A stretch of 64,000 nucleotides of DNA from Sphaerochaeta globosa str. Buddy (GTDB lineage: Bacteria; Spirochaetota; Spirochaetia; Sphaerochaetales; Sphaerochaetaceae), in assembly GCF_000190435.1 (NCBI RefSeq), contig NC_015152.1, positions 62,001-126,000 on the forward strand, read 5' to 3'. A program made the position numbers and the translations under genes. Shown one piece after another: positions 1-64,000 of the stretch (its first letter is position 1; the number at the start of each line of letters is the position of its first letter). Below the pieces are notes generated by a model. The model saw only the letters and a list, made by a program, of their open reading frames with translations. It did no database searches and was not told the origin of the DNA.

Positions 1-1
1 G

Positions 2-949
2 AGCACAATCGACAGCACAAGAATTGGATTTCGCGATGCCCTTCTTAAGTTGGCTTCTGAGCGAAAGGACGTGGTTTTCGTCTCTACCGACTCCTTGAAG
101 GTGGTGAAGGGCGAACCGTTTTTACAGCAGTTTCCCGACCGGGTGTTGGAACTGGGAATCTCCGAACAGAACGGGGTGGGTGTATGCAGCGGTCTGGCTG
201 CCAGCGGCCTCCTTCCGTATATATGCACCTATGCAGGCTTTCTCACGATGAGAGCTTGTGAACAGATGCGTACTTTCGTCTCCTACCCGAATCTCAAAGT
301 TCGCTTTGTCGGGGCGAATGGGGGCTTGCACGGGGGTAACCGTGAGGGTGTCTCCCATCAGTTCATAGAGGATGTGGGAATTCTCAGGGGTATGCCCAAC
401 TTTACCATTCTCTGCCCTGCCGACGGAGGTCAGGTATATGAGGCCATGCTCGCCAGCGTCGATGTTGAGGGTCCTGTGTATATCCGTATCGGAAGCGGTC
501 GTGAGGATAAGGTATTCCCTGATGGTACACCGTTTTCCCTAGGAAAAATCCGAATTCTTAGTGATGAAGGGGATGATGTTGCCCTGCTTGCCCATGGATT
601 TGTGCTGGGTCGTGTTCTTGAGGCTGCAAAGAAGCTCAAGGAAGAAGGCATCAGCGCCAAGGTGGTGGAAGTGGCTACGATCAAACCGTTGGATACCGCC
701 GGTCTTGCATCGGTGCTGAATGCTACCGGTTGCGCCGTGACCGTGGAAGACCATACGATTATCAACGGGTTGGGAAGCGCTGTCGCCGAGGTGATTGCAG
801 AAGGAAATCCTGCGTACCTTGTACGTCTTGGGCTGCAGGATGTGTATGGAGAATCGGGCTTCCCTGAAGAGTTGCTTGATGCCTATGGCATGCGCGTGGA
901 GGATATTGTAAGCGCGGCCAAGAAGGCTATGGCACATAAAAAACAGTAA
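2..949 (+). CDS. Transketolase C-terminal subunit (5' end cut by window)
   Basis: This is the C-terminal half of a split transketolase: a pyrimidine-binding domain followed by the transketolase C-terminal domain. The frame is open to the first base, and the residues before the first possible start (TTG at 50) still read like family sequence (STRIGFRDALLKLASERKD), so the true start lies upstream. Motifs include the ELGISEQN glutamate region of the thiamine diphosphate site and a Rossmann-like C-terminal domain near residues 190-300. The partner N-terminal half is presumably just upstream. It is 48 nt before a TRAP binding-protein gene, with a small hairpin between (TCCGGC/GCCGGA, 955-969), and likely co-transcribed. 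Its sugar substrate is unknown. Confidence 0.9.
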   Translation, partial: STIDSTRIGFRDALLKLASERKDVVFVSTDSLKVVKGEPFLQQFPDRVLELGISEQNGVGVCSGLAASGLLPYICTYAGFLTMRACEQMRTFVSYPNLKVRFVGANGGLHGGNREGVSHQFIEDVGILRGMPNFTILCPADGGQVYEAMLASVDVEGPVYIRIGSGREDKVFPDGTPFSLGKIRILSDEGDDVALLAHGFVLGRVLEAAKKLKEEGISAKVVEVATIKPLDTAGLASVLNATGCAVTVEDHTIINGLGSAVAEVIAEGNPAYLVRLGLQDVYGESGFPEELLDAYGMRVEDIVSAAKKAMAHKKQ

Positions 950-997
950 CGGTTTCCGGCTCTGCCGGAGTTCGTATATCAAAAAGGAGAACATTGT

Positions 998-2020
998 ATG
1001 AAAAAAAGGATTATCGCATTGCTACTCGTTGTTTCCTTGGTTGGTGTCCTGTTTGCAGCAGGGCAGGCTGAAGCCAGCGGACCGACGGCCGCCAAACCTC
1101 TGGTACTTCGCTATGCACACATGAACCCGGCTTCCAGCCCGAATGGACTGCAGGCAACCTACTTTGCTGACAAGATTGCCGAAAAGACCGGTGGAGCCAT
1201 CAAGATTGAAGTGTATCCTGCAAGCCAGCTCGGTTCGATCTCAGAAATGGCGGAAGCTGTTTCAATGGGCTCGATCGCCATGCACCACAACACCTACGGT
1301 GGACTGCAGCCCCTGCTCAACGACTTGGGGTTGTTCGACACCCCGTATCTGTATCGTGACGTCGACCACCTCTTGAAGGCCACCGATCCCGAGACCTCTC
1401 CGGCCTTGAAGGAACTGAACCAAAAGCTCATCGACACCAGAGGAGTGAGAATTCTTTACTCCTTCTATTTCGGTACCCGTGAACTTACTGCAAACCACGC
1501 CGTCTACTCCCCCAAGGATTTGGCAGGCAAGAAAATCCGTGCCATTCCCTCTCCCATCTATTTGGCGGCGGTCGAAGGCATGGGTGCGGTAGCAGTGCCC
1601 ATCGACTGGGCTGAAGTCCCCGTGGCTCTTTCCACCGGCGTAGCCGATGGCCAGGAGAATCCGGTAAGCACCTTGGTGACCAGCAATATCTTTGAAGTGC
1701 AGAAGTTTGCCATGATGACCGACCATATCATGGGAAGCGAGCCTGTGGTGATAAACGAGAAAGTCTGGCAGGCATTGAGTGCAGAGCACAAGAAGCTCTT
1801 CACTGAAGTTGCACGCGAGACCCGCGACTGGGCATCCAACTATGTGCAGCAGAACGAGGCAAAGGATGTGCAGACACTCAAGGACAAGGGCATGAAGATC
1901 ATCACCAAGGCAGACGGGCTGAAGGTTGATGAGTTCCGCGCCTCTGTTTCAAAAGTGGTGAATGATCGCTTCGGCGCTGCCTGGGGCAAGTACTATGAGA
2001 TGATTGCCGCTGTTAAGTAA
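998..2020 (+). CDS. TRAP transporter solute-binding protein (DctP family)
   Basis: A 340-residue periplasmic binding protein that would deliver a carboxylated substrate, probably a sugar acid, to the DctQM permease encoded next. It has an N-terminal signal peptide (lysines, hydrophobic core, then a short Ala/Glu-rich linker). Mature DctP features include the KKIRAIPSPIY segment, whose arginine normally binds the substrate carboxylate, and DGQENP about two thirds along. A good ribosome site (AAGGAG) precedes the ATG. The substrate cannot be read from the sequence. The half-transketolase and transaldolase neighbours suggest a carbon source that enters via ketose or ketose-phosphate chemistry. 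Confidence 0.93.
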   Translation: MKKRIIALLLVVSLVGVLFAAGQAEASGPTAAKPLVLRYAHMNPASSPNGLQATYFADKIAEKTGGAIKIEVYPASQLGSISEMAEAVSMGSIAMHHNTYGGLQPLLNDLGLFDTPYLYRDVDHLLKATDPETSPALKELNQKLIDTRGVRILYSFYFGTRELTANHAVYSPKDLAGKKIRAIPSPIYLAAVEGMGAVAVPIDWAEVPVALSTGVADGQENPVSTLVTSNIFEVQKFAMMTDHIMGSEPVVINEKVWQALSAEHKKLFTEVARETRDWASNYVQQNEAKDVQTLKDKGMKIITKADGLKVDEFRASVSKVVNDRFGAAWGKYYEMIAAVK

Positions 2021-2036
2021 GTATAAGTAACTGGTG

Positions 2037-2064
2037 GTGGATGGAAAGAAATCTTTCCATCCAC
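2037..2064 (+). other. Intercistronic hairpin dctP-dctQ
   Basis: A perfect inverted repeat, GTGGATGGAAAGA then TCTTTCCATCCAC with two bases between, lies just after the dctP stop. No T-run follows, so it is more likely a 3' RNA stabiliser or partial terminator than a full stop. Confidence 0.75.
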
Positions 2065-2096
2065 GCTCGCCCCTTCTATGAGCAAGGAACAATTCT

Positions 2097-2573
2097 ATGA
2101 ACAACCTCGCAAAAAAGGTGACCAAGGGATATCAGGCGGTGGCAGTGGTTTTCCTGCTGGTACTGTTTCTTTCGGTCTTCATCCAGATTATCATGCGCAA
2201 CGTATTCCATGCAGGCTCTATTCAGCTGGAGGAACTTGCCCGGGTTTCTTTGGTCTCCTTGGTATTTCTCATGATTCCTGTTCTCACCTTTGAAAAGAAG
2301 CACATCATCGTCGATATCGTGCTCCTCTATCTACCCAAGAGCGTAAAGCGATGGGTATCGGCAGCAACACAGCTTCTGGTCATGTGCTTCGGCATCTACG
2401 TACTGTGGGCGATTGCAACCATCATGGAGCGCAACTGGAGTGTCAGGACTCCTGCGCTGAATATGCCCAACGTTGTATTCTACATTCCCATCACCTTGGG
2501 GATTTTCGCAATGACAGTCCTCTCCCTTCTGGGAGTCTGGATGTCTATCAGTGGAAAGGAGGAAGAGGTATGA
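2097..2573 (+). CDS. TRAP transporter small permease (DctQ family)
   Basis: A 158-residue membrane protein with four predicted transmembrane segments, the usual size for DctQ. It contains the family segment QLEELARVSLVSLVFL in the region where DctQ proteins carry a conserved acidic residue near the second helix. It should pair with the DctM subunit, whose ATG overlaps its stop codon (ATGA at 2570-2573), indicating translational coupling. An out-of-frame ATG at 2078 is ignored because only this frame continues as DctQ. Confidence 0.9.
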   Translation: MNNLAKKVTKGYQAVAVVFLLVLFLSVFIQIIMRNVFHAGSIQLEELARVSLVSLVFLMIPVLTFEKKHIIVDIVLLYLPKSVKRWVSAATQLLVMCFGIYVLWAIATIMERNWSVRTPALNMPNVVFYIPITLGIFAMTVLSLLGVWMSISGKEEEV

Positions 2574-3856
2574 GCGGTTCCTTGGTGATTATTCTTTTTC
2601 TCTTTCTGCTTGCCACCGGACTTCCCATCGCCGTAAGCATGGGCATTCCCTCGGCTCTCTATCTGATGATGGCAAACATCCCGCCCAGCCAGCTGATCCA
2701 GCGCATGGTTACCAGTCTCAACTCCTTTCCAATGCTTGCCGTTCCCTTGTTCATCCTTGCCGCCGGCATGATGAACAGCTCGGGGATCACCGAGCGTCTG
2801 TTTGAATTTGCCAAGCTGTTGGTCGGTAGGATGAAGGGAGGCTTGGCCCAGGTCAACATTGTCGCCTCCTTGATCTTCAGCGGCATCAGCGGTGCGGCCC
2901 TGGCCGACGTAGGCGGGCTTGGAAACATCGAGATCGAGGCGATGGACAAGCAGAACTATCCCCGCACCCACTCAGCGGCCATTACGGCAGCCTCTGCAGT
3001 AATCGGTCCGATCTTCCCTCCTTCCATCCCTCTTATCATCTATGGAGCAGCCGCCGAAACCTCCTCGATGCGCCTGCTGATCGCCGGGGTTCTTCCCGCC
3101 CTGGTCATTGCCATGGCATTGATGATACAGGTAGCTATCTTCGCCCGCAAATTCAATTACCCCCGTGGTGTGGACCGTAAATTTTCTTTCTCTGAGATCA
3201 AAGCAATCACCAAGCGCGGCCTTCCCTCCATGTTGATGCCTGTCATCATGATGGGCGGCATGCTTTCAGGCTGGTTCAGTCCGACCGAGGTTGCTGCCAT
3301 TGCAGTGGCTTACGCCATCGTGCTGAGCCTGGCTTACAAAGAGCTGACGTTTGCTTCGTTTATCAATAACTGTATTGAAACACTGCGATCGACGGCGAGC
3401 GTCTTGTTCATCGTCGCCTCGGCAGCCATATTCGCCTGGGTTCTCACCGTAGAGCAGATGCCTCAGCAGGTTTCGGCGCTCATGCTCAGCATCTCTGACA
3501 ATCCGATCATCCTGCTCATGCTCGCCAATGTGATTCTCCTGATCGCCGGCATGTTTCTTGAGTCAACCGCAGCCATCATGATTCTGACTCCGATTCTCCT
3601 GCCTCCTTTGGTGGCTGCAGGGGTGGATCCGGTCCACTTCGGGCTGGTCATGGTCTTCAACCTGATGATTGGTATGATCACCCCGCCGGTGGGTATGAGC
3701 GTATATATGCTCAGCCCCATCGTAGGACTGCCGGTAGGAAAGGTATTTAGAGCATGCTTGCCGTATCTGGCCTCCCTGTTGTGCGCCTTGGTGATTCTTA
3801 CCTATGTCCCACAGATTTCTCTGTGGCTTCCCAATCTTGTATTCGCTTCGAGGTAA
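2570..3856 (+). CDS. TRAP transporter large permease (DctM family)
   Basis: A 428-residue inner-membrane protein with about 12 hydrophobic segments, the sodium-coupled translocating subunit of the TRAP system. The start at 2570 is chosen because it has a ribosome site (GGAGGAAGAGGT) and overlaps the dctQ stop by four bases; an upstream extension in the same frame would run far into dctQ. Typical DctM motifs are present: SGISGAALADVGGLG, GPIFPPSIPLIIYG and LMIGMITPPVGM. The next gene begins three bases after the stop, so the operon continues. Confidence 0.94.
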   Translation: MSGSLVIILFLFLLATGLPIAVSMGIPSALYLMMANIPPSQLIQRMVTSLNSFPMLAVPLFILAAGMMNSSGITERLFEFAKLLVGRMKGGLAQVNIVASLIFSGISGAALADVGGLGNIEIEAMDKQNYPRTHSAAITAASAVIGPIFPPSIPLIIYGAAAETSSMRLLIAGVLPALVIAMALMIQVAIFARKFNYPRGVDRKFSFSEIKAITKRGLPSMLMPVIMMGGMLSGWFSPTEVAAIAVAYAIVLSLAYKELTFASFINNCIETLRSTASVLFIVASAAIFAWVLTVEQMPQQVSALMLSISDNPIILLMLANVILLIAGMFLESTAAIMILTPILLPPLVAAGVDPVHFGLVMVFNLMIGMITPPVGMSVYMLSPIVGLPVGKVFRACLPYLASLLCALVILTYVPQISLWLPNLVFASR

Positions 3857-3859
3857 TGT

Positions 3860-4909
3860 ATGAGCAAAACGTATTTTCACCGCGTACAGGCAGAGACTCC
3901 CACCCGGTTCTGGATCAACAACCCCACCCTTGAGCAAGCAAAGCTCGCCATTGAGGCCGGGGCGATAGGGTGTACCACAAACCCGAGCTATGTCTCTAAA
4001 CTTTTCGGTAGTGAAGATGATTTGCGAATTGTGCTCAGGGCGATCGATTTACTGCTTCCCTATGAGAAGAACGACTGTCTGGTTGCTCAGAAGGTACAGC
4101 AAATGATGGTTGCCCGCCTTGCCGACCTGTTTCTACCGATGTATAAAAAAAGTGGTGGCAAGGAAGGCTTGGTCACCATCCAAGGCGATCCGTTTGCGGA
4201 GACCGATACCCGTCTCATTATTGAGGAGGGCTTGGAGAACCGCAGGATTGGAGAGAACATCTGTATCAAGATTCCGGTCACCACCTGGGGTATTGAAGCC
4301 ATCAGTGCGATGGTTGAACGCAACATCCCCACCATGGCAACCGAGGTGATGGGACTTTCCCAAGCTGTCTCGATTTGCGAAGAGTACCAAAGGGTAAGCA
4401 AAGAGAGCGGGAATACTCCAGCTTTCTATGTCACCCACATTACCGGTATTCTGGACGACCACTTCAAGCGGGTTATCAAGGCCAACAATCTGGTACTCGA
4501 TGAGAAGCTGGTCAAGTATGCAGGGCTTTCCATTGCCAAAAAGGAATATGAGCTTCTCAAAGTCAGAAACTACCCCGGTATCCTGATCGGGGGAGGGGCG
4601 CGCAAGCTGGAGGACTTTACCGAACTCGTGGGTGGGGACCTGCATATAACCATCAACTGGACAGGAACGGCAGAGACGCTTATTGGGGCAGATAAGGATG
4701 CAGTCAGTCGCATTGGGGAGAACCTCAGTGAAAAAGAGATGCAGATCCTCAGGGAGCAGCTTCCCGACTATGCAAGAGCCTTTGATGTCGATGGGATGCA
4801 CAGCGGTGAGTATTACGATTACGGCGGGGTGGAGCTGTTCAGAACGTCCTTTCAGAAGGGATGGAACGAGCTGCTGGCTTTGATAGCTGAACGCAGGAGA
4901 AAAGCATAA
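3860..4909 (+). CDS. Transaldolase / fructose-6-phosphate aldolase-like protein
   Basis: A 349-residue TIM-barrel protein of the transaldolase superfamily. The early segment AIGCTTNPSYVSKLFG matches the family's conserved TTNP strand, and ICIKIPVTTWGIEAI carries the lysine expected to form the Schiff base. It is longer than fructose-6-phosphate aldolases (about 220 residues) and close to classical transaldolase length. It would cleave or transfer a dihydroxyacetone unit from a sugar phosphate in the cytoplasm. It sits inside the TRAP operon and overlaps the downstream cupin start by one base. With the half-transketolase at the window start it suggests a dedicated pentose-phosphate-like branch. 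The exact donor is unknown. Confidence 0.85.
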   Translation: MSKTYFHRVQAETPTRFWINNPTLEQAKLAIEAGAIGCTTNPSYVSKLFGSEDDLRIVLRAIDLLLPYEKNDCLVAQKVQQMMVARLADLFLPMYKKSGGKEGLVTIQGDPFAETDTRLIIEEGLENRRIGENICIKIPVTTWGIEAISAMVERNIPTMATEVMGLSQAVSICEEYQRVSKESGNTPAFYVTHITGILDDHFKRVIKANNLVLDEKLVKYAGLSIAKKEYELLKVRNYPGILIGGGARKLEDFTELVGGDLHITINWTGTAETLIGADKDAVSRIGENLSEKEMQILREQLPDYARAFDVDGMHSGEYYDYGGVELFRTSFQKGWNELLALIAERRRKA

Positions 4910-5250
4910 TGCAAGAGAAAAAACATCGGGGCAATCTCGCAACCGATAAACGGGTTAGCAGGGCAAAAGGCATCGATCGGGTAACCCTTACCTATGACAA
5001 AGACAACATGATGTGTTACTTCTACCTTGAGAAGGGCTCAAACCTCGAGATGCATACGCATATCCAAAGCCAGAGCGGTATTGTGATCAAGGGACACATT
5101 CACTTCATCAAAGGTGATGGGGAGGTGCTCGACCTTACAGCCGGTGATGCCTACTACTTTGCCTCCAATGATCCCCATGGTTCGAAAATCCTTGAGGATA
5201 CTGAATTGATTGAGTGTTTTTCGCCTTCACGGGACGATTACAAGGACTGA
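4909..5250 (+). CDS. Small cupin-domain protein
   Basis: A 113-residue single-domain cupin. The metal-site pattern is visible: HTHIQSQSGIVIKGHIHF resembles cupin motif 1, and GDAYYFASNDPHGSKIL resembles motif 2 with its histidine. Such proteins in sugar-catabolic operons are often isomerases, mutarotase-like enzymes or sugar sensors. Its ATG uses the last base of the transaldolase stop codon (TAATG), so it is translationally coupled. No specific activity can be assigned. Confidence 0.8.
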   Translation: MQEKKHRGNLATDKRVSRAKGIDRVTLTYDKDNMMCYFYLEKGSNLEMHTHIQSQSGIVIKGHIHFIKGDGEVLDLTAGDAYYFASNDPHGSKILEDTELIECFSPSRDDYKD

Positions 5251-5309
5251 GCGCCGCCTTTCTTGCTTTCGAATCAAGGTGTTGGTATGATGGGTGTGCT
5301 ATTCGTTAG

Positions 5310-5317
5310 GGGGGGGG
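5310..5317 (+). repeat. Homopolymeric G tract (9 G, 5309-5317)
   Basis: Nine consecutive guanines (beginning at 5309) end eight bases before the preferred ATG (5326) of the GntR gene, exactly where the Shine-Dalgarno sequence should be. If translation began at the in-frame starts at 5263 or 5287 the tract would be inside the coding sequence. Such tracts are prone to slippage during replication. Confidence 0.85.
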
Positions 5318-5325
5318 ACTTTCTC

Positions 5326-6030
5326 ATGGAAGATATTTTCGCAGTCCGCGAGGCTCGTCCTTCTGCGGTTGAAGGGGTGATCGAGAAGATCAAAGCCCTG
5401 TTGATCGAGCAGAAATTGACCCCCGGGGATATGATTCCCAATGAAATCTCCCTTGCAGAAAGCCTGAAGGTTGGTCGGGGTACGGTACGTGAAGCATTGA
5501 AAATTCTCTCTGCCTACGGGGTGGTTGAGATTAAGCAAGGGTATGGAACCTATGTTTCCAGTGCCTCCAACAAGCGTCTGTTCGACCCCCAGCTCTTTCA
5601 GATTCTGGTCCAGGATAGGGACTACAAGTCCTTGACCCAGGTAAGACAGCTGCTTGAGGAAGGAATCGTCAAGCTTGTCATAGAGAGTGCGAGCGATGAG
5701 GAGCTGGTCCTTTTGGACCAGACCATGCAGAAGTTCCAAGCCGAGCTGGCTAAACCAGACGCATCGGCCCAGCATGCCGGTTCGCTTGATTTGCGGTATC
5801 ATCGCTTGCTAGCCCGTTTTTCGCACAACAGCATTGTGGAGAACATCTACAATTTTGTCATCGAGCTCTTTACCAAAACCATCAATCCAATCCACACCGG
5901 AGTCGATGAGGTGCACCAGCATCTGCACCAGTCGATCATGGATCGTGACAGTGAGAAAGCGGTAGAGGCTGTCAGAGAGCATACCGCCATCTGGATTTCC
6001 GGCTACGAGGCTGTGCATAGGGCTGGTTAA
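5326..6030 (+). CDS. GntR-family regulator, FCD (FadR-type) subfamily
   Basis: A 234-residue DNA-binding repressor or activator. The N-terminal winged helix reads EISLAESLKVGRGTVREALK, followed by a wing (KQGYGTYV), then an all-helical FCD ligand domain with metal-binding histidines, including the RYHRLL segment and the later HQHLHQSI region. FCD regulators usually bind sugar acids or carboxylates. As the last gene of the TRAP/transketolase operon it probably controls that operon. The start at 5326 is preferred because the poly-G tract gives a ribosome site there. Its stop overlaps the convergent gene's stop by four bases. Confidence 0.88.
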   Translation: MEDIFAVREARPSAVEGVIEKIKALLIEQKLTPGDMIPNEISLAESLKVGRGTVREALKILSAYGVVEIKQGYGTYVSSASNKRLFDPQLFQILVQDRDYKSLTQVRQLLEEGIVKLVIESASDEELVLLDQTMQKFQAELAKPDASAQHAGSLDLRYHRLLARFSHNSIVENIYNFVIELFTKTINPIHTGVDEVHQHLHQSIMDRDSEKAVEAVREHTAIWISGYEAVHRAG

Positions 6031-8966
6031 TCTGCGAGAACCACCCCTTCTCCCTTGAATCCATTTACCTTGATGATCAAAGGCTTTTGCGTGCGGGCAT
6101 GGATGAAATGCTCGGTTTCGTCATAGACTTCCAGTTGTTTCAGCTTCTCCAAGTCAAGTCTGCCGGAACGGTGATCGGGATTGATGGTCAAGTACATGCA
6201 ACCCAGACTGGTCATATTCTGAAAGAAGTGCGTTCCCTGGCTGGGTTCTACCTGGAATCCTTTCAGCCCGGTTTCAATGATTACCTTGGAGCGGGAAATT
6301 TGCGACCAGGTGACCGGGATTCCCAGCCAAGGATCGCAAGATCCGAGCCTTCCTGCCACCAAGAGAGCGTAGTCTTTTTCGGCAAGAACCATCGCTGCAT
6401 TGAGCTTGTCCAGTTCCTTTGCCATATCCTTCATTCTGGAAGCGTCGAAGCGGTCTACTTTCAGGTAAATCAAATCTTGGATGTCCTCAATCTTGCCGTT
6501 TCCCATTACGACGGTTGAGTAGACTGCGGCCAGGCTTTTCTCCTCATCGGAAATGCATACATCACTTTCTTCATTTCCTGCGGCAATGGGTCTGATCTGC
6601 AGAAGGCTGAACTCCTGTTTCTTGGGGGCCGCCCGGTTGAGATTGACGGCAAATTCGATTTCCACCGGCTTTCCCATGGCTTGGGTTCCGAGATTTACAA
6701 TCTCCTTGACAATGCTTGCCAGCGGGAATGCGTCGTACTTCAGTATTCCATTGAAGGTTATGACTTTTTGTCCTTCGGCCTTCACCGACTCGCTGAGCGT
6801 TCCGCTGGCCATATCAAAGGTGCTGGCTATGTACTTGAGTGCCTGGGGATGATGTTCCGCCTCACTGAGGTCCAAGAGCTCAAGGTTTTCCAGTCCGCCT
6901 TCCTCAAGAGGGTGGTATCCATGTTGGAGATTCAGGGCATAGAAGGTTCGTTGGCTGCTGGTCTGATCACCTCCCAAAAACTGGGCGGGCCGTTTGGGAT
7001 GGGCGGGGGAGAAGCGAAGGGCCGATCCGTTGTCCACCACCGACTTACCGAAGCCGAAACTGAGCATGCCCACCCCGTCCTCCGGTTTTTCACCGCCAAG
7101 GGGGTAGTAGTTCAGCGACCGTGCAACACCGCTGATATTCGGGTACCAATACGAGCCGTGTTCGCTGCCGATGACCTGTTGGATGACGACCGCCATTTTC
7201 TCATCCTCCAGCATATGCTCGGTCGCTTTGAGATATTCCTTAGCACTTCTGAAGTAGGTGGAGGCCCATACAGCCCTCACTGCATCGCATAACTCATCGA
7301 GCCGAATCCTGTCATCGCCTTTGTTGGGAAGCATGCAGGTTTCATACACCCCGGCAAAGGGTTGGTAGTGTGAATCCTCCAGCAGGCTGGAGGAGCGTAC
7401 ACAAATGGGTTGATGGATGACTTGGATGATTTCGGCGAGGTTGAGTACCAGTTCCGAGGACAAAGGTTTGGAAAGGAAGATTTTCAGCAAGGTCTCGTCC
7501 GGGAGGTCTGCAGTGGTGATGTCCTTAAGGTTGTTCTCCTCGATGAACTGGGTGAACTGATCGGTGGTAACTATTACCGTTCGCGGGATGGAGAGGTAGA
7601 CTTGTGGATACTTTTCCTGCAATTTGGCAGCCCTGAGGACCATGTCGATGAAGGCAAGGCCTCGGCCTTTGCCTCCCAGCGACCCTCCTCCGATACGGCT
7701 GAAGAAGAGGGTTTCATCATAGTTGTTTCTGCTGAATTGGGCGATGACACCCTTGGTCCGCTCGCTTCGGTAGGTTCGGATGATTTCAATCAGTTGCTGC
7801 TGGACTTCTTTGGCATGTCCATGCACAGGTATTTGGAGTCCTTTGATCCTGGCTGCCAGAGTATACAGACTCTGCGCCCTGAGCCAACGGGAGAACTCAT
7901 TACGGCGGCAATGAAAGTCAAAACTCTCCTCGGGTATGGAGGGGAGGATTCGTTGCAAATCGCGCATGGTTTCTGCTCGGGCAATCTCCTCCATGGTCTT
8001 GGGATCGCGGAAGATGAAGGGGCCGAAGCCATAGTGGCTGGTCATGAACTTATTCAGTTCGAACAACAACGAGGAACTGTTTTTCCAGATGAAATGAGCC
8101 CCGCTGTCCTCAGCCATTTCCCGGGCATTGGCATCGCTGCTCTGCACCAGGATGGGAATCTCGGGATCCTGTGCAAGGACTACCTGGGTCAATGCAAGGC
8201 CTGCATACTTATCCTGCTCTTTTAGGTGAAGGTAGGACATATCGGTAATAATGCCCAGAATGTTGTGCCGATAGGTTGTGTACAGCTGCATCGCTTCCTC
8301 ATACGTCCTGGCAAGGACAATTTTGGGACGACCGCGCATTCTGAGTGTTTTTCCCCAGTTGTTCAGTGCCTCCAGGATGGCTGAACGATTCTGTTGGATT
8401 AGGCAGGTGTACATCATGGGAAGGTAGGAAGAGTAGAAGCGGATTGAATCCTCGACCAGGATGATGACCTGCACATCGGCTTCGTTGGTATCGTGGTCGA
8501 GGTTCATCCTATCCTCGACCAGCTTGATCATAGCCAGAAAAATGGTGGGGTCACCCTGCCAATAGAAGAAATAGTCGATGTCCTGGCAGTCCGAGCCCTT
8601 GATCAACTTGTTGCGTCGGTGGCTGGATGAGGGAGAAAGGGCGATGACCGGCATCTCCTTGTCCAAAGCCTTGATGGAAGAAGCTAGTTGCTCCACCGAT
8701 TCAGGGCCGAGATCGAGCATGGTGATGACCAGTTCGTACTTGCGTTCCCCGATGAGCTTGAGGGCTTCCTCCCCGCTGCTGGTATGGGTGATCTTTGGTG
8801 GGTTGTTCAAACCGAGCTGGGTGTATTCCAGATACAGTTCTTCTTCCACCCTTCCATCCTCTTCAAGAAGGAAGCGGTCATAGTCATTGCAAATAAGCAA
8901 TACGTTGTAAATATGTTTCAGCATGAGGTTGGTGAACGGCAACCAAGTCGGATCGAGGGTATACAT
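6027..8966 (-). CDS. Two receiver-like domains fused to a PEP-synthase-type ATP-grasp domain
   Basis: A 979-residue cytoplasmic protein. Residues about 20-140 fold like a response-regulator receiver but lack a clear phosphoacceptor site. Residues about 165-310 form a second receiver with the acidic pair E172/D173, phosphoacceptor D242 in GIITDMSY, and K295 in FIWKNSS. From about 425 there is a pyruvate phosphate dikinase/PEP synthase N-terminal domain (IGGGSLGGKGRG; then CVRSSSLLEDS). No phosphohistidine swivel domain or PEP-binding barrel follows, so it cannot be a complete PEP synthase. It may be a phosphorylation-controlled ATP-dependent enzyme or sensor. The ATG at 8966 has no ribosome site and a -10-like TACACT seven bases upstream; an in-frame TTG at 9041 is less likely. 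Confidence 0.82.
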   Translation of the reverse strand: MYTLDPTWLPFTNLMLKHIYNVLLICNDYDRFLLEEDGRVEEELYLEYTQLGLNNPPKITHTSSGEEALKLIGERKYELVITMLDLGPESVEQLASSIKALDKEMPVIALSPSSSHRRNKLIKGSDCQDIDYFFYWQGDPTIFLAMIKLVEDRMNLDHDTNEADVQVIILVEDSIRFYSSYLPMMYTCLIQQNRSAILEALNNWGKTLRMRGRPKIVLARTYEEAMQLYTTYRHNILGIITDMSYLHLKEQDKYAGLALTQVVLAQDPEIPILVQSSDANAREMAEDSGAHFIWKNSSSLLFELNKFMTSHYGFGPFIFRDPKTMEEIARAETMRDLQRILPSIPEESFDFHCRRNEFSRWLRAQSLYTLAARIKGLQIPVHGHAKEVQQQLIEIIRTYRSERTKGVIAQFSRNNYDETLFFSRIGGGSLGGKGRGLAFIDMVLRAAKLQEKYPQVYLSIPRTVIVTTDQFTQFIEENNLKDITTADLPDETLLKIFLSKPLSSELVLNLAEIIQVIHQPICVRSSSLLEDSHYQPFAGVYETCMLPNKGDDRIRLDELCDAVRAVWASTYFRSAKEYLKATEHMLEDEKMAVVIQQVIGSEHGSYWYPNISGVARSLNYYPLGGEKPEDGVGMLSFGFGKSVVDNGSALRFSPAHPKRPAQFLGGDQTSSQRTFYALNLQHGYHPLEEGGLENLELLDLSEAEHHPQALKYIASTFDMASGTLSESVKAEGQKVITFNGILKYDAFPLASIVKEIVNLGTQAMGKPVEIEFAVNLNRAAPKKQEFSLLQIRPIAAGNEESDVCISDEEKSLAAVYSTVVMGNGKIEDIQDLIYLKVDRFDASRMKDMAKELDKLNAAMVLAEKDYALLVAGRLGSCDPWLGIPVTWSQISRSKVIIETGLKGFQVEPSQGTHFFQNMTSLGCMYLTINPDHRSGRLDLEKLKQLEVYDETEHFIHARTQKPLIIKVNGFKGEGVVLAD

Positions 8967-8973
8967 ACGAAAT

Positions 8974-9001
8974 AGTGTAGCATGCCCACTTGGGTTTTGA
9001 A
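8974..9001 (-). promoter_or_regulatory. Candidate promoter directly at start codon of the receiver/ATP-grasp gene
   Basis: On the minus strand TTCAAA, 16 bases, TACACT, then seven bases to the ATG at 8966. Transcription would begin at or next to the start codon, giving a leaderless mRNA. The -35 match is only moderate. Confidence 0.4.
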
Positions 9002-9110
9002 TAGAATTTCGAAGTTGGCTTAAAGTTGATAAAAAATTCAAAAACTATACAGAAATTTGAATAATCGAGTAATTATTAAAAATATACTAATGGTTAACTC
9101 AATTTAAACA

Positions 9111-9139
9111 TTGACAGATTGAATTGTCGGGTTTACCCT
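9111..9139 (+). promoter_or_regulatory. Promoter of gdhA
   Basis: TTGACA at 9111-9116, a 17-base spacer, and TACCCT at 9134-9139. This gives a leader of about 45 bases containing the AAGGAG site of gdhA. Confidence 0.65.
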
Positions 9140-9191
9140 TTTTACACAAGCAACGCCTTTTATTGCGGAGTCGAAGGAGACAAATCCAAGT

Positions 9192-10529
9192 ATGTATAGC
9201 CTTGATGCTTTAATGGAAGAACTAGAGCGGAAGAATCCAGCCCAACCTGAGTTTATTCAGGCTGTGAAAGAGGTTTTAGAGAGTGTCATCGATGTAGTCA
9301 ATGACAATCCGGTCTATGAAAAACATCGGATTCTGGAACGAATGACTGAGCCCGATCGTGTGTATATGTTCCGCGTCGAATGGGAAGACGATGAGGGGAA
9401 TTTGCAGGTTAATCGGGGATACCGGGTGCAGTTCAATAATGCAATCGGACCCTACAAGGGAGGCCTTAGGTTCCACTCAAGTGTAACCCTTGGTTCCTTG
9501 AAATTCCTTGGTTTCGAGCAAACTTTGAAAAACAGCCTTACTACACTGCCGATGGGCGGCGGTAAGGGTGGAAGTGATTTCAACCCCCGCGGCAAGAGTG
9601 ATGCAGAAATTTTGCGTTTCTGTCGATCCTTCATGACTGAACTGCAAAAATATATCGGTCCCGATACCGACGTTCCTGCAGGGGACATCGGGGTGGGTGC
9701 CAGGGAAATCGGTTTCCTGTATGGCCAGTACAAGCGTATCAGAAGCGAGAATACCGGCGTGTTGACCGGCAAGGGTCTCGGATTTGGCGGTTCACTGGTT
9801 CGTCCAGAGGCCACCGGTTATGGGACGATGTACTTTGCCAAGGCGATGCTTGAAGCCAAAGGTGACAGCCTGGAAGGAAAAACTGTCTCTGTCAGTGGTT
9901 TCGGCAACGTGGCCTGGGGGGCTGCCGTGAAGGCAACCCAGCTGGGAGCGAAGGTGGTGACCATCAGCGGACCCGACGGGTATATCTATGACAAGGATGG
10001 CGTGGGCACCGCTGAGAAGTGGGCGTACATGAATTATCTGCGCACCTCCAACAACGATGTGGTCGCACCCTATGCTAAGAAGTTTGGCGCCGTGTTCGTA
10101 GCTGGTAAGAAGCCTTGGGAGGTCCCGGTTGACCTGGCCTTCCCCTGTGCCATTCAGAATGAGCTGAGTCTTGAGGATGCGAAGACCTTGGTAGCGAACG
10201 GTGTGAAGTATGTGGTTGAGACATCCAACATGGGTTGCCAGGCCGATGCCGTTAACTATCTGATCGATGCGCGAATTCCTTTCGCTCCCGGCAAGGCTGC
10301 CAATGCCGGTGGTGTTGCGGTTTCGGGCCTTGAGATGAGTCAGAATGCCATGCATCTTTCCTGGAGCGCTGAGGAAGTGGATGAGAAACTGTACTCCATC
10401 ATGGTCAAGATCCATCAGTCGTGCGTCACCGAGGGCAAGGAAGAAGACGGGTACGTCAACTACGTGAAGGGTGCAAACATTGCAGGCTTCAAGAAGGTTG
10501 CCGATGCCATGGTACAGCTCGGGTATTAG
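9192..10529 (+). CDS. gdhA: NADP-type glutamate dehydrogenase
   Basis: A 445-residue enzyme, the usual length for hexameric bacterial glutamate dehydrogenase. It interconverts 2-oxoglutarate plus ammonia and glutamate, linking carbon and nitrogen metabolism in the cytoplasm. Visible motifs: RVQFNNAIGPYKGGLRFH, the glycine-rich PMGGGKGGSDFNPRGKSD with the catalytic lysine, AGDIGVGAREIG, and the Rossmann segment VSGFGNVAWGAA. NADP preference is inferred from overall similarity to anabolic bacterial enzymes rather than from a single residue. It has its own promoter and a strong terminator, so it is monocistronic. Confidence 0.95.
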   Translation: MYSLDALMEELERKNPAQPEFIQAVKEVLESVIDVVNDNPVYEKHRILERMTEPDRVYMFRVEWEDDEGNLQVNRGYRVQFNNAIGPYKGGLRFHSSVTLGSLKFLGFEQTLKNSLTTLPMGGGKGGSDFNPRGKSDAEILRFCRSFMTELQKYIGPDTDVPAGDIGVGAREIGFLYGQYKRIRSENTGVLTGKGLGFGGSLVRPEATGYGTMYFAKAMLEAKGDSLEGKTVSVSGFGNVAWGAAVKATQLGAKVVTISGPDGYIYDKDGVGTAEKWAYMNYLRTSNNDVVAPYAKKFGAVFVAGKKPWEVPVDLAFPCAIQNELSLEDAKTLVANGVKYVVETSNMGCQADAVNYLIDARIPFAPGKAANAGGVAVSGLEMSQNAMHLSWSAEEVDEKLYSIMVKIHQSCVTEGKEEDGYVNYVKGANIAGFKKVADAMVQLGY

Positions 10530-10559
10530 TGAAAATTTCCCTTTGGGATTGTGTATCAA

Positions 10560-10592
10560 GAGAGTCTTCCAGTTTGGAAGGCTCTCTTTTTA
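10560..10592 (+). terminator. Rho-independent terminator of gdhA
   Basis: GAGAGTCTTCC, loop AGTTT, GGAAGGCTCTC (11 pairs with one G-T), followed directly by a T-run. Confidence 0.9.
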
Positions 10593-11005
10593 ACCACTAG
10601 GGCCAAGACAAAATTGTATGGATATCGGGGCTGATACTCATCGGATTGTGCTGAAGAATCACTTTGATAGGGGGAGGAATCCAGTACGTCTCTTGGGGTG
10701 TCTGGGGTATAGCTTGCAAGGAATTGGCATGAGTTATCATTTTCCTATTTGACCCTTTCCGTCCTTTCCGATACACTTTTTTTAAGAGTCGATACCTAAG
10801 TGCTATAAAACCTATATAACACTATATATAGCGTTATTCAACTTTATGTGCACTATAAATGTTGTAATCATGCCTTGCCAACTTTACTTCTCCATGCTAT
10901 GGTAAATGAGGGTCGACGATGGTCGACCCTTTAGCTTACCCTCTGAAAAAGGGGGCGGGAAATGGGAATAATTATTCACCTAAATTTTACATATAGAGGG
11001 ATTAC
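10593..11005 (+). other. Long nrdJ upstream region
   Basis: No convincing gene lies here; a 44-codon frame at 10618-10752 lacks a ribosome site. Two promoter-like elements are seen: TTTAAG (10781) with TATAAA (10804), and TTGCCA (10875) with TATGGT (10898), both with 17-base spacers. A 9-bp perfect hairpin (AGGGTCGAC, loop GATG, GTCGACCCT; 10909-10930) follows the second promoter and would sit at the 5' end of that transcript. No cobalamin riboswitch was recognised. Confidence 0.6.
10819..10865 (+). promoter_or_regulatory. Tandem NrdR-box-like operators upstream of nrdJ
   Basis: Two 16-base NrdR-box-like elements: ACACTATATATAGCGT (10819-10834) and GCACTATAAATGTTGT (10850-10865). Known NrdR boxes are 16-base near-palindromes resembling ACACWATATATWGTGT and occur in pairs about three helical turns apart; here the starts are 31 bases apart. 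The first box differs from that pattern at one base, the second at about four. They lie just downstream of the first candidate promoter and upstream of the second. Confidence 0.72.
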
Positions 11006-13516
11006 ATGAGCTCTGCAAAGAATGAATTGAGTGCATTGGGTCGCAAGATTTTTCTTGACCGGTATGCGTTGAAAGATGTTAAGAAAGAAACGCTGAAGGT
11101 TGGGGATGTCGTGGTTGCCGTAAGCAATCCAAAAACCGGACAGCGGGAGATCGGTGTGGTCACCGAGCTGAAGGCTGCCGATGGTATTACGGTCAAACTC
11201 GATGATGGCATCGTCCTGAACGTCAAGCGTGAGGATGTGGATAAGCCTCTTGAAATCGATCCCGCTCAGATGCTGGCCCGTGTAGCGAAAGGTATTGCTT
11301 CCATCGAGAAGCAGGAGGTTCGAACGCAATGGGAAACAGAGTTCAATTGGCTCCTGGAGGACTGGAAGTTCGTCCCTGGAGGCAGGATTCTTACCGGAGC
11401 AGGAACGGATCAGAACCTGACCTATTTCAACTGTTATGTGATCCCTTCCCCGAAGGACAGTCGTGGTGGCATCATTGCCTCACTGGGACAGATGACCGAA
11501 ATTATGAGCCGCGGCGGCGGAGTTGGGATGAACATATCCTCACTCAGACCCCGACACAGTTATGTCAAAGGCGTCAATGGCCGGTCCAGTGGTTCGGTAA
11601 GCTGGGGCGGGCTCTTCAGCTTCGTCACCGGCCTGATTGAGCAGGGAGGGTCCCGTCGCGGGGCTTTGATGCTGATTCTCAATGTTTGGCATCCGGACAT
11701 TATTGATTTCATCAATTCCAAGCGCGAGATGGGAAAAATCACCAATGCCAACATCAGTGTCGGCATTACCGATGACTTTATGGAAGCAGTGCGCAAGGAT
11801 GCAAACTGGGACACGTATTTTCCCGATACCACCGATCCGGCTTACAACACTGAGTGGGATGGGGACATCAACAAATGGAAGGCAAACGGCCACAAGGTTG
11901 TGGTGTACCAGACGCAGAAAGCAAAAAAAATCTGGGATGCAATTGTCGAGAGCGCCTGGGCAAGTGCCGAGCCTGGTGTTTTCTTCATCGACCGTTACAA
12001 CAAGATGTCCAATTCCTGGTACTACTCCACCATCCAGAGTACAAACCCTTGTGGTGAGCAGGGACTTCCTCCTTGGGGCGTCTGCAACCTCGGATCAATC
12101 AACCTCAGCCGTTTCGTTGAGAACAAGAAGGTGTTGTATAAGGACTTGGGCAGAGCCGTCCGTGCAGCAGTGAGATTCTTGGACAACGTCATCGACGATA
12201 CTCCCTATTTCTTTGAAGAGAACAAGAAGCAGCAGCTCTCGGAGCGGAGAATCGGGTTGGGTACCATGGGTCTTGCAGACATGCTGATCAAAATGGAGTT
12301 GCCGTACGGCAGTGAAGAGTCGCTGACCTTCATCGAGGAGCTGTACAAGTTCATCTGCATAGAGTCCTACAGTGAGAGCAGCGACCTTGCAAAAGAGAAG
12401 GGCAGTTTCCCCTTCTTCGATGCCGAGAAGCTCCTTCAGAGCGGTTTCATGAAGCAGATGCCCGAGGAAATTTGTACCAAGGTACGCAAGCAGGGCCTCA
12501 GAAACGTTACGCTTTTGACCCAGGCTCCTACAGGTACCACCGGTACGATGGTGAATACCTCCACCGGTATCGAGCCCTACTACTTCTGGGAATGGGAAAG
12601 AACCGGCAGAATGGGATCGAACATCGAACGGGTGAAAGTCTACGACGATTGGGTGAAAGCCCATCCAGGACAGAAGAAGCCCGCCTACTTTGTTTCCGCT
12701 ATGGACCTTGCCCCTGAAGGGCATGTGAAGGTGCAGGCCGCAATTCAGAAGTGGGTCGATTCTTCGATTTCCAAGACAGGCAACACTCCCAAGGAATACA
12801 CCATCGAGCAGACCGGAAAGCTCTATGAGTTGCTCTATGATTTGGGATGCAAGGGCGGTACTACCTATCGTGATGGTTCACGAGACACGCAAGTTTTGAC
12901 GGCCAAGAAGGAAGAGAAAGAGGAGTTGAAGGAAGAGAAGCTGGTGGTTTCTCGTTCTACCGAACCCAAACCGAGAGTGCGCTCTACGGTATTGCAGGGG
13001 ACGACCTACCGCAAGGCAACCCCGATCGGGACTGCGTACATCACCGTCAACTGTGACGGCCCCGATCCCAGCGATATTTTCGAGGTTTTCATCAACGTGG
13101 CGAAGGTCGGTTCCGATGTGGCCGCCGATGCAGAGGGCCTGGGCAGGCTGATCAGCCTGATGCTGCGCATGCCTTCTCCGCTGACACCGGACCAGAGAGC
13201 CCAGGCGATTATCGCCCAGTTGTCGGGAATCGGCAGCGGCAGGTCGATGGGTTTTGGAAAGAACCGCGTCATGAGTCTGCCTGATGCTGTGGCTCAGGTG
13301 CTGCAGCAGCATATCGGCTCGTCCGACAGCCAGAAGGAAGCTTCCCGTCTTCCCGATGAAGAGGATGAAGTAGAGGATGCCGGTCAGCTTGACTTGGGCC
13401 TTAGCTCCACTTCAGCCAGCGTGAAGCCGGATATTTGCCCGATTTGTGGTAATGTCACCTTCGTCAATATTGAAGGTTGCAAGAAATGTTTCTCTTGCGG
13501 ACATAGCGAGTGTTGA
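11006..13516 (+). CDS. nrdJ: Adenosylcobalamin-dependent (class II) ribonucleotide reductase
   Basis: An 836-residue enzyme that reduces ribonucleotides to deoxyribonucleotides using B12 and needs no oxygen or separate radical subunit. The catalytic barrel contains NCYVIPSP, the NPCGEQGLPPWGVCNLGS segment with the radical cysteine and glutamate, and APTGTTGTMVNTSTG. Residues about 660-770 form a TSCPD domain, and the tail carries four cysteines (CPICG, then CKKCFSCG) of the zinc/redox type. Before the barrel, residues about 25-85 look like a small beta-rich domain (VGDVVVAVSNPKTGQREIG) that many NrdJ proteins lack. The two NrdR-like boxes suggest repression when dATP is high. Confidence 0.93.
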   Translation: MSSAKNELSALGRKIFLDRYALKDVKKETLKVGDVVVAVSNPKTGQREIGVVTELKAADGITVKLDDGIVLNVKREDVDKPLEIDPAQMLARVAKGIASIEKQEVRTQWETEFNWLLEDWKFVPGGRILTGAGTDQNLTYFNCYVIPSPKDSRGGIIASLGQMTEIMSRGGGVGMNISSLRPRHSYVKGVNGRSSGSVSWGGLFSFVTGLIEQGGSRRGALMLILNVWHPDIIDFINSKREMGKITNANISVGITDDFMEAVRKDANWDTYFPDTTDPAYNTEWDGDINKWKANGHKVVVYQTQKAKKIWDAIVESAWASAEPGVFFIDRYNKMSNSWYYSTIQSTNPCGEQGLPPWGVCNLGSINLSRFVENKKVLYKDLGRAVRAAVRFLDNVIDDTPYFFEENKKQQLSERRIGLGTMGLADMLIKMELPYGSEESLTFIEELYKFICIESYSESSDLAKEKGSFPFFDAEKLLQSGFMKQMPEEICTKVRKQGLRNVTLLTQAPTGTTGTMVNTSTGIEPYYFWEWERTGRMGSNIERVKVYDDWVKAHPGQKKPAYFVSAMDLAPEGHVKVQAAIQKWVDSSISKTGNTPKEYTIEQTGKLYELLYDLGCKGGTTYRDGSRDTQVLTAKKEEKEELKEEKLVVSRSTEPKPRVRSTVLQGTTYRKATPIGTAYITVNCDGPDPSDIFEVFINVAKVGSDVAADAEGLGRLISLMLRMPSPLTPDQRAQAIIAQLSGIGSGRSMGFGKNRVMSLPDAVAQVLQQHIGSSDSQKEASRLPDEEDEVEDAGQLDLGLSSTSASVKPDICPICGNVTFVNIEGCKKCFSCGHSEC

Positions 13517-13541
13517 CCAAAAGCTGTCCTATCCGTACGCT
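13513..13541 (+). promoter_or_regulatory. Promoter for the MFS gene at 13561
   Basis: TTGACC at 13513-13518, a 17-base spacer, TACGCT at 13536-13541. It overlaps the nrdJ stop codon and would give a short leader containing GGGTAGGG as ribosome site. Confidence 0.5.
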
Positions 13542-13560
13542 CTATTTCGGGTAGGGTAGC

Positions 13561-14772
13561 ATGAACAAATTTCGACAACCCCGTCCTTTGTTGGCGGGGT
13601 TTTCTGTCTACAAGGGCTTGGGAACCAGTATCTATTCGCTGTTTGCCATTCGGATCATCAACCGGTTCGGCGATTTTGTACAGTTGTTGTTGGTCCTGAT
13701 TCTCACAGGCAAACTTGGGCTTTCTCCTAAGGATGCCGGACTCTTTGTTTCAGCGAGCGTCATTGCAACCATGGTTGGGCAGATGGCTATCGGCATGGCC
13801 GCCGACAAGTGGGGCAAGAAACCGTTGTTGGTGCTTTGTCAAATAATGGTGAGCCTTTCGTATCTCTTGTGTGCCATTTCATTCGTTATCCGTCCAAACC
13901 TTATTCCCTATCTCATTCTTGTAGCCAGTCCTTTCCGTGGGGGTACCGCCCCCTTGACCAATACCATGGTTGCCGATTTCAGCCCGCAGGGACGGCTTTC
14001 CCACTCTTTCAGCCTGTTGTATCTTGGGACCAATATCGGGGTGGCATTAGGTCCGATGGCTGCTTCGCTGCTCTATGCGCGTTCATTGTTGCTGCTGTTC
14101 AGCTTCTCAGCTGTTCTGTTGTTACTTTCGACGTTGTTGCTGCTCATTACCGTGCCCAACAAGCATACTGAGGTACAGATACATGACGATGCAGGGAAAT
14201 CCAAGGCTCATATTCCTCCTATTCTTTGGCTTTTCTTCTCCTTCAGTGCCGTATACTCACTGACGTATGCCCAGAACTCATTTACGCTTCCGCTGCAATT
14301 CACTTCCTTGTATGGAGAACTTCTGGGTGCAAATCGGTATGCAACGCTCATGATGGTCAATGCAGTGGTGGTCCTGGTGTGTACAACCTTGCTTACTGCC
14401 TGGACCCATCGGTTGGGTCAACTGGTTTCTATGGCCTTGGCTTTGCTGTTGTATGTGGCTGGGTATTTGATGTATGCCTTTTGCTCGCTGTATACTATGT
14501 TTCTTGTGGCAACCTGCATCTGGACTCTTGGTGAGATTCTGATGGCTACGAACTCCAATGTATTTCTCAATGCCTATGCCGACCCGCGCCTGCGCTCGCA
14601 GAGCAATGCCTATTTGCATGTGTTTTCGAGCCTGGGTCACTCGGTTTCTCCCACCTTGGGCGGCTTTGTACTGCTTGTCACCGGTTACCGTCAATTGTGG
14701 ATGCTTGCAGCAGGGCTTTGTTTTCTGCTTGGGCTCGGTTATATTGCACTAAATAAATACTTAAAGCATTGA
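13561..14772 (+). CDS. Major facilitator superfamily transporter
   Basis: A 403-residue inner-membrane protein with about 12 hydrophobic segments, typical MFS length. The loop between helices 2 and 3 reads GMAADKWGKKPLL, matching the family's GxxxDrxGrkp pattern. A drug or metabolite exporter is the usual guess, but nothing here identifies the substrate. It follows nrdJ by 44 bases but appears to have its own promoter. The next gene, nifJ, also has its own promoter. Confidence 0.85.
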   Translation: MNKFRQPRPLLAGFSVYKGLGTSIYSLFAIRIINRFGDFVQLLLVLILTGKLGLSPKDAGLFVSASVIATMVGQMAIGMAADKWGKKPLLVLCQIMVSLSYLLCAISFVIRPNLIPYLILVASPFRGGTAPLTNTMVADFSPQGRLSHSFSLLYLGTNIGVALGPMAASLLYARSLLLLFSFSAVLLLLSTLLLLITVPNKHTEVQIHDDAGKSKAHIPPILWLFFSFSAVYSLTYAQNSFTLPLQFTSLYGELLGANRYATLMMVNAVVVLVCTTLLTAWTHRLGQLVSMALALLLYVAGYLMYAFCSLYTMFLVATCIWTLGEILMATNSNVFLNAYADPRLRSQSNAYLHVFSSLGHSVSPTLGGFVLLVTGYRQLWMLAAGLCFLLGLGYIALNKYLKH

Positions 14773-14818
14773 TATACTGCTAAAGGACTACTAATAAAGG
14801 AATTCAATCTGGACAAGG

Positions 14819-14847
14819 TTGCAAACGAATCCTTATTGGTTTATTAT
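14819..14847 (+). promoter_or_regulatory. Promoter of nifJ
   Basis: TTGCAA at 14819-14824, a 17-base spacer, TATTAT at 14842-14847, giving a leader of roughly 85 bases. The leader contains a small hairpin (GACCC, loop CTTCA, GGGTC). A second possible promoter, TTGATA (14769) with TAATAA (14792), lies upstream. Confidence 0.55.
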
Positions 14848-14940
14848 GATTGTTGGGAAAATCTGTGTGGATTTTTTTTTGTGTGTGCATAGGGTGACCC
14901 CTTCAGGGTCGCATCAAATACTGTTTTATGGAGTGTCAAA

Positions 14941-17900
14941 ATGGGTAACAAAAAAAGGGTTACTATTGACGGTAACACTGCTGCAGCGCATATTGCATAT
15001 GCCTTCAGTGAAGTAGCCGCAATCTATCCGATCACCCCCTCCTCTCCGATGGGAGAGTTTGCTGATTCTTGGGCCAGCACCGGCCGCAAGAACCTCTGGG
15101 GTAAGAAGGTAGAGATCATGGAAATGCAGTCCGAGGCTGGCGCGGCTGGTGCCGTTCACGGCGCTCTGTCTGCTGGTGCTTTGACCACCACCTTCACTGC
15201 TAGTCAGGGATTGCTCTTGATGATCCCCAACATGCATAAGATTGCTGGCGAAATGATTCCTACCGTTTTTCACGTGTCTGCAAGATCTCTTGCTGCACAG
15301 TCTCTCTCAATTTTCGGCGATCATTCCGACGTCATGTCCTGCCGCAATACCGGCTTTGCCATGACCTGTGCAAACAACGTACAGGAGACCATGGACATGT
15401 CCTTGGTTGCTCATCTGGCAACTCTCGAGGCTCAAGTACCATTCCTCAGCTTCTTCGATGGTTTCAGAACCTCCCATGAGCTGCAGAAGGTCGAAGAGAT
15501 TACCTATGAAGAGCTCAAGCCGCTGGTAAATGAAGAGTATGTCCGTCGCTTCCGCGAGCGCGCCATGCGCCCCGAGCACCCGAAGTTGAAGGTAGCTGCA
15601 CAGAACGAGGACGTTTACTTCCAGGGTCGTGAGACCGTCAACGCCTACTATGAAGCACTTCCTGAAATGGTGCAGAAGTATATGGACCAGGTTTCCCAGC
15701 TTACCGGTCGCCCCTACCACCTCTTCGACTATGTCGGCGATCCCAATGCAACCGATATCGTCATTGTTATGGGAAGTGGTGCCGACACCTTCGAATGGGC
15801 CAGCGACTACCTGAACGAAAAGGGTGGCAAGACTGGTGTATTGAAGGTACGCCTCTATCGCCCGTTCAGTGCAAAGCATTTTGTACAGGCCATTCCCGCA
15901 TCGGTAAAGCGCATTGCAGTGCTTGACCGCACCAAGGAACCCGGTTCCCTGGGCGAGCCCCTTTACCAGGATGTCATCACCGCCCTCAGTCAGATGGGCA
16001 GAACCGACATGAAGGTTATCGGCGGCCGCTTTGGTTTGTCCAGCAAGGATTTCACCCCCAGCCACGCAAAGGCTGTCTATGAACACCTCGCAGGCAAGGC
16101 CTTCAGCAACTTCACCGTTGGCATCAACGATGACGTAACCAATCGTTCCATCCCTGTAAGTGAGAACATCAACGTTTCTCCCAAGGGTGTGGTATCCTGC
16201 ATGTTCTGGGGCCTTGGCTCTGACGGTACCGTCGGCGCAAACAAGAACTCCATCAAGATCATCGGCGACAATACCGACCTTAATGCACAGGCTTACTTCT
16301 CCTACGACTCCAAGAAGAGCGGTGGTATTACTGTCAGTCACCTGCGCTTCGGCAAGAGCTCTCTGGATATGCCGTGGTTGATCGACCATGCTGACTTTGT
16401 TGCTTGTCACAATCCGGCCTACATCGGTCGTTATGACATGCTCGGCCCGCTTAAGAAGGGTGGTGTCTTCCTGCTCAACAGCCAGATTCCCTCCGACGAA
16501 GTGTTTGAGCACCTTACCCGCGAGATGCAGGAACAGATCATCGAGAAGAAGATTCGTTTCTACAACATCAACGCTCTGGAAATCTCAGAGAAAGCCGGGC
16601 TTGGAAGCCGTATCAACACGGTTATGCAGGCTGCTTTCTTCAAGATCAGCGAAGTTCTTCCCGAGACTGAGGCCATTGACTTGGTCAAGCAGTATGTCAA
16701 GAAGACCTTCATCAAGAAGGGTGAAGACATCGTCAAGCAGAACTGGGCAGCCATCGATGGCGCAAGCGACGCTCTGCACCAGGTTGTCATTCCTGCAAAG
16801 ATTACCAAGAGCTATGAGCCTGCCCGCCTGATTCCCGCCGATGCCGATGACTTTGCAAAGGATATCATGGAACCCATCATGCACCTGAAGGGCAATGATA
16901 TTCCTGTTTCCAAGATGTCATTCGACGGAAGCCTGCCGACCTCAACCGCCAAGTTTGAGAAGCGCGGCGTCGCTCCTTTCATTCCTCACTGGATTTCTGA
17001 GAACTGTATTCAGTGCAACCAGTGCGTACAGTCTTGTCCTCACGCTGCCATTCGTGCAAAGCAGATCGACCCGAAGGATCTCGAAGGCGCTCCAGAAACC
17101 TTCAAGACTCTGAAGTCCGGTACCAAGAATGACAGAAACCTCCAGTTCAAGATTCAGATCTACACCGAGGATTGCCAGGGTTGTGGAGTTTGCGTTGAGA
17201 CCTGTCCTTCCAAGGTCAAGTCCCTCGAGCTCAGCCCGATTGCAACCGAGCGTGCAGCTGGTGAAGTTGCTAATGCCGAGTTCTTCGAAACTCTGCCGTA
17301 TGACGTACTCGATGGTGCTCCTGAGACCTCGATCAAGGGTCTGCAGTTCAAGCAGCCGCTCTTTGAGTTCTCCGGTGCTTGCGCAGGTTGTGGTGAGACC
17401 CCGTATGTGAAGATGGTAAGCCAGATTTGCGGTGACCGCATGATTGTCGCCAACGCAACCGGTTGTTCCTCCATCTACAGCGGTACCTTCCCGACCACTC
17501 CCTACACCGTTAGGCAGAGTGATGGACAGGGTCCGGCATGGGGCAACAGCCTCTTCGAGGACAACGCTGAGTATGGTTTGGGTATGCGCCTTGCCGTTGA
17601 CTCCAACCGCGAACAGCTTCGCATTTACATCGACCAGCTCTTTGCCCTCGGTACCACCGAAGCCCTGAAGAGTGCAATCGAGAAGTCCCTTGAACTGTGG
17701 GATGTGTCCTCCGATGCTGCCAACGCAGCTCAGAAGGCTGTTCAGGCTGCTCTTCCTGAGGCTATGGCTGCTGCCAATGCCGAGCAGAAGGCAGTGCTTG
17801 TCAAGATCGAGGAGCTGAAGGACTACTTTGCTGACAAGGTTGTCTTCATCATCGGTGGTGACGGATGGGCCTACGATATCGGTTACGGTGGTGTTGACCA

Positions 17901-18474
17901 CGTTGTTGCCTCCGGCAGAAACGTCAACATCCTGGTGCTCGATACCGAAGTGTACTCCAATACCGGTGGACAGGCTTCCAAGGCCACTCCGATCGCAGCA
18001 GTTGCCAAGTTTGCAAATGCTGGTAAGGAAATCGGCAAGAAGAACATGGGCTTCATGTGCATGACCTACGGACATGCCTATGTTGCATCCATCGCTCTCG
18101 GCTCCAACCGCTTGCATGCCCAAAAGGCTCTGCAGGAAGCTGTAGCTTGGAAGGGTCCCTCGATCATCTTCTGTTATGCTCCCTGTATCAACCACGGTAT
18201 GAACATGCGTTTCAGCCAGGTTGAGGAGAAGAAGGCAGTAGAAGCTGGTTACTGGCCGCTCTATCGCTTCAATCCTTCAATGGAGGAAGGCAAGAGATTC
18301 AGCTGGGATGCCAAACCGATTACCGGTTCCTTCCAGGATTTCATCAAGGGCGAGGTCCGTTACACCTCTCTGTACAAGACCAACCCTGAGAATGCTGAAA
18401 GGCTGTTTGCCTTGGCTGAGGAAGATGCACACAAGCGCTGGAGTTTCTTCGAGAAACTTGGTCCTTTGATGTAA
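14941..18474 (+). CDS. nifJ: Pyruvate:ferredoxin (flavodoxin) oxidoreductase
   Basis: A 1177-residue single-chain enzyme that oxidises pyruvate to acetyl-CoA and CO2 and reduces ferredoxin, the main pyruvate exit in anaerobic fermentation. Domains in order: N-terminal POR domain (YPITPSSPMGE), domain II, central transketolase-like region, two 4Fe-4S clusters (CIQCNQCVQSCPHA at about 17008 and CQGCGVCVETCPSK at about 17174), a further CAGCGETPY segment, and the thiamine diphosphate domain (GGDGWAYDIGYGG, then EVYSNTGGQASKATP). Length matches the family. It is monocistronic, with its own promoter and terminator. Codon use looks strongly biased, as expected for high expression. Confidence 0.97.
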   Translation: MGNKKRVTIDGNTAAAHIAYAFSEVAAIYPITPSSPMGEFADSWASTGRKNLWGKKVEIMEMQSEAGAAGAVHGALSAGALTTTFTASQGLLLMIPNMHKIAGEMIPTVFHVSARSLAAQSLSIFGDHSDVMSCRNTGFAMTCANNVQETMDMSLVAHLATLEAQVPFLSFFDGFRTSHELQKVEEITYEELKPLVNEEYVRRFRERAMRPEHPKLKVAAQNEDVYFQGRETVNAYYEALPEMVQKYMDQVSQLTGRPYHLFDYVGDPNATDIVIVMGSGADTFEWASDYLNEKGGKTGVLKVRLYRPFSAKHFVQAIPASVKRIAVLDRTKEPGSLGEPLYQDVITALSQMGRTDMKVIGGRFGLSSKDFTPSHAKAVYEHLAGKAFSNFTVGINDDVTNRSIPVSENINVSPKGVVSCMFWGLGSDGTVGANKNSIKIIGDNTDLNAQAYFSYDSKKSGGITVSHLRFGKSSLDMPWLIDHADFVACHNPAYIGRYDMLGPLKKGGVFLLNSQIPSDEVFEHLTREMQEQIIEKKIRFYNINALEISEKAGLGSRINTVMQAAFFKISEVLPETEAIDLVKQYVKKTFIKKGEDIVKQNWAAIDGASDALHQVVIPAKITKSYEPARLIPADADDFAKDIMEPIMHLKGNDIPVSKMSFDGSLPTSTAKFEKRGVAPFIPHWISENCIQCNQCVQSCPHAAIRAKQIDPKDLEGAPETFKTLKSGTKNDRNLQFKIQIYTEDCQGCGVCVETCPSKVKSLELSPIATERAAGEVANAEFFETLPYDVLDGAPETSIKGLQFKQPLFEFSGACAGCGETPYVKMVSQICGDRMIVANATGCSSIYSGTFPTTPYTVRQSDGQGPAWGNSLFEDNAEYGLGMRLAVDSNREQLRIYIDQLFALGTTEALKSAIEKSLELWDVSSDAANAAQKAVQAALPEAMAAANAEQKAVLVKIEELKDYFADKVVFIIGGDGWAYDIGYGGVDHVVASGRNVNILVLDTEVYSNTGGQASKATPIAAVAKFANAGKEIGKKNMGFMCMTYGHAYVASIALGSNRLHAQKALQEAVAWKGPSIIFCYAPCINHGMNMRFSQVEEKKAVEAGYWPLYRFNPSMEEGKRFSWDAKPITGSFQDFIKGEVRYTSLYKTNPENAERLFALAEEDAHKRWSFFEKLGPLM

Positions 18475-18498
18475 GCTTCATCACCAATTGTTTGTTAC

Positions 18499-18525
18499 GA
18501 GGGCTGCCGGAAGGCAGCCCTCTTT
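18499..18525 (+). terminator. Rho-independent terminator of nifJ
   Basis: GAGGGCTGCC, loop GGAA, GGCAGCCCTC, then TTT: a ten-pair perfect stem 25 bases after the nifJ stop. Confidence 0.85.
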
Positions 18526-18594
18526 GCAGGCGTCTTCCGAGATGCTGTGAAGCAAAGAGAGAACGAAAGACTGAATCCATGCAAACGACAGGGG

Positions 18595-18626
18595 AAAAAA
18601 ATGCCTTGACTCCAAAGAGCCAAGGC
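18595..18626 (-). terminator. Rho-independent terminator of the PEGA lipoprotein gene
   Basis: Reading the minus strand: GCCTTGGCTC, loop TTTG, GAGTCAAGGC (ten positions, one mismatch), then A and a run of T. It lies about 20 bases past the stop of the gene at 18647. Confidence 0.85.
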
Positions 18627-18646
18627 TTTGCTGTACGTGAAAACCA

Positions 18647-19132
18647 CTAGCTGATACGAACCATGGCAGATTTCCAGCTCTCAGGAGCGTTGTTCACATC
18701 CATTACCGAGACAGTCAACCCGGATTGGGTACTCTCAAGCTCGACGAAGACCGTGGGATCGAGCTTCCACATGGCACCGGTCATCGGGTCGATGATTACC
18801 ATGCCCAAGACCCCTCCGACCAACAGGTTTCCCCAATACCAACCATCGATGGTGCTGGTGAGGGTATAGAGGGATGGTTCGAATCCTGCTTTCTCGAACT
18901 TGATGGTGTAGGAGGCTTTTGAGAAGAACCCCGATCCTGCTTCCAAGGACACTGATGCAGGAGTGCTTCCTACATAAACGACTCTGTTTGCAGAATCAGT
19001 AATGGTTATCTTCGCACCCTGCGGTTCACTGGTGATGGTAACCGGATACGTGCTGTCACTGACTACAGTTGCACAACCGGTGAGGGCAAGCAGCGACACA
19101 AGAACCAACATTGCTACGACAATTTTTTTCAT
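18647..19132 (-). CDS. PEGA-domain lipoprotein
   Basis: A 161-residue secreted lipoprotein. The signal peptide ends in a lipobox (LALTGC) with the lipidated cysteine at about residue 20. The mature part starts with a PEGA-like beta domain (ITSEPQGAKITI, then GSTPASVSL), a fold common on spirochaete surface lipoproteins, followed by a hydrophobic stretch (GWYWGNLLVGGVLGMVIID) reminiscent of glycine-rich membrane-associating segments. It has a good ribosome site (AAGGAAGG) and its own terminator. Function is unknown; an envelope structural or carbohydrate-binding role is only a guess. Confidence 0.75.
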   Translation of the reverse strand: MKKIVVAMLVLVSLLALTGCATVVSDSTYPVTITSEPQGAKITITDSANRVVYVGSTPASVSLEAGSGFFSKASYTIKFEKAGFEPSLYTLTSTIDGWYWGNLLVGGVLGMVIIDPMTGAMWKLDPTVFVELESTQSGLTVSVMDVNNAPESWKSAMVRIS

Positions 19133-19456
19133 GAGACCTTCCTTTGAGTGATTTTATTCGTCTAATAGATAAAGCATTTTATACTAATAGTCAATAAAAA
19201 TATCTATCTGTACAAAGTATAAAGTAGTCGCCCGCTTTCCGATATTCCCCAAGAAGGGGAGAATCGTTTCATGCCAGGACTTACTTGTAGGAGATTTCAA
19301 TCACACGATAGGAGACAGGAATGTTTTTTGTAAACCATGGTTGTTGGAGTAATTTTCAATAATTGTATTATTGAAATGGAAAAATAAAATACAAAATACA
19401 CATGATTTGCCATACTGATACAGTACTATGTAAAGCAATACAGAGGATGGATACTG
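19133..19456. other. Divergent intergenic region between two lipoprotein genes
   Basis: No gene seen. It holds a small hairpin (around 19243-19266) and, at 19354-19376, a perfect 10-bp inverted repeat (TTTCAATAAT, TGT, ATTATTGAAA) about 80 bases before the plus-strand lipoprotein. The repeat could be an operator. Confidence 0.55.
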
Positions 19457-19924
19457 ATGAGTTTGAAAAAATGGTTGCTTCTTACGCTCTTGCTATGTCT
19501 GGTGGTTGCTTTGTTTGTCGGGTGTAAGGAAGCCGAACCTTTTCCGAAGAATCGTGAATTATTTGTGATAAACGGTACTACTGATACTCAGGTTATTGGA
19601 ATCTCTATACAGGCTGTCCCCCATGGCCAAAGGAAAATTGATTCGTCTGGTTCCTATGTATTAAGAGAATCAGATTCCTTGGATGGTAATGAGCAGTTTG
19701 GCATCGTGCTTTCCCCCTTCGTCTACCGCACTATTGTTGATATCGAATACGATTTCGGGGACGAATTGAGTTATGGGTACAAAACAGTATCCATCGATTT
19801 TCCGGTAAACGCTTCTTTGCCTACCTATGTTACCTTGATCAATGATGGGAACGTGGAATTCCCGGGATATACTATAGAAGTAAGTGGTGAGTATGTTGCC
19901 TTTAACGTGCCTATAACAACGTAA
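19457..19924 (+). CDS. Small lipoprotein of unknown function
   Basis: A 155-residue protein with a lipoprotein signal peptide: two lysines, a leucine-rich core and the lipobox ALFVGC, so lipidation is expected around residue 23. The rest is predicted mostly beta strand with several Tyr/Val/Asp-rich segments (TIVDIEYDFGDELSYGY). No known family is recognised. A ribosome site (GAGGATGG) precedes the ATG. Local base composition is more AT-rich than the metabolic genes around it, and it stands alone between intergenic regions, so it may be lineage-specific. Confidence 0.65.
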   Translation: MSLKKWLLLTLLLCLVVALFVGCKEAEPFPKNRELFVINGTTDTQVIGISIQAVPHGQRKIDSSGSYVLRESDSLDGNEQFGIVLSPFVYRTIVDIEYDFGDELSYGYKTVSIDFPVNASLPTYVTLINDGNVEFPGYTIEVSGEYVAFNVPITT

Positions 19925-20188
19925 ACCTCGATTCAGTGATGCCTAGCTCAAAGAACGCCGTTCACGCTGTGTGAGCTGAACGTATCGTTTGCTTATCTTG
20001 AAGCTTATTCATAGGTTCATAGTGTGAAAGCAATAAATAATTGCTCCCTACTGGATGGATTCAGAATCTTGTATAGCAGTTTTTTGCATAATCGAAAAAA
20101 AACCAAGATTGTCAGCAAAAAATTGCATGTACGGCTTGCTAGGACCATGCAAAACTGGATACAGAGAAAATCCATTTAGGAGGGATCT

Positions 20189-21202
20189 ATGAAAAAGTTA
20201 CTGGTCGTTATGTGCTTGGCACTCGTCCTCGCAACTCCCGTCTTCGCCCAAGGGCAAGGTGAGAGCAAAGGTGTTGAAATCGGATGCGCAATCTACAAGT
20301 TTGATGACACGTTCATGACTGGTGTCCGCAATGCCATCACGGCAGCCGCTGCTGAAACCGATGCAAAGGTTGAGGTTGTCGACTCCATGAACATCCAGGC
20401 CACCCAGAATGAGAAGGTCGACCTGTTCATCACCAAGGGTATGAAAGCTATGCAGATCAACCCTGTCGACCGCACCGCTGCCGGTGTAATTATCGACAAG
20501 GCAAAGAAAGCCAACATTCCCGTAGTATTCTTCAACCGTGAGCCTTTGGCTGAAGATATGGCAAAGTGGGACAAGATCTACTACGTTGGTGCCCGTGCTG
20601 AAGAGTCCGGTACCATGAGTGGCCAGATTATTGCCGATTACTGGAAAGCCAACAAAGCCATGGATAAGAATGGCGACGGCGTTCTGCAGTATGTCATGCT
20701 CAAGGGCGAACCCGGCCACCAGGACGCAGAGCTGCGCACTGAGTACTCCATCAAGAATCTGCAGGACAACGGAATCAAGGTGCAGAAGCTTGCTGAAGAT
20801 ACCGGCATGTGGGACCGTGTGAAGGGACAGGAAAAAATGGCCGCTTTCATCGCCAGCCAGGGCGACAAGATTGAAGCAGTCTTCGCAAACAACGATGATA
20901 TGGCTCTTGGTGCAATCGAAGCCCTGAAGGCTGCCGGTTACTTCAAGGACGGCAAGTTCATGCCCGTCGTTGGTGTTGATGCCACCGCTCCCGCTCTCCA
21001 GGCTCTCGAAGAAGGCACTCTGCTCGGCACCGTCCTCAACGACGCTGTGAACCAGGGCCGCGCAACCTTCATGCTTTCCTATGATTTGGCAAGGGGCATT
21101 ACCCCCACCGACGCATCCATCGGCTACAAGATCACTGATGGCAAGTACGTATGGGTTCCTTATCAGAAGGTCACCAAGGAAAATTACAAGCAGTTCAAAT
21201 AA
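20189..21202 (+). CDS. mglB: Galactose/methyl-galactoside-type ABC binding protein
   Basis: A 337-residue periplasmic sugar-binding protein of the type 1 (ribose/galactose) fold. It has a cleavable signal peptide ending at about PVFAQG. The calcium loop typical of galactose-binding protein is visible (DKNGDGVLQ, about residue 158), as are the hinge and sugar contacts NREPL and NNDDMALGAIEA, and GVDATAPAL near the C-terminus. These point to galactose or glucose. It precedes mglA and mglC, with a terminator-like hairpin between mglB and mglA, so the binding protein is probably made in excess. An inverted repeat TTGCATG/CATGCAA (about 20123-20152) lies upstream and could bind a regulator. Confidence 0.93.
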   Translation: MKKLLVVMCLALVLATPVFAQGQGESKGVEIGCAIYKFDDTFMTGVRNAITAAAAETDAKVEVVDSMNIQATQNEKVDLFITKGMKAMQINPVDRTAAGVIIDKAKKANIPVVFFNREPLAEDMAKWDKIYYVGARAEESGTMSGQIIADYWKANKAMDKNGDGVLQYVMLKGEPGHQDAELRTEYSIKNLQDNGIKVQKLAEDTGMWDRVKGQEKMAAFIASQGDKIEAVFANNDDMALGAIEALKAAGYFKDGKFMPVVGVDATAPALQALEEGTLLGTVLNDAVNQGRATFMLSYDLARGITPTDASIGYKITDGKYVWVPYQKVTKENYKQFK

Positions 21203-21223
21203 GATTTGAAATGTTGAAATTCC

Positions 21224-21258
21224 CCCTCCGGGTTGCTCGATGATCCGGAGGGTTTTTT
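21224..21258 (+). terminator. Intercistronic attenuator mglB-mglA
   Basis: CCCTCCGG, 13-base loop, CCGGAGGG, then six T: a genuine terminator shape inside the operon. Partial read-through would explain higher mglB than mglAC expression. Confidence 0.85.
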
Positions 21259-21301
21259 AAAGGGACTACACCCCGGCAACCCCGGGGAGGCGAGGGAAGT
21301 C

Positions 21302-22813
21302 ATGTATGTATTAGAAATGAACCATGTTTCCAAGTCGTTCCCCGGCGTAAAGGCGTTGGACGACGTAACCTTGAAAGTAAGGCCGGGAACGGTGCATGCC
21401 CTGATGGGTGAAAATGGAGCAGGCAAGTCCACCTTGATGAAATGCCTGTTCGGCCTGTACTCCATGGATGAAGGAGAAATTTCCTTCAATGGACAGCCTG
21501 TCTCCATTGCTAGTGTTAAAGAAGCTCTGCGCTTGGGAATCTCCATGATTCACCAAGAGCTCCATCTCATTCCTTACCGGTCGGTGATGGAGAATATCTG
21601 GCTTGGCCGGTATCCCCGCATCGGGGGGGCAAAGAGCCCTATTGTGGATCACAGGAAAATGGAGGAGATGACGGCTTCCTTGCTGAAGGAACTGAATCTC
21701 ACCACCATCCAGCCGACCGATCTGCTGCGTACGCTCTCAGTCTCCAAGGCTCAGAGTGTTGAGATAGCAAAAGCGGTCTCTTACGAATCAAAAATCATCA
21801 TCATGGATGAACCCAGCTCCTCTCTCACCGAGAATGAGGTTGAACACCTCTTCACTATCATCCGCTCACTGAGGGATCGTGGAGTTGCAATCATCTATAT
21901 TTCTCATAAAATGGAGGAGATTCTCAAGATTTCCGATGAAGTGACCATCATGCGTGATGGCAAGTATGTCGGCACTTGGGCTGCAGAAGAACTGACTACC
22001 GCTAGCATTATCAAGCGAATGGTTGGTCGGGATCTTACAAATCGGTTCCCGCCTTCAGGTGAAAGCAACATCGGCAACGAGTTGCTCCGGATAGAGGACT
22101 ACACTTCTCCGAATCCCAGGAGTTTCAAGCAAGTCTCGTTTACCCTTCACAAGGGTGAGATTTTGGGTATTGGTGGATTGGTCGGCGCCCAGCGTACCGA
22201 AGTCATGGAGGCCGTATTCGGCCTTAGGTTGCACAGTGAAGGAAGCCTATTCGTCAAGGGCAAGCAAGTACATTGCAATAGTGCCTATGATGCCAAGAAA
22301 TTGGGAATGGCGCTGCTCACCGAGGAGCGCAGAGCAACGGGGATATTCCCCGTCCTTTCGGTACAGGAAAACCTCGTTATAGCCAACATTACTTCGTATC
22401 AGAATAAGAATGGGCTCTTGAACGCGGCAAAAATGGCTGCCGACACCAAGAAGAGCATCAAGGATTTGGATATCAAGACACCGTCGGCGAGAACCTTGAT
22501 CAAGAGTCTCAGTGGCGGAAACCAACAGAAAGTGCTCTTTGCACGTTGGCTGCTCACCACGCCTGAGATTCTCATTCTTGATGAACCAACCAGAGGTATC
22601 GACGTTGGTGCCAAATATGAAATCTACGTTATCATGCGTGAGCTTGCAGCCCAGGGTAAGGGTGTGATTATGATCAGCAGTGAGATGCCTGAACTCTTGG
22701 GCATGACTGATCGAATCGTGGTGATGAGCGAGGGGCGTGTGTCTGGCGTTGTGGATAGCAAGAAAACAAGTCAGGAAGAAATTATGGAACTGGCGACAAA
22801 GTACATCGGGTAG
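21302..22813 (+). CDS. mglA: Galactose-type ABC transporter ATPase (two ATPase domains)
   Basis: A 503-residue cytoplasmic protein with two fused ABC domains, the normal form in this family. Domain 1 has Walker A GENGAGKST and Walker B IIIMDEPSSSL. Domain 2 has a degenerate Walker A (GIGGLVGAQRTE), a full signature LSGGNQQK and Walker B LILDEPTRGID, as is usual for sugar importers of this class. The ATG at 21302 is preferred because it follows a ribosome site (GGAGGCGAGGGAAG); the frame extends upstream only into the hairpin region. It powers MglC. Confidence 0.95.
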   Translation: MYVLEMNHVSKSFPGVKALDDVTLKVRPGTVHALMGENGAGKSTLMKCLFGLYSMDEGEISFNGQPVSIASVKEALRLGISMIHQELHLIPYRSVMENIWLGRYPRIGGAKSPIVDHRKMEEMTASLLKELNLTTIQPTDLLRTLSVSKAQSVEIAKAVSYESKIIIMDEPSSSLTENEVEHLFTIIRSLRDRGVAIIYISHKMEEILKISDEVTIMRDGKYVGTWAAEELTTASIIKRMVGRDLTNRFPPSGESNIGNELLRIEDYTSPNPRSFKQVSFTLHKGEILGIGGLVGAQRTEVMEAVFGLRLHSEGSLFVKGKQVHCNSAYDAKKLGMALLTEERRATGIFPVLSVQENLVIANITSYQNKNGLLNAAKMAADTKKSIKDLDIKTPSARTLIKSLSGGNQQKVLFARWLLTTPEILILDEPTRGIDVGAKYEIYVIMRELAAQGKGVIMISSEMPELLGMTDRIVVMSEGRVSGVVDSKKTSQEEIMELATKYIG

Positions 22814-22822
22814 GGGGAAAGC

Positions 22823-23842
22823 ATGCAAGGCATTGGGAAATCGATATTGAATAAGAAAGGTCTGAAACAATTTGTTATGGACAAGGCAATCTTCCTCGTC
22901 CTGTTGATGTTGGTTATCGTGATTGCCATCATCAACCCCCGCATTCTGCGCCTGCAGGTACTTCGGGACATCCTGATGATGAGTTCGACGAAGATTATCA
23001 TGGCCTTGGGGATGATGTTTGTCATTCTCACCGGTGGTGTCGACCTCGGTGGCGGCCGTTTGGTCGGTATGGCGGCTGTCGTGTCTGCTTCCATGTTGCA
23101 GACAGCGGATTACGTGCGGCGTTTCTACCCTGATCTGGGACAGATTCCCATCATCATCCCGATTCTGCTTGCGGTATTTGTTGGCACCCTCTTTGGCATG
23201 ATGAATGGTCTGATTGTTGCAAAATTCAAGGTTCCAGCCTTTATTGCAACCCTCTCCTCCATGTTGATCATCTACGGTATTAACTCAATCTATTTCAACA
23301 TGCCTCCCAACAACAGCCAACCGATCGGAGGACTCCGAGCTGATTTCACCTATCTTGGTTCAGGTTCCATCGGTTTTGTTCCGGTCATTGTTCTCTTTGC
23401 TGCCCTTGTTTCGATTATTGTCTGGTTTGTATTGAACAAGACCGTTTTCGGGAAGAACGTGTATGCTGTTGGTGGCAACCCTGAGGCTGCTGCAGTCTCC
23501 GGCATCAACATCACCAAGACCTTGGTTGGTCTGTTTGGCGTATGTGGATTCCTTATCTCCCTATCCGGTGTCTTGGAAGCCGCCCGTACCGGAGGTGCAA
23601 CAAACAACTATGGAAACGGGTATGAACTCGATGCCATCGCCTCCTGTGTCGTCGGTGGTGTTTCAACCACCGGTGGTGTGGGAACGGTGAGCGGAGTCAT
23701 TGCCGGTGTCATTATTTTCAGTTTCATCAACTATGGCCTGACCTTTATCGGGGTGAACCCCTACTGGCAGAACATCATCAAGGGCGCCATTATTGTATCG
23801 GCGGTATCGTTCGATATCCGCAAATACGTACAAAAGAAGTAG
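22823..23842 (+). CDS. mglC: Galactose-type ABC transporter permease
   Basis: A 339-residue inner-membrane permease of the ribose/galactose class with about nine or ten hydrophobic segments. Characteristic stretches are LTGGVDLGGGRLVG near the N-terminus and AVGGNPEAAAVSGIN in the cytoplasmic loop that contacts MglA. It begins nine bases after the mglA stop with a ribosome site (TAGGGGGAAAG). A terminator follows. Confidence 0.94.
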   Translation: MQGIGKSILNKKGLKQFVMDKAIFLVLLMLVIVIAIINPRILRLQVLRDILMMSSTKIIMALGMMFVILTGGVDLGGGRLVGMAAVVSASMLQTADYVRRFYPDLGQIPIIIPILLAVFVGTLFGMMNGLIVAKFKVPAFIATLSSMLIIYGINSIYFNMPPNNSQPIGGLRADFTYLGSGSIGFVPVIVLFAALVSIIVWFVLNKTVFGKNVYAVGGNPEAAAVSGINITKTLVGLFGVCGFLISLSGVLEAARTGGATNNYGNGYELDAIASCVVGGVSTTGGVGTVSGVIAGVIIFSFINYGLTFIGVNPYWQNIIKGAIIVSAVSFDIRKYVQKK

Positions 23843-23861
23843 TCTTTTCTCCTCCACGTTT

Positions 23862-23889
23862 GGAGGCAGGAGCAATCCTGCCTCCTTTT
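23862..23889 (+). terminator. Rho-independent terminator of mglBAC
   Basis: GGAGGCAGG, loop AGCAAT, CCTGCCTCC, then TTTT: a nine-pair perfect stem. Confidence 0.9.
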
Positions 23890-23967
23890 CACGTCATGAG
23901 AAGCACTGGCAAATTTCAATAGGATTGGGTACCATGAAGGTATTACTGAACACCGAAAGGAGTACCC

Positions 23968-24675
23968 ATGAAACCCGTAGTAATAAACTCGCCTTCCTTG
24001 GCAAACTGCAATCTGTTGGAACTGAAGGACAACGTCCAGGAACTGGTCGATGCCGGCGTTACCTGGATGCACATAGACCTGATGGACGGTCATTACGTAC
24101 CGAATCTCTACTTTCCCATCCGTATCGTCTCCGATTTGAAAGCTGCATACCCTCAGCTGACCCTCGACGTGCATATGATGGTCACCAATCCGATGGATTA
24201 CATCCAAAGGCTTAGCGATGCAGGGGCGGACTACCTCAGCTTCCACTCAGACAGCACAAACTTTGTCATTAGAACCTTGGAGACGATTAGAAAGAGCGGT
24301 ATGAAGAGCGGAATACTGGTGAATCCCTCCCAAAGTGTCAGAAGTATCGAGCCGTATGTGGATTTGCTGGACATGGTTACCCTGATGGCTGTTGAGCCCG
24401 GTTTTGCAGGTCAGCAATTCATGAGCCGTACCCTCAAGCGGGTTGAAGATCTGGCAACAGTACGAAAAGAAAGCGGACAGGACTTTCTGATCAACGTGGA
24501 TGGGGCGATAAATTACCCTAATCTTACCCCATGCATCGTCCGGGGTGCGAATGTCATCGTCACGGGGATTTTCACCATCTTCAAGCAACCGGATGGAATA
24601 ACCGCAGCTTGCAAGCGCTTTAATGCCGAAGCGGCGAACGCCATGCAGCTAGGTTGGATTGGGGATGCATATTAG
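23968..24675 (+). CDS. Ribulose-phosphate 3-epimerase family protein
   Basis: A 235-residue TIM-barrel of the ribulose-phosphate 3-epimerase family. Catalytic and metal residues are visible: HIDLMDGHYVPN (Asp and His), DVHMMV, and INVDGAI with the second catalytic aspartate where most members have VDGG. The family includes ribulose-5-phosphate and allulose-6-phosphate epimerases. It has an AAGGAGT ribosome site and follows mglBAC after a terminator. The general pentose-phosphate enzyme is possible, but a sugar-specific relative fits the context equally well. Confidence 0.8.
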   Translation: MKPVVINSPSLANCNLLELKDNVQELVDAGVTWMHIDLMDGHYVPNLYFPIRIVSDLKAAYPQLTLDVHMMVTNPMDYIQRLSDAGADYLSFHSDSTNFVIRTLETIRKSGMKSGILVNPSQSVRSIEPYVDLLDMVTLMAVEPGFAGQQFMSRTLKRVEDLATVRKESGQDFLINVDGAINYPNLTPCIVRGANVIVTGIFTIFKQPDGITAACKRFNAEAANAMQLGWIGDAY

Positions 24676-24683
24676 GAGACGGG

Positions 24684-24707
24684 TGAGGCAGGAGTGATCC
24701 TGCCTCA
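24684..24707 (+). terminator. Hairpin after the epimerase gene
   Basis: TGAGGCAGG, loop AGTGAT, CCTGCCTCA: a nine-pair perfect stem without a T-run. It is nearly identical to the mglC terminator about 820 bases upstream. Confidence 0.6.
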
Positions 24708-24720
24708 TTGGAATTTTAAA

Positions 24721-25518
24721 TTATCGATTGGGAAAGAAAACCGCTCCCGGCTCTTCAACCCAGGCATGCTCGTCCACCAATTGGTAGTCTATGTTTTTCC
24801 CGTTGTCCTGTAGTCTCTGAGCCCAAAAAATATAGCCGGCATATCCTGGGGCAGTCACTTGAGAGTGGGTCTTTCCATCAGGAATACCCACTAATTCATT
24901 GTGCTTGACCTTGAAAACCTCATCACCCTGCTCTGAGAATCCATATCCCATCTCAGGAAGGAACCTGTAATAATAGATTTCTGGCTCGGTATGCAGATGG
25001 GGGGGGAAGCATGCCCAGCATCCGGGAAAATTGACTAATTCCCCACAGAACAAGTTTGTTTCAGGTCTGTTGGAGCGGTCGAAAAAGACTCGCTTCATGC
25101 GCTTTGTCTTGCCATCCAATAGTGTCTCTCCCACAATTTCTTGTGATGCCAAATCCTCAGGTAAGAAGAATTTCGCATCAAAATGACGGGAATTATGCGT
25201 CGAGATAATAATTATTTCACAAGCTATATCACCATCATTGATAATTCTACACTCGGTAAAACCATCAAAATGCATCAAAGAGGGGCTTTCATGGAATGGA
25301 TTGTCCCGTTGTACTTTTCTGATATGGTTGTTCCACGTATAGGTAATTGAACCGTTTAGGAGAACGGCAAGCGTCTCTTTCTGAAGCGACAAGCAGTAAT
25401 TTGTTTTTTGTTCCAATTTGAGGATGGCAAAATTCAGCCCCATGAGCTCAGGATAATGACTATCTACAACAAGGGGATTATACCCATATATGAAAGGAGA
25501 AGTATGATTGTATTTCAT
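24721..25518 (-). CDS. IolB/KduI-family sugar isomerase-like protein
   Basis: A 265-residue double-cupin protein resembling 5-deoxy-glucuronate isomerase (IolB). The C-terminal cupin has PPHLHTEPEIYYYRF, with metal-binding histidines and glutamate, then GIPDGKTHSQVTAPGYAGYI as the second metal motif. IolB isomerises an intermediate of myo-inositol breakdown; related KduI acts on uronates. It is the last gene of a minus-strand operon with a GntR regulator and a TRAP transporter, so the imported compound is plausibly a uronate or inositol-derived acid. No other iol gene is in the window, so the specific activity is not assured. Confidence 0.78.
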   Translation of the reverse strand: MKYNHTSPFIYGYNPLVVDSHYPELMGLNFAILKLEQKTNYCLSLQKETLAVLLNGSITYTWNNHIRKVQRDNPFHESPSLMHFDGFTECRIINDGDIACEIIIISTHNSRHFDAKFFLPEDLASQEIVGETLLDGKTKRMKRVFFDRSNRPETNLFCGELVNFPGCWACFPPHLHTEPEIYYYRFLPEMGYGFSEQGDEVFKVKHNELVGIPDGKTHSQVTAPGYAGYIFWAQRLQDNGKNIDYQLVDEHAWVEEPGAVFFPNR

Positions 25519-25578
25519 GAAAAAATCCTTGGTTTTTGGGATGTATAGAAAGTAAAGTCAACAATGGTCATCGTTACT

Positions 25579-26301
25579 TCAGTACACTTTATTGCTCGCA
25601 AACAAGAAATACTCAGGAAATTTCTGTTTGAGCGCGTTCAAGTCTTGAACTACATCGTGTGTAAGGTGTCGATGGAGTATTTCTGTTGCTCCCTTGAGAT
25701 CACGCGATTGAAGGCAAGCAACAAGTGTTGTGTGTTCCCTAATAATTCTTGGAAGGTCCAAATTCCTATAAATCAACATTCTGACTCGATTGAAGATTGG
25801 CATGGAAGGTTCCAGCAGGAAACCAACCTCTTCAAGGCCTGCTTCTGAAAACAATAAAGCATGCAGGGCGTTATCGTCCTCGAGAAACTGAAGATAGTCA
25901 AGGTTTTTTGCATCTTCCATCTGCTGGTCGATCAATCGATGCAAAAGTTGTATTCCTTTCGGTGTGATGTTGTTGAAAGCTTTTTCAAGCATTTCGATTT
26001 CAGCTGCAAACCGAAGAAAGCATACAGCCTCCACTTTCTTGATATCGATTAGGGCAATTTTTGTTCCAACCTGGGGAATAATGCTTGTCAATGATTTCTT
26101 TGACAACTCAATTAAAGCTTCATGTACCGGAGTTTTACTGATTTCCAATTGAGCTGCCAAATCTTTCTCACTGACCATCTGACCCGGTAGGAGATTGAGT
26201 GTAACGATATTGTACTCAATGACACGTTCAGCATAGAACCTATTTAATTCAACTGCTGTTTTTCTTAACGAATCGGGTATCAATAAGGTACAATCCATCA
26301 C
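25579..26301 (-). CDS. GntR-family regulator, FCD subfamily
   Basis: A 240-residue regulator with an N-terminal winged helix (MVSEKDLAAQLEISKTPVHEAL) and a C-terminal helical FCD domain. The usual recognition-helix arginine pattern TPVREAL is here TPVHEAL. It lies 32 bases after the DctM gene and 60 before the IolB-like gene on the same strand, and probably represses this operon until the substrate binds. A GntR-style palindrome, ATTGTATACAAT at 29332-29343, lies upstream of the operon. Confidence 0.87.
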   Translation of the reverse strand: MMDCTLLIPDSLRKTAVELNRFYAERVIEYNIVTLNLLPGQMVSEKDLAAQLEISKTPVHEALIELSKKSLTSIIPQVGTKIALIDIKKVEAVCFLRFAAEIEMLEKAFNNITPKGIQLLHRLIDQQMEDAKNLDYLQFLEDDNALHALLFSEAGLEEVGFLLEPSMPIFNRVRMLIYRNLDLPRIIREHTTLVACLQSRDLKGATEILHRHLTHDVVQDLNALKQKFPEYFLFASNKVY

Positions 26302-26333
26302 TCAACTCCTACTGTAAAATCAGAATAACTATA

Positions 26334-27626
26334 TCACATCAAAAGATTGGGAAGCCACGTAATAATTCCAGGTATTATGGACATCAGAATAAGGGTTCCC
26401 AAAAGGGGGATAAGGAATGGTGAAGTTGCCTTGACCATTCGGTTGAAGTCGATCTTTGCCTGGTCTGCAGTGATAAACAATACAATCCCGAAGGGAGGGG
26501 TGATTAAGCCAATCATCAAGTTGAAGACCATAACAACGCCGAAATACAAGGGATCAATGCCTAGTTGGAGGGCAGGGGCCAGCATTACCGGACCAAAAAT
26601 CGTGATGGCTGCAATTGATTCAAGAAAACAACCAATAACAAGAAAGAAAACGTTGATGATAAGCATGAACAGGATGGGATTGGTGGTAACTCCCAAAATC
26701 CAATCAGCAAATACTGCCGTCAGTCCCGAGCGTGCCAACACCCAGCCATAGAATGCTGCAGCTGAAGTAACCAAACCGATCGAGGCAGTATCACGTGCAG
26801 TTTCCTTGAGAATCTGGACAAATAGTTTCCATGTCATTTCCTTGAAAATGAAAACGCTGACAATGAGGGCATACAGAGCAGCTATTGCAGCCGCCTCGGT
26901 TGCCGTGAACGTTCCACTCCAGATACCTGCAAGAAGGATAATCGGGGTGAGAAGAGGAAGAATTGCTCCCTTGAAGCTTTTCCAGAAAATGGATGCGGTT
27001 GGAAACTTTTCTCTGGGATAGCCACGTTTTTTTGCATAGAAATACACCATGACCATAAGTACCAGGGTTAACAGGATTCCCGGAACTACACCGCCAAGAA
27101 ACAATTTCCCTACCGAAACGCCGCTTACGGTTGAGAACATGACCATGGGTACGCTCGGAGGGAAAATGGGGCCAATGGTCGAGGATGCGGCGGTGACAGC
27201 GGCGCTGAAGTCCGGTTCATATCCATTCTTTGTCATTGCAGCAATCTCAATTTGACCAAGGCCTGCAGCATCGGAGACAGCGGTTCCTGACATACCTGCA
27301 AAGAGGAGACTGGCAAAAATATTAGCATGTCCAAGACCTCCGGGAAGCCAGCCGACACACGTATTTGCAAAACCAAACAGCTTTTCCGTGATGCTTGAAC
27401 CATTCATCAATTTTGCAGCAAGGATGAAGAGGGGAATTGAAAGCAAAAGAAAGTTCTGAAGGCTATACGACATTCGCATGGGAAGAATGGTCATCTCCAT
27501 CCATGCACCAATGTCCCCAATGTTGACCATGTACCCGATTGCACCTGTTAACATCAGAGAGAATCCAACGGGAATTCCCATGGCTAGAAGGATGATAAGT
27601 CCTATGGTAAGAATAAAATACAACAT
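26334..27626 (-). CDS. TRAP transporter large permease (DctM family)
   Basis: A 430-residue membrane protein with about 12 hydrophobic segments. DctM signatures include AGMSGTAVSDAAGLG, GPIFPPSVPMVMF and NLMIGLITPPFGIV. It starts three bases after the DctQ stop. It is the translocating subunit for the binding protein at 28163-29152, coupled to a sodium or proton gradient rather than ATP. Confidence 0.94.
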   Translation of the reverse strand: MLYFILTIGLIILLAMGIPVGFSLMLTGAIGYMVNIGDIGAWMEMTILPMRMSYSLQNFLLLSIPLFILAAKLMNGSSITEKLFGFANTCVGWLPGGLGHANIFASLLFAGMSGTAVSDAAGLGQIEIAAMTKNGYEPDFSAAVTAASSTIGPIFPPSVPMVMFSTVSGVSVGKLFLGGVVPGILLTLVLMVMVYFYAKKRGYPREKFPTASIFWKSFKGAILPLLTPIILLAGIWSGTFTATEAAAIAALYALIVSVFIFKEMTWKLFVQILKETARDTASIGLVTSAAAFYGWVLARSGLTAVFADWILGVTTNPILFMLIINVFFLVIGCFLESIAAITIFGPVMLAPALQLGIDPLYFGVVMVFNLMIGLITPPFGIVLFITADQAKIDFNRMVKATSPFLIPLLGTLILMSIIPGIITWLPNLLM

Positions 27627-27629
27627 ATC

Positions 27630-28091
27630 TTAGTTTCCTTTCTTCAACCGTGTGACGGTGTTGCGGACACTGAAGAACAACATCAGCAACGTACCGACCA
27701 ACATAACGAGGTAGAGGTATCCTGATTTCATCCATTCCACTGTCGGGATTTCAACCGCCCAGGTCTCAACCGTGCGTTCATAACTACCCAAAGCCATTAC
27801 CACAAGGATGAAATCGATACAGAAATCATTAACAATATCGAGAATGATTCTTGCTTTCCCCTTGGCAAGGTCATGCAAGGAGTTGATCATCATCAGTGCA
27901 TTCCGATAGAGCACGACAGGAGCAATGGTAAAGACGACAGCGAGGAAAAGGGCTCTTCCTACTTCTACTGTCCACGTTGAGGGAGTTGAGAGAATGACTC
28001 GAGCAACAACCTGGATGATGACCGTAATGAAGAGGAGTGCAATCATGATCGCCCCAAGCAGTTCCAAGAATTTTTCTAATTTTTTAGTCAT
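27630..28091 (-). CDS. TRAP transporter small permease (DctQ family)
   Basis: A 153-residue membrane protein with four predicted helices. The start at 28091 (MTKKLEKF) is chosen because DctQ homology begins there; upstream residues in the frame are basic, unlike the family, and would extend through the intercistronic hairpin into the dctP gene. The AGTIALAP-like core is replaced by VEVGRALFLAVVFTIAPV, which occupies the usual position. It couples with DctM, three bases downstream. Confidence 0.88.
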   Translation of the reverse strand: MTKKLEKFLELLGAIMIALLFITVIIQVVARVILSTPSTWTVEVGRALFLAVVFTIAPVVLYRNALMMINSLHDLAKGKARIILDIVNDFCIDFILVVMALGSYERTVETWAVEIPTVEWMKSGYLYLVMLVGTLLMLFFSVRNTVTRLKKGN

Positions 28092-28107
28092 AGGGTTCCT
28101 CAAGATT

Positions 28108-28137
28108 GAGGCATATGCACGTACGTACATATGCCTC
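28108..28137 (-). other. Intercistronic hairpin dctP-dctQ (second TRAP operon)
   Basis: GAGGCATATG, ten bases, CATATGCCTC: a perfect ten-pair stem whose loop (CACGTACGTA) is itself partly self-complementary. There is no T-run. It lies between the binding-protein stop and the DctQ start. Confidence 0.75.
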
Positions 28138-28162
28138 GGAATTCGTGCGATGTACCTGTAGA

Positions 28163-29152
28163 TTACAGAGCCATAATCTGCTGGCGAAGGCCGGGAAGCC
28201 ACATTGACTTATCAAAACCAGCCATTACCGGTTCAGCAAGTCTTCTGAACTCATCCATATTGGGCTCAATGATGGTCATGCCTGCTTCCTGCAATTTCTT
28301 GATGTAGACAGAGTCCGGATCGGGTACTGCAGCACGTACCTTGGCAGAGGCATCAGCCCATGCTTTGGTGAACAGAGCCTGATCTTCTACCGTCAAGGTA
28401 TCGAACCACTTTTTGGACATCTGATACCGGGCGGTAGACCAGACGTGGCGGGACAGAATCAAGTACTTCTGTGCTTCGTAGTACTTGTAGCTGTAGATGG
28501 TCTCAGGTGGATTTTCTTGAGCGTCGATGGTACCAGTCTTCAGTGCCATGTACACTTCAGGGAAGTCAACAACAGTGGGAATAGCACCCATGGCTTCAAA
28601 TACCTTGATGCGGACAGGGAGGGAAGGAAGACGGAACTTCAGCCCTTTGAAGTCTGCAGAGGATTTGATGGGGGAGTTGGCCGTGATCATGCGTGCACCA
28701 CGGATTGCATATCCTGCAGTGATGATCCCAGTTTTCTCGCCAGCTTGGTTATTGAGATCCACACCGATGGTATTCCAGAACTTGTTCAGGTGATCAAGAT
28801 CGCGAATGACGAACGGCTCCTCAAATACGGTGAACTGAGGAGCATACAGGGTCAGGTCCATGATTCCCTGGGCACCCATTTCAATGGTGCCTGCAGAAAG
28901 ACCTTCGACAATCTCTCTCTCACCGCCGAGTGATCCACTGGCATGGATGACAACCTTCACCCGTCCATTGGTCTCTTTCTCAACCTGATTCTTAAAATTG
29001 ACGATAACATCATGAATCGGTCCTTCGGGTGCAAAGGCCGAAGCTACGTTGACCGTGTAGGATTTTGGTCCCGATGCTTCTTTCTCTCCTTGTGCAAATA
29101 CAGAAGGGAGTGCAAGTAATGCAATGATGAACAACAAAGCAAGCTTCTTCAT
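28163..29152 (-). CDS. TRAP transporter solute-binding protein (DctP family)
   Basis: A 329-residue periplasmic protein with a signal peptide ending near PSVFAQG. DctP landmarks are present: GLKFRLPSLPVRIKVFEAMG with the carboxylate-binding arginine, MALKTGTIDAQENP, and SKKWFDTL. A strong ribosome site (CTAGGAGG) precedes the start. It is the first gene of the operon dctP-dctQ-dctM-gntR-iolB-like. The family profile and the uronate/inositol-type partner suggest a sugar acid ligand. Confidence 0.93.
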   Translation of the reverse strand: MKKLALLFIIALLALPSVFAQGEKEASGPKSYTVNVASAFAPEGPIHDVIVNFKNQVEKETNGRVKVVIHASGSLGGEREIVEGLSAGTIEMGAQGIMDLTLYAPQFTVFEEPFVIRDLDHLNKFWNTIGVDLNNQAGEKTGIITAGYAIRGARMITANSPIKSSADFKGLKFRLPSLPVRIKVFEAMGAIPTVVDFPEVYMALKTGTIDAQENPPETIYSYKYYEAQKYLILSRHVWSTARYQMSKKWFDTLTVEDQALFTKAWADASAKVRAAVPDPDSVYIKKLQEAGMTIIEPNMDEFRRLAEPVMAGFDKSMWLPGLRQQIMAL

Positions 29153-29203
29153 ATCAAGAGCCTCCTAGAGAATTCCGTACCTGTCAGTACGTTGTTGAGA
29201 AGC

Positions 29204-29232
29204 ATGCTAACATGGCAGTATGCAATTTGCAA
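29204..29232 (-). promoter_or_regulatory. Promoter of the second TRAP operon
   Basis: On the minus strand TTGCAA, a 17-base spacer, TAGCAT, about 50 bases before dctP. The -35 box sits inside a small palindrome (TGCAA-T-TTGCA, 29221-29231). The 100 bases upstream are extremely AT-rich, as for an UP element. Confidence 0.6.
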
Positions 29233-29331
29233 GCATAAAAATAAATAATTAATTAATTAATACTTGTAAACATATAAATATATATATTAAAAGTATTAAT
29301 AATTTGAAAAAGTTAGATAAATTATTTAGTA

Positions 29332-29343
29332 ATTGTATACAAT
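29332..29343. promoter_or_regulatory. GntR-type palindrome
   Basis: A perfect 12-base palindrome, ATTGTATACAAT, contains the TGTATACA core typical of GntR-family operators. It lies about 180 bases upstream of dctP and 24 bases past the stop of the lipoprotein gene at 29367. Confidence 0.5.
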
Positions 29344-29366
29344 CTTAGCTAAATTAGCCATCATGC

Positions 29367-30314
29367 TCATTGGAATGTCTGAAACAACAACCTCTGATGC
29401 TCTTCACTGAACATTGATTCCTTGGTTACCAGATCAAAGTCAATCATTTTTCGGGCAGGTTTAGTGCCGTTGAGTAAGTCGATGGCAGCCATTACCGAGC
29501 GGTATCCGAGGTTGAAGGAGTTGACGACAACCAAGGCATCGATGACCCCTTTTTCCAAAAGCTGAATCTCGTATTGTGTGGTCCCAAACGCAATGAAGTG
29601 TACCGATGATGTTTCCCCCAGAGCATTGGCAACACCGTGGGCTGTGTACTCTTCCAAGGCAAAAATAAGATTAATGGAAGGGTCGTTTCTCAAAGCATTG
29701 ACGGTGATATCCCGGGCAATTGCCTCATCGGTAAAGCTGTAAGTTGCACTGACAATCTTGGCATTGGGACGCTCGGAAAACGTCTGAACCAGTGACTCAA
29801 CAAGGTTGGTCATACTTGTAGTGTTGGGCATCGAACCAAGTACCAAGGCATGAATCGAATCATCGTCGCCAAAATGGGTAAAGGCATGCTCTGCCATCGC
29901 CTTGCCAATCTGGCGATAGTCGGTAGTAATAAGAAAATCCCCATCCTGATTGCGAAGTGCCGTGTCGGCAAGGACAACCTTAATGCCGGCACTTCGTGCC
30001 TGTGATACCACATCCTCAAGCTTTGAATAATGGCTTGGAGAGATCACTATTGCATCAAAATGCTGGTCTATTGCTTTCTGTACGGCACTGATCTGCCCTT
30101 CATAGTCTGACTCGTTGACCGGGGCAAGGAATTCTAGGACAGAACCGGTGGAGCTACGGGCACTGCGGGCACCGTTTTTCAAGGAACCCCAGAATTCACC
30201 TCCCTGCATCATGGTAATGACAGCGATCCGGTAGGAAGCGCTCGATTCACTCTTCTTGTTCGAGCAGCCAAACAACAACATCAGAATGACAAGCAACAGG
30301 ATGCCCCGCCTCAT
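29367..30314 (-). CDS. Sugar-binding lipoprotein of a sensor system
   Basis: A 315-residue periplasmic-binding-protein type 1 domain (ribose/LacI-like), anchored by a lipobox (LLLFGC). Motifs include GGEFWGSLKNGA, DAIVISPSHYSKL and VKVVLADTALRN-like strands. It is not followed by transporter ATPase or permease genes. Instead its start overlaps the stop of a histidine kinase gene by four bases. In YesMN-like loci such lipoproteins act as ligand sensors that touch the kinase's extracytoplasmic domain, which is the likely role here. Confidence 0.8.
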   Translation of the reverse strand: MRRGILLLVILMLLFGCSNKKSESSASYRIAVITMMQGGEFWGSLKNGARSARSSTGSVLEFLAPVNESDYEGQISAVQKAIDQHFDAIVISPSHYSKLEDVVSQARSAGIKVVLADTALRNQDGDFLITTDYRQIGKAMAEHAFTHFGDDDSIHALVLGSMPNTTSMTNLVESLVQTFSERPNAKIVSATYSFTDEAIARDITVNALRNDPSINLIFALEEYTAHGVANALGETSSVHFIAFGTTQYEIQLLEKGVIDALVVVNSFNLGYRSVMAAIDLLNGTKPARKMIDFDLVTKESMFSEEHQRLLFQTFQ

Positions 30315-32074
30315 GATTGCACCCCCTTGATGGGTTGGATGGGCTTTTGCTCTGGAAGCACCAGCCTGACCAACGTTCCTACATCCAGTTCACTGGAAAG
30401 TTCCAGACCATAATCCGAACCATAATAGAGCTGGATTCTCTGATGGACGTTTCTCACCCCGATACCGGCTCCCTTGGGATGAACACCATCGAAGCTGAGG
30501 ATGTTGGAGAGCTTTTGCTCATCCATTCCCACTCCGTTGTCCCTCACTTCGATAACCACAGCCCCTGGTTTTCTTTTGAAAACCTTGATATCGATATGCC
30601 CCATCTCCTGCAGGTACTTGATCCCATGATAGATGGCGTTCTCAACAATCGGCTGGATGATCAGCTTGATGGTCGGCAGGTTTTCCATGCCCTCCTCCAT
30701 GGTGATGGAGAATTCAAACTTATCCTGATAACGGATCTGTTGGATGATCAGATAGTTGCGCACATGCTCAAGTTCCTCGCCGATGGTGATAATGTCCCGC
30801 CCTTTGCTGATGGAAATGCGGAAGAGCTTTGCAAGGGAAGTGATCATGGTGATTACTCCCTCGGTATCGTTCTGTTCTGCCATCCATACCACCGAGTCGA
30901 GGGTATTGTAGAGGAAGTGGGGGTTTATTTTTGCCTGCAGGGCGTCAAGCTCGAACTTTCGCTTCATCTCCTGACTGGTCACGATATCGTCCATCAACTG
31001 CCTTATCCGCTTGACCATCACTGCAAACGTCTGCGAAAGGGCGGCTACCTCTTGGTTTCCCCCAACCGTCGGAGGGGCGGAGAAGTCACCGCGCTCGACA
31101 CTGTTCATCAACCGGTCAAGCTCCCTGATGGGTCGGCTTATATAGGCAGAGACCGTACGGGCAAGAAGAATGGTAATAATGATGCAGAAACCCAGGACGA
31201 TAAGCATAACTGCAGTATACTGGTCCAACCCTGCCATCAGTTCATCCATGAATGCAACCCCGACAATTCTCCAGCGGGCATTGTTGACCGTATCGATGAT
31301 GACCAGCCGTTGCCTTCCCTCAAAGGTGTTGGTGAAAGTACCGAATATATATTCCTGGGCGGAATCAAGGTCCTCGCTGAAGAGATCCGAATTGATCAAT
31401 TGCTGGTATGGGTGGTAGACGATCTTGCCGTTGTTGTCGATGAAATATACATACCCGGTAGCTCCAAGCTTGGCACTCTGGCTCAATTCGCTGACCGTTC
31501 TGAAGTTCATGTCGATGAGCAGGAGGCCTTGACTCAGCTCACCGGTATCATCGGTATAGCTTATCTGCTGGCTGTAGGTGATGACCCATGGGTAACTGGA
31601 CGTGAAAAGCTGTTGGACATGCGGACCGGTGAAATAGAAGTTGCCTTCACCGCCAAGGGCTCGGGTGAACCAAGTTTGCTTGACCATCTCCTCTTGAGAA
31701 CGAAGAGGGGCATCGGTGGTGGAGAGCAACACATTTCCTTCCAAGTCGAACAGAAGCAGGCAGACAATATCCTGCCGGCTGTCGACAATTGAGGAAAGTC
31801 TTCTCTCAATCTCGATCCGGGAGAGTTCATTGGTCTGTTTGGAGAGGTCGCGGGCATAGCCTGCAATGGTGAGAATGTCGTTGGTATAGTAATTGAGATT
31901 TGCATTAACCTGCCGCACGATCTCTCTCGTAGATACGGTGGCATTCTCTCGTATTGTAGAGGAAAACTGGCTGTATAGAATTGCCGAGATGAGCAAGGTG
32001 AAGGAGATGGATACAAAGGCGATGGCAAACGTGAGAATGGTTTTTATGGAGTGGGGATGCTTTTGCTTACTCAT
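30311..32074 (-). CDS. YesM-type sensor histidine kinase
   Basis: A 587-residue membrane kinase. A first transmembrane helix (residues 12-34), a large extracytoplasmic Cache-like sensor (about 35-280), a second helix (about 286-306), a HAMP linker, then a His-kinase domain with the YesM-style phosphoacceptor NPHFLYNTLDS (His386) and an ATPase domain (IVENAIYHG, RDNGVGM, GAGIGVRNV). It overlaps both neighbours by four bases, so regulator, kinase and binding lipoprotein form one tightly coupled unit. The signal is probably a sugar reported by the lipoprotein. Confidence 0.92.
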   Translation of the reverse strand: MSKQKHPHSIKTILTFAIAFVSISFTLLISAILYSQFSSTIRENATVSTREIVRQVNANLNYYTNDILTIAGYARDLSKQTNELSRIEIERRLSSIVDSRQDIVCLLLFDLEGNVLLSTTDAPLRSQEEMVKQTWFTRALGGEGNFYFTGPHVQQLFTSSYPWVITYSQQISYTDDTGELSQGLLLIDMNFRTVSELSQSAKLGATGYVYFIDNNGKIVYHPYQQLINSDLFSEDLDSAQEYIFGTFTNTFEGRQRLVIIDTVNNARWRIVGVAFMDELMAGLDQYTAVMLIVLGFCIIITILLARTVSAYISRPIRELDRLMNSVERGDFSAPPTVGGNQEVAALSQTFAVMVKRIRQLMDDIVTSQEMKRKFELDALQAKINPHFLYNTLDSVVWMAEQNDTEGVITMITSLAKLFRISISKGRDIITIGEELEHVRNYLIIQQIRYQDKFEFSITMEEGMENLPTIKLIIQPIVENAIYHGIKYLQEMGHIDIKVFKRKPGAVVIEVRDNGVGMDEQKLSNILSFDGVHPKGAGIGVRNVHQRIQLYYGSDYGLELSSELDVGTLVRLVLPEQKPIQPIKGVQS

Positions 32075-33678
32075 CGGTTGCCCTGACGGAATTGCGAGGG
32101 GGAGAGCCCAACATGACGCTTGAAGCAGAAACTGAAGTAATTCGGCTCGGCAAAACCAACCGCTTGTGCAATCTCATAGGTCTTTCCCTCGGTTTTTATA
32201 AGCAGCTCTTTTGCCCTATCCATCCTCAAGCTCGTCAAATATTTCACAAAGCTGTTTCCCACCTCTTTCTTGAAGGTGGAGCTGAAGTAGGAAGGACTTA
32301 CCCCGATCATCTCACAGATTTCTTCCAGTCCAAACCCGGGTTCTGTGAAATGCTTGGCGATGAGGCTCTTGGCCTGACCGATGAACTGGATATGTGATTT
32401 CTCCCGTTGTCCTGCAATCAAGAGCCGTACCATCAGGCAGAGACGGGTAAAGTAGCGCTTCGCTTTTCCCAGTGTTGTCAAGGTGGCGAGTTCGGAGAAA
32501 AGGTTTCGTCCCTCCTCCTCAGCCATTGAGAAGAGGGTATACCCATATGAGTGGGTAAGATCCTGGAGCAAGAAAGTAAGTTCCAGAAGGAGAGCCTGCA
32601 TGTCCTGCAGGCTCAAGGAAGCAAGTTGCTCCCCAAGCAGTTGGTTTACCGCCTCGGTCACCTGCTCCTCACTTCCCATTTTAACGGCAACCAACACATT
32701 TGCCTTCAATTCCTCGAGTTGTTGCTGGTGCTCCTCAACAGGAAGTTTCTCCAAGTCACTGATGAACAAAAGCGATTGTTCGGGATAGCAGGAGCTGTAG
32801 TTGAGGGCGGTAAGTGCCTGATGATAGGACTGCTTGATGGCCGAAGGGGAATGTACAAGATTTCCTATACCCAATACGGCATGAAAGGAATATTTCTGCA
32901 GGTAAGCCTGCAGCTGTTCTGCCTTGCGGTAGGTCTGTTTGCGGAAAACTGCATCATAATGGTCTTGCCCGTGGCTCTGGGAGCTGAAAATTATGGCAAT
33001 CTGGTTCTCGAACTGGAACAGGAGAACCCCGTCATCCTTCTTCACGACCTGTTCGACAATTTCAAACATGGCCATCGACTGTAAGGGGTCCTCCATGACA
33101 TGGTCGGTTTCGATAACGGCAACCATGAATTCATCCTTGTTCAGGTTGAAGCCATACTCGGCAGCTTTTGCCAACAGGGCAGCATCGGATGAGGGGTGCA
33201 CCGCAGTCAGCAGCGATACCAGGAACTTCTCCCTGATGAGGGGGAGCGCTTGCTGATATGCCTGGTTGAGTCTGTCCTGATCCTGGATGCGCTTAATCTC
33301 CTCATCCAGATGTTTTCCCAGTCGTTTGAGCAGATTGCATAAATCTTCCACAGAAACCGGCTTGAGCACATATTCATTGACATCATAGCGCATGGCCTGC
33401 TGGGCGTAGGTGAATTCGTCATACCCGCTGAGGATGACCAAGGTAGTAGTCGGGTGGGAGAGCCGAATTTTCTGAATGAGTTCAATTCCGTCCAAATACG
33501 GCATCCTGATATCGGTTATCACGACATCGGGATGCAGCTCCTCTACCAACTCCAGGGCTTCGATGCCATTGCCGGCTTCCCCAACCACCCGAAAGTTGTA
33601 GCGTTCCCACGGGGTGCGGCTGCGAATCCCCTCACGTACTGCTGTCTCATCATCCACCAAAAGAATCGTATACGGCAT
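32071..33678 (-). CDS. YesN-type AraC response regulator
   Basis: A 535-residue regulator. The receiver has the acidic pair DD at residues 9-10, phosphoacceptor D56 in VITDIRMP, and K104 in YVLKPV. A long middle region of about 280 residues follows, then a C-terminal AraC HTH pair (GLEEICEMIGVSPSYFSSTF and YEIAQAVGFAEPNYFSFCFK). It is the first gene of the sensor operon. There is no ribosome site; on the minus strand TTGCGT, 17 bases, TACCAT stand seven bases before the ATG. Its target is unknown; the adjacent TRAP operon on the same strand is the obvious candidate. Confidence 0.92.
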   Translation of the reverse strand: MPYTILLVDDETAVREGIRSRTPWERYNFRVVGEAGNGIEALELVEELHPDVVITDIRMPYLDGIELIQKIRLSHPTTTLVILSGYDEFTYAQQAMRYDVNEYVLKPVSVEDLCNLLKRLGKHLDEEIKRIQDQDRLNQAYQQALPLIREKFLVSLLTAVHPSSDAALLAKAAEYGFNLNKDEFMVAVIETDHVMEDPLQSMAMFEIVEQVVKKDDGVLLFQFENQIAIIFSSQSHGQDHYDAVFRKQTYRKAEQLQAYLQKYSFHAVLGIGNLVHSPSAIKQSYHQALTALNYSSCYPEQSLLFISDLEKLPVEEHQQQLEELKANVLVAVKMGSEEQVTEAVNQLLGEQLASLSLQDMQALLLELTFLLQDLTHSYGYTLFSMAEEEGRNLFSELATLTTLGKAKRYFTRLCLMVRLLIAGQREKSHIQFIGQAKSLIAKHFTEPGFGLEEICEMIGVSPSYFSSTFKKEVGNSFVKYLTSLRMDRAKELLIKTEGKTYEIAQAVGFAEPNYFSFCFKRHVGLSPSQFRQGNR

Positions 33679-33685
33679 ACTTCAC

Positions 33686-33714
33686 ATGGTAGTGGCAATG
33701 GCTCACAGACGCAA
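33686..33714 (-). promoter_or_regulatory. Candidate leaderless promoter of the response-regulator gene
   Basis: TTGCGT (33714-33709), 17-base spacer, TACCAT (33691-33686), then seven bases to the ATG at 33678. The start point would fall at or beside the ATG. Confidence 0.5.
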
Positions 33715-33719
33715 GAAAA

Positions 33720-34505
33720 TTACCCGTTGCACCACCAATCAAACATTACGTTGGTGGAACGGTTCATCTCTTCCATAAAGGCTGAGGTGTGCTTTCTCAA
33801 GTAGTAGTAATCAGCCAAGGTTCCGGTGTTCTGGTACGGCAGTGACTGAGTTCTGCGTCGATCTTCCTCATGCACCGCATAGGCCTTCTGCAGTTGCTCG
33901 ATATGAGGTTCCTCATAACGATCCTGCATGAAAATACTGTCTAGGGGACATCGGGGCGTCAATTTGACAGGGTCCTTCCCCTTGGGGTACCCGAAGATGA
34001 GCATGCAGGCGGGGATGGTATATTGTTTCAAGTCCAAAAGACTTCTGAGCTGTTCAAAATGCTCGATGACATCCCCGATGTAACAGGTGCCGATACCAAG
34101 GGCCTGGGCAGCGACAACCGCATTCTGAGCTGCGACTATGGCATCCTGCATGCAAAGGTGCAAATCCCCAAGTCCAGGCTTTCTGAAGGAAGCAAGGTTA
34201 GCCTTATCGGCTCGCTCTACTGCACCGCTCTCATAAAAGTAATTGACCCATTTTTGCATATCGGCAAGGAAAACCCAGACCAAGGGCGCTTTTTCAATCA
34301 TGCTCTGCTCGTCGCAGATGTGGGCAAGCTTCTCTTTCTTGGAGGGGTCCTTGACCTCGACAATGGAATAGAGAGCCATGTTTCCAGCAGTAGGAGCCCG
34401 TAATGTAGCTTCCTTGAGCTGAGACAGGGCTTGTGGTTCTAGTGCGCGATCCTCAAAGGCGCGTACCGATCGACGGGTATGTAGGAGGTGTAATGTTTCA
34501 TGCAT
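33720..34505 (-). CDS. Nitroreductase-family flavoprotein, C-terminally extended
   Basis: A 261-residue FMN-dependent oxidoreductase of the nitroreductase family. The N-terminal TRRSVRAFEDRAL is the FMN phosphate contact, followed by RAPTAGNM and GIGTCYIGDVIE. A tail of roughly 45 residues beyond the usual end includes YYYLRKHTSAFMEEM, seen in some longer nitroreductases. The ATG at 34505 has no ribosome site but has TATAAT six bases upstream, suggesting a leaderless transcript; an in-frame TTG at 34523 would put that box inside the gene. It is divergent from an MFS gene. The electron acceptor is unknown. Confidence 0.82.
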   Translation of the reverse strand: MHETLHLLHTRRSVRAFEDRALEPQALSQLKEATLRAPTAGNMALYSIVEVKDPSKKEKLAHICDEQSMIEKAPLVWVFLADMQKWVNYFYESGAVERADKANLASFRKPGLGDLHLCMQDAIVAAQNAVVAAQALGIGTCYIGDVIEHFEQLRSLLDLKQYTIPACMLIFGYPKGKDPVKLTPRCPLDSIFMQDRYEEPHIEQLQKAYAVHEEDRRRTQSLPYQNTGTLADYYYLRKHTSAFMEEMNRSTNVMFDWWCNG

Positions 34506-34511
34506 GCATTG

Positions 34512-34540
34512 ATTATAGGACAAAATATGCCCATTTTCCA
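34512..34540 (-). promoter_or_regulatory. Candidate leaderless promoter of the nitroreductase gene
   Basis: Minus strand: TGGAAA, 17 bases, a consensus TATAAT, six bases, ATG. Confidence 0.55.
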
Positions 34541-34582
34541 GACAAGATATACAAATTGCATGGTATCGTATATCCTAGTCCC

Positions 34583-35896
34583 ATGAAGAGCGTGAAAGCA
34601 TACCGATATCGATACGTAATTCTCCTGTGTCTTGTACTGCTAATTTTCTCTGTGGAGATCCAATGGTTGAACCTGGCCCCGGTTGGCAGGGTTACCAATC
34701 ATTTTTATCAGGGACAGTTGGCATTGAAGTACGCATCACCGGTCGATTTGCTTTCCCTGATGTTCCTGTTGGTCTTTGTGGTGGCAAGCATTCCTTCTTC
34801 GTATCTCTTGCACCGTCTGGGCCCCCGTTGGGCAGTATGGATTGCAAGCGGCTGCATTGTCTTCGGATCGTTGACTAAATGGATCTATCTTGCCAGTCTC
34901 CCAGCTGTACTGTTCGGCCAGTTCATTCTAGCCTTGGGGCAAGCGTTGGTACTCACCAGCATTACTGAAATTGTATCCCGATGGTTTCCCATCCGCGAAC
35001 GAGGCATGGCCGTAGGCATAACGTCGGCAAGCCAGTATCTCTCTCTTGCCGCCGTTATGATTCTCACTCCGCTCTTGGTAGCAACCCGAGCAAATGATCC
35101 TTCCTGGGGAGAGGGCTTTGAAAGGATGATGGGCATCTATGCCCTCGTAAGCTCCATCCTTGCCCTGATTCCTGCTTTCTTGATGCGAGAGAACCCTCCA
35201 ACACCCTCTTCCACCATCCAAACACCCAAGAACCAGAGTTTCAGGACATCGTTTCGGATTATGAACAAGAATGCATCCCTCAGAGGCCTGATGATAATTT
35301 TCTCTATTGGATGGGGTGTGTTGATGACGCTCTTCATCAAGGTCGATGAGATAAGTGCACTCTTGGGCTTCAACGATTCCAATGGATTTTTGGGTATCTC
35401 CATGTTTGCCGGTGGTATGGTGGGAGCCATAGTGCTGCCAGGACTCTCCGACCGATACCGAAGGCGCAAACTTTTCTTTCTTTTCTGCAACGTCTGTTCG
35501 ATACCCGGCATCCTGCTGCTGGTCTTCTGCCAGCAAATCGGGGCCGTTCTGCTTTCAAGCGAAGCAATCGCCCTGATCGGAGCCTCTATTGTCGGACTCT
35601 CGCTGTTGGCATCCATTCCAATTGGCAGCCAATATGCTGCGGAGCTGGGCATCGGGATCAGCGAGGAAGTGATCCAAGGTTTCCTACTACTCTTCAGCCA
35701 GGGTGCGTGTGCAGTTATCCTGCTGGTCAGCTTGATCGCAACGGATGCATATTCTCCGATGGTACTCTCCACGCTTGCTGCCTTGCTCGCTGCTTCCATG
35801 ATCGGAAGCACGTTTCTCAAAGAAAGTGAAATGATCGTCACCGAGGAAGAGCGGCTGAAAGGGGTAATTGAACAGGAGATTGTTCATCTGCAGTAA
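34583..35896 (+). CDS. Major facilitator superfamily transporter
   Basis: A 437-residue membrane protein with about 12 hydrophobic segments. It starts with a basic stretch (MKSVKAYRYRYV) and the helix VILLCLVLLIFSVEIQWLN; SDRYRRRKLFF in the middle is the second-half copy of the MFS loop motif. The start at 34583 fits the helix; the frame extends upstream but without family-like sequence. There is no ribosome site, and TATCCT stands six bases before the ATG. It is divergent from a nitroreductase gene with 77 bases between. Substrate unknown. Confidence 0.82.
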   Translation: MKSVKAYRYRYVILLCLVLLIFSVEIQWLNLAPVGRVTNHFYQGQLALKYASPVDLLSLMFLLVFVVASIPSSYLLHRLGPRWAVWIASGCIVFGSLTKWIYLASLPAVLFGQFILALGQALVLTSITEIVSRWFPIRERGMAVGITSASQYLSLAAVMILTPLLVATRANDPSWGEGFERMMGIYALVSSILALIPAFLMRENPPTPSSTIQTPKNQSFRTSFRIMNKNASLRGLMIIFSIGWGVLMTLFIKVDEISALLGFNDSNGFLGISMFAGGMVGAIVLPGLSDRYRRRKLFFLFCNVCSIPGILLLVFCQQIGAVLLSSEAIALIGASIVGLSLLASIPIGSQYAAELGIGISEEVIQGFLLLFSQGACAVILLVSLIATDAYSPMVLSTLAALLAASMIGSTFLKESEMIVTEEERLKGVIEQEIVHLQ

Positions 35897-35925
35897 TCTC
35901 TGTAGATGAACAACCTTGTTCTTGA

Positions 35926-36492
35926 TTACTTTGCCTGCGGCCTCAGGCTCTCATCCCACCTATTGAAGGCATGCACTTTGTTCAGGTCCATGCGGATGCG
36001 GCCTCCCTTCTCGCTCTCTTTGTGTTTGTCATTCAGTTCGGCATCGGAACCGGGGTAGCCAAGCACGAGCATGATCATCAGGGTATCCTCAGCTGCAATT
36101 CCCAGGACATTCTTAGCCTCATCGGCATTGAAGCCGGCAATGGGATGTACATGCAGCCCCTCTGAGACGGCCTGAATCTGATAGGCCATGGTGGCCATAC
36201 CGACTTCAAAAGGGGCAAAGTTGCGATTGCCAAGGGTCATGCCCCAAGCAGTATTGGTAACCACTGCAACGATGGCTGGGGCTTTCTTTGCCCAGTAATT
36301 TCCTGGGGAGAGGGTCTCCTTGACCTTGGAGAGGATTGCCTCATCGGTAACGGTGATGTACCGCCAAGGTTGGTTGTTCATAGCTGAAGGTGCTGTATGG
36401 GCAGCCTGGGCAAGTCGCAACAGGACATCCTGTGCGATGGGTTTGGTATCGAGTGCACGAAAGGCTCTTCTCTTTTCTATTGCTTGCAACAT
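35926..36492 (-). CDS. Nitroreductase-family flavoprotein
   Basis: A 188-residue FMN oxidoreductase of the compact nitroreductase type. EKRRAFRALDTKPI and TAPSAMNNQPWRYI contain the FMN-binding arginines and the NQPW motif; ADEAKNVLGI and MLVLGYPG sit in the C-terminal half. A GGAGGAAT ribosome site lies 14 bases before the ATG, rather far. It faces the MFS gene tail to tail. The likely role is NAD(P)H-dependent reduction of quinone-like or nitro compounds. Confidence 0.87.
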   Translation of the reverse strand: MLQAIEKRRAFRALDTKPIAQDVLLRLAQAAHTAPSAMNNQPWRYITVTDEAILSKVKETLSPGNYWAKKAPAIVAVVTNTAWGMTLGNRNFAPFEVGMATMAYQIQAVSEGLHVHPIAGFNADEAKNVLGIAAEDTLMIMLVLGYPGSDAELNDKHKESEKGGRIRMDLNKVHAFNRWDESLRPQAK

Positions 36493-36568
36493 AGCTCTGT
36501 AATTCCTCCACTATACGGTAAATGTACTACAAAGTTTTGCAATCGTGTGGAAAAGAAGCGCTCTCGTA

Positions 36569-37075
36569 TCAAAACAAAGCTGGATCTGCTTTTTTTGCCC
36601 TTACAAACTCAATAGCCTCTTTTCCTGTGCAGTGCTCGATCTCGATGACAATGCCCAAGGCTTGGTGGCATGTCTCAATTTTCTCAATGCGCTCCTGGAT
36701 TGGTTGGGAAACACAATACTTGTCCGTCATGGCGAGGAACGCCTTCTTCCAAGGTTCTCCCTCTACCAGGGAGGCTTTACCGAATACAATCACACTGCGA
36801 AAGTAGGAAGTGTATTCCTTCTCGACGATGGTATCCTCGTCAACGACGGTGAAACTGACCTTGTTATGGTAGAGTATTGCATCGACCTTGTGTCCTTCTC
36901 GGGCGCAGTGGAGATAGATTTTTCCTTCGTAGTATAGATAGTTCAGCGGTACCGCATACGGATAATCCCCATCACCCAGGCAGGCCAGAATCCCGTGGCT
37001 TCCTTTTCTCAGTACCGATTCAGTATCCTCTTTGGATAGGAGTTGCCCGTTTCTTCTCATCGCTCTGAATTCCAT
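36569..37075 (-). CDS. FMN-binding split-barrel (pyridoxamine-phosphate-oxidase-like) protein
   Basis: A 168-residue flavin-reductase-like split-barrel protein. Its start MEFRAMRRNGQLLS and the segment GDGDYPYAVPLNYLYYEGKIYLHCAREG are typical of the pyridoxamine-phosphate-oxidase-related family, including members annotated as nitroimidazole-resistance proteins. The ATG at 37075 follows a CAGGAGT ribosome site; the upstream frame overlaps the rubredoxin terminator. Its cofactor would be FMN. The surrounding genes also encode flavoproteins and rubredoxin. Confidence 0.82.
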   Translation of the reverse strand: MEFRAMRRNGQLLSKEDTESVLRKGSHGILACLGDGDYPYAVPLNYLYYEGKIYLHCAREGHKVDAILYHNKVSFTVVDEDTIVEKEYTSYFRSVIVFGKASLVEGEPWKKAFLAMTDKYCVSQPIQERIEKIETCHQALGIVIEIEHCTGKEAIEFVRAKKADPALF

Positions 37076-37095
37076 GAAATACTCCTGATGGGATG

Positions 37096-37127
37096 AAAAA
37101 AACGGGGAAGGCTGTGCCATCCCCGTC
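37096..37127 (-). terminator. Rho-independent terminator of the rubredoxin gene
   Basis: Minus strand: ACGGGGATGGC, loop ACA, GCCTTCCCCGT (one T-T mismatch), followed by seven T. It lies 20 bases past the rubredoxin stop. Confidence 0.85.
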
Positions 37128-37147
37128 TTGTAAACCTACGACCTTAC

Positions 37148-37309
37148 TTAGTCGCGGGGTGAGAAATCAGACTTAGGAGCTCCACAGAGAGGGCATACCC
37201 AATCTTCTGGAAGGTCTTCAAAGGCTGTTCCGGGTTTGATTCCGTTGTCGGGATCACCTACTGTCGGGTCATATACATACCCGCAAAGATCGCATTCATA
37301 CTCTTTCAT
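37148..37309 (-). CDS. Rubredoxin
   Basis: A 53-residue one-iron electron carrier. Both CxxC knuckles are intact: [11 protein letters not shown] near the N-terminus and [13 protein letters not shown] near the C-terminus, with the family's [16 protein letters not shown] between. A strong ribosome site (AGGAGGAAACGAC) precedes the ATG at 37309. In anaerobes rubredoxin passes electrons to superoxide reductase, rubrerythrin or flavodiiron proteins. It stands alone with its own terminator, just upstream of a split-barrel flavoprotein. Confidence 0.96.
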
Positions 37310-37368
37310 TGTCGTTTCCTCCTAATTCTGAAGCATAGCGATAATCCTGCCAAGCGGCAAGAAAAATA

Positions 37369-38337
37369 TTATTGGTACAAAGCCAGGATTTTATTCAGCA
37401 GTTTGCAGAACTTCTTTCTGAAACTCTCAGGGCCAAGAATTTCCACTGAATCACCGCATTGTATGATACGTAGGTACAACTCGATGGAATTCTCTACATC
37501 CATATTGCAAATCTGTGATCCATCACTCTGCTTCTCGAATACCGGAGTCCCATGCACTACCGACCTGAATACGTTCATGGCGGAACGTTCCTTAATCTTC
37601 AGGCTCAGGGGAATCATATCGATGCTCTCGTACCGCTCTTCGCTCTCGGGGAACTTGAAGGGTTTTAGGTTGTCGGGAATGGTGTAGGTCTCGTTGAGAA
37701 TGGTTGCACTGGTGATGGTGCTGATGTCTATAGTCACAATCTCGGTGGTGTGCCTGAGCCTTCCGGTGACGCTGATGGGATTTCTCCCTCCGCTGTCCTC
37801 TTCCCTGAACCCGATGAAGTAGGGGGCCAGTTCAGTCTCGATCGGGTCAAAGCCTTTCAGACTCTGTACGATACGCACGATGCGTCCGGATACCCAACTG
37901 TCGATGAGTACTTCCAAGATGGCGTTGAACTTGCTGCTTTCCTTCTTTTCCTGCAGCTGCTTGTCGATTTGTTCGGCAAGGCCGATGACATTCTCGCTGA
38001 TTTTCGGTGCGTAGGAGCGCATATTCATGGCAATTTTTCTCAAGCCCGAAGCGAGGTGGGGATTTTGGAATTCAGTGCTGCTTGCAAGCATTTCAGCAGA
38101 GAGGTTGAAGGCCAAGCTTTCATACACACTCAGTGCGATGCTTTCATCCTCTTCCCGATTTTTGATCTTGATGAGGTTGTTCTCCTCATAGATGTCGATA
38201 TACTGCTTCAGCTCATCCACATACCTGCTGATAGTCGAGCGGTGTACTCCCAATCGACGTGCAATTTCCGCTCTCCTGAGTCCCTCAGGATGGGAGTGTA
38301 GCAACAACTCCAGTTGCGCAACTCGTTCACCTTTCAT
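37369..38337 (-). CDS. HTH/WYL-domain transcriptional regulator
   Basis: A 322-residue regulator. The N-terminal helix-turn-helix reads GLRRAEIARRLGVHRSTISRY, followed by a long helical linker and a WYL-like sensor region (residues about 150-260, with RIVRIVQSLKGFDPIE) and a WCX-like C-terminal domain. The start at 38337 follows an AGAGGATT ribosome site; a longer reading upstream would overlap the slyX promoter. It is divergent from slyX. WYL proteins often sense nucleic acid or oxidative stress and are found beside redox genes, consistent with this neighbourhood. Confidence 0.83.
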   Translation of the reverse strand: MKGERVAQLELLLHSHPEGLRRAEIARRLGVHRSTISRYVDELKQYIDIYEENNLIKIKNREEDESIALSVYESLAFNLSAEMLASSTEFQNPHLASGLRKIAMNMRSYAPKISENVIGLAEQIDKQLQEKKESSKFNAILEVLIDSWVSGRIVRIVQSLKGFDPIETELAPYFIGFREEDSGGRNPISVTGRLRHTTEIVTIDISTITSATILNETYTIPDNLKPFKFPESEERYESIDMIPLSLKIKERSAMNVFRSVVHGTPVFEKQSDGSQICNMDVENSIELYLRIIQCGDSVEILGPESFRKKFCKLLNKILALYQ

Positions 38338-38454
38338 ACTAATCCTCTTATCTGCACCATTCTGCAACAAAATACATGTCAGTATAGCACACCAAGGGTA
38401 TCTGGCAAGTACAAATTGTAGAAATCGGGTAAAGCATTGCAACAACGCGGCGTG

Positions 38455-38483
38455 TTGTCGCGTTGGCCCGCTCGTGCTAGGAT
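38455..38483 (+). promoter_or_regulatory. Promoter of slyX
   Basis: TTGTCG (38455-38460), 17-base spacer, TAGGAT (38478-38483), then a leader with an AAGGAG site before the ATG at 38510. Confidence 0.6.
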
Positions 38484-38509
38484 GCAGGTACGGAACAAGG
38501 AGCGATATC

Positions 38510-38713
38510 ATGGAAGAACGTCTTACAAAGCTTGAGATGAAACTAGCCTATGCAGAGCAGACCATAGCTATCCTCGACCGGATTGTAACAGATCAAGCCA
38601 AGGAAATCGCCCAATTGCTGACCCGCCTCGAAAAGTTGGAAAAACGAGTCACCGATCTGGTGGACGAGGAGCGGGATGGCATGATCGGTGATCAGAGGCC
38701 ACCCCACTATTAA
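38510..38713 (+). CDS. slyX: SlyX-family coiled-coil protein
   Basis: A 67-residue protein that is almost entirely one amphipathic coiled coil (ERLTKLEMKLAYAEQTIAIL, later LTRLEKLEKRVTDL) and ends in the RPPHY tail typical of SlyX. The cellular role of SlyX is unknown even in enterobacteria. The start at 38510 has an AAGGAG ribosome site and its own promoter. It ends nine bases before the convergent disulfide reductase gene. Confidence 0.85.
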   Translation: MEERLTKLEMKLAYAEQTIAILDRIVTDQAKEIAQLLTRLEKLEKRVTDLVDEERDGMIGDQRPPHY

Positions 38714-38722
38714 GAGTAATAC

Positions 38723-41227
38723 TTAGATGAACAGATTGATTTTGCTCTCACTGGCAGCACCCATATAGGTTGCAACGCCACCGATTTCAACACCATCGAG
38801 CAACTCTTCTGCTTTTATTCCCATGATATCCATGGACATCTGACAGGCTACCATGCGAACCCCGCTCTTTCGGGCATCCTCATACATCTGCTGTACTTGG
38901 TCGACATGTTTTTTCTTCATGCGGCCTTTCATCATGTTCGCTCCCATTCCTCCCATATTCATGGAGGAGAGGGCGAGCTTGTCCATGCCCTTGGGCAGCA
39001 TGGCTCCAAACATGGTCCCCATAAAGTCCTTTTTGACCTTGGGCGCATGTTTCTTACGAAGTACAGACAGACCCCAGAACGTGAAGAACATCGTCACCGG
39101 TTTTCCTGATGCCGCAGCTCCGTTTGCCAAAACAAAGGAAGCCAGAGCCTTGTCCAGGTCATTGGAGAAGACAATCATGGTCGCACCGTTGTCAGCATTG
39201 CAAATGGCTGGCTTTTGTCCAGCAGAATCGGGCATGCTGCAGACGGTGGCATTTCCTTTCCCTACTACGGCTTCGATAATTCCATCGGTAGTCTTTACGC
39301 TTACCAATTCATTGCCGGTAAGCTTGCACCATGCTTGGACATCGACTCCAAAGCCTGGGTCGGAAGCCCTGATGACGATTCTATCGCCTTCCTCAAGGTT
39401 GTCGATTTCCCGCTTCAGGCGGATGATCGGACCCGGACATTGCAGACCACAGGCATCGACAGAGAGAATCTTGTTCTCCGTTCTCTTACGGAACGAACCA
39501 TCCTCATGTAGGTGGTTGATCGTTCCCGTGCTCTCCTTGACTGAAACCTTGTTTTTATTCTCAAGCAAAAAGCGCTCACGAACCGCACTGTCATAGGTCT
39601 TGAAACCACCGGTAAGGTTGCGTACTTTGGTGTAACCGTTTTGTCTGAGGATGCGCTCCGCGAGGTACCCCCTGAGGCCGATGGCGCAGTAGAGAATGAC
39701 CAGCCTATCGGTGGGAACCATTGCCAGCTTCTGTCTCAGTTCTGTGTGAGGAATATTGACCGAACCTTCGATTGTTCCCAGTTCGTACTCTTCCTCAGAG
39801 CGGACATCGAGCATGAAGGCACCATTGTTGCTCTCTTTCTGTGCTTCATCCCAACTGATCGTATCACTGAATCCCTCAAGGGTGTTGACGGCGATGAAGC
39901 CGACCATGTTTACCGGATCCTTGGCGCTGGAGAAAGGAGGTGCATATGCCTGCTCAAACTCAGCAAGGTCATAGACATTTCCTTCCTTACCGATGAAGGC
40001 ACTGATGACATCGACTCTCTTATCCACTCCATCGTATCCAACTGCCTGAGCTCCCCAGAGTTTGCCGCTTTGTGGGTGGTAGAGAATCTTTAGCGTGAGC
40101 TGACGGCTGTTGGGGTAGTAGCCGGCATGGTTGCCCGCATGGGTTACCGCTGTACGGTAGGGAAGGCCTGCTGCTTTGACTCCCTTTTCCGTTAGTCCGG
40201 TCGATGCGACCGTCATGTCAAAAATTTTTGCTATGCTGGTTGCAATAGTACCCCCATAGGGTCGTTTGTTTCCATCTATGATGGCATCGGCGCATAAGCG
40301 TGCCTGCTTATTGGCAGGACCCGCCAAGGGGACGGTAGAGGATAGTTTTGTCAGAGGGCTTGCGAATTCAATGGCATCGCCGACCGCTCTGATATTAGGA
40401 TCGTTGGTGGTGAAAAAAGGATCGACCTTGATTGCCCCATTCTTGACCAGCTCGATGCCGGAATCCTTCAAGAAGGCTGTATCGGGACGAACGCCGATGG
40501 AGAGGATGACGATATCGGCATCGATGAGTGTTCCCGAGGAAAGGCGGACGCTGACGATGCTGCCATGGTCCTCGAAGGAGGCAACCCCGTCCTTGAGGAA
40601 TAGGTTGACGCCTTTCGCCCTCAAGTGTTGCTGCACTTCGGCAGCCAGATCGTAGTCGATAATGTTCATCACCTGCTCGAGGGCTTCCACTACGCTGACT
40701 TCAAGACCCCGCTCTTTCAGATTCTCTGCCATCTCAAGGCCGATAAAGCCTCCTCCAACCACTACTGCACGTTTGGTGGCGGGGCTGTCAATTTTCTCTT
40801 TGATGTGGTCGATATCGGAAACCGAACGCAGCGAATAGATGCCCGGGTGTTCTATTCCTGGAATGGGAGGACGGACAGGACTGGCTCCGGGAGAGAGAAT
40901 GAGGGTGTCATAGCGCTCGTCGTACTCGGTGTTGTTTTTCAGATCCTTGACATGGATGGTTTTTGCCTTGCGGTTGATAAAGACCACCTCGCTCTGCACC
41001 CTTGCCTCAACGTTCAGTGATTCCATGAAACGCTCGGGGGTCATGACAAATAACCGGGAACGCTCGGTGATGACATTGCCTGCATAATAGGGGAGTCCGC
41101 AGTTTGCGTAGCTGATGTACTGTCCGCGTTCAAACATAATGATTTGGGCGTTCTCGTCCCTTCTTCTGAGTCTGGCGGCAGTTCCTGCTCCTCCTGCGAC
41201 TCCTCCAACAATGAGATATTTGGCCAT
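38723..41227 (-). CDS. CoA-disulfide reductase / rhodanese / TusA / DsrE multidomain protein
   Basis: An 834-residue cytoplasmic fusion. Residues 1-450 are an FAD/NAD(P)H disulfide reductase with two Rossmann motifs (GGVAGGAGTAARLRR; VVVGGGFIGLEMA) and the single redox cysteine C43 of CoA-disulfide and polysulfide reductases. Residues about 460-545 are a rhodanese domain with C514 (LYCAIGLRG). Residues about 585-655 are a TusA sulfur carrier with C597 in CGLQCPGP. Residues about 680-834 are a DsrE-like domain with C795 (MVACQMSMD). All four sulfur-handling cysteines are intact, so persulfide relay from reductase to carrier is plausible. The ATG at 41227 has AGGAGG upstream. It follows a marR gene by eight bases. 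Confidence 0.92.
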   Translation of the reverse strand: MAKYLIVGGVAGGAGTAARLRRRDENAQIIMFERGQYISYANCGLPYYAGNVITERSRLFVMTPERFMESLNVEARVQSEVVFINRKAKTIHVKDLKNNTEYDERYDTLILSPGASPVRPPIPGIEHPGIYSLRSVSDIDHIKEKIDSPATKRAVVVGGGFIGLEMAENLKERGLEVSVVEALEQVMNIIDYDLAAEVQQHLRAKGVNLFLKDGVASFEDHGSIVSVRLSSGTLIDADIVILSIGVRPDTAFLKDSGIELVKNGAIKVDPFFTTNDPNIRAVGDAIEFASPLTKLSSTVPLAGPANKQARLCADAIIDGNKRPYGGTIATSIAKIFDMTVASTGLTEKGVKAAGLPYRTAVTHAGNHAGYYPNSRQLTLKILYHPQSGKLWGAQAVGYDGVDKRVDVISAFIGKEGNVYDLAEFEQAYAPPFSSAKDPVNMVGFIAVNTLEGFSDTISWDEAQKESNNGAFMLDVRSEEEYELGTIEGSVNIPHTELRQKLAMVPTDRLVILYCAIGLRGYLAERILRQNGYTKVRNLTGGFKTYDSAVRERFLLENKNKVSVKESTGTINHLHEDGSFRKRTENKILSVDACGLQCPGPIIRLKREIDNLEEGDRIVIRASDPGFGVDVQAWCKLTGNELVSVKTTDGIIEAVVGKGNATVCSMPDSAGQKPAICNADNGATMIVFSNDLDKALASFVLANGAAASGKPVTMFFTFWGLSVLRKKHAPKVKKDFMGTMFGAMLPKGMDKLALSSMNMGGMGANMMKGRMKKKHVDQVQQMYEDARKSGVRMVACQMSMDIMGIKAEELLDGVEIGGVATYMGAASESKINLFI

Positions 41228-41235
41228 AGGTCCTC

Positions 41236-41589
41236 CTAAAGGGTGTTTTGGGTGAATAAGAGTTCTTCGGGAATAGGCAAATCGGAGCAACTGTAGGTTT
41301 TGACCATCTCCTTACCTGTTTCGGTCAAGGAGACGGTAAGACTCCGTCGGTCGGAGCTGCTGAGTGTCCGTTTGATCAGGGCCCTGGCTTCCAAGCTGTC
41401 CAGAATGCGGGTAAGGCGTGAGGGGGAGAGTTCAAGCTCCTTGGCAAGGGCGCTTGGCTCGACTATGCCCTTGTTCACAGCACATACAAGCAGTGCGTCG
41501 TTGAATGACATGCCGGTTTGTTCCTTGAGTTGTTCCTCGAAGTTGCGTAGCGAAGTCTGCAACTTACGGATGGCACATAAATCTATCAT
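41236..41589 (-). CDS. MarR-family regulator
   Basis: A 117-residue winged-helix regulator. The HTH is EPSALAKELELSPSRLTRIL, and the wing carries SSDRRSLTVSLTETG. The start at 41589 is chosen for its GGAG ribosome site; in-frame starts at 41601 and 41634 exist. Cysteines at residue 5 and near residue 101 could make it redox- or persulfide-responsive, which would suit its partner gene eight bases downstream, but that is inference. A strong promoter lies upstream. Confidence 0.85.
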   Translation of the reverse strand: MIDLCAIRKLQTSLRNFEEQLKEQTGMSFNDALLVCAVNKGIVEPSALAKELELSPSRLTRILDSLEARALIKRTLSSSDRRSLTVSLTETGKEMVKTYSCSDLPIPEELLFTQNTL

Positions 41590-41600
41590 ACAAATCTCCA

Positions 41601-41663
41601 TATAGTTCTTTACAGCAATAATTGCCAAGAACAACTATAGTGTCGGTTTTGTCATTTGGTCAA
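41601..41663 (-). promoter_or_regulatory. Promoter and inverted repeat of the marR operon
   Basis: Minus strand: TTGACC (41663-41658), 18-base spacer, TATAGT (41639-41634). A perfect 7-bp inverted repeat, TATAGTT/AACTATA, spans 41601-41607 and 41633-41639, overlapping the -10 box and the leader, and could serve as an operator or RNA hairpin. Confidence 0.6.
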
Positions 41664-41863
41664 TATGTAGATAAAAAAAGAGTGAATGATTTCGTGTGTC
41701 ATAGCTGAGAGTTAAAAATCTGGGTTATTGGAAAAACCTGTAAAATTTCCAAATTTTTCATAATTTGTTCTGACAGAGGTAATTCTTACTTTGTAAAAGT
41801 AATGATATAATGCTAAAAGAAATCGATAAAATTATATAAGATAATAGTATAAAAATTGCTCTA
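41664..41863. other. AT-rich intergenic segment
   Basis: No gene or RNA is recognised in these 200 bases between the marR promoter and the candidate RNA promoter. They are strongly AT-rich. Confidence 0.5.
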
Positions 41864-41893
41864 TTGACAATATCGGATAATCAAGCGTATCCT
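41864..41893 (+). promoter_or_regulatory. Promoter of the candidate structured RNA
   Basis: A consensus TTGACA (41864-41869), 18-base spacer, TATCCT (41888-41893). The predicted start point is about 41900. No protein-coding gene with a ribosome site follows before the hairpin at 42075. Confidence 0.65.
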
Positions 41894-41899
41894 ATGTCT

Positions 41900-42109
41900 A
41901 GGAAGGGATATGATGAAGAGGAAGACAGAAGTACCGTGATAGGGAAGTCTTCACTTCAGATTCCATTCAAGATTCTACTTGCTTGTTCTACTTCAAGATG
42001 GGTGTTCTCCTCTTAGTTTGTTGCAACATATACGGCATCCAGTGTTTCTACAACGTCTGCAACACATCTCCCTTAGGCCAGTGATAGTTCCCGATCACTG
42101 GCCTTCATT
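41900..42109 (+). ncRNA. Candidate structured non-coding RNA (about 210 nt)
   Basis: The stretch has a promoter at its 5' end and a long hairpin at its 3' end, and no credible reading frame. Base pairing suggests a three-way junction. The ends pair (AGGGA 41904-41908 with TCCCT 42069-42073; ATG 41910-41912 with CAT 42065-42067). Arm A pairs 41916-41926 with 42004-42014 (ten of eleven) and 41928-41933 with 41989-41994. Arm B pairs 42019-42025 with 42058-42064 (seven of seven). A GAAGT/ACTTC hairpin sits inside arm A. It does not match 6S, tmRNA, RNase P or SRP RNA layout as far as can be judged by eye. The downstream TRAP operon has its own promoter, so this looks like a separate transcript. 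Confidence 0.5.
42075..42109 (+). terminator. Terminator-like hairpin of the candidate RNA
   Basis: AGGCCAGTGAT, loop AGTTCCCG, ATCACTGGCCT: eleven perfect pairs, followed by TCATT. The T-run is poor, so termination may be partial. Confidence 0.65.
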
Positions 42110-42251
42110 CTGTATTGTACGCAGCAAACAACTCTTTCTCTCGACACGTCTTGACCGGGGTTGGCAGCGAAATGCGAATAAGTATGTTTCAATTCAATTT
42201 TGTAAAATACTCTAGTGAAACCACTTACCGAAGCACCATTTGTCTTTTTAT

Positions 42252-42292
42252 TTGACATACTAGAATACAAGTGATAATATATCGGATATATT
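42252..42292 (+). promoter_or_regulatory. Promoter and operator of the third TRAP operon
   Basis: TTGACA (42252-42257), 17-base spacer, TAATAT (42275-42280). The spacer contains TAGAATACAA, eight of ten matches to the TTGTATACAA GntR-type palindrome seen near the other TRAP operon. A perfect inverted repeat, AATATATC-G-GATATATT (42276-42292), overlaps the -10 box and start point. Confidence 0.65.
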
Positions 42293-42333
42293 TATATTCA
42301 TTCTGAGACTTAAACAGCGAAGTGAGGAACAAC

Positions 42334-42849
42334 ATGGCGAGCCTTGTCTATAGATGGGTGAACAAATTACGTACAACACTCATGATTTCGATTACAGCTT
42401 TCACCGTACTGCTGTGCCTCTTACAAGTTTTCTTACGGTATTTCACCTTCATTTCGATGAGGCCCTTTGCCTGGGGTGATGAGATTGTAAGGCTCTGTTC
42501 CATCTGGGTGATTTTCCTTGGGGTGTCGGTGGGTATCCGGGAAAATAGCCACTTTGCGGTGGACCTCTTCCTGAATAAAATACCCTCGGCTAAGATTCGC
42601 AGGCTTGCGGACCACTTGCTTGATGGCTTGGCCATTGCTGTTTTTGTCATTATCGCGTATCAGGGATTTCTCTATACCAGCACCAACGTAACCAGCCTGC
42701 TTCAGAACATACACATCTCGATGGCCTGGTTCTATGCGGCAATTCCCGTCGGATCATTATTATGCCTCTTCGAGTACGGATATCGCATGGTCTGGGGAAA
42801 GGCGTACAAACAGCGTGCTTTGAACACCAACAACAAGGAGCAGAACTAA
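42334..42849 (+). CDS. TRAP transporter small permease (DctQ family)
   Basis: A 171-residue membrane protein with four predicted helices. The segment RPFAWGDEIVRLCSIWVIFLG has the DctQ pattern of a conserved acidic residue before the second helix. ATG at 42334 follows GTGAGGA; a GTG four codons upstream overlaps that site and is less likely. It is the first gene of the third TRAP operon and is one base from the DctM start codon. Unusually, no dctP precedes it; the binding protein is the fifth gene. Confidence 0.9.
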   Translation: MASLVYRWVNKLRTTLMISITAFTVLLCLLQVFLRYFTFISMRPFAWGDEIVRLCSIWVIFLGVSVGIRENSHFAVDLFLNKIPSAKIRRLADHLLDGLAIAVFVIIAYQGFLYTSTNVTSLLQNIHISMAWFYAAIPVGSLLCLFEYGYRMVWGKAYKQRALNTNNKEQN

Positions 42850-42850
42850 T

Positions 42851-44131
42851 ATGTGGCAGGTATTTTGGGTATTCGCAGTATTGCTTGTTTTGATTTTCAC
42901 CGGCCTTCCTGTATATCTGTCTTTGTTGCTCACCAGTGTACTTTTCATGGTTGGAATGGACCTTCCCCTGAATCTGGTTGTCATCAAGATGTTTGGCGGA
43001 GTGAACTCCTTCTCGCTGATGGCCATTCCATTCTTTATCATTGCAGGAAACATTATGGCCAAGGCCGATATTACCGATAAGATCATCGACCTCTCCGACT
43101 CCTTGGTCGGTCAGTTCAAAGGTGGTCTGGGCCATGTAAATATTCTTGCCTCGATGTTTTTTGGGGGAATTCAGGGCTCAGGCATTGCCGATGCCTCGGC
43201 CATTGGGGGAATGCTCATTCCTGCAATGGAGAAGCAAGGCTATGACAAGGACTATGCAGTAGCAGTAACAGCAGGATCGTCCATGCTCAGCCCAATCATC
43301 CCTCCCAGTATCGCCATGATTCTCTATTCCTACTATACCGAGATTCCGGTGAGCCGGCTCTTTTTGGGGGGTGTTCTGCCCGGTGTCCTGATCGCCTTGC
43401 TTCAGATGGGAGTAAATCGTTATGTGTATGCAAAACGTAAGTACAATATTCCCACTAAGTCATTTTCTTTGAAAAAACTGATTCATTCCCTCTATGGTTC
43501 CATTGGTGCCTTGTTAATGCCCATCATCATCATTGTTGGAATTGTAACCGGTATTGTGACGGCAACCGAGGCTGGAGTCATCGCAATTGCTTATGGATTG
43601 CTGTATGGATTTGTGATTTCTAAGAAATTGAAGATCAAGGACATGCCTGAGATTCTGATCTCAAGCGGACATACCACAGCCATCGTTATGATTACCATCG
43701 CCGCTGCCGCAGCCCTTTCCAATGTTCTGGTGCGCATGCGCTTTCAGAACGAGGTCCTGAACTTTGTCGTCAATACCATTGGCAGTCCCATCTCAGGTAC
43801 CCTGTTTTTGATGGTGGTCATCTTTGTTTTGGGCATGTTCCTCGACCCCACGGTGCTTATCGCCATGCTTGCTCCTACCGTACTTGCCATCGGTAATGCC
43901 TTCGGTTTCGATGCCATTCACTACGGAGTGGTCATGGTTATCCTGATGCAGGTGGGAGCCATTACGCCGCCGGTTGGTTCGTTCCTGTTTGTCGCGTGTG
44001 GTGTGGCGAACCTGCCTATCGATAAAGCGGTGAAACCCCTTATTCCCTTCATTGCAACAGTATTGATCGTGGTGCTTCTGAGTTTCTTCATTCCACCCAT
44101 CGTCACGCTGCTTCCGAAGCTGATTGTGTAG
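42851..44131 (+). CDS. TRAP transporter large permease (DctM family)
   Basis: A 426-residue membrane protein. DctM landmarks: NLVVIKMFGGVNSFSLMAIP, GGIQGSGIADASAIGG, SPIIPPSIAMILYSY and MQVGAITPPVGSFL. It starts one base after dctQ and ends 13 bases before the first dehydrogenase gene. It forms the transport channel for the binding protein at 46435. Confidence 0.94.
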   Translation: MWQVFWVFAVLLVLIFTGLPVYLSLLLTSVLFMVGMDLPLNLVVIKMFGGVNSFSLMAIPFFIIAGNIMAKADITDKIIDLSDSLVGQFKGGLGHVNILASMFFGGIQGSGIADASAIGGMLIPAMEKQGYDKDYAVAVTAGSSMLSPIIPPSIAMILYSYYTEIPVSRLFLGGVLPGVLIALLQMGVNRYVYAKRKYNIPTKSFSLKKLIHSLYGSIGALLMPIIIIVGIVTGIVTATEAGVIAIAYGLLYGFVISKKLKIKDMPEILISSGHTTAIVMITIAAAAALSNVLVRMRFQNEVLNFVVNTIGSPISGTLFLMVVIFVLGMFLDPTVLIAMLAPTVLAIGNAFGFDAIHYGVVMVILMQVGAITPPVGSFLFVACGVANLPIDKAVKPLIPFIATVLIVVLLSFFIPPIVTLLPKLIV

Positions 44132-44144
44132 GAAGGAGGCTTAT

Positions 44145-45230
44145 ATGCAACGTAAGGATGGACAGATGTATGCTCCGGTAGGAAAATCCTGCTTGGTATG
44201 TAATCCTGGAGAGTTCACCATCGGAGTCATCGGGCTTGACCATGGCCATATCTATGGCATGTGCAATGCCCTGGTGGAGGCAGGGGCGACGGTCACCCAT
44301 GTATGGGACCCTGACCAGAATAGAATCGCCGCCTTCGTCAAAGCTTTCCCAACGGCGAAGGTGGTACGTTCCGATGCAGCCATCTACGATAATCCCTCAA
44401 TAGACTTGGTGGCAACAGCAGCCATACCTTCCGACCGAAGCAGCATCATCATCAAGGCTTTGATGGCGGGAAAGCATGCATTTTCCGATAAGCCGGCTAT
44501 GACGAGTCTCAGCCAGCTGGAGGCTGTTCGTTCTGCAGTGCAGCTCAGTGGAAAGCGCTTTGGCATCTATTTCAGTGAGCGTTTGCATGTAGAAGCTGCA
44601 AGCTTCGCCGATACCCTACTAGCAGATGGTTCGATTGGAAAAGTGGTGCAAACCATCGTTTTGGGCCCTCATCGACTGAGCAAGCCGACCCGTCCTACCT
44701 GGTTTTTCCAGAAAGAGAAGTTCGGCGGTATCCTTACCGATATTGGAAGCCATCAGATCGACCAAATTCTTCACTACGGTAATGCACAGCATGCCCAAGT
44801 TCTTGCCAGTAAGGTTGCCAACTACAATAATCCCGACTATCCCGAGTTTGAAGATTTCGGCGATGCATCTTTGCTCTGTGACAATGGAAGCTCCGGGTAT
44901 TTCCGAGTGGACTGGTTCACCCCCGACGGCCTGAGGGCCTGGGGCGATGGAAGAACGATTATTCTGGGAACCGAGGGGCATATAGAATTAAGAAAATATG
45001 TGGACCTTGCTCGGTCTGATACGCCCAACACCGTATATATGGCAAATGGCAAGGGAGAATTCAGTTTCGATGCCAACAACACCGTAGGGTTTCCCTTCTT
45101 CGGGCGTTTTATCCGTGACTGCCTCGATCATACTGAACTGGCTATTTCCCAAGAGTATACGCTGCATGTCATGGAACTGGCTCTTACAGCCCAGAAAATG
45201 GCTACAAGAATTTCAGAGGAGAGACAATGA
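44145..45230 (+). CDS. Gfo/Idh/MocA-family oxidoreductase (first of two)
   Basis: A 361-residue NAD(P)-dependent sugar dehydrogenase-like protein. The Rossmann motif is a variant (GVIGLDHGHIYGM), and the catalytic-loop EKP is replaced by DKP in AFSDKPAM. The C-terminal domain has GGILTDIGSHQIDQILHYG with the usual Asp/His pair. ATG at 44145 is chosen for its AGGAGG site. Its stop overlaps the start of the next dehydrogenase by four bases. Members oxidise, epimerise or deoxygenate sugars and inositols. The pair suggests a two-step oxidation and reduction of the TRAP substrate. Confidence 0.87.
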   Translation: MQRKDGQMYAPVGKSCLVCNPGEFTIGVIGLDHGHIYGMCNALVEAGATVTHVWDPDQNRIAAFVKAFPTAKVVRSDAAIYDNPSIDLVATAAIPSDRSSIIIKALMAGKHAFSDKPAMTSLSQLEAVRSAVQLSGKRFGIYFSERLHVEAASFADTLLADGSIGKVVQTIVLGPHRLSKPTRPTWFFQKEKFGGILTDIGSHQIDQILHYGNAQHAQVLASKVANYNNPDYPEFEDFGDASLLCDNGSSGYFRVDWFTPDGLRAWGDGRTIILGTEGHIELRKYVDLARSDTPNTVYMANGKGEFSFDANNTVGFPFFGRFIRDCLDHTELAISQEYTLHVMELALTAQKMATRISEERQ

Positions 45231-46381
45231 TTCGTATTGGAATAGTAGGAGCGGGAGCTATCGCCGCGGTACATATTGACAGTTTTTTACAGTTTGCATC
45301 GTTATGTGAAGTGGTTGCCGTCTGTGATACCTTTGTGGATAAAGCCCATTCCTTAATCACGGACAAGAAGGTCAATGCCCAGGCGTATGCCGATATCCAG
45401 ACTATGCTCGATGAGGGAAATCTGGATGCGATCAGCATCTGTCTGCCTCCGAATATGCACGCCACGGTTGCAATCCAAGCACTTTCGAGCGGCAAGCATG
45501 TCATTGTCGAAAAGCCGATGGCAAGCAGCCTCCAAGAGTGTGACCAGATGATTGCTGCTGCAAAAAAGCATAACAAGCTCCTGTGCGTAGTGAGTCAGAA
45601 TCGGTGGAAAACCCAGCTGAACAACACCAAGCGCATCATGGATGAAGGCCTTTTGGGCAAGGTGGTGCATGCCTCTTTCGATTCACTGTGGTGGCGGGGT
45701 TCCGTCTATTACGACCTGTGGTGGCGCGGAACGTGGGAGCAGGAAGCGGGCGGGGTTTTTACCAGTCATTCAGTCCACTACCTGGACTTGATGCAGATGC
45801 TCTTCGGCATGCCCAAGAAGGTGCAGGCGTTCATCAGCAACATCAATCATACCAACAGTGAGTGTGAGGACATCGGTTTTGCTGTGTTTACGTATGAGGA
45901 CAAGGTGATCAACTTCACCTCCTCATTGGTCTCACATGGGGAGAAGCAGGCTATTGTCATCAATGGAGAAAAGGCGAGTATAAGCATTCCTTTCAGTGTT
46001 TCTTCCTACAACAGTCTGCCCAATGGCTTTCCGGAGCAAAACAAGGAGCTTGAGAAGCAGATCCAGAAGCGGTATGAAGAGCTCCCTGCCCTGGAATTGG
46101 AAGGACATCCGGCCCAGCTTCTGAACTTCCTTCGGGCCATTGAGCAGAAAGAAGCACTTGCCCTTGACGGGAATGTGGGAAGGCAGACCATTGAGTTGAT
46201 CCATGCCATTTACAAGTCTGCCGTGCTCCAACGGCCGGTAGACCTTCCCCTAGAGAGCACAGACCCCTTCTATACCAAGGAAGGGTTGGTCCAGAAAATG
46301 CCCAGGTTCCATACCAAGGGCAAGAGCGTTGATAACTTTTCGACTTCCAAGATTACCTTGGGTCGGGATTTCAACGCATAA
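45227..46381 (+). CDS. Gfo/Idh/MocA-family oxidoreductase (second of two)
   Basis: A 384-residue protein with a canonical Rossmann motif (IGIVGAGAIAAVHI), the EKP motif intact (VIVEKPMAS), and GGVFTSHSVHYLDLMQML, where the first histidine position of the usual GG-x-x-x-D-x-G-x-H pattern reads T-S-H-S-V-H. It begins on the overlapping ATGA of its neighbour. A short hairpin (ACCCGAA/TTCGGGT, 46394-46410) separates it from the dctP gene. Likely substrate: an inositol or sugar acid carried by the adjacent transporter. Confidence 0.88.
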   Translation: MIRIGIVGAGAIAAVHIDSFLQFASLCEVVAVCDTFVDKAHSLITDKKVNAQAYADIQTMLDEGNLDAISICLPPNMHATVAIQALSSGKHVIVEKPMASSLQECDQMIAAAKKHNKLLCVVSQNRWKTQLNNTKRIMDEGLLGKVVHASFDSLWWRGSVYYDLWWRGTWEQEAGGVFTSHSVHYLDLMQMLFGMPKKVQAFISNINHTNSECEDIGFAVFTYEDKVINFTSSLVSHGEKQAIVINGEKASISIPFSVSSYNSLPNGFPEQNKELEKQIQKRYEELPALELEGHPAQLLNFLRAIEQKEALALDGNVGRQTIELIHAIYKSAVLQRPVDLPLESTDPFYTKEGLVQKMPRFHTKGKSVDNFSTSKITLGRDFNA

Positions 46382-46393
46382 AAATGTCACGTA

Positions 46394-46410
46394 ACCCGAA
46401 GTTTTCGGGT
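46394..46410 (+). other. Hairpin before dctP of the third TRAP operon
   Basis: ACCCGAA, loop GTT, TTCGGGT; no T-run follows. Possibly a processing or stabilising element at the 5' side of dctP. Confidence 0.5.
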
Positions 46411-46434
46411 AGAAAATACGTAGGAGGATTCGAT

Positions 46435-47430
46435 ATGAAGAAAAGCTTGATTTTGGTGCTCGCACTGGTGCTCCTAGCTAGCACAGCATTGTTCGCACAG
46501 GGAACCAAGGAGGGTGCAGCAGAGACGTACAAACTCCGAGCTTCCACCAACCTTGCAGGTACCGGTACGATTGGTCGTGGTTTGACGAAGTTTGTTGAAT
46601 TGGTCAACGAAAAGAGTGGTGGACGCATTGTAGCAACCGCCAACTATGGTTCTGAACTTGGCAACCAAGCCGAGCAGGTTGAAATGGCACGCACTGGATC
46701 GTTGGAGATGGTCGTTGCGGCTCCCGGTACCGGTCCCGGCACTTGGGTTCCCCAGCTGATGATGTTCGAGTTCCCGTACATCTTCAAGGATAACGATCAC
46801 TACCGCAGAGTTCTCAAGGGTCTGGAAGGTGAAGTGAGCAATCTGGTACAGCCGTATGGTTTCATCGCCCTCGCAGGCCAGAGCCAGGGTTCCAGGCATA
46901 TGCTGACCAAGAAGCCTGTCACCAAGCTTGAGGATCTTGCAAACATGAAGATGCGCGGTCCCAATGCAGTGTACATCAGCATGTTCAAGCACCTTGGTGC
47001 TGCCGGTACCACCATGGACTGGAACGAGATTTACACCGCTTTGCAGACTGGTGTCGTTGACGGTATGGAAGCATCCCCGAGCATGATCAACTCGATGAAG
47101 TTCCAGGATGTTGCAAAGAACCTGACCATCACCGACCACATCATCGCTTGCACGTATTACTTCTTCAACGAGAAGTGGTTCAATTCACTGCCCTCCGATC
47201 TGCAGACCATTGTTCGCCAGGCAGCAGATGAGGCCGCAGCCTACCAGGCAATCATCGACGACCAGGACCAGAAGGCTTCCTTGGAGAAAATGAGAGCCGA
47301 GGGTGTTGCCATCCATCAGCCGACCGACCGCGCCAAGTGGGTCGCAGCCTGCAGTCCGATGCTCGCAGAGTATCGTGCAAAGGGTGAAGGCTGGAACAAT
47401 TTCATCGATAAGATGCTTGCTATCCAATAA
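46435..47430 (+). CDS. TRAP transporter solute-binding protein (DctP family)
   Basis: A 331-residue periplasmic protein with a signal peptide ending near ALFAQG. DctP landmarks include MKMRGPNAVYISMFKHLGA with the carboxylate-binding arginine and ALQTGVVDGMEASP. The start at 46435 follows TAGGAGG; earlier in-frame residues overlap the hairpin. It is the fifth gene of the operon, behind its permease and two dehydrogenases. It is followed by a ten-pair hairpin with a GAAA tetraloop. Confidence 0.93.
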   Translation: MKKSLILVLALVLLASTALFAQGTKEGAAETYKLRASTNLAGTGTIGRGLTKFVELVNEKSGGRIVATANYGSELGNQAEQVEMARTGSLEMVVAAPGTGPGTWVPQLMMFEFPYIFKDNDHYRRVLKGLEGEVSNLVQPYGFIALAGQSQGSRHMLTKKPVTKLEDLANMKMRGPNAVYISMFKHLGAAGTTMDWNEIYTALQTGVVDGMEASPSMINSMKFQDVAKNLTITDHIIACTYYFFNEKWFNSLPSDLQTIVRQAADEAAAYQAIIDDQDQKASLEKMRAEGVAIHQPTDRAKWVAACSPMLAEYRAKGEGWNNFIDKMLAIQ

Positions 47431-47445
47431 CCTATGTGAAGTTTC

Positions 47446-47469
47446 GAGGGTGTCCGAAAGGGCACCCTC
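47446..47469 (+). other. Hairpin after dctP (third TRAP operon)
   Basis: GAGGGTGTCC, tetraloop GAAA, GGGCACCCTC (one G-T pair). There is no T-run; the gntR start lies 16 bases downstream. Likely a 3' mRNA stabiliser or weak terminator. Confidence 0.7.
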
Positions 47470-47485
47470 ATGCTAGGTAGATGTC

Positions 47486-48163
47486 ATGATTGTTGAAGTG
47501 AAACGACCGAAGGAAACAGCCTCTGAATATGCCTTGCGGGTATTGAAGGAGAATATCATTTCTCTGGACCTCGCTCCCGGGAGCATGGTCAGCGAGAATG
47601 AGATCGCCGCCCAGCTGGGTATTTCGCGCACCCCTGTGCGGGAAGCCCTGATCGAACTGAGCCGCGTGGGTATCGTTGAGATCCTGCCGCAGAAGGGTAG
47701 CCGCATCAACTGTATCGACTACGGCATGGTAGAAGAGTCCCGTTTTTTGCGTTTGGTTCTTGAGCGTGAAGTGGTCAAACTTATTTGTAGCAGTGAAAAG
47801 AAGCTCGACTTGTCCTCTCTACAGGAGAACCTAAGGCTGCAGAGTTTTTATGTGGAACATTCGAAGCCCGAGAAATTACTCGAACTGGACAATCAGTTTC
47901 ATGCCTTGCTGTTTTTACTGGCTGACAAGGTACAGTGCTACGGGTGGATGATGGAAGGCCTTACCGTCCATTTCGACCGGGTGCGCAGCATGAGCCTGAG
48001 TGCAGTAAAGGACATCAAGATTGTGAGCGACCACCAGGCGATTGTCCAAGCATTGGCCGACCGGAATACGAGTGTGGCAGAGCAACTGATGGAGAAACAT
48101 CTTTCCCGGTATAAGATCGACGAACAGGCAATTCGAGAAACGTATCCAACCTACTTTTGCTAA
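47486..48163 (+). CDS. GntR-family regulator, FCD subfamily
   Basis: A 225-residue regulator: winged helix MVSENEIAAQLGISRTPVREAL, wing PQKGSRIN, then a helical FCD domain (LLELDNQFHALLFLLADK). Position after dctP suggests control of the third TRAP operon, probably through the elements at 42252-42292. The sequence before the ATG (TAGGTAGATGTC) could be a weak ribosome site or a -10 box six bases upstream. Confidence 0.88.
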   Translation: MIVEVKRPKETASEYALRVLKENIISLDLAPGSMVSENEIAAQLGISRTPVREALIELSRVGIVEILPQKGSRINCIDYGMVEESRFLRLVLEREVVKLICSSEKKLDLSSLQENLRLQSFYVEHSKPEKLLELDNQFHALLFLLADKVQCYGWMMEGLTVHFDRVRSMSLSAVKDIKIVSDHQAIVQALADRNTSVAEQLMEKHLSRYKIDEQAIRETYPTYFC

Positions 48164-48183
48164 GAGCCATCTCTTGGTACACT
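48155..48183 (+). promoter_or_regulatory. Candidate leaderless promoter of the SGNH-hydrolase gene
   Basis: TTTTGC (48155-48160), 17-base spacer, TACACT (48178-48183), six bases, ATG at 48190. It overlaps the end of the gntR gene. Confidence 0.42.
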
Positions 48184-48189
48184 GCTTGC

Positions 48190-48900
48190 ATGCACACAAT
48201 TCTTTGTTATGGTGATTCCAACACTTTCGGTACCAACCCCAGCGGGGGAAGGTGGGAAGCCGATGTCCGCTGGACTGGCCTTCTTTCTACGATGCTTGGT
48301 CCCTCGTACCGCATCATCGAGGAAGGTCTTGGGGGAAGAACCACGGTGTTTGACGACCCCCTGGAACCCAAGCGCAATGGTTTGGAGTACCTTCCAGTCT
48401 CCTTGCAGAGTCATCGTCCGCTTGACTTGGTCATTCTCAGCCTGGGCACCAACGACTGCAAATTCCTCTTCTCCGCCAATGAACGGGTAATCGCCAAGGG
48501 GCTGGAGAAGTTGATCACCACGGTAAAAAATCATCCCTATGGAAACGGGTATCCCGTTCCCCAAGTCCTGGTCATTTCCCCGATTCATATCGGAGATGAT
48601 ATTGAGACTTCAATTTTCGCTTCCTACGACGCACGCTCAGCAGTATTGAGCAAACGTCTTAGCGCCCCCATCAAGGCAATGGCAGAAGAGCAGCATGTAC
48701 TTTTCTTCGATGCAGCCGAAGTGGCAGCGAGCAGTCCGATCGACCAACTGCATATGGATAAGGATGGCCATGCCTCTCTTGCCCAAGCATTGTATCCTCT
48801 GATCCTCTCGGTGTTCGGTGATTCAGAGAAACCAAAACCTCCTTCTGAAAGTGTGAAGGAGGCTTCTCATGCAAGACTTTTTGGCTTTCTCAAGCGCTAA
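48190..48900 (+). CDS. SGNH/GDSL-family hydrolase
   Basis: A 236-residue esterase-like protein. The catalytic serine lies in LCYGDSNTFG near the N-terminus, the oxyanion asparagine in SLGTNDCK, and the Asp-His pair in MDKDGHASLAQ, so the active site appears complete. There is no signal peptide, so it is cytoplasmic. Related proteins deacetylate sugars or act on aryl esters. ATG at 48190 lacks a ribosome site and has TACACT six bases upstream. It overlaps the stop of the convergent EEP-family gene by four bases. Confidence 0.82.
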   Translation: MHTILCYGDSNTFGTNPSGGRWEADVRWTGLLSTMLGPSYRIIEEGLGGRTTVFDDPLEPKRNGLEYLPVSLQSHRPLDLVILSLGTNDCKFLFSANERVIAKGLEKLITTVKNHPYGNGYPVPQVLVISPIHIGDDIETSIFASYDARSAVLSKRLSAPIKAMAEEQHVLFFDAAEVAASSPIDQLHMDKDGHASLAQALYPLILSVFGDSEKPKPPSESVKEASHARLFGFLKR

Positions 48901-49637
48901 AGGCCGATATCCAGTACGGCTGCTACCGGCCAGTGGTCGGAGAGCACTCCCCCCACAATGGTGTATTGGGGACTGGTGGCAAGAACCGGTTTGATGTTGC
49001 CGCGCAGCATGATTTTATCGATTGCCTCAACCAGAAAGCCTTCATTGCTCAAGTAGGGACACGGGAAGGTGACCGGGGCACACAACCCCAAAGCGGTGAA
49101 CACTTCGGTAAAGCCGGCTTCTTGAGAAAAGATTCTGGCAGGATGTACCGGATCATTGAAGTCACCGCAAATGATGGCATCGTCATCACCGATCAGACTA
49201 TTCAAAGCCTTGGCTGCCCTATGAGCTTCTCCATGGCGGTAGCCTATGCCTGTTCTGAGTTCATCGGCATTGAGCTGGTGGGTAAGGTGCATGGTGGCGA
49301 CGAACAGGGGACGGTTATCGGTTGTTCTGAGGCGTGCCCAGAAGACGCCCCGATGGATTTCCGGCATCTGTAAATCCACCCTCCCATAGTCAAGGACGGT
49401 GAAGAGGCTTTTCTTTACATAGATGGAATTCTCGCACCTCCAGCCCTCTTCGGGTCCCTCGATGCGCTGGTATTCGCTGAGAGCAGAGTCCAGAACGCAT
49501 AAGGTCTGTTCACGGACCTCCTGAAAGCAGTAGATATCTGCATGAAAGGTCTGTACAAAGGAAACAACACACGTTCTTCGTTGTTCCCAATACTCAGTAT
49601 TCCACAAATTCAAGGTAATGAGACTGATTCGTTGCAT
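48897..49637 (-). CDS. Endonuclease/exonuclease/phosphatase (EEP) family protein
   Basis: A 246-residue metal-dependent hydrolase. EEP motifs: LITLNLWN at the N-terminus, CFQEVREQ with the metal-binding glutamate, ICGDFNDPVHP, and LSDHWPVAAVL with the catalytic Asp-His. There is no signal peptide. It starts three bases after the 682-residue gene's stop, so it closes the ABC sugar operon. The substrate could be a phosphodiester or sugar phosphate; DNA repair is not implied by context. Confidence 0.82.
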   Translation of the reverse strand: MQRISLITLNLWNTEYWEQRRTCVVSFVQTFHADIYCFQEVREQTLCVLDSALSEYQRIEGPEEGWRCENSIYVKKSLFTVLDYGRVDLQMPEIHRGVFWARLRTTDNRPLFVATMHLTHQLNADELRTGIGYRHGEAHRAAKALNSLIGDDDAIICGDFNDPVHPARIFSQEAGFTEVFTALGLCAPVTFPCPYLSNEGFLVEAIDKIMLRGNIKPVLATSPQYTIVGGVLSDHWPVAAVLDIGL

Positions 49638-49640
49638 CTG

Positions 49641-51689
49641 TTACTCCTCAAGCATGAAGGGGAATTCTTGCTTAATCATTTGAAAAGAGCCGAGAGTCAG
49701 GACGGTGACCCAGGCAATGTCGATGTCGTAGTAGCCCTGCATGGCGTGAGAACGGTTGAAGTACTCCCATGCAGTATGGTTCAGTTGCTCCGGCTGCCAT
49801 CCAATGAAGGTATCGTCGCGTCCAAGTTGGTCTGTTTCGGTTGCTACCAGTTGCCTGCAGGCCTCGATCATAAGCTTGGCCTGGTCCTGGTAAAACATAT
49901 CGCCTGTCCAAGAAGCGAAGCGCAAAAACTCATAGGCGATGGCCATGCCATAGAAGTCAAGGTGGTGGTGGGCTACCGAGACGGAGGTCATTCCGCGTGT
50001 GTGAAAGTGTCTTTGGCCGAGCATGCTGTCTTTGGGAAGGAAGGAGTTGCACTGCCAAATCCATTGAACAATGAACTGGGCGGCCAGTCTTGCACTCTCT
50101 AAAAGTCGTTTGTCGTGTTCGAGGCTGTAGAGGTCGAGGAAGAATGAGAGCAGGGCCATCCCTGCTTCCTTGTCACAGGAGTCGGCATCCAGTGTATCAC
50201 CATAGAACGCCCCTTCGTAAGCCAACTCACTATAGTAGGAGTATGCCTGATGCACTGCACTGAGCAAGTCTGCTTTCAAGGGGTCGTCGTCATTGAGAAG
50301 GGGAATGAGGGTGCAGAAAAACGAGCCGATGTACGCACCGTTGGTTCCCTGGATATCCCCGGGCTTTCCCTTTTCTGTCCACCAGCGTCCGAACGAGCCG
50401 GATGAGAGCTGCGCCTCGCAGTAGAAACGGGCGACCCTGCGCGTCAAGGAGATGAAGGCCCCTTCCTCGAAACCAAGATTGCGAAGGGTGAGGGAGAGCA
50501 GTACATACTGCTTCATGGCCTCCCCGTTGCAGCGGCTGTTGACCATCGACTTGAACTCAGGGTGCTCGCCGATGCCCAAATACCCTCCCCAGATATTGCG
50601 TACCAGATCATAGTTGTCTTGAAAAACCCCATCGCTGCGTTCGGCCTGCAAGAAAAAGTCGCCGATTCGTTTTGCTGTTTCGGCAAGAAGGAATTGGTCG
50701 TTGGGGATTGAGAACTTGGCAGCAAGATCAGCTCTTGCCCTGGTGAGGGCCTGAGTCTTGGGCTTGTAGTATGTCAAGCTGGCAAGTTCATTGGCCCCCT
50801 GCAGGCTTTTAACCAGAAAAGAGGCACTGGTGAATGCATAGACATCCTGCACCTCGGCATTCCCTTCTCCCATAGCAAGGTAGGCAAGTCCCTGATCATG
50901 TTTCTGTACAAGATTGATCAGCCGGGTGAGCTTGTACTCAAACCACAGCTCCCAGCAAAGGCCGCGGCTCGTATCGGGTGTACTATGGCGGTTCAGCTCT
51001 TCGACGAAAGAACAATAGCCTTCAGCACTGCTTTTATTGTGTTGGTTGGCGAGGTAGAACGTTCTTGTATAGGTCAAGCCTTCTTCTGGAACGGCAAGAA
51101 AAGGAAGGGGCGCGTGGGAAGTATCGACCAAGGATTGCTTGCCTTGGTAGCTGAACGGCCATTCACTACCAGGAATGGAGAGTATCAGTCCATGCCGCTC
51201 GGTGGTCACCGAAGCAACAAACTTTTCATCACAAGAGGGTTCGGTTGCACAGCTGAAGAGGCGTTTGCCGTTGGATAGCTGTGCACAACAGGGGATGCTC
51301 ATTCTCGTTTCGAGAAAGGACCAGCTTTCCGACTTTTCCAGGGAGGGAAAGCACCCCTTGCCTTTGCTGTTGTCCTGATACCACAGGGCGGGGATGAACA
51401 ACGTGTTGTCCAGCTCCTCGTCCTGATAGGAGAAGGAGGCTTGCAGCCTGTACGAGCCCTTCTTGAGCAAGTTCCAGGTTCTTGCAAGAATAAGCAAATC
51501 CCCTTGCTGCTCTATATGGTCCTCGATGGTGCCCAATGCCCCGAATTCAGCTGTAATGCTGGTTTCATGAAGAGTGAGGGAGGAGGGAATTTGGCGCTTT
51601 CCCTCGTACGTCAGGGTATAGCTAAGCATGCAAAACGATTCAGAAGTGAATAGTTCCACCTTCTCTGATGAGATTTGGAGTATGTGCAT
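49641..51689 (-). CDS. Unrecognised 682-residue protein of the ABC sugar operon
   Basis: No family is recognised with confidence. The first 250 residues look like beta-rich domains (for example VELFTSESFCMLSYTLTYEG). From about 300 the pattern is alternating helices rich in Trp/Tyr, as in alpha/alpha six-barrel glycosidases, lyases or epimerases (ALLSFFLDLYSLEHDKRLLE; later LDFYGMAIAYEFLRFASWTG). There is no signal peptide. The start at 51689 fits a weak AAGGAT site; further upstream the frame lies in the permease gene. Because it sits between an ABC permease and the EEP gene, an intracellular carbohydrate-processing enzyme is inferred. Confidence 0.6.
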   Translation of the reverse strand: MHILQISSEKVELFTSESFCMLSYTLTYEGKRQIPSSLTLHETSITAEFGALGTIEDHIEQQGDLLILARTWNLLKKGSYRLQASFSYQDEELDNTLFIPALWYQDNSKGKGCFPSLEKSESWSFLETRMSIPCCAQLSNGKRLFSCATEPSCDEKFVASVTTERHGLILSIPGSEWPFSYQGKQSLVDTSHAPLPFLAVPEEGLTYTRTFYLANQHNKSSAEGYCSFVEELNRHSTPDTSRGLCWELWFEYKLTRLINLVQKHDQGLAYLAMGEGNAEVQDVYAFTSASFLVKSLQGANELASLTYYKPKTQALTRARADLAAKFSIPNDQFLLAETAKRIGDFFLQAERSDGVFQDNYDLVRNIWGGYLGIGEHPEFKSMVNSRCNGEAMKQYVLLSLTLRNLGFEEGAFISLTRRVARFYCEAQLSSGSFGRWWTEKGKPGDIQGTNGAYIGSFFCTLIPLLNDDDPLKADLLSAVHQAYSYYSELAYEGAFYGDTLDADSCDKEAGMALLSFFLDLYSLEHDKRLLESARLAAQFIVQWIWQCNSFLPKDSMLGQRHFHTRGMTSVSVAHHHLDFYGMAIAYEFLRFASWTGDMFYQDQAKLMIEACRQLVATETDQLGRDDTFIGWQPEQLNHTAWEYFNRSHAMQGYYDIDIAWVTVLTLGSFQMIKQEFPFMLEE

Positions 51690-51694
51690 ACGGT

Positions 51695-52510
51695 TTATCC
51701 TTTCATTCCGCTGGTTGCGATACCCGCGATGATTTTCTTCCTGAAGAAGACATAGAACACAATTTGGGGTATGGAGGCAACAGCGGCTCCTGCCATAATC
51801 AGAGAGTACTGGGTACCGTGGGTTCCTTGGAAGTTTGCGATGCCAACGGTGATGGTGTACTTGATGGTGTCGTTGATGACGATCAGAGGCCACAGGAAGT
51901 CATTCCATGCGTTGATGAAGGAAAGGATGATTACCGTTGCCATTGCAGATTGGCCGAGCGGCAGAATGATTTTATAGAAAATCCGTGCCCGATTTGCCCC
52001 ATCGATGAACGCTGCCTCCTCCAAGTCGGAGGGGATGCCCTCATAAAACTGCTTGAGGATGAATATTCCTATCGGTAGTGCAATCCTTGGAAGGTATGCT
52101 GCAGCGAGTGTGTTGACCAATCCGTAGGAGTTGAACTGCAAATACAACGGGACGATGAGGACCTGGAAGGGAACCATCATACCACCCATGACAATCCAAA
52201 ACAGGACATTGCGTCCCTTGAACGGGATTTTTGCAAAGGCGTAGGCGATCGGGGCGTCGACGGCCAGGGTGAGGATCATGGCAAAGAGGGAGACGACGAA
52301 GGAGTTGCCCATCCAGTTGACGATATAGGTAGAAGTGAAAGCCTTGATGTAGTTGGCAAAGCTGGGATTCTGCGGCCAGAATGTGAAGGTCTTGGTAATG
52401 ACCTCCTCTTCAAGCTTGAGGCTGGTGATGAGCATCCAAGCAAGGGGAAAGACCCAGAGGGCGATGAACAGGAGTTCCATGCTCCTGATGAGGATTTTTT
52501 TGGTTTTCAT
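51695..52510 (-). CDS. ABC sugar transporter permease (MalG-like)
   Basis: A 271-residue inner-membrane permease with six predicted helices. The cytoplasmic EAA loop reads EEAAFIDGANRARIFYKIILP, the contact for the ATPase. The N-terminus (SMELLFIALWVFPLAWMLITS) is typical of carbohydrate uptake family 1. Its ATG overlaps the upstream permease stop by four bases. No ATPase gene is present in this operon. Confidence 0.93.
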   Translation of the reverse strand: MKTKKILIRSMELLFIALWVFPLAWMLITSLKLEEEVITKTFTFWPQNPSFANYIKAFTSTYIVNWMGNSFVVSLFAMILTLAVDAPIAYAFAKIPFKGRNVLFWIVMGGMMVPFQVLIVPLYLQFNSYGLVNTLAAAYLPRIALPIGIFILKQFYEGIPSDLEEAAFIDGANRARIFYKIILPLGQSAMATVIILSFINAWNDFLWPLIVINDTIKYTITVGIANFQGTHGTQYSLIMAGAAVASIPQIVFYVFFRKKIIAGIATSGMKG

Positions 52511-53379
52511 GCCCTCTCCTTCCTGCCAAGCAGTGTGTACTGCAGCACGCTTACCAGCATGATAATCAAAAAGAGGATGTAACTCATCGCAGCACTATAG
52601 CCCATTTTGTAATACTTGAATCCGGTTTCGTAGATATATTGGACCAATACCCGTGTTGTTCCATGCGGACCACCTCCGGTCATGACATAGACTTGTCCAA
52701 AGACATTGAACGAGGCAATGATTTGCAGAATCAGGCAGAGAACCGTGGTGGATGAAACCAAGGGGATGGTGATATGCCTCACTCCCTGCCAGTAGGTTAC
52801 GCCATCGATTGAGGCTGATTCATAGATTTCCTTGGGAATTTGCTTGATGCCGGCCCCAAAGAGGACCATGTTGAAGCCTGCAGTCCACCACAGGGTGGTC
52901 AGGCCTACCGACCACATGGCGTAGTTCTCATTGGTCAGCCAGCTGATGGGGCTTTTTTCCAGCAGCCTGAGAATTTGGTTCAGTACACCCCAGTCCTTTT
53001 GCATGATCCAAGCCCACAGGGTGCTAACCACCGTCATGGAAAAGATGTAGGGGAAGAAGAATACATTTTCCATCAAGCCCTTCAATGGTGACTTTCCGGT
53101 GATGGCCAAAGCCATCAGAAACCCAACCAAAAGCAGGGAAGGAGTAGTCATCAGTACGAACTGCAGGGTGTGCCATAGCGATGAATAGAACTTTTCATCA
53201 CTGAAGAGCACTTTATAGTTGTCCAGACCGATGAATGAGGCGGTGGAGAGAATATCCCACTTGAAAAAGCTGATATACAACCCTGAAAGCAAGGGGTAGA
53301 TCATGAAAGCGATATAGACAGCAAGAAAGGGAAGGCTGAACGCTATTCCATCACGGGTGTCTTTATTTCCGGGTATCAT
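52507..53379 (-). CDS. ABC sugar transporter permease (MalF/UgpA-like)
   Basis: A 290-residue membrane permease with six predicted helices and the EAA loop YESASIDGVTYWQGVRHITIP. The ATG at 53379 has a GGAGGG site eight bases upstream; an in-frame GTG at 53394 overlaps that site. It pairs with the MalG-like permease. A G/C-rich hairpin separates it from the binding-protein gene. Confidence 0.92.
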   Translation of the reverse strand: MIPGNKDTRDGIAFSLPFLAVYIAFMIYPLLSGLYISFFKWDILSTASFIGLDNYKVLFSDEKFYSSLWHTLQFVLMTTPSLLLVGFLMALAITGKSPLKGLMENVFFFPYIFSMTVVSTLWAWIMQKDWGVLNQILRLLEKSPISWLTNENYAMWSVGLTTLWWTAGFNMVLFGAGIKQIPKEIYESASIDGVTYWQGVRHITIPLVSSTTVLCLILQIIASFNVFGQVYVMTGGGPHGTTRVLVQYIYETGFKYYKMGYSAAMSYILFLIIMLVSVLQYTLLGRKERA

Positions 53380-53400
53380 GGCAAAGCCCTCCACAGGAAA

Positions 53401-53426
53401 TCCCTCCCCCCAAAAGGGGGAAGGGA
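53401..53426 (-). other. Intercistronic hairpin between binding protein and permease
   Basis: Plus strand TCCCTCCCCCC, loop AAAA, GGGGGAAGGGA (ten of eleven pairs). On the transcribed strand no long T-run follows. Likely limits read-through into the permease genes or protects the upstream message. Confidence 0.72.
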
Positions 53427-53436
53427 GAAAAGATGC

Positions 53437-54699
53437 TTAGTACGATGCGATAATATTCTTAACCGTTTGTTCCATATCGGCAAGTGCTGCCTTCGGATTC
53501 TGGTTCTTGGTTACCGCAAACTCGAGCTTGTCGCTCAGTGTCCCATAGATTTCCTCCCAAGCAGCAGTGCGCGGGGTCGGAAGGGCGAAGGCTGCAGCGG
53601 CAGCATAGTCTGCACGGTACGGCAGAGCCTTCATTTCGCTCTTGGCGGCAACGCTCTTGCGGGTGGGGATGTGGCCTGCTTTTGCCCACATCTCACCATG
53701 GGAGGTCATCCAATCGATGAATTTCATGGCAGCTTCAACGCGCTTGGGATCCTGGTTTTTCTGTACCGGGATTGCCAAGGTGTGTGAACCAGCCCATGCA
53801 GCTTCGCCGCCCATGATGGCCGGAAGCGGAGCAGCGCCGAAGTTCAGGCCTGCAGTCTGCTCAAGGGTACCGGTTGCCCAGACGCCGTTGAAGTAGAAAG
53901 CTGCATCCCCAAGCTTGAAGGTGTTCATGGCTGCATCGTAGTCGAGCTCACCGGGGTTGACCTTGTACTGGTGTACCAGATCCTGCAACCACTTCAGAGC
54001 TACCTCACCATAGGCATTGTTGAAGTTCGGTGCCTTGGCATCGGCGGTCAAGAGGCTTCCACCCTGCTGGGCGACCATGGACATGAACAGGCGGGCAAGG
54101 GTATAGGCCTTGTATACACCGGTGGTATTATCAATTGCCATACCCCATTTTCCCGTAACCTGCTTGATCTTCATCGACGCATCGATGAACTCCTGGGCAG
54201 TCTGGGGAACCTTGCTGATACCGGCCTTCGCCATCAGGTCCTTGTTGTAGTACATGACGATCGGATGGACGTCGAACGGAAGGCTGAAGAGCTTGCCATC
54301 GAAACGGCAGGCATCCAGAGGAGCCTTCTGGAAGTCGGCGAGCATCGCATCACTTGCATACGAGTCGAGAGCCAGCAATGATCCGCTGGGAACATAGTTG
54401 AGCAAGTTTCCCTGATGGACGACTACCACATCGGGGGCTGTTTTTGCTGCAAGGGCAGTGGTGAGCTTGGTGTAGTAATTGTCGAACTTCACCATGTCAT
54501 TCTTCATGACAATCTCACTCTGTGATGCATTGAATTCATCGACCATGGCGTCAAAGAATTCACCATCACCGCCGGTGAACAGCGACCAGAAGGTTATCTC
54601 GATCGGTCCTTCCTTCTTCTGCTCTGCTGCAGCCTGGGCGAACAGCACACTCGAAGCCAACAAAACTACGAGCGCTACCAAAACAAGTCTCTTTTTCAT
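53437..54699 (-). CDS. ABC sugar transporter binding protein
   Basis: A 420-residue extracellular solute-binding protein, family 1 (maltose-type size). It has a signal peptide ending near SSVLFAQA. Typical segments are ITFWSLFTGGDGEFFDAMV near the start and AAFYFNGVWATGTLEQ about two thirds along. It has a good AAGGAGG ribosome site, 42 bases after the lacI stop. The ligand is probably an oligosaccharide or sugar derivative. Confidence 0.93.
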   Translation of the reverse strand: MKKRLVLVALVVLLASSVLFAQAAAEQKKEGPIEITFWSLFTGGDGEFFDAMVDEFNASQSEIVMKNDMVKFDNYYTKLTTALAAKTAPDVVVVHQGNLLNYVPSGSLLALDSYASDAMLADFQKAPLDACRFDGKLFSLPFDVHPIVMYYNKDLMAKAGISKVPQTAQEFIDASMKIKQVTGKWGMAIDNTTGVYKAYTLARLFMSMVAQQGGSLLTADAKAPNFNNAYGEVALKWLQDLVHQYKVNPGELDYDAAMNTFKLGDAAFYFNGVWATGTLEQTAGLNFGAAPLPAIMGGEAAWAGSHTLAIPVQKNQDPKRVEAAMKFIDWMTSHGEMWAKAGHIPTRKSVAAKSEMKALPYRADYAAAAAFALPTPRTAAWEEIYGTLSDKLEFAVTKNQNPKAALADMEQTVKNIIASY

Positions 54700-54741
54700 G
54701 TGAACCTCCTTAATTGGAACACAATACAGTGCGAATATTTC

Positions 54742-55740
54742 CTACCGAGTTGTCTCCCGAAAGACCAATCTCGTGGGAAAATCCTTGGTTATATACTCCA
54801 GGTTGGAATCCTGGATGTGAGCAAGCAGGGTCTCCATGGCAACATAGCCAAGACGGTACTTTGGTACATCCACGGTACTGAGGCTGGGTTGCATGAATTG
54901 GCTCATGTACAGGTTGTCATAGCCGAACACCTCGATGTCGTTGGGGACCTTGAGGTTGTTCTCATACAGACTTTTGAGTACTCCCATGGCCAACATGTCG
55001 TTGAAGCAAGCCACTGCAGTGAACCCCAGCCCGCGATTGAGCGCCTGATTGGTCAGGTAGTACCCGTCCTCGATATGGCCGGAGGCTTCGACGATGTAGT
55101 CGGGGTCTACTTCCAAGGCATTGTTTGCATATGCTTCGGCTACTCCGGCAAGGCGGTCGATGGTGTTGCTCACCTTCTTCGGGCCGGCAATGTAGAGAAT
55201 TCTGCGATGGCCGTTGGCGATCAGGTGCTCGATCACCTTTCTCTGTCCGTCGCGGTCGCTGTGCAGGATGCTGTGGTTCACCAAACCTTCCAAACGACGG
55301 CCGGGGAATACAAAAGGAATCTTGAGGTTGCGATAAAGATCCAGATGCGAATTGCTATTATCAAAGACGGGCATGGAAATAATGCCGTCAACCTTGCGGC
55401 AGAGGAACATTTTGATCAGGTCGGCTTCTTTTTTCACCGATTCTTCGGTACTTGCCAACAGGATGTGATAGTCAGCCTTGGTTGCCGCTTCCTCGATGCC
55501 GCGTACCACTTCACTAAAAAATGGGTTGGCAGAGTCTGCACTGATGATACCTACCATTTTGGAATGGTTTGAGCGCATGCTTGCGGCTACCGAGTTGGGT
55601 ATATAGCCCAATTCCTGGGCTTTCTTTTGGATGAGTTCTTTTGTCTGCACAGAGATTTTGGGGTCTGCGCGCATGGCCCTTGAGACGGTATTGATGGAAA
55701 AGCCTGTCGCCTGTGCAATGTCTTTTAGGAGGATGCTCAT
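54742..55740 (-). CDS. LacI-family regulator
   Basis: A 332-residue regulator. The N-terminal HTH is ILLKDIAQATGFSINTVSRA, followed by a hinge (ELGYIPNSVAASMR) and a periplasmic-binding-protein-like sugar domain. It precedes the ABC sugar operon and likely controls it. There is no ribosome site: TTGATA, 16 bases, TAACCT stand six bases before the ATG. A LacI-type palindrome (GATTAACGTTAATC) lies at 55817-55830. Confidence 0.92.
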   Translation of the reverse strand: MSILLKDIAQATGFSINTVSRAMRADPKISVQTKELIQKKAQELGYIPNSVAASMRSNHSKMVGIISADSANPFFSEVVRGIEEAATKADYHILLASTEESVKKEADLIKMFLCRKVDGIISMPVFDNSNSHLDLYRNLKIPFVFPGRRLEGLVNHSILHSDRDGQRKVIEHLIANGHRRILYIAGPKKVSNTIDRLAGVAEAYANNALEVDPDYIVEASGHIEDGYYLTNQALNRGLGFTAVACFNDMLAMGVLKSLYENNLKVPNDIEVFGYDNLYMSQFMQPSLSTVDVPKYRLGYVAMETLLAHIQDSNLEYITKDFPTRLVFRETTR

Positions 55741-55746
55741 GGGTTA

Positions 55747-55774
55747 AGGTTAACACGCAACAGGGGGTTATCAA
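55747..55774 (-). promoter_or_regulatory. Candidate leaderless promoter of the lacI-type gene
   Basis: Minus strand: TTGATA (55774-55769), 16-base spacer, TAACCT (55752-55747), then TAACCC and the ATG at 55740. Confidence 0.5.
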
Positions 55775-55816
55775 GAAAAAGTACGCGAATAACCCCAAGA
55801 TAATCCCAAAAAAGAG

Positions 55817-55830
55817 GATTAACGTTAATC
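55817..55830. promoter_or_regulatory. LacI-type operator
   Basis: A perfect 14-base palindrome, GATTAACGTTAATC, with the central CG usual for LacI-family sites. It is 77 bases before the regulator's ATG and overlaps the last codons of the convergent-side esterase gene. Confidence 0.6.
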
Positions 55831-56903
55831 TAACCTATCTGTGCATCCACATAAAGCTTGCTCTGCTTCCTGATCATCTTCAGTTCTTTTTTCTGAGCTT
55901 TTGCAAGCTCTTTGCGACTGATCAGGGATACTTGCTCGACTGGTCTGCCGCCTATGAACTGGATGATTGCACATTCAGTCTCCTCGGTGCCGGTAGCCTT
56001 TGGGTAGTTGATGAAACCATGGACGGTCTTCTTCACCTCAAGGTATTTGACCGGGGTGTCGGCTGAGGCGAGGGCGTCGGCATAGAGCATCCCGTCGTCG
56101 TGCAGAGGATCGAATTCGGCTCCGATGATCAGTGTCTGGGGAAGCCTGCTGTGATCCTTGCCGAGAAGCGGAGAGAAGCTGGGACTGAGAATGTCCTTCG
56201 GCTCTCGTTGGTAGTTGTTGATGAAGAAGGCCATCTGCTTGTCAGTCAACGTCGGTGAATCCTTGTACTTCTCATAGCTGGTTGTCCGCATACGCCCGTC
56301 GGTGACAGGGTAAAGCAGGACTTGGCCTGCTATGGCAGGGCCTTTGCGGTCACGGGCAAGTCGACTCACCACGGCGGCAAGGTTTCCCCCGGCACTATCA
56401 CCCACCAAGTAAATGCGGTCAGGGTCGGTTTTCCAGTATCTGCAACCTGAGGCAGCCCACAGCAGGGTGTCATAGCAATCCTCAACGGCAGTGGGGAATT
56501 TGTATTTTGGAGCCAGACGGTAGTCGACCGAAAGCACTGCTGCTCCGGTGATATCGGCCAGGTGGGCACAGAGGAAGTTGTAGAGGTCCATGTTGCCCCA
56601 AACCCAGCCGCCTCCGTGGTAGAAGATGATCAAGGGGGTCAGGTCGCTTATACCCCGCGAGCCTTGTCGTTCAAAGAAATATCCGGTAACCATTCCCTCG
56701 GTGACAGGTATGATGAAGGTTTTGGTCGCAATGTTCCTCGCACTCTTGCCTAGAAGTTTGCGGATCAGGATATTATTGGGAATCGATATATCGTTCAGCT
56801 CTTCGATGCGTTTGGGAGTCAGCCCTTCAGGATCCGTAATAGCGATCTTGTTTATCAGGGCGACCAGCCGTTTCATCCTTGGAGATAAGTCATAGTCAGC
56901 CAT
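55830..56903 (-). CDS. Alpha/beta-hydrolase esterase (HSL family)
   Basis: A 357-residue hormone-sensitive-lipase-type esterase. The oxyanion-hole motif HGGGWVWGN (about residue 94) and nucleophile elbow VGDSAGGNLA (about residue 167) are clear. The catalytic Asp and His fit AEFDPLHDDG and KTVHGFINYP. There is no signal peptide. It likely hydrolyses short acyl or acetyl esters from sugars or small molecules. Upstream, TTGCGC, 17 bases, TACGAT end nine bases before the ATG, with no clear ribosome site. It reads toward the lacI gene. Confidence 0.9.
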   Translation of the reverse strand: MADYDLSPRMKRLVALINKIAITDPEGLTPKRIEELNDISIPNNILIRKLLGKSARNIATKTFIIPVTEGMVTGYFFERQGSRGISDLTPLIIFYHGGGWVWGNMDLYNFLCAHLADITGAAVLSVDYRLAPKYKFPTAVEDCYDTLLWAASGCRYWKTDPDRIYLVGDSAGGNLAAVVSRLARDRKGPAIAGQVLLYPVTDGRMRTTSYEKYKDSPTLTDKQMAFFINNYQREPKDILSPSFSPLLGKDHSRLPQTLIIGAEFDPLHDDGMLYADALASADTPVKYLEVKKTVHGFINYPKATGTEETECAIIQFIGGRPVEQVSLISRKELAKAQKKELKMIRKQSKLYVDAQIG

Positions 56904-57160
56904 AGTGGACTCATCGTAGTATATCCAGCTTCAGCGCGCAAGCCGCCTGCCAAGAACCTGTAATGATTTTTGCATACAATATGTATTCTTTATACGGGAG
57001 GATACAGACTCAATGTGAATATTTTCTTGAAATTCAAGAAGAAAGCGGTTGCAATTACACGCATTGTCGGCATGGCTGCAATCGAATCGGAAATGAATAT
57101 TACTTGCATAGATTAGGATAAGGAACGTACATAATTGCAGCACAGCCTAGGCCATATTTA

Positions 57161-57189
57161 TTGTGCAGTCGAAAAGGTGTTGCTATACT
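57161..57189 (+). promoter_or_regulatory. Candidate leaderless promoter of the DUF4954 gene
   Basis: TTGTGC (57161-57166), exactly 17 bases, TATACT (57184-57189), then six bases to the ATG at 57196. No ribosome site is present. Confidence 0.6.
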
Positions 57190-57195
57190 TATGCA

Positions 57196-59385
57196 ATGAA
57201 TGACAAAGTAATCACCCTCGACCAGGCACGGTTTGGCTACGATTTCATTACAGCTCCCTTTCTCCCTGAAGGAAAGGATGAGTATTATCTCAGAGACCAG
57301 CAGAATGAGAGAAGCAGCTCTTCATACCGACATTTACGAGAGAGCGAAATCAAAGATTTGGAAGACAACCTTAACTCTTCGCCTTGTTGGGAGGATGTGC
57401 TGGTTACCGATCCTTTCGACACTTCCCTGATTCGCAACAGTGAATTCTATGGCTTGATCCGCATTGGTAAAATGGATAAAAGCATAGTCAGTTTCCACGA
57501 TTTCAGTGTTCCTGTCGGTATTGCCAACAGCCGGATTGTCAGCTGTGACATCGGTGACCACTGCGCCATTCTGGACTGTGCCTACCTCAGTCATTACATT
57601 ATCGATCACCATGTCATTCTCTATCGCATCGGTGAGATGCAGACCACCAACCACGCCAAGTTCGGCAGCGGCATCCTTAAGGAAGGTGAGGATGAGGATG
57701 TACGCATCACCATCGATATTATGAATGAGGCGGGAGGAAGAACCATTCGTCCCTTCGATGGCATTCTTCCCTCTGATGCGTTTCTCTGGGGTACCTATCG
57801 TGATGACCAAGCGCTGATGCGCACCTTTGAAGAGCTTACCGAGAAGACGATGGACAAGCGGCGTGGTTACTACGGCTTTGTTGGACAACAGTCGGTCGTC
57901 AAGTCTTGCGATACCATCAAGGATGTCTGGATGGGCCCTGGTTCCTATATAAAGGGAGCGAACAAGCTGAAGAACCTGATGCTGCGGTCCACCCTTGCAG
58001 AATCGATACAGATCGGGGAGGGCGTGGAACTGGTCAACGGTATCATCGGTTCCGGGTCGCGCATTTTCTACGGTTGCAAGGCCATCCGATTCATCATGGG
58101 GGACAACTGCAATCTCAAGTATGGAGCGCGTTTGATCCACTCCTTCCTTGGGGACAACTCCACCGTTAGTTGTTGCGAGCTGCTAAGCAACCTTGTGTTC
58201 TCAGGTCATGAACAGCACCACAACAACTCATTTCTTATTGCCAGCTTGATCATGGGCCAGTCGAACATGGCTGCCGGAGCCAATATTGGGTCGAATCACA
58301 ATAGTAGGGGAAACGATGGGGAGATGGTTGCGGGCCGCGGTTTCTGGCCGGCACTTTCCAGTACACTCAAGTACGACTGCAAATTTGCCAGCTATGTTCT
58401 GATCACCAAGGGCAATTATCCGCATGAACTGAACATACCCCTGCCATTCAGCCTGCTCAGTGCCGATACCAAGGAGAGCCGACGCGTTGTAATGCCTGCG
58501 TATTGGTGGATGTACAACCTCTATGCTTTGGAGCGCAACAGCTACAAGTACCGCAAGCGGGACAAGCGTAAGGTCATTCGTCAGCACATCGAGACTGAGT
58601 ATTTGGCTCCCGATACGGTCAACGAGATATTCAAGGCGTGCGATCTGATCTGTCTTTGGGTTGCCCAGAACTACAACCGAGCTCATGCCTCCACGAAGGA
58701 GCAGAAAGATTTGACGCAAATGGGGAGGGAACTTTTGCTTTCCAAGCCATCCGAAGTAAGTTCCCTGCATGTATATGCCTGGGGTCTTGAGAACGGCAAT
58801 GAGCCGGTGGAAATTCTGAAAGTTGTGGAAGCGTATCAGGCATACCAGGAAATGTTGCTTTACTACGGAGTGAAGACGCTCTCCTCCTATTGTCTTGCCA
58901 CCAAACAGAGCATTGCTTGCTTCCAGGAGAAAGAGACCATCAAACGTGAAGATTGGCTGAACGTGGGGGGACAGCTTGTTCCTGAGTTCAGAGTGGAGAA
59001 GCTGAAGAGCGATTTGAAGAACAATGCCATTCTCAGCTGGAATGAAGTACACCAAATCTATGACGTCTGGTTTGCCAGTTATGAGCAAGACCGGGCCATC
59101 CATGCTTTGGCTACCCTCTACCAAGCCCTCGACACCAAGCAGATCAATGACGCTCAGTGGCAGGACTTGGTACAGAACGTTGCCAAAATACGGTTGAACA
59201 TTGAAAGCCAGGTATTCAAGACCAAGGAGAAGGATTTCAACAACCGTTTCCGTGAGAGTACCTACCGCAACCTTGCAGAACGCGATGCCGTACTGGGCAG
59301 CCTGGATGACAATCCATTCATCCAGGAGTCACGCCAGATTACCGAGCAGGTGCTTTCTCAGATACGTTCGGTCTCGTTCGCCTAA
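57196..59385 (+). CDS. DUF4954-type left-handed beta-helix protein
   Basis: A 729-residue cytoplasmic protein resembling the DUF4954 family of spirochaetes and Bacteroidetes. Residues about 85-330 contain loose hexapeptide-like repeats (for example VVSCDIGDHCAILDCAYLS-type strands, GDNCNLKYGARLIHSFLGDN), as in left-handed beta-helix acyl- or nucleotidyl-transferases. A conserved centre reads GANIGSNHNSRGNDGE. The C-terminal 350 residues are mainly helical. The ATG at 57196 is chosen because a strong -10 box ends six bases before it; a GTG at 57163 would place the promoter inside the gene. Function is unknown, possibly sugar-nucleotide or acyl transfer. Confidence 0.78.
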   Translation: MNDKVITLDQARFGYDFITAPFLPEGKDEYYLRDQQNERSSSSYRHLRESEIKDLEDNLNSSPCWEDVLVTDPFDTSLIRNSEFYGLIRIGKMDKSIVSFHDFSVPVGIANSRIVSCDIGDHCAILDCAYLSHYIIDHHVILYRIGEMQTTNHAKFGSGILKEGEDEDVRITIDIMNEAGGRTIRPFDGILPSDAFLWGTYRDDQALMRTFEELTEKTMDKRRGYYGFVGQQSVVKSCDTIKDVWMGPGSYIKGANKLKNLMLRSTLAESIQIGEGVELVNGIIGSGSRIFYGCKAIRFIMGDNCNLKYGARLIHSFLGDNSTVSCCELLSNLVFSGHEQHHNNSFLIASLIMGQSNMAAGANIGSNHNSRGNDGEMVAGRGFWPALSSTLKYDCKFASYVLITKGNYPHELNIPLPFSLLSADTKESRRVVMPAYWWMYNLYALERNSYKYRKRDKRKVIRQHIETEYLAPDTVNEIFKACDLICLWVAQNYNRAHASTKEQKDLTQMGRELLLSKPSEVSSLHVYAWGLENGNEPVEILKVVEAYQAYQEMLLYYGVKTLSSYCLATKQSIACFQEKETIKREDWLNVGGQLVPEFRVEKLKSDLKNNAILSWNEVHQIYDVWFASYEQDRAIHALATLYQALDTKQINDAQWQDLVQNVAKIRLNIESQVFKTKEKDFNNRFRESTYRNLAERDAVLGSLDDNPFIQESRQITEQVLSQIRSVSFA

Positions 59386-60319
59386 AGACGGTATATGCAT
59401 CATCACCGAGGCTGATCATCGTAAGAATCAACAGTACTACACAGGCTGCCTTGATGATGATTTGCCATCGGTCCATGCTAGCGGGAAATACGTTCAGAAA
59501 TGCAGGGTTGTAAATCTTCCAGCGGGTGCTGAGGAAGATGAAGTAACACAATCCCAACAGGTCAGCCAGAGCACTGAGAGCAAATAGTGAGGTTTTCCAG
59601 ATTCTCTTGGCGTACTTCATGACGGCAACGCTGAATGTCAGAATTGTTGTGACCATCCATCCAATGATATACGGCTTGAGAGCATCAGCAATAAACAGGG
59701 GAATGGGAGCTGCTTCCTTGCGATAGATTGCAATGAGCTCTGGACGGTTATACATCACTAGCAACAGCACGAAGAATATGGAGAGTCCGACCATGTCCCC
59801 GATGCTGTCGCCCTTCTTGATGAGACGTGTCGGGACGGCTTCAAGCGACCTCAGGGCCTTGATATCCCACTCCTCCAATGCTGTATTGACTTGGTAGTAG
59901 GACATAATGGCAAAGGTGATGGTAACCCAGAGGAACGAACTCGTGAGGGCGGAGAAAACCGAAGCCAGTACCTTGGAAATCATAAGGCCTATGCTCGTCG
60001 GTTCAGAAGCAAAGAACATTGAGACGAAGGTGATCATCATAGTAACCAGACCTACCACCAAGCTTACAATCTTGAGTACCATGAGGTATAAGTCAAACGT
60101 TTCGGGGCCGATGAGGTAGCGTTCCTTGCTCCGGTATTGGCGGGCAAGTGTTGCCGGCGATCCAAGGGCGAGCAGGGTTTCCTCGACTTTTTCTGTCGAT
60201 GTATCCCCACCAAGCATATCCTGGATGTTCGCCTCAAGCTCCAAAGCAACTTCAGTTCTGTCTTTTGGCGGCAGATTCCGTACTGTTTCCTCTACATATC
60301 GTGTAATGAGATCATGCAT
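59339..60319 (-). CDS. Multi-pass membrane protein with HAAS-like N-terminus, partner of PadR
   Basis: A 326-residue protein. The first 80 residues form a small helical domain (YVEETVRNLPPKDRTEVALE, then EETLLALGSPATLARQYR) like the HAAS/DUF1700 domains that sit beside PadR-type regulators. About six to seven hydrophobic segments follow. ATG at 60319 has GGGGAGGAAT upstream and overlaps the padR stop by eight bases. Its 3' end overlaps the convergent DUF4954 gene by 47 bases. Such pairs are linked to membrane stress or export; no specific function is shown. Confidence 0.72.
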   Translation of the reverse strand: MHDLITRYVEETVRNLPPKDRTEVALELEANIQDMLGGDTSTEKVEETLLALGSPATLARQYRSKERYLIGPETFDLYLMVLKIVSLVVGLVTMMITFVSMFFASEPTSIGLMISKVLASVFSALTSSFLWVTITFAIMSYYQVNTALEEWDIKALRSLEAVPTRLIKKGDSIGDMVGLSIFFVLLLVMYNRPELIAIYRKEAAPIPLFIADALKPYIIGWMVTTILTFSVAVMKYAKRIWKTSLFALSALADLLGLCYFIFLSTRWKIYNPAFLNVFPASMDRWQIIIKAACVVLLILTMISLGDDAYTVFRRTRPNVSEKAPAR

Positions 60320-60656
60320 ATGATTCCTCCCCGAGAAGTGCATTGATGTGTGTGTTTTGTTCTCTCCAGGCAGAGGCAAGTTCACCAAGTATGGTTCTCC
60401 CTTTGCTGCTTAGGGAGTAGAACTTTCTAGGCCGTGCTTCGGTGGTATCCCAACTGCTTTCCAACAGACCCTGGGTCTCCAGCCGTCGCAGCAACGGGTA
60501 CAGCGTATTGGCTTCGATGGCGATGTGTTTGTCGCATAGCACCTGCAGCAGAGAGTACCCATATTGCTTTTCTTCAAGCTGGCTGAGTACGCACAAGGTC
60601 AAGGTGCCTCGTTTCAGTTCAGTGATAAGGTTCGTTAGGATAGGCTCTTCTTTCAT
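60312..60656 (-). CDS. PadR-family regulator
   Basis: A 114-residue winged-helix regulator with PadR features: LITELKRGTLTLCVLSQLEE, then YGYSLLQVLCDKH and EANTLYPLLRRLETQGLLES. The start at 60656 is chosen because TTGACA, 18 bases, TATTGT end six bases before it and there is no ribosome site. It is translationally coupled to the membrane gene downstream. Autoregulation through the palindrome between its promoter boxes is likely. Confidence 0.9.
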   Translation of the reverse strand: MKEEPILTNLITELKRGTLTLCVLSQLEEKQYGYSLLQVLCDKHIAIEANTLYPLLRRLETQGLLESSWDTTEARPRKFYSLSSKGRTILGELASAWREQNTHINALLGEESYA

Positions 60657-60662
60657 GGCTCT

Positions 60663-60692
60663 ACAATAATGTATGACATACAGTATTGTCAA
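60663..60692 (-). promoter_or_regulatory. Leaderless promoter and operator of padR
   Basis: Minus strand: TTGACA (60692-60687), 18-base spacer, TATTGT (60668-60663), then AGAGCC and the ATG. A 13-base palindrome (TGTATG-A-CATACA, plus strand 60670-60682) fills the spacer, the classical position for repression. Confidence 0.65.
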
Positions 60693-60722
60693 GAACAAAC
60701 CATATGAGACAAAAAGAAAAAA

Positions 60723-60751
60723 TTGACGGTTTTCTTCTTCAGTGGTACCAT
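60723..60751 (+). promoter_or_regulatory. Promoter of the candidate small RNA
   Basis: TTGACG (60723-60728), 17-base spacer, TACCAT (60746-60751). It points toward a terminator only about 75 bases away. Confidence 0.55.
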
Positions 60752-60757
60752 GAGGCT

Positions 60758-60834
60758 GTGGTGGTGAAGAAGGGGAATAACCGAAGGAAATAACCCTGAG
60801 TAGCCAAAGAACCCTCCAGGGCGGAGGGTTTTAT
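60758..60834 (+). ncRNA. Candidate small RNA (about 75 nt)
   Basis: The stretch lies between a good promoter and a perfect terminator, with no open frame of useful length. A direct repeat (AATAACCGAAGG and AAATAACCCTGAG) and pairing of AGGG with CCCT suggest a small fold. The four-codon frame beginning inside the -10 box could not be translated from this start point. No known riboswitch class was recognised by eye. Confidence 0.42.
60811..60834 (+). terminator. Terminator of the candidate small RNA
   Basis: ACCCTCC, loop AGGGC, GGAGGGT, then TTTATT. Seven perfect pairs. Confidence 0.75.
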
Positions 60835-60993
60835 TATGCGTATGTGTTTCGCAGTTAGAGCTCTATAAAACACTATATAAAAATTTATATTACAAAGAAA
60901 TATAAGACAAAACAGAAAACATTTTTCTGTATTGTGTTTCCCTAATGCAAATTCTTTTTGTTTATGAGAAAATTGCTAATAGCGACAAATCTC

Positions 60994-61023
60994 TTTACAA
61001 AAAACTCGCATCGGCTCTATACT
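60994..61023 (+). promoter_or_regulatory. Promoter of the lipoprotein gene at 61132
   Basis: TTTACA (60994-60999), 18-base spacer, TATACT (61018-61023), giving a leader of about 100 bases with a small TCCACC/GGTGGA hairpin just before the GGAGG ribosome site. Confidence 0.55.
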
Positions 61024-61131
61024 TTGTGTGCTGAGACCCATACCTTACTCCTTCTTGTCCACCACATGCCGTATTCGTCTCCTGTATTGGATGATTTCCA
61101 CCATTAGGTGGACACAATATTGGAGGAATCT

Positions 61132-62178
61132 ATGAATCGAATCGGAAAGATTGCGAGCATTCTTATTGTTTTCATGTTGATTGCAGCATTTGCATTTATG
61201 GGCTGCTCAAATGAAACCCAACCACCAGATCCTACACCGGAGCCGGAACCGGAATTTGTTGTACATGCCTATGAGGCAGTAGATTTGTCGGATGTTCCTG
61301 CCTGGGGTAGTGAATATGAAGCATACACAGGTTCTACTTGGGAAACAGCGTATCCTATCAAGAACAACTTGCTCTTGTTCCTTCAGGGTATCGCGATGAC
61401 CTTCGATGCTTTTGATGCATTTGATTCTTCTGATGTAACAGATTACGACTCAACTGCTGTATTCAATCCTAGGTCGATAGAGGCTGAAAGCCAATTTAAG
61501 CTTCGGGATGAAGGATTCTCTATTGATACAGATTCGGGGGTTATTGTAAATTTTCTTATTAACTATCTCGATATACTTTCGGAAGGTGAGATTTCCTCTC
61601 TTTCTCAATTGATTTATATCTTGGCCGAAAGTGGAGCTCCAGAACAATTGCTGGAGATGGATGGCCATATTGCTCTTTCAGGAAACGTAACATCAGATGC
61701 AGATCCTGCATTCTATGGCCTGGGTTCATCTCTCACCCAACGATTGCAGTATGACTATAGTTTGTTTGCAGATCTGGGGATTGAAACCGATATCACCACA
61801 ACACCATCGGTTACGGGAGCACTAAGCGGGGAGCTGAAGTACAGCGGGGTGATGAATCTTGCCTTTACCGGGACTAATGTTTCCAAACGAATACCTCAGA
61901 TTATAACCATTGAAGTCCGACCATTTGCAAACAGCTCATTGGTCGCTTTATCTGATGCGATGGACGCTCTCGATGAAATGAGTTCTCCAACATTAGCTCA
62001 AGTCTTCGCAACACTCAAAGCCGCTCTGTGGGGCACAACTAGTGATTGGTGCCTCCGAATCACCAGAACCGTAGGCGATGCCAATGGAACAGCGATTGCT
62101 GGTCTCACAAAAACATGGGATGATGCAGCTGCTTTGCAGGTGATCGATGATTTCGTGGGCCTATTGAGTTCAGACTAA
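61132..62178 (+). CDS. Lipoprotein of unknown function
   Basis: A 348-residue secreted lipoprotein. The signal peptide ends in a lipobox-like AFAFMGC (cysteine near residue 25). A Pro-Glu-rich linker (PPDPTPEPEPEF) follows, then about 290 residues rich in Asp/Ser/Leu with no recognised domain. Segments such as FDAFDAFDSSDVTDYDS look acidic and low-complexity. The start at 61132 follows GGAGG; an upstream in-frame start overlaps that site. It is likely anchored on the cell surface or in the periplasm. No function is assigned. Confidence 0.68.
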   Translation: MNRIGKIASILIVFMLIAAFAFMGCSNETQPPDPTPEPEPEFVVHAYEAVDLSDVPAWGSEYEAYTGSTWETAYPIKNNLLLFLQGIAMTFDAFDAFDSSDVTDYDSTAVFNPRSIEAESQFKLRDEGFSIDTDSGVIVNFLINYLDILSEGEISSLSQLIYILAESGAPEQLLEMDGHIALSGNVTSDADPAFYGLGSSLTQRLQYDYSLFADLGIETDITTTPSVTGALSGELKYSGVMNLAFTGTNVSKRIPQIITIEVRPFANSSLVALSDAMDALDEMSSPTLAQVFATLKAALWGTTSDWCLRITRTVGDANGTAIAGLTKTWDDAAALQVIDDFVGLLSSD

Positions 62179-62189
62179 AATCCAATCAA

Positions 62190-62228
62190 ATGAGAAACAC
62201 CCGTCTTCCTAGTAAGGAAAACGGGTGT
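62190..62228 (-). terminator. Hairpin between lipoprotein gene and tRNA-Ala
   Basis: ACACCCGT with inner TTCCT/AGGAA and ACGGGTGT (about 13 pairs). On the minus strand it is followed by TTTCTCATTT and would end the tRNA transcript. It may also stop the plus-strand lipoprotein message. Confidence 0.65.
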
Positions 62229-62231
62229 CAC

Positions 62232-62304
62232 TGGAGCCAAAGGGACTCGAACCCTCCACCTACTGATTGCGAACCAGTCGCTCTACCAGATGAGCTATGG
62301 CCCC
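62232..62304 (-). tRNA. tRNA-Ala (anticodon CGC)
   Basis: A 73-base cloverleaf: acceptor GGGGCCA/TGGCTCC with the G3-U70 pair that marks alanine tRNAs, D stem GCTC/GAGC, anticodon stem ACTGG/TCAGT around loop TTCGCAA, five-base variable loop, and T arm GAGGG-TTCGAGT-CCCTT. The discriminator is A. The CCA end is not encoded. Confidence 0.95.
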
Positions 62305-62345
62305 CAGATTTGCATACACAAACCTACTGCAGAGCGGCAAAACTG

Positions 62346-63950
62346 TCAACTCGTAAGGCCTAACGAAGAAGCAATGAAGAGGCTGAAAAGCGGGTGGGGC
62401 CTATTCGGACGGCTCTTGAACTCCGGATGGTACTGCACTCCCACAAAGAATGGATTGTCCGCCAGCTCAACTGCCTCGACCAGTGTCCCATCAGGGCTGG
62501 TGCCACTGATGATCAAGCCTTTCTCAATAAGTTCCTGACGGAAATCATTGTTGAACTCATAGCGGTGGCGGTGCCGCTCCGCAATAATCCTTTGACCCTT
62601 ATACGCCTTGCTCATGTTGGTGTTATCAGAAATTACACACGGATAGGTACCCAGCCGCATGGTTCCCCCCTTGGGAATATTTCCCCGTTGGTCGGGCATC
62701 AGGGCAATGACCGGATGCTGGGAGTCGGGATTGAACTCACTGGAGTGGGCATCCGCATAGCCAAGTATGCTGCGTGCATACTCAATGACGGCAATCTGCA
62801 TACCGAGGCAAATCCCGAGGTAGGGAACCTTGTGCTCCCTGGCATAGCGGGCGGCCAAAATTTTGCCTTCGATTCCCCTGTCCCCGAAGCCGCCGGGAAC
62901 CAGGATTCCATCGGCCTGTGAAAGAAGTTGGTCTACTGAACCCTCGGTTACCTGCTCGCTGTCTATCCAGTCGATCTGCACCTGGGATCCCAAAGCCCAA
63001 GATGCATGCTTGAGTGCTTCCATTACAGAAAGGTAGGCATCGTGGAGTTGGATGTACTTGCCGACCAGGGCGATGCGTACATGCTTTTGCGCTGCCTTGA
63101 TTGTACTGAGCATCGCCTCCCATTCGCCAAGTTCCGGTTCCTTGGTCGTGAGGTTGAGCTCCCTGCAGACAATGGTGTCCAGCTGTTCTTCGTGCAGCAT
63201 CAAGGGCGCCTCATAGAGCACCGGTACTGTCCTGTTCTCGATGACACAGTCCCGCTTCACATTGCAAAAGAGGGCGATCTTGTCTTTGATGCTCTCTTCC
63301 AGGATCTCATCGGAACGAGTGACAATGATATCGGGGAAAATCCCGGAGGCCATCAGCTCCTTGACCGAGTGCTGGGTGGGCTTGCTCTTATGCTCGGCAC
63401 TGCTCTTTAAAAAGGGAACCAGAGTGACATGAATGAAGAGGCAGTTGGTACGGCCTACTTCATGACCGATCTGCCTGATCGCCTCCAGAAAGGGTTGGCT
63501 CTCAATATCGCCGGTGGTTCCCCCGATTTCGGTAATCACCACATCGGCTTCAGTTTTCTTGGCCAGTGAATAAATGGCCTCCTTGATCTCGCCGGTCACA
63601 TGGGGGATGATCTGTACCGTTGAACCGAGGTAGGCACCGCTGCGCTCCTTGGTAAGCACATTCCAGTAGACCCTTCCGCTGGTCAGGTTGGAGAACTTGT
63701 TCAAGTCTTCGTCGATGAACCGTTCGTAGTGACCCAGATCGAGGTCGGTCTCCGAGCCATCCTCGGTAACAAACACCTCCCCGTGCTGATAGGGGCTCAT
63801 CGTTCCCGGATCCACATTCATGTAGGGATCGAGCTTCTGTGCAGCGATTTTCAGTCCCCTTGCCTTGAGCAGCCTCCCCAATGAAGCTGCGGTTATTCCT
63901 TTGCCAAGGCCCGAAACGACCCCGCCAGTCACAAATACATGTTTGGCCAT
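62346..63950 (-). CDS. pyrG: CTP synthase
   Basis: A 534-residue enzyme that aminates UTP to CTP with glutamine. The N-terminal amidoligase domain begins [20 protein letters not shown], and the C-terminal glutaminase domain has the catalytic cysteine in LGICLGMQ and the His/Glu pair in [13 protein letters not shown]. Length is typical. ATG at 63950 follows a GAGGAGT site. Beyond its start only 50 bases remain to the window end. Confidence 0.97.
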
Positions 63951-64000
63951 ATGCTCACTCCTCATGGTATTTACATTTCGTACGTTTTCAAAATCAACGA

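Follow-up and report, generated by a model that had tools for sequence, protein, structure and literature searches.

A predicted structured RNA gene with its own promoter and terminator beside marR in Sphaerochaeta

The locus and its transcription signals

The analysed window is a stretch of 64,000 nucleotides from Sphaerochaeta globosa str. Buddy. Its reverse strand carries an operon that starts with a gene for a MarR-family regulator (41239-41601) and has as its second gene a CoA-disulfide reductase-like/rhodanese/TusA/DsrE fusion (38726-41227). Back to back with this operon, on the forward strand, lies a putative RNA gene (41900-42107, about 208 nt). On the marR side, the conserved palindrome AGCAATAATTGCC (41614-41626), just downstream of the likely marR transcription start, is likely a candidate MarR operator. 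The sequence GTCAATATGTAGATAAAAAAAGAG (41660-41683), which stands beside the marR -35 hexamer, is almost invariant across the genus, even in genomes without the RNA, and probably serves in the control of the marR promoter.

The RNA gene is preceded, on the same strand, by a -35 hexamer, TTGACA (41864-41869), and a -10 hexamer, TATCCT (41888-41893), with a spacer of 18 bp. This consensus promoter, which a first-pass annotation had read from the letters of the window, is present at the position given there and is kept in relatives together with an upstream box. Promoter-like sites alone were not beyond chance (6 observed vs 3.6 +/- 2.2 in shuffles). The box is the conserved AT-rich sequence GATAAAATTATATAAGATAATAGTATAA (41825-41852, forward strand), and all relatives keep the promoter along with the box, which lies at a set distance of 25-27 bp upstream of their -35 hexamer. 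A pattern composed of the box, the spacing and the -35 hexamer occurred exactly once per genome in 18/18 RNA-bearing genomes, while elsewhere it matched once, spuriously, within the genus (G105) and five times beyond it, and a reversed control gave one match. There was no similar RNA downstream of the matches in G105 and outside the genus, and the match in a Lachnospiraceae record (L067) reads as coding DNA. The box would fit an activator site or an UP element; as it was found only at the RNA promoter, it gives no lead to a known regulon. Still further upstream, the element GTTCTGACA (41767-41775, forward strand) is conserved in most relatives. No copy of the candidate MarR operator was recognised at the RNA promoter, and thus the control of the RNA by MarR is only a guess from position.

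At the other end, the gene runs into an intrinsic terminator (42076-42111, forward strand), the hairpin of which (42076-42103) is formed by GGCCAGTGAT/ATCACTGGCC. The terminator-like hairpin of the first-pass annotation, given there as 11 bp, is present, with a stem of 10 bp that covaries and an invariant loop. The stem was 100% paired in every variant and contained 4 doubly changed pairs, and its UCCC loop (42089-42092) was invariant across 9 distinct variants. The U tail is weak in the window and good in relatives. As read from these signals, the transcript is limited by the promoter at one end and by the intrinsic terminator at the other. Its 5' end would lie 7 nt past the -10 box, at the invariant AGGAAGGGA, and its 3' end within the terminator tail.

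Relatives and the comparative fold

Searching 139 family genomes at the DNA level gave two homologues of full length, 83% identical, and a number of fragments from the same genus, with the same promoter, 5' end and terminator in their surroundings. With a covariance model trained on seven homologues, the RNA was found in 15 of the 26 genus genomes (E <= 1e-28), and seven genomes outside the training set were matched at E 1e-36 to 1e-32. Three further, more divergent copies, obtained via blastn, promoter or synteny, brought the number of RNA-bearing genomes to 18. The copy in G111 (L008) is diverged and scores weakly with the model, and it has the promoter and terminator. Two other diverged versions, L056 (G098) and L062 (G104), were found divergently upstream of marR; they share with the others the promoter box, a GGGAA in the 5' half and a terminator loop of UUCCC, and differ in the rest of the sequence. 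Since a model built from these two (R2) did not find the other homologues, their kinship rests on synteny, the promoter box, GGGAA and the UUCCC loop. No copy was found in 8/26 genus genomes (some of them incomplete), and the genus can thus do without the RNA. Of 296 genomes sampled from 139 genera across the phylum, none but the own genome gave a match. Weak model matches L036, L037 and L040, when read, had no promoter or terminator, L038 and L039 matched at E 0.003-0.005, and among the weak family matches read none outside the genus held up. As far as tested, the RNA family appears to be restricted to one genus.

The marR gene is the divergent neighbour of the RNA in 17/18 genomes, namely those of all 15 strong homologues and those of L056 and L062; G111 is the exception. 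Beyond marR, the CoA-disulfide reductase gene is found in nearly all strong homologues.

Folded by itself, the sequence reaches -63.2 kcal/mol (z = -1.8), which proves little, because 9/200 shuffles were equally stable. As the features of the single sequence are not clearly beyond chance, the case for the RNA rests on its relatives. On a model-fitted alignment of 13 sequences, which leans to structure, 91% of cells were paired vs 46-56% when partners were slid. Compensatory base changes among Sphaerochaeta relatives, named in the first-pass annotation as the check on its proposal, were found: there were 13 doubly changed pairs vs 7.4 +/- 1.4 in shuffles, and 0/500 shuffles reached 13. Because the fitted alignment leans to structure, a plain MAFFT alignment was folded with RNAalifold with no structure supplied. 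This fold contained P1, P2a, P3 and the terminator as well as P2b in its outer part; doubly changed pairs fell in P2a, P2b and the terminator. The sequence-only alignment did not yield P2c; it appears on the fitted one, with its pairing kept in 94% of cells.

The predicted fold, all on the forward strand, is made of a closing stem, an arm that splits in two, a further arm and the terminator. The closing stem P1 (41903-42074) pairs 41903-41908 with 42069-42074 and is extended by 41911-41912 with 42065-42066. The arm P2a (41916-42014), the best covarying stem, pairs 41916-41922 with 42008-42014 and 41924-41927 with 42003-42006, and it splits into P2b and P2c. The hairpin P2b (41928-41957; 41928-41932 with 41953-41957, inner 41938-41940 with 41947-41949) exposes an invariant GGGA in its loop (41942-41945), and the stem P2c (41962-42002; 41962-41967 with 41997-42002) encloses a loop with two UUCUAC motifs (41973-41978 and 41986-41991). 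The arm P3 (42020-42063; 42020-42025 with 42058-42063) varies in its interior, where a third UUCUAC motif (42046-42051) lies. The three-way junction drawn in the first-pass annotation is right in outline and agrees with the comparison of relatives, as do its paired ends (41904-41912 with 42065-42073) and its second arm (42019-42025 with 42058-42064). The long arm (41916-41933 with 41989-42014) survived in its outer part, the covarying P2a. Its interior was redrawn as P2b and P2c, because the pairing of these is kept in 97% and 94% of cells, respectively, vs only 59% for the inner GAAGUA/UACUUC pairing preferred by the single-sequence fold.

No family of Rfam 15 matched the RNA at the gathering score or at a relaxed E-value, the best relaxed match reaching 17.6 bits vs a cut-off of 54. 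The covariance-model search that the first-pass annotation had suggested thus agrees with its judgement by eye that no standard RNA was present. Neither Rfam 15 nor a limited text search of open papers gave a matching catalogued or published RNA. On the points compared here, the undescribed structured RNA proposed at 41864-42109 is borne out: its paired positions are kept and covary, Rfam 15 is without a match and no peptide is conserved. Taken together, these results indicate that the locus is very likely a free-standing gene for a structured RNA, with a promoter of its own and an intrinsic terminator.

Proposed mode of action and its alternatives

The RNA is probably a regulatory one, because its fold is kept across the genus and a stress-type regulator gene lies back to back with it almost constantly. 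Judged from sequence, it has the independent promoter and intrinsic terminator, and the conserved secondary structure without a conserved reading frame, that characterize trans-acting small regulatory RNAs in general. With moderate confidence, we favour an RNA that acts in trans by base pairing with mRNAs, without Hfq. Candidate contact sites are the UUCUAC motifs in the P2c and P3 loops and, suited to G-rich ribosome-binding sites, the invariant UCCC of the terminator loop. In 16 homologues, which are related, so that the counts are descriptive and carry no probability, CUAC occurred 51 times vs 9.5 +/- 2.9 in shuffles, TCTAC 25 times vs 2.9, and TCCC 39 times vs 16. When the 51 window genes were screened for duplexes with the RNA, none came out as a target above chance. 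As the genus is without recognisable Hfq or CsrA, one Hfq genome excepted, pairing would have to begin at stable loops, in the manner of Staphylococcus RNAIII and the Rsa RNAs. CsrA was absent in 26/26 genus genomes, with control genomes positive, and Hfq in 25/26, the own genome included; an Hfq-dependent small RNA does not fit a genome from which Hfq is missing. The sole Hfq match, L072 (G112:C20:2187-2375), is in a genome in which the RNA was not found, and may represent contamination or a late gain. Transcription would respond to the redox/thiol stress handled by the MarR regulator and the CoA-disulfide reductase, a link modelled on OxyS beside oxyR and SgrS beside sgrR.

The most speculative step concerns the P2b GGGA loop, which is complementary to the terminator UCCC; a kissing contact between the two is possible and may persist until a target competes for it. 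As both loops are nearly invariant, such a pair cannot be tested by covariation, and at its fifth position only some homologues have matching bases. That the RNA would form a new class, with a GGGA/UCCC loop-loop switch and UUCUAC contacts, independent of Hfq and CsrA and controlled by the divergent redox-sensing MarR, we regard as unlikely.

A doubtful reading, though the one that survives best beside pairing with mRNAs, is that the RNA binds a protein or another partner, the UUCUAC and GGGA loops being protein sites through which it titrates or scaffolds. The extensive conserved fold and the repeated loop motifs would suit this, as would the 5' sequence AGGAAGGGAYATGA, which is strictly conserved beyond the needs of P1 pairing. 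However, CsrA, the classical partner of GGA loops, is absent from every genus genome, and no other candidate protein partner was identified. A CsrB/RsmZ-type antagonist of CsrA was rejected for the same absence.

Quite unlikely is a dual-function or mRNA-like transcript, in which the 5' AGGAAGGG followed by AUG would serve as a ribosome-binding site for the synthesis of a short peptide. In 13/14 homologues, the purine-rich 5' end is followed by an AUG at position 10 or 11, and the frame usually starts with M-(M/I)-(K/R)-R-. Nevertheless, the open frame varies from 7 to 34 codons, with neither end nor sequence in common, and indels shift it from one close relative to another, L035 has GTG at the place of the start codon and, from the first ATG in that region, a frame of only one codon, and the two most divergent relatives, L056 and L062, are without a 5' AUG frame. 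Moreover, the purine-rich codons are accounted for by stem P2a. No conserved peptide was found across homologues, in keeping with the earlier judgement that there is no credible reading frame, and a peptide as the main function was rejected, as the frames agree neither in length nor in sequence and are interrupted by indels.

The RNA precedes a same-strand TRAP operon in the window, as would a cis-acting leader or riboswitch of that operon, but this reading is very improbable. What lies downstream differs between species while the RNA and its terminator are always present: TRAP DctQM, a solute-binding protein, GntR, an SGNH hydrolase, or no gene close by. The RNA is therefore not the leader of the TRAP operon, which has its own promoter-like site at 42252, as the first-pass annotation had argued from that site. 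There is next to no chance that the RNA is a diverged form of a housekeeping RNA, for instance of 6S RNA (RF00013), which it resembles in its length of about 200 nt, stand-alone gene and strong promoter of its own, but from which it differs in its locus and in its branched fold, vs a long rod with a central bubble, with no Rfam match (RF00013 included) at the RNA locus and a separate 6S match in the own genome and in most genus members.

The 6S RNA candidate of the own genome, which lies outside the window (G000:C1:2063545-2063733), scored 41.5 bits vs the Rfam cut-off of 46.4. All 6S matches listed for the genus were under the cut-off and would escape standard annotation.

The spot just behind the RNA, as the sequences suggest, is one at which operons are exchanged. 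G100 (L099) and G099 (L100) are 98-99% identical, yet their content just behind the RNA is different. In G100, a GntR-TRAP-catabolic operon of 5.3 kb separates the RNA from an SGNH-hydrolase gene. On both sides of this operon stands a perfect 41-bp direct repeat taken from the RNA 3' end, and no integrase is visible. In the window, the corresponding region (42104-48190) has a TRAP operon between the RNA and the hydrolase orthologue, which is at 48190. In G108 (L102/L009), the sequence CAATATCCAACCTACTTT, just past the RNA terminator, is similar to the closing part of the final operon gene ahead of the hydrolase in the window (about 48130), which would fit an operon once present here and since deleted.

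Comparison with known systems

If confirmed, the trans-acting RNA proposed here would represent a structured RNA family with strong comparative support in a spirochaete genus without CsrA, with Hfq in one genome, a setting in which the finding of targets by small RNAs is poorly known. The link with MarR and the CoA-disulfide reductase would tie it to redox/thiol stress, and is open to direct test in culturable Sphaerochaeta.

Small RNAs encoded beside, and divergently from, their regulators are a common arrangement (PMC4423775). Like the enterobacterial OxyS, SgrS and GcvB, the Sphaerochaeta RNA is a free-standing gene divergent from a transcription regulator gene (PMC4423775). Contrary to these, which depend on Hfq, it comes from a genome without Hfq; it has no sequence or Rfam relation to them, and its neighbour regulator is of the MarR type, the control of the RNA by which is putative. 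In CsrB/RsmZ-type RNAs, GGA is likewise presented in a conserved hairpin loop, but the Sphaerochaeta RNA has one such loop and its genus is without CsrA. The UCCC loops of several S. aureus RNAs are their contact sites (PMC3861533), and RNAIII and the Rsa RNAs are, like the RNA described here, structured, with UCCC in hairpin loops (PMC3861533). There is no sequence relation between them; in Sphaerochaeta, UCCC is in the terminator loop and the UUCUAC motif is repeated in addition. The RNA appears to represent a new small RNA family of a known general type, confined to one genus as far as tested.
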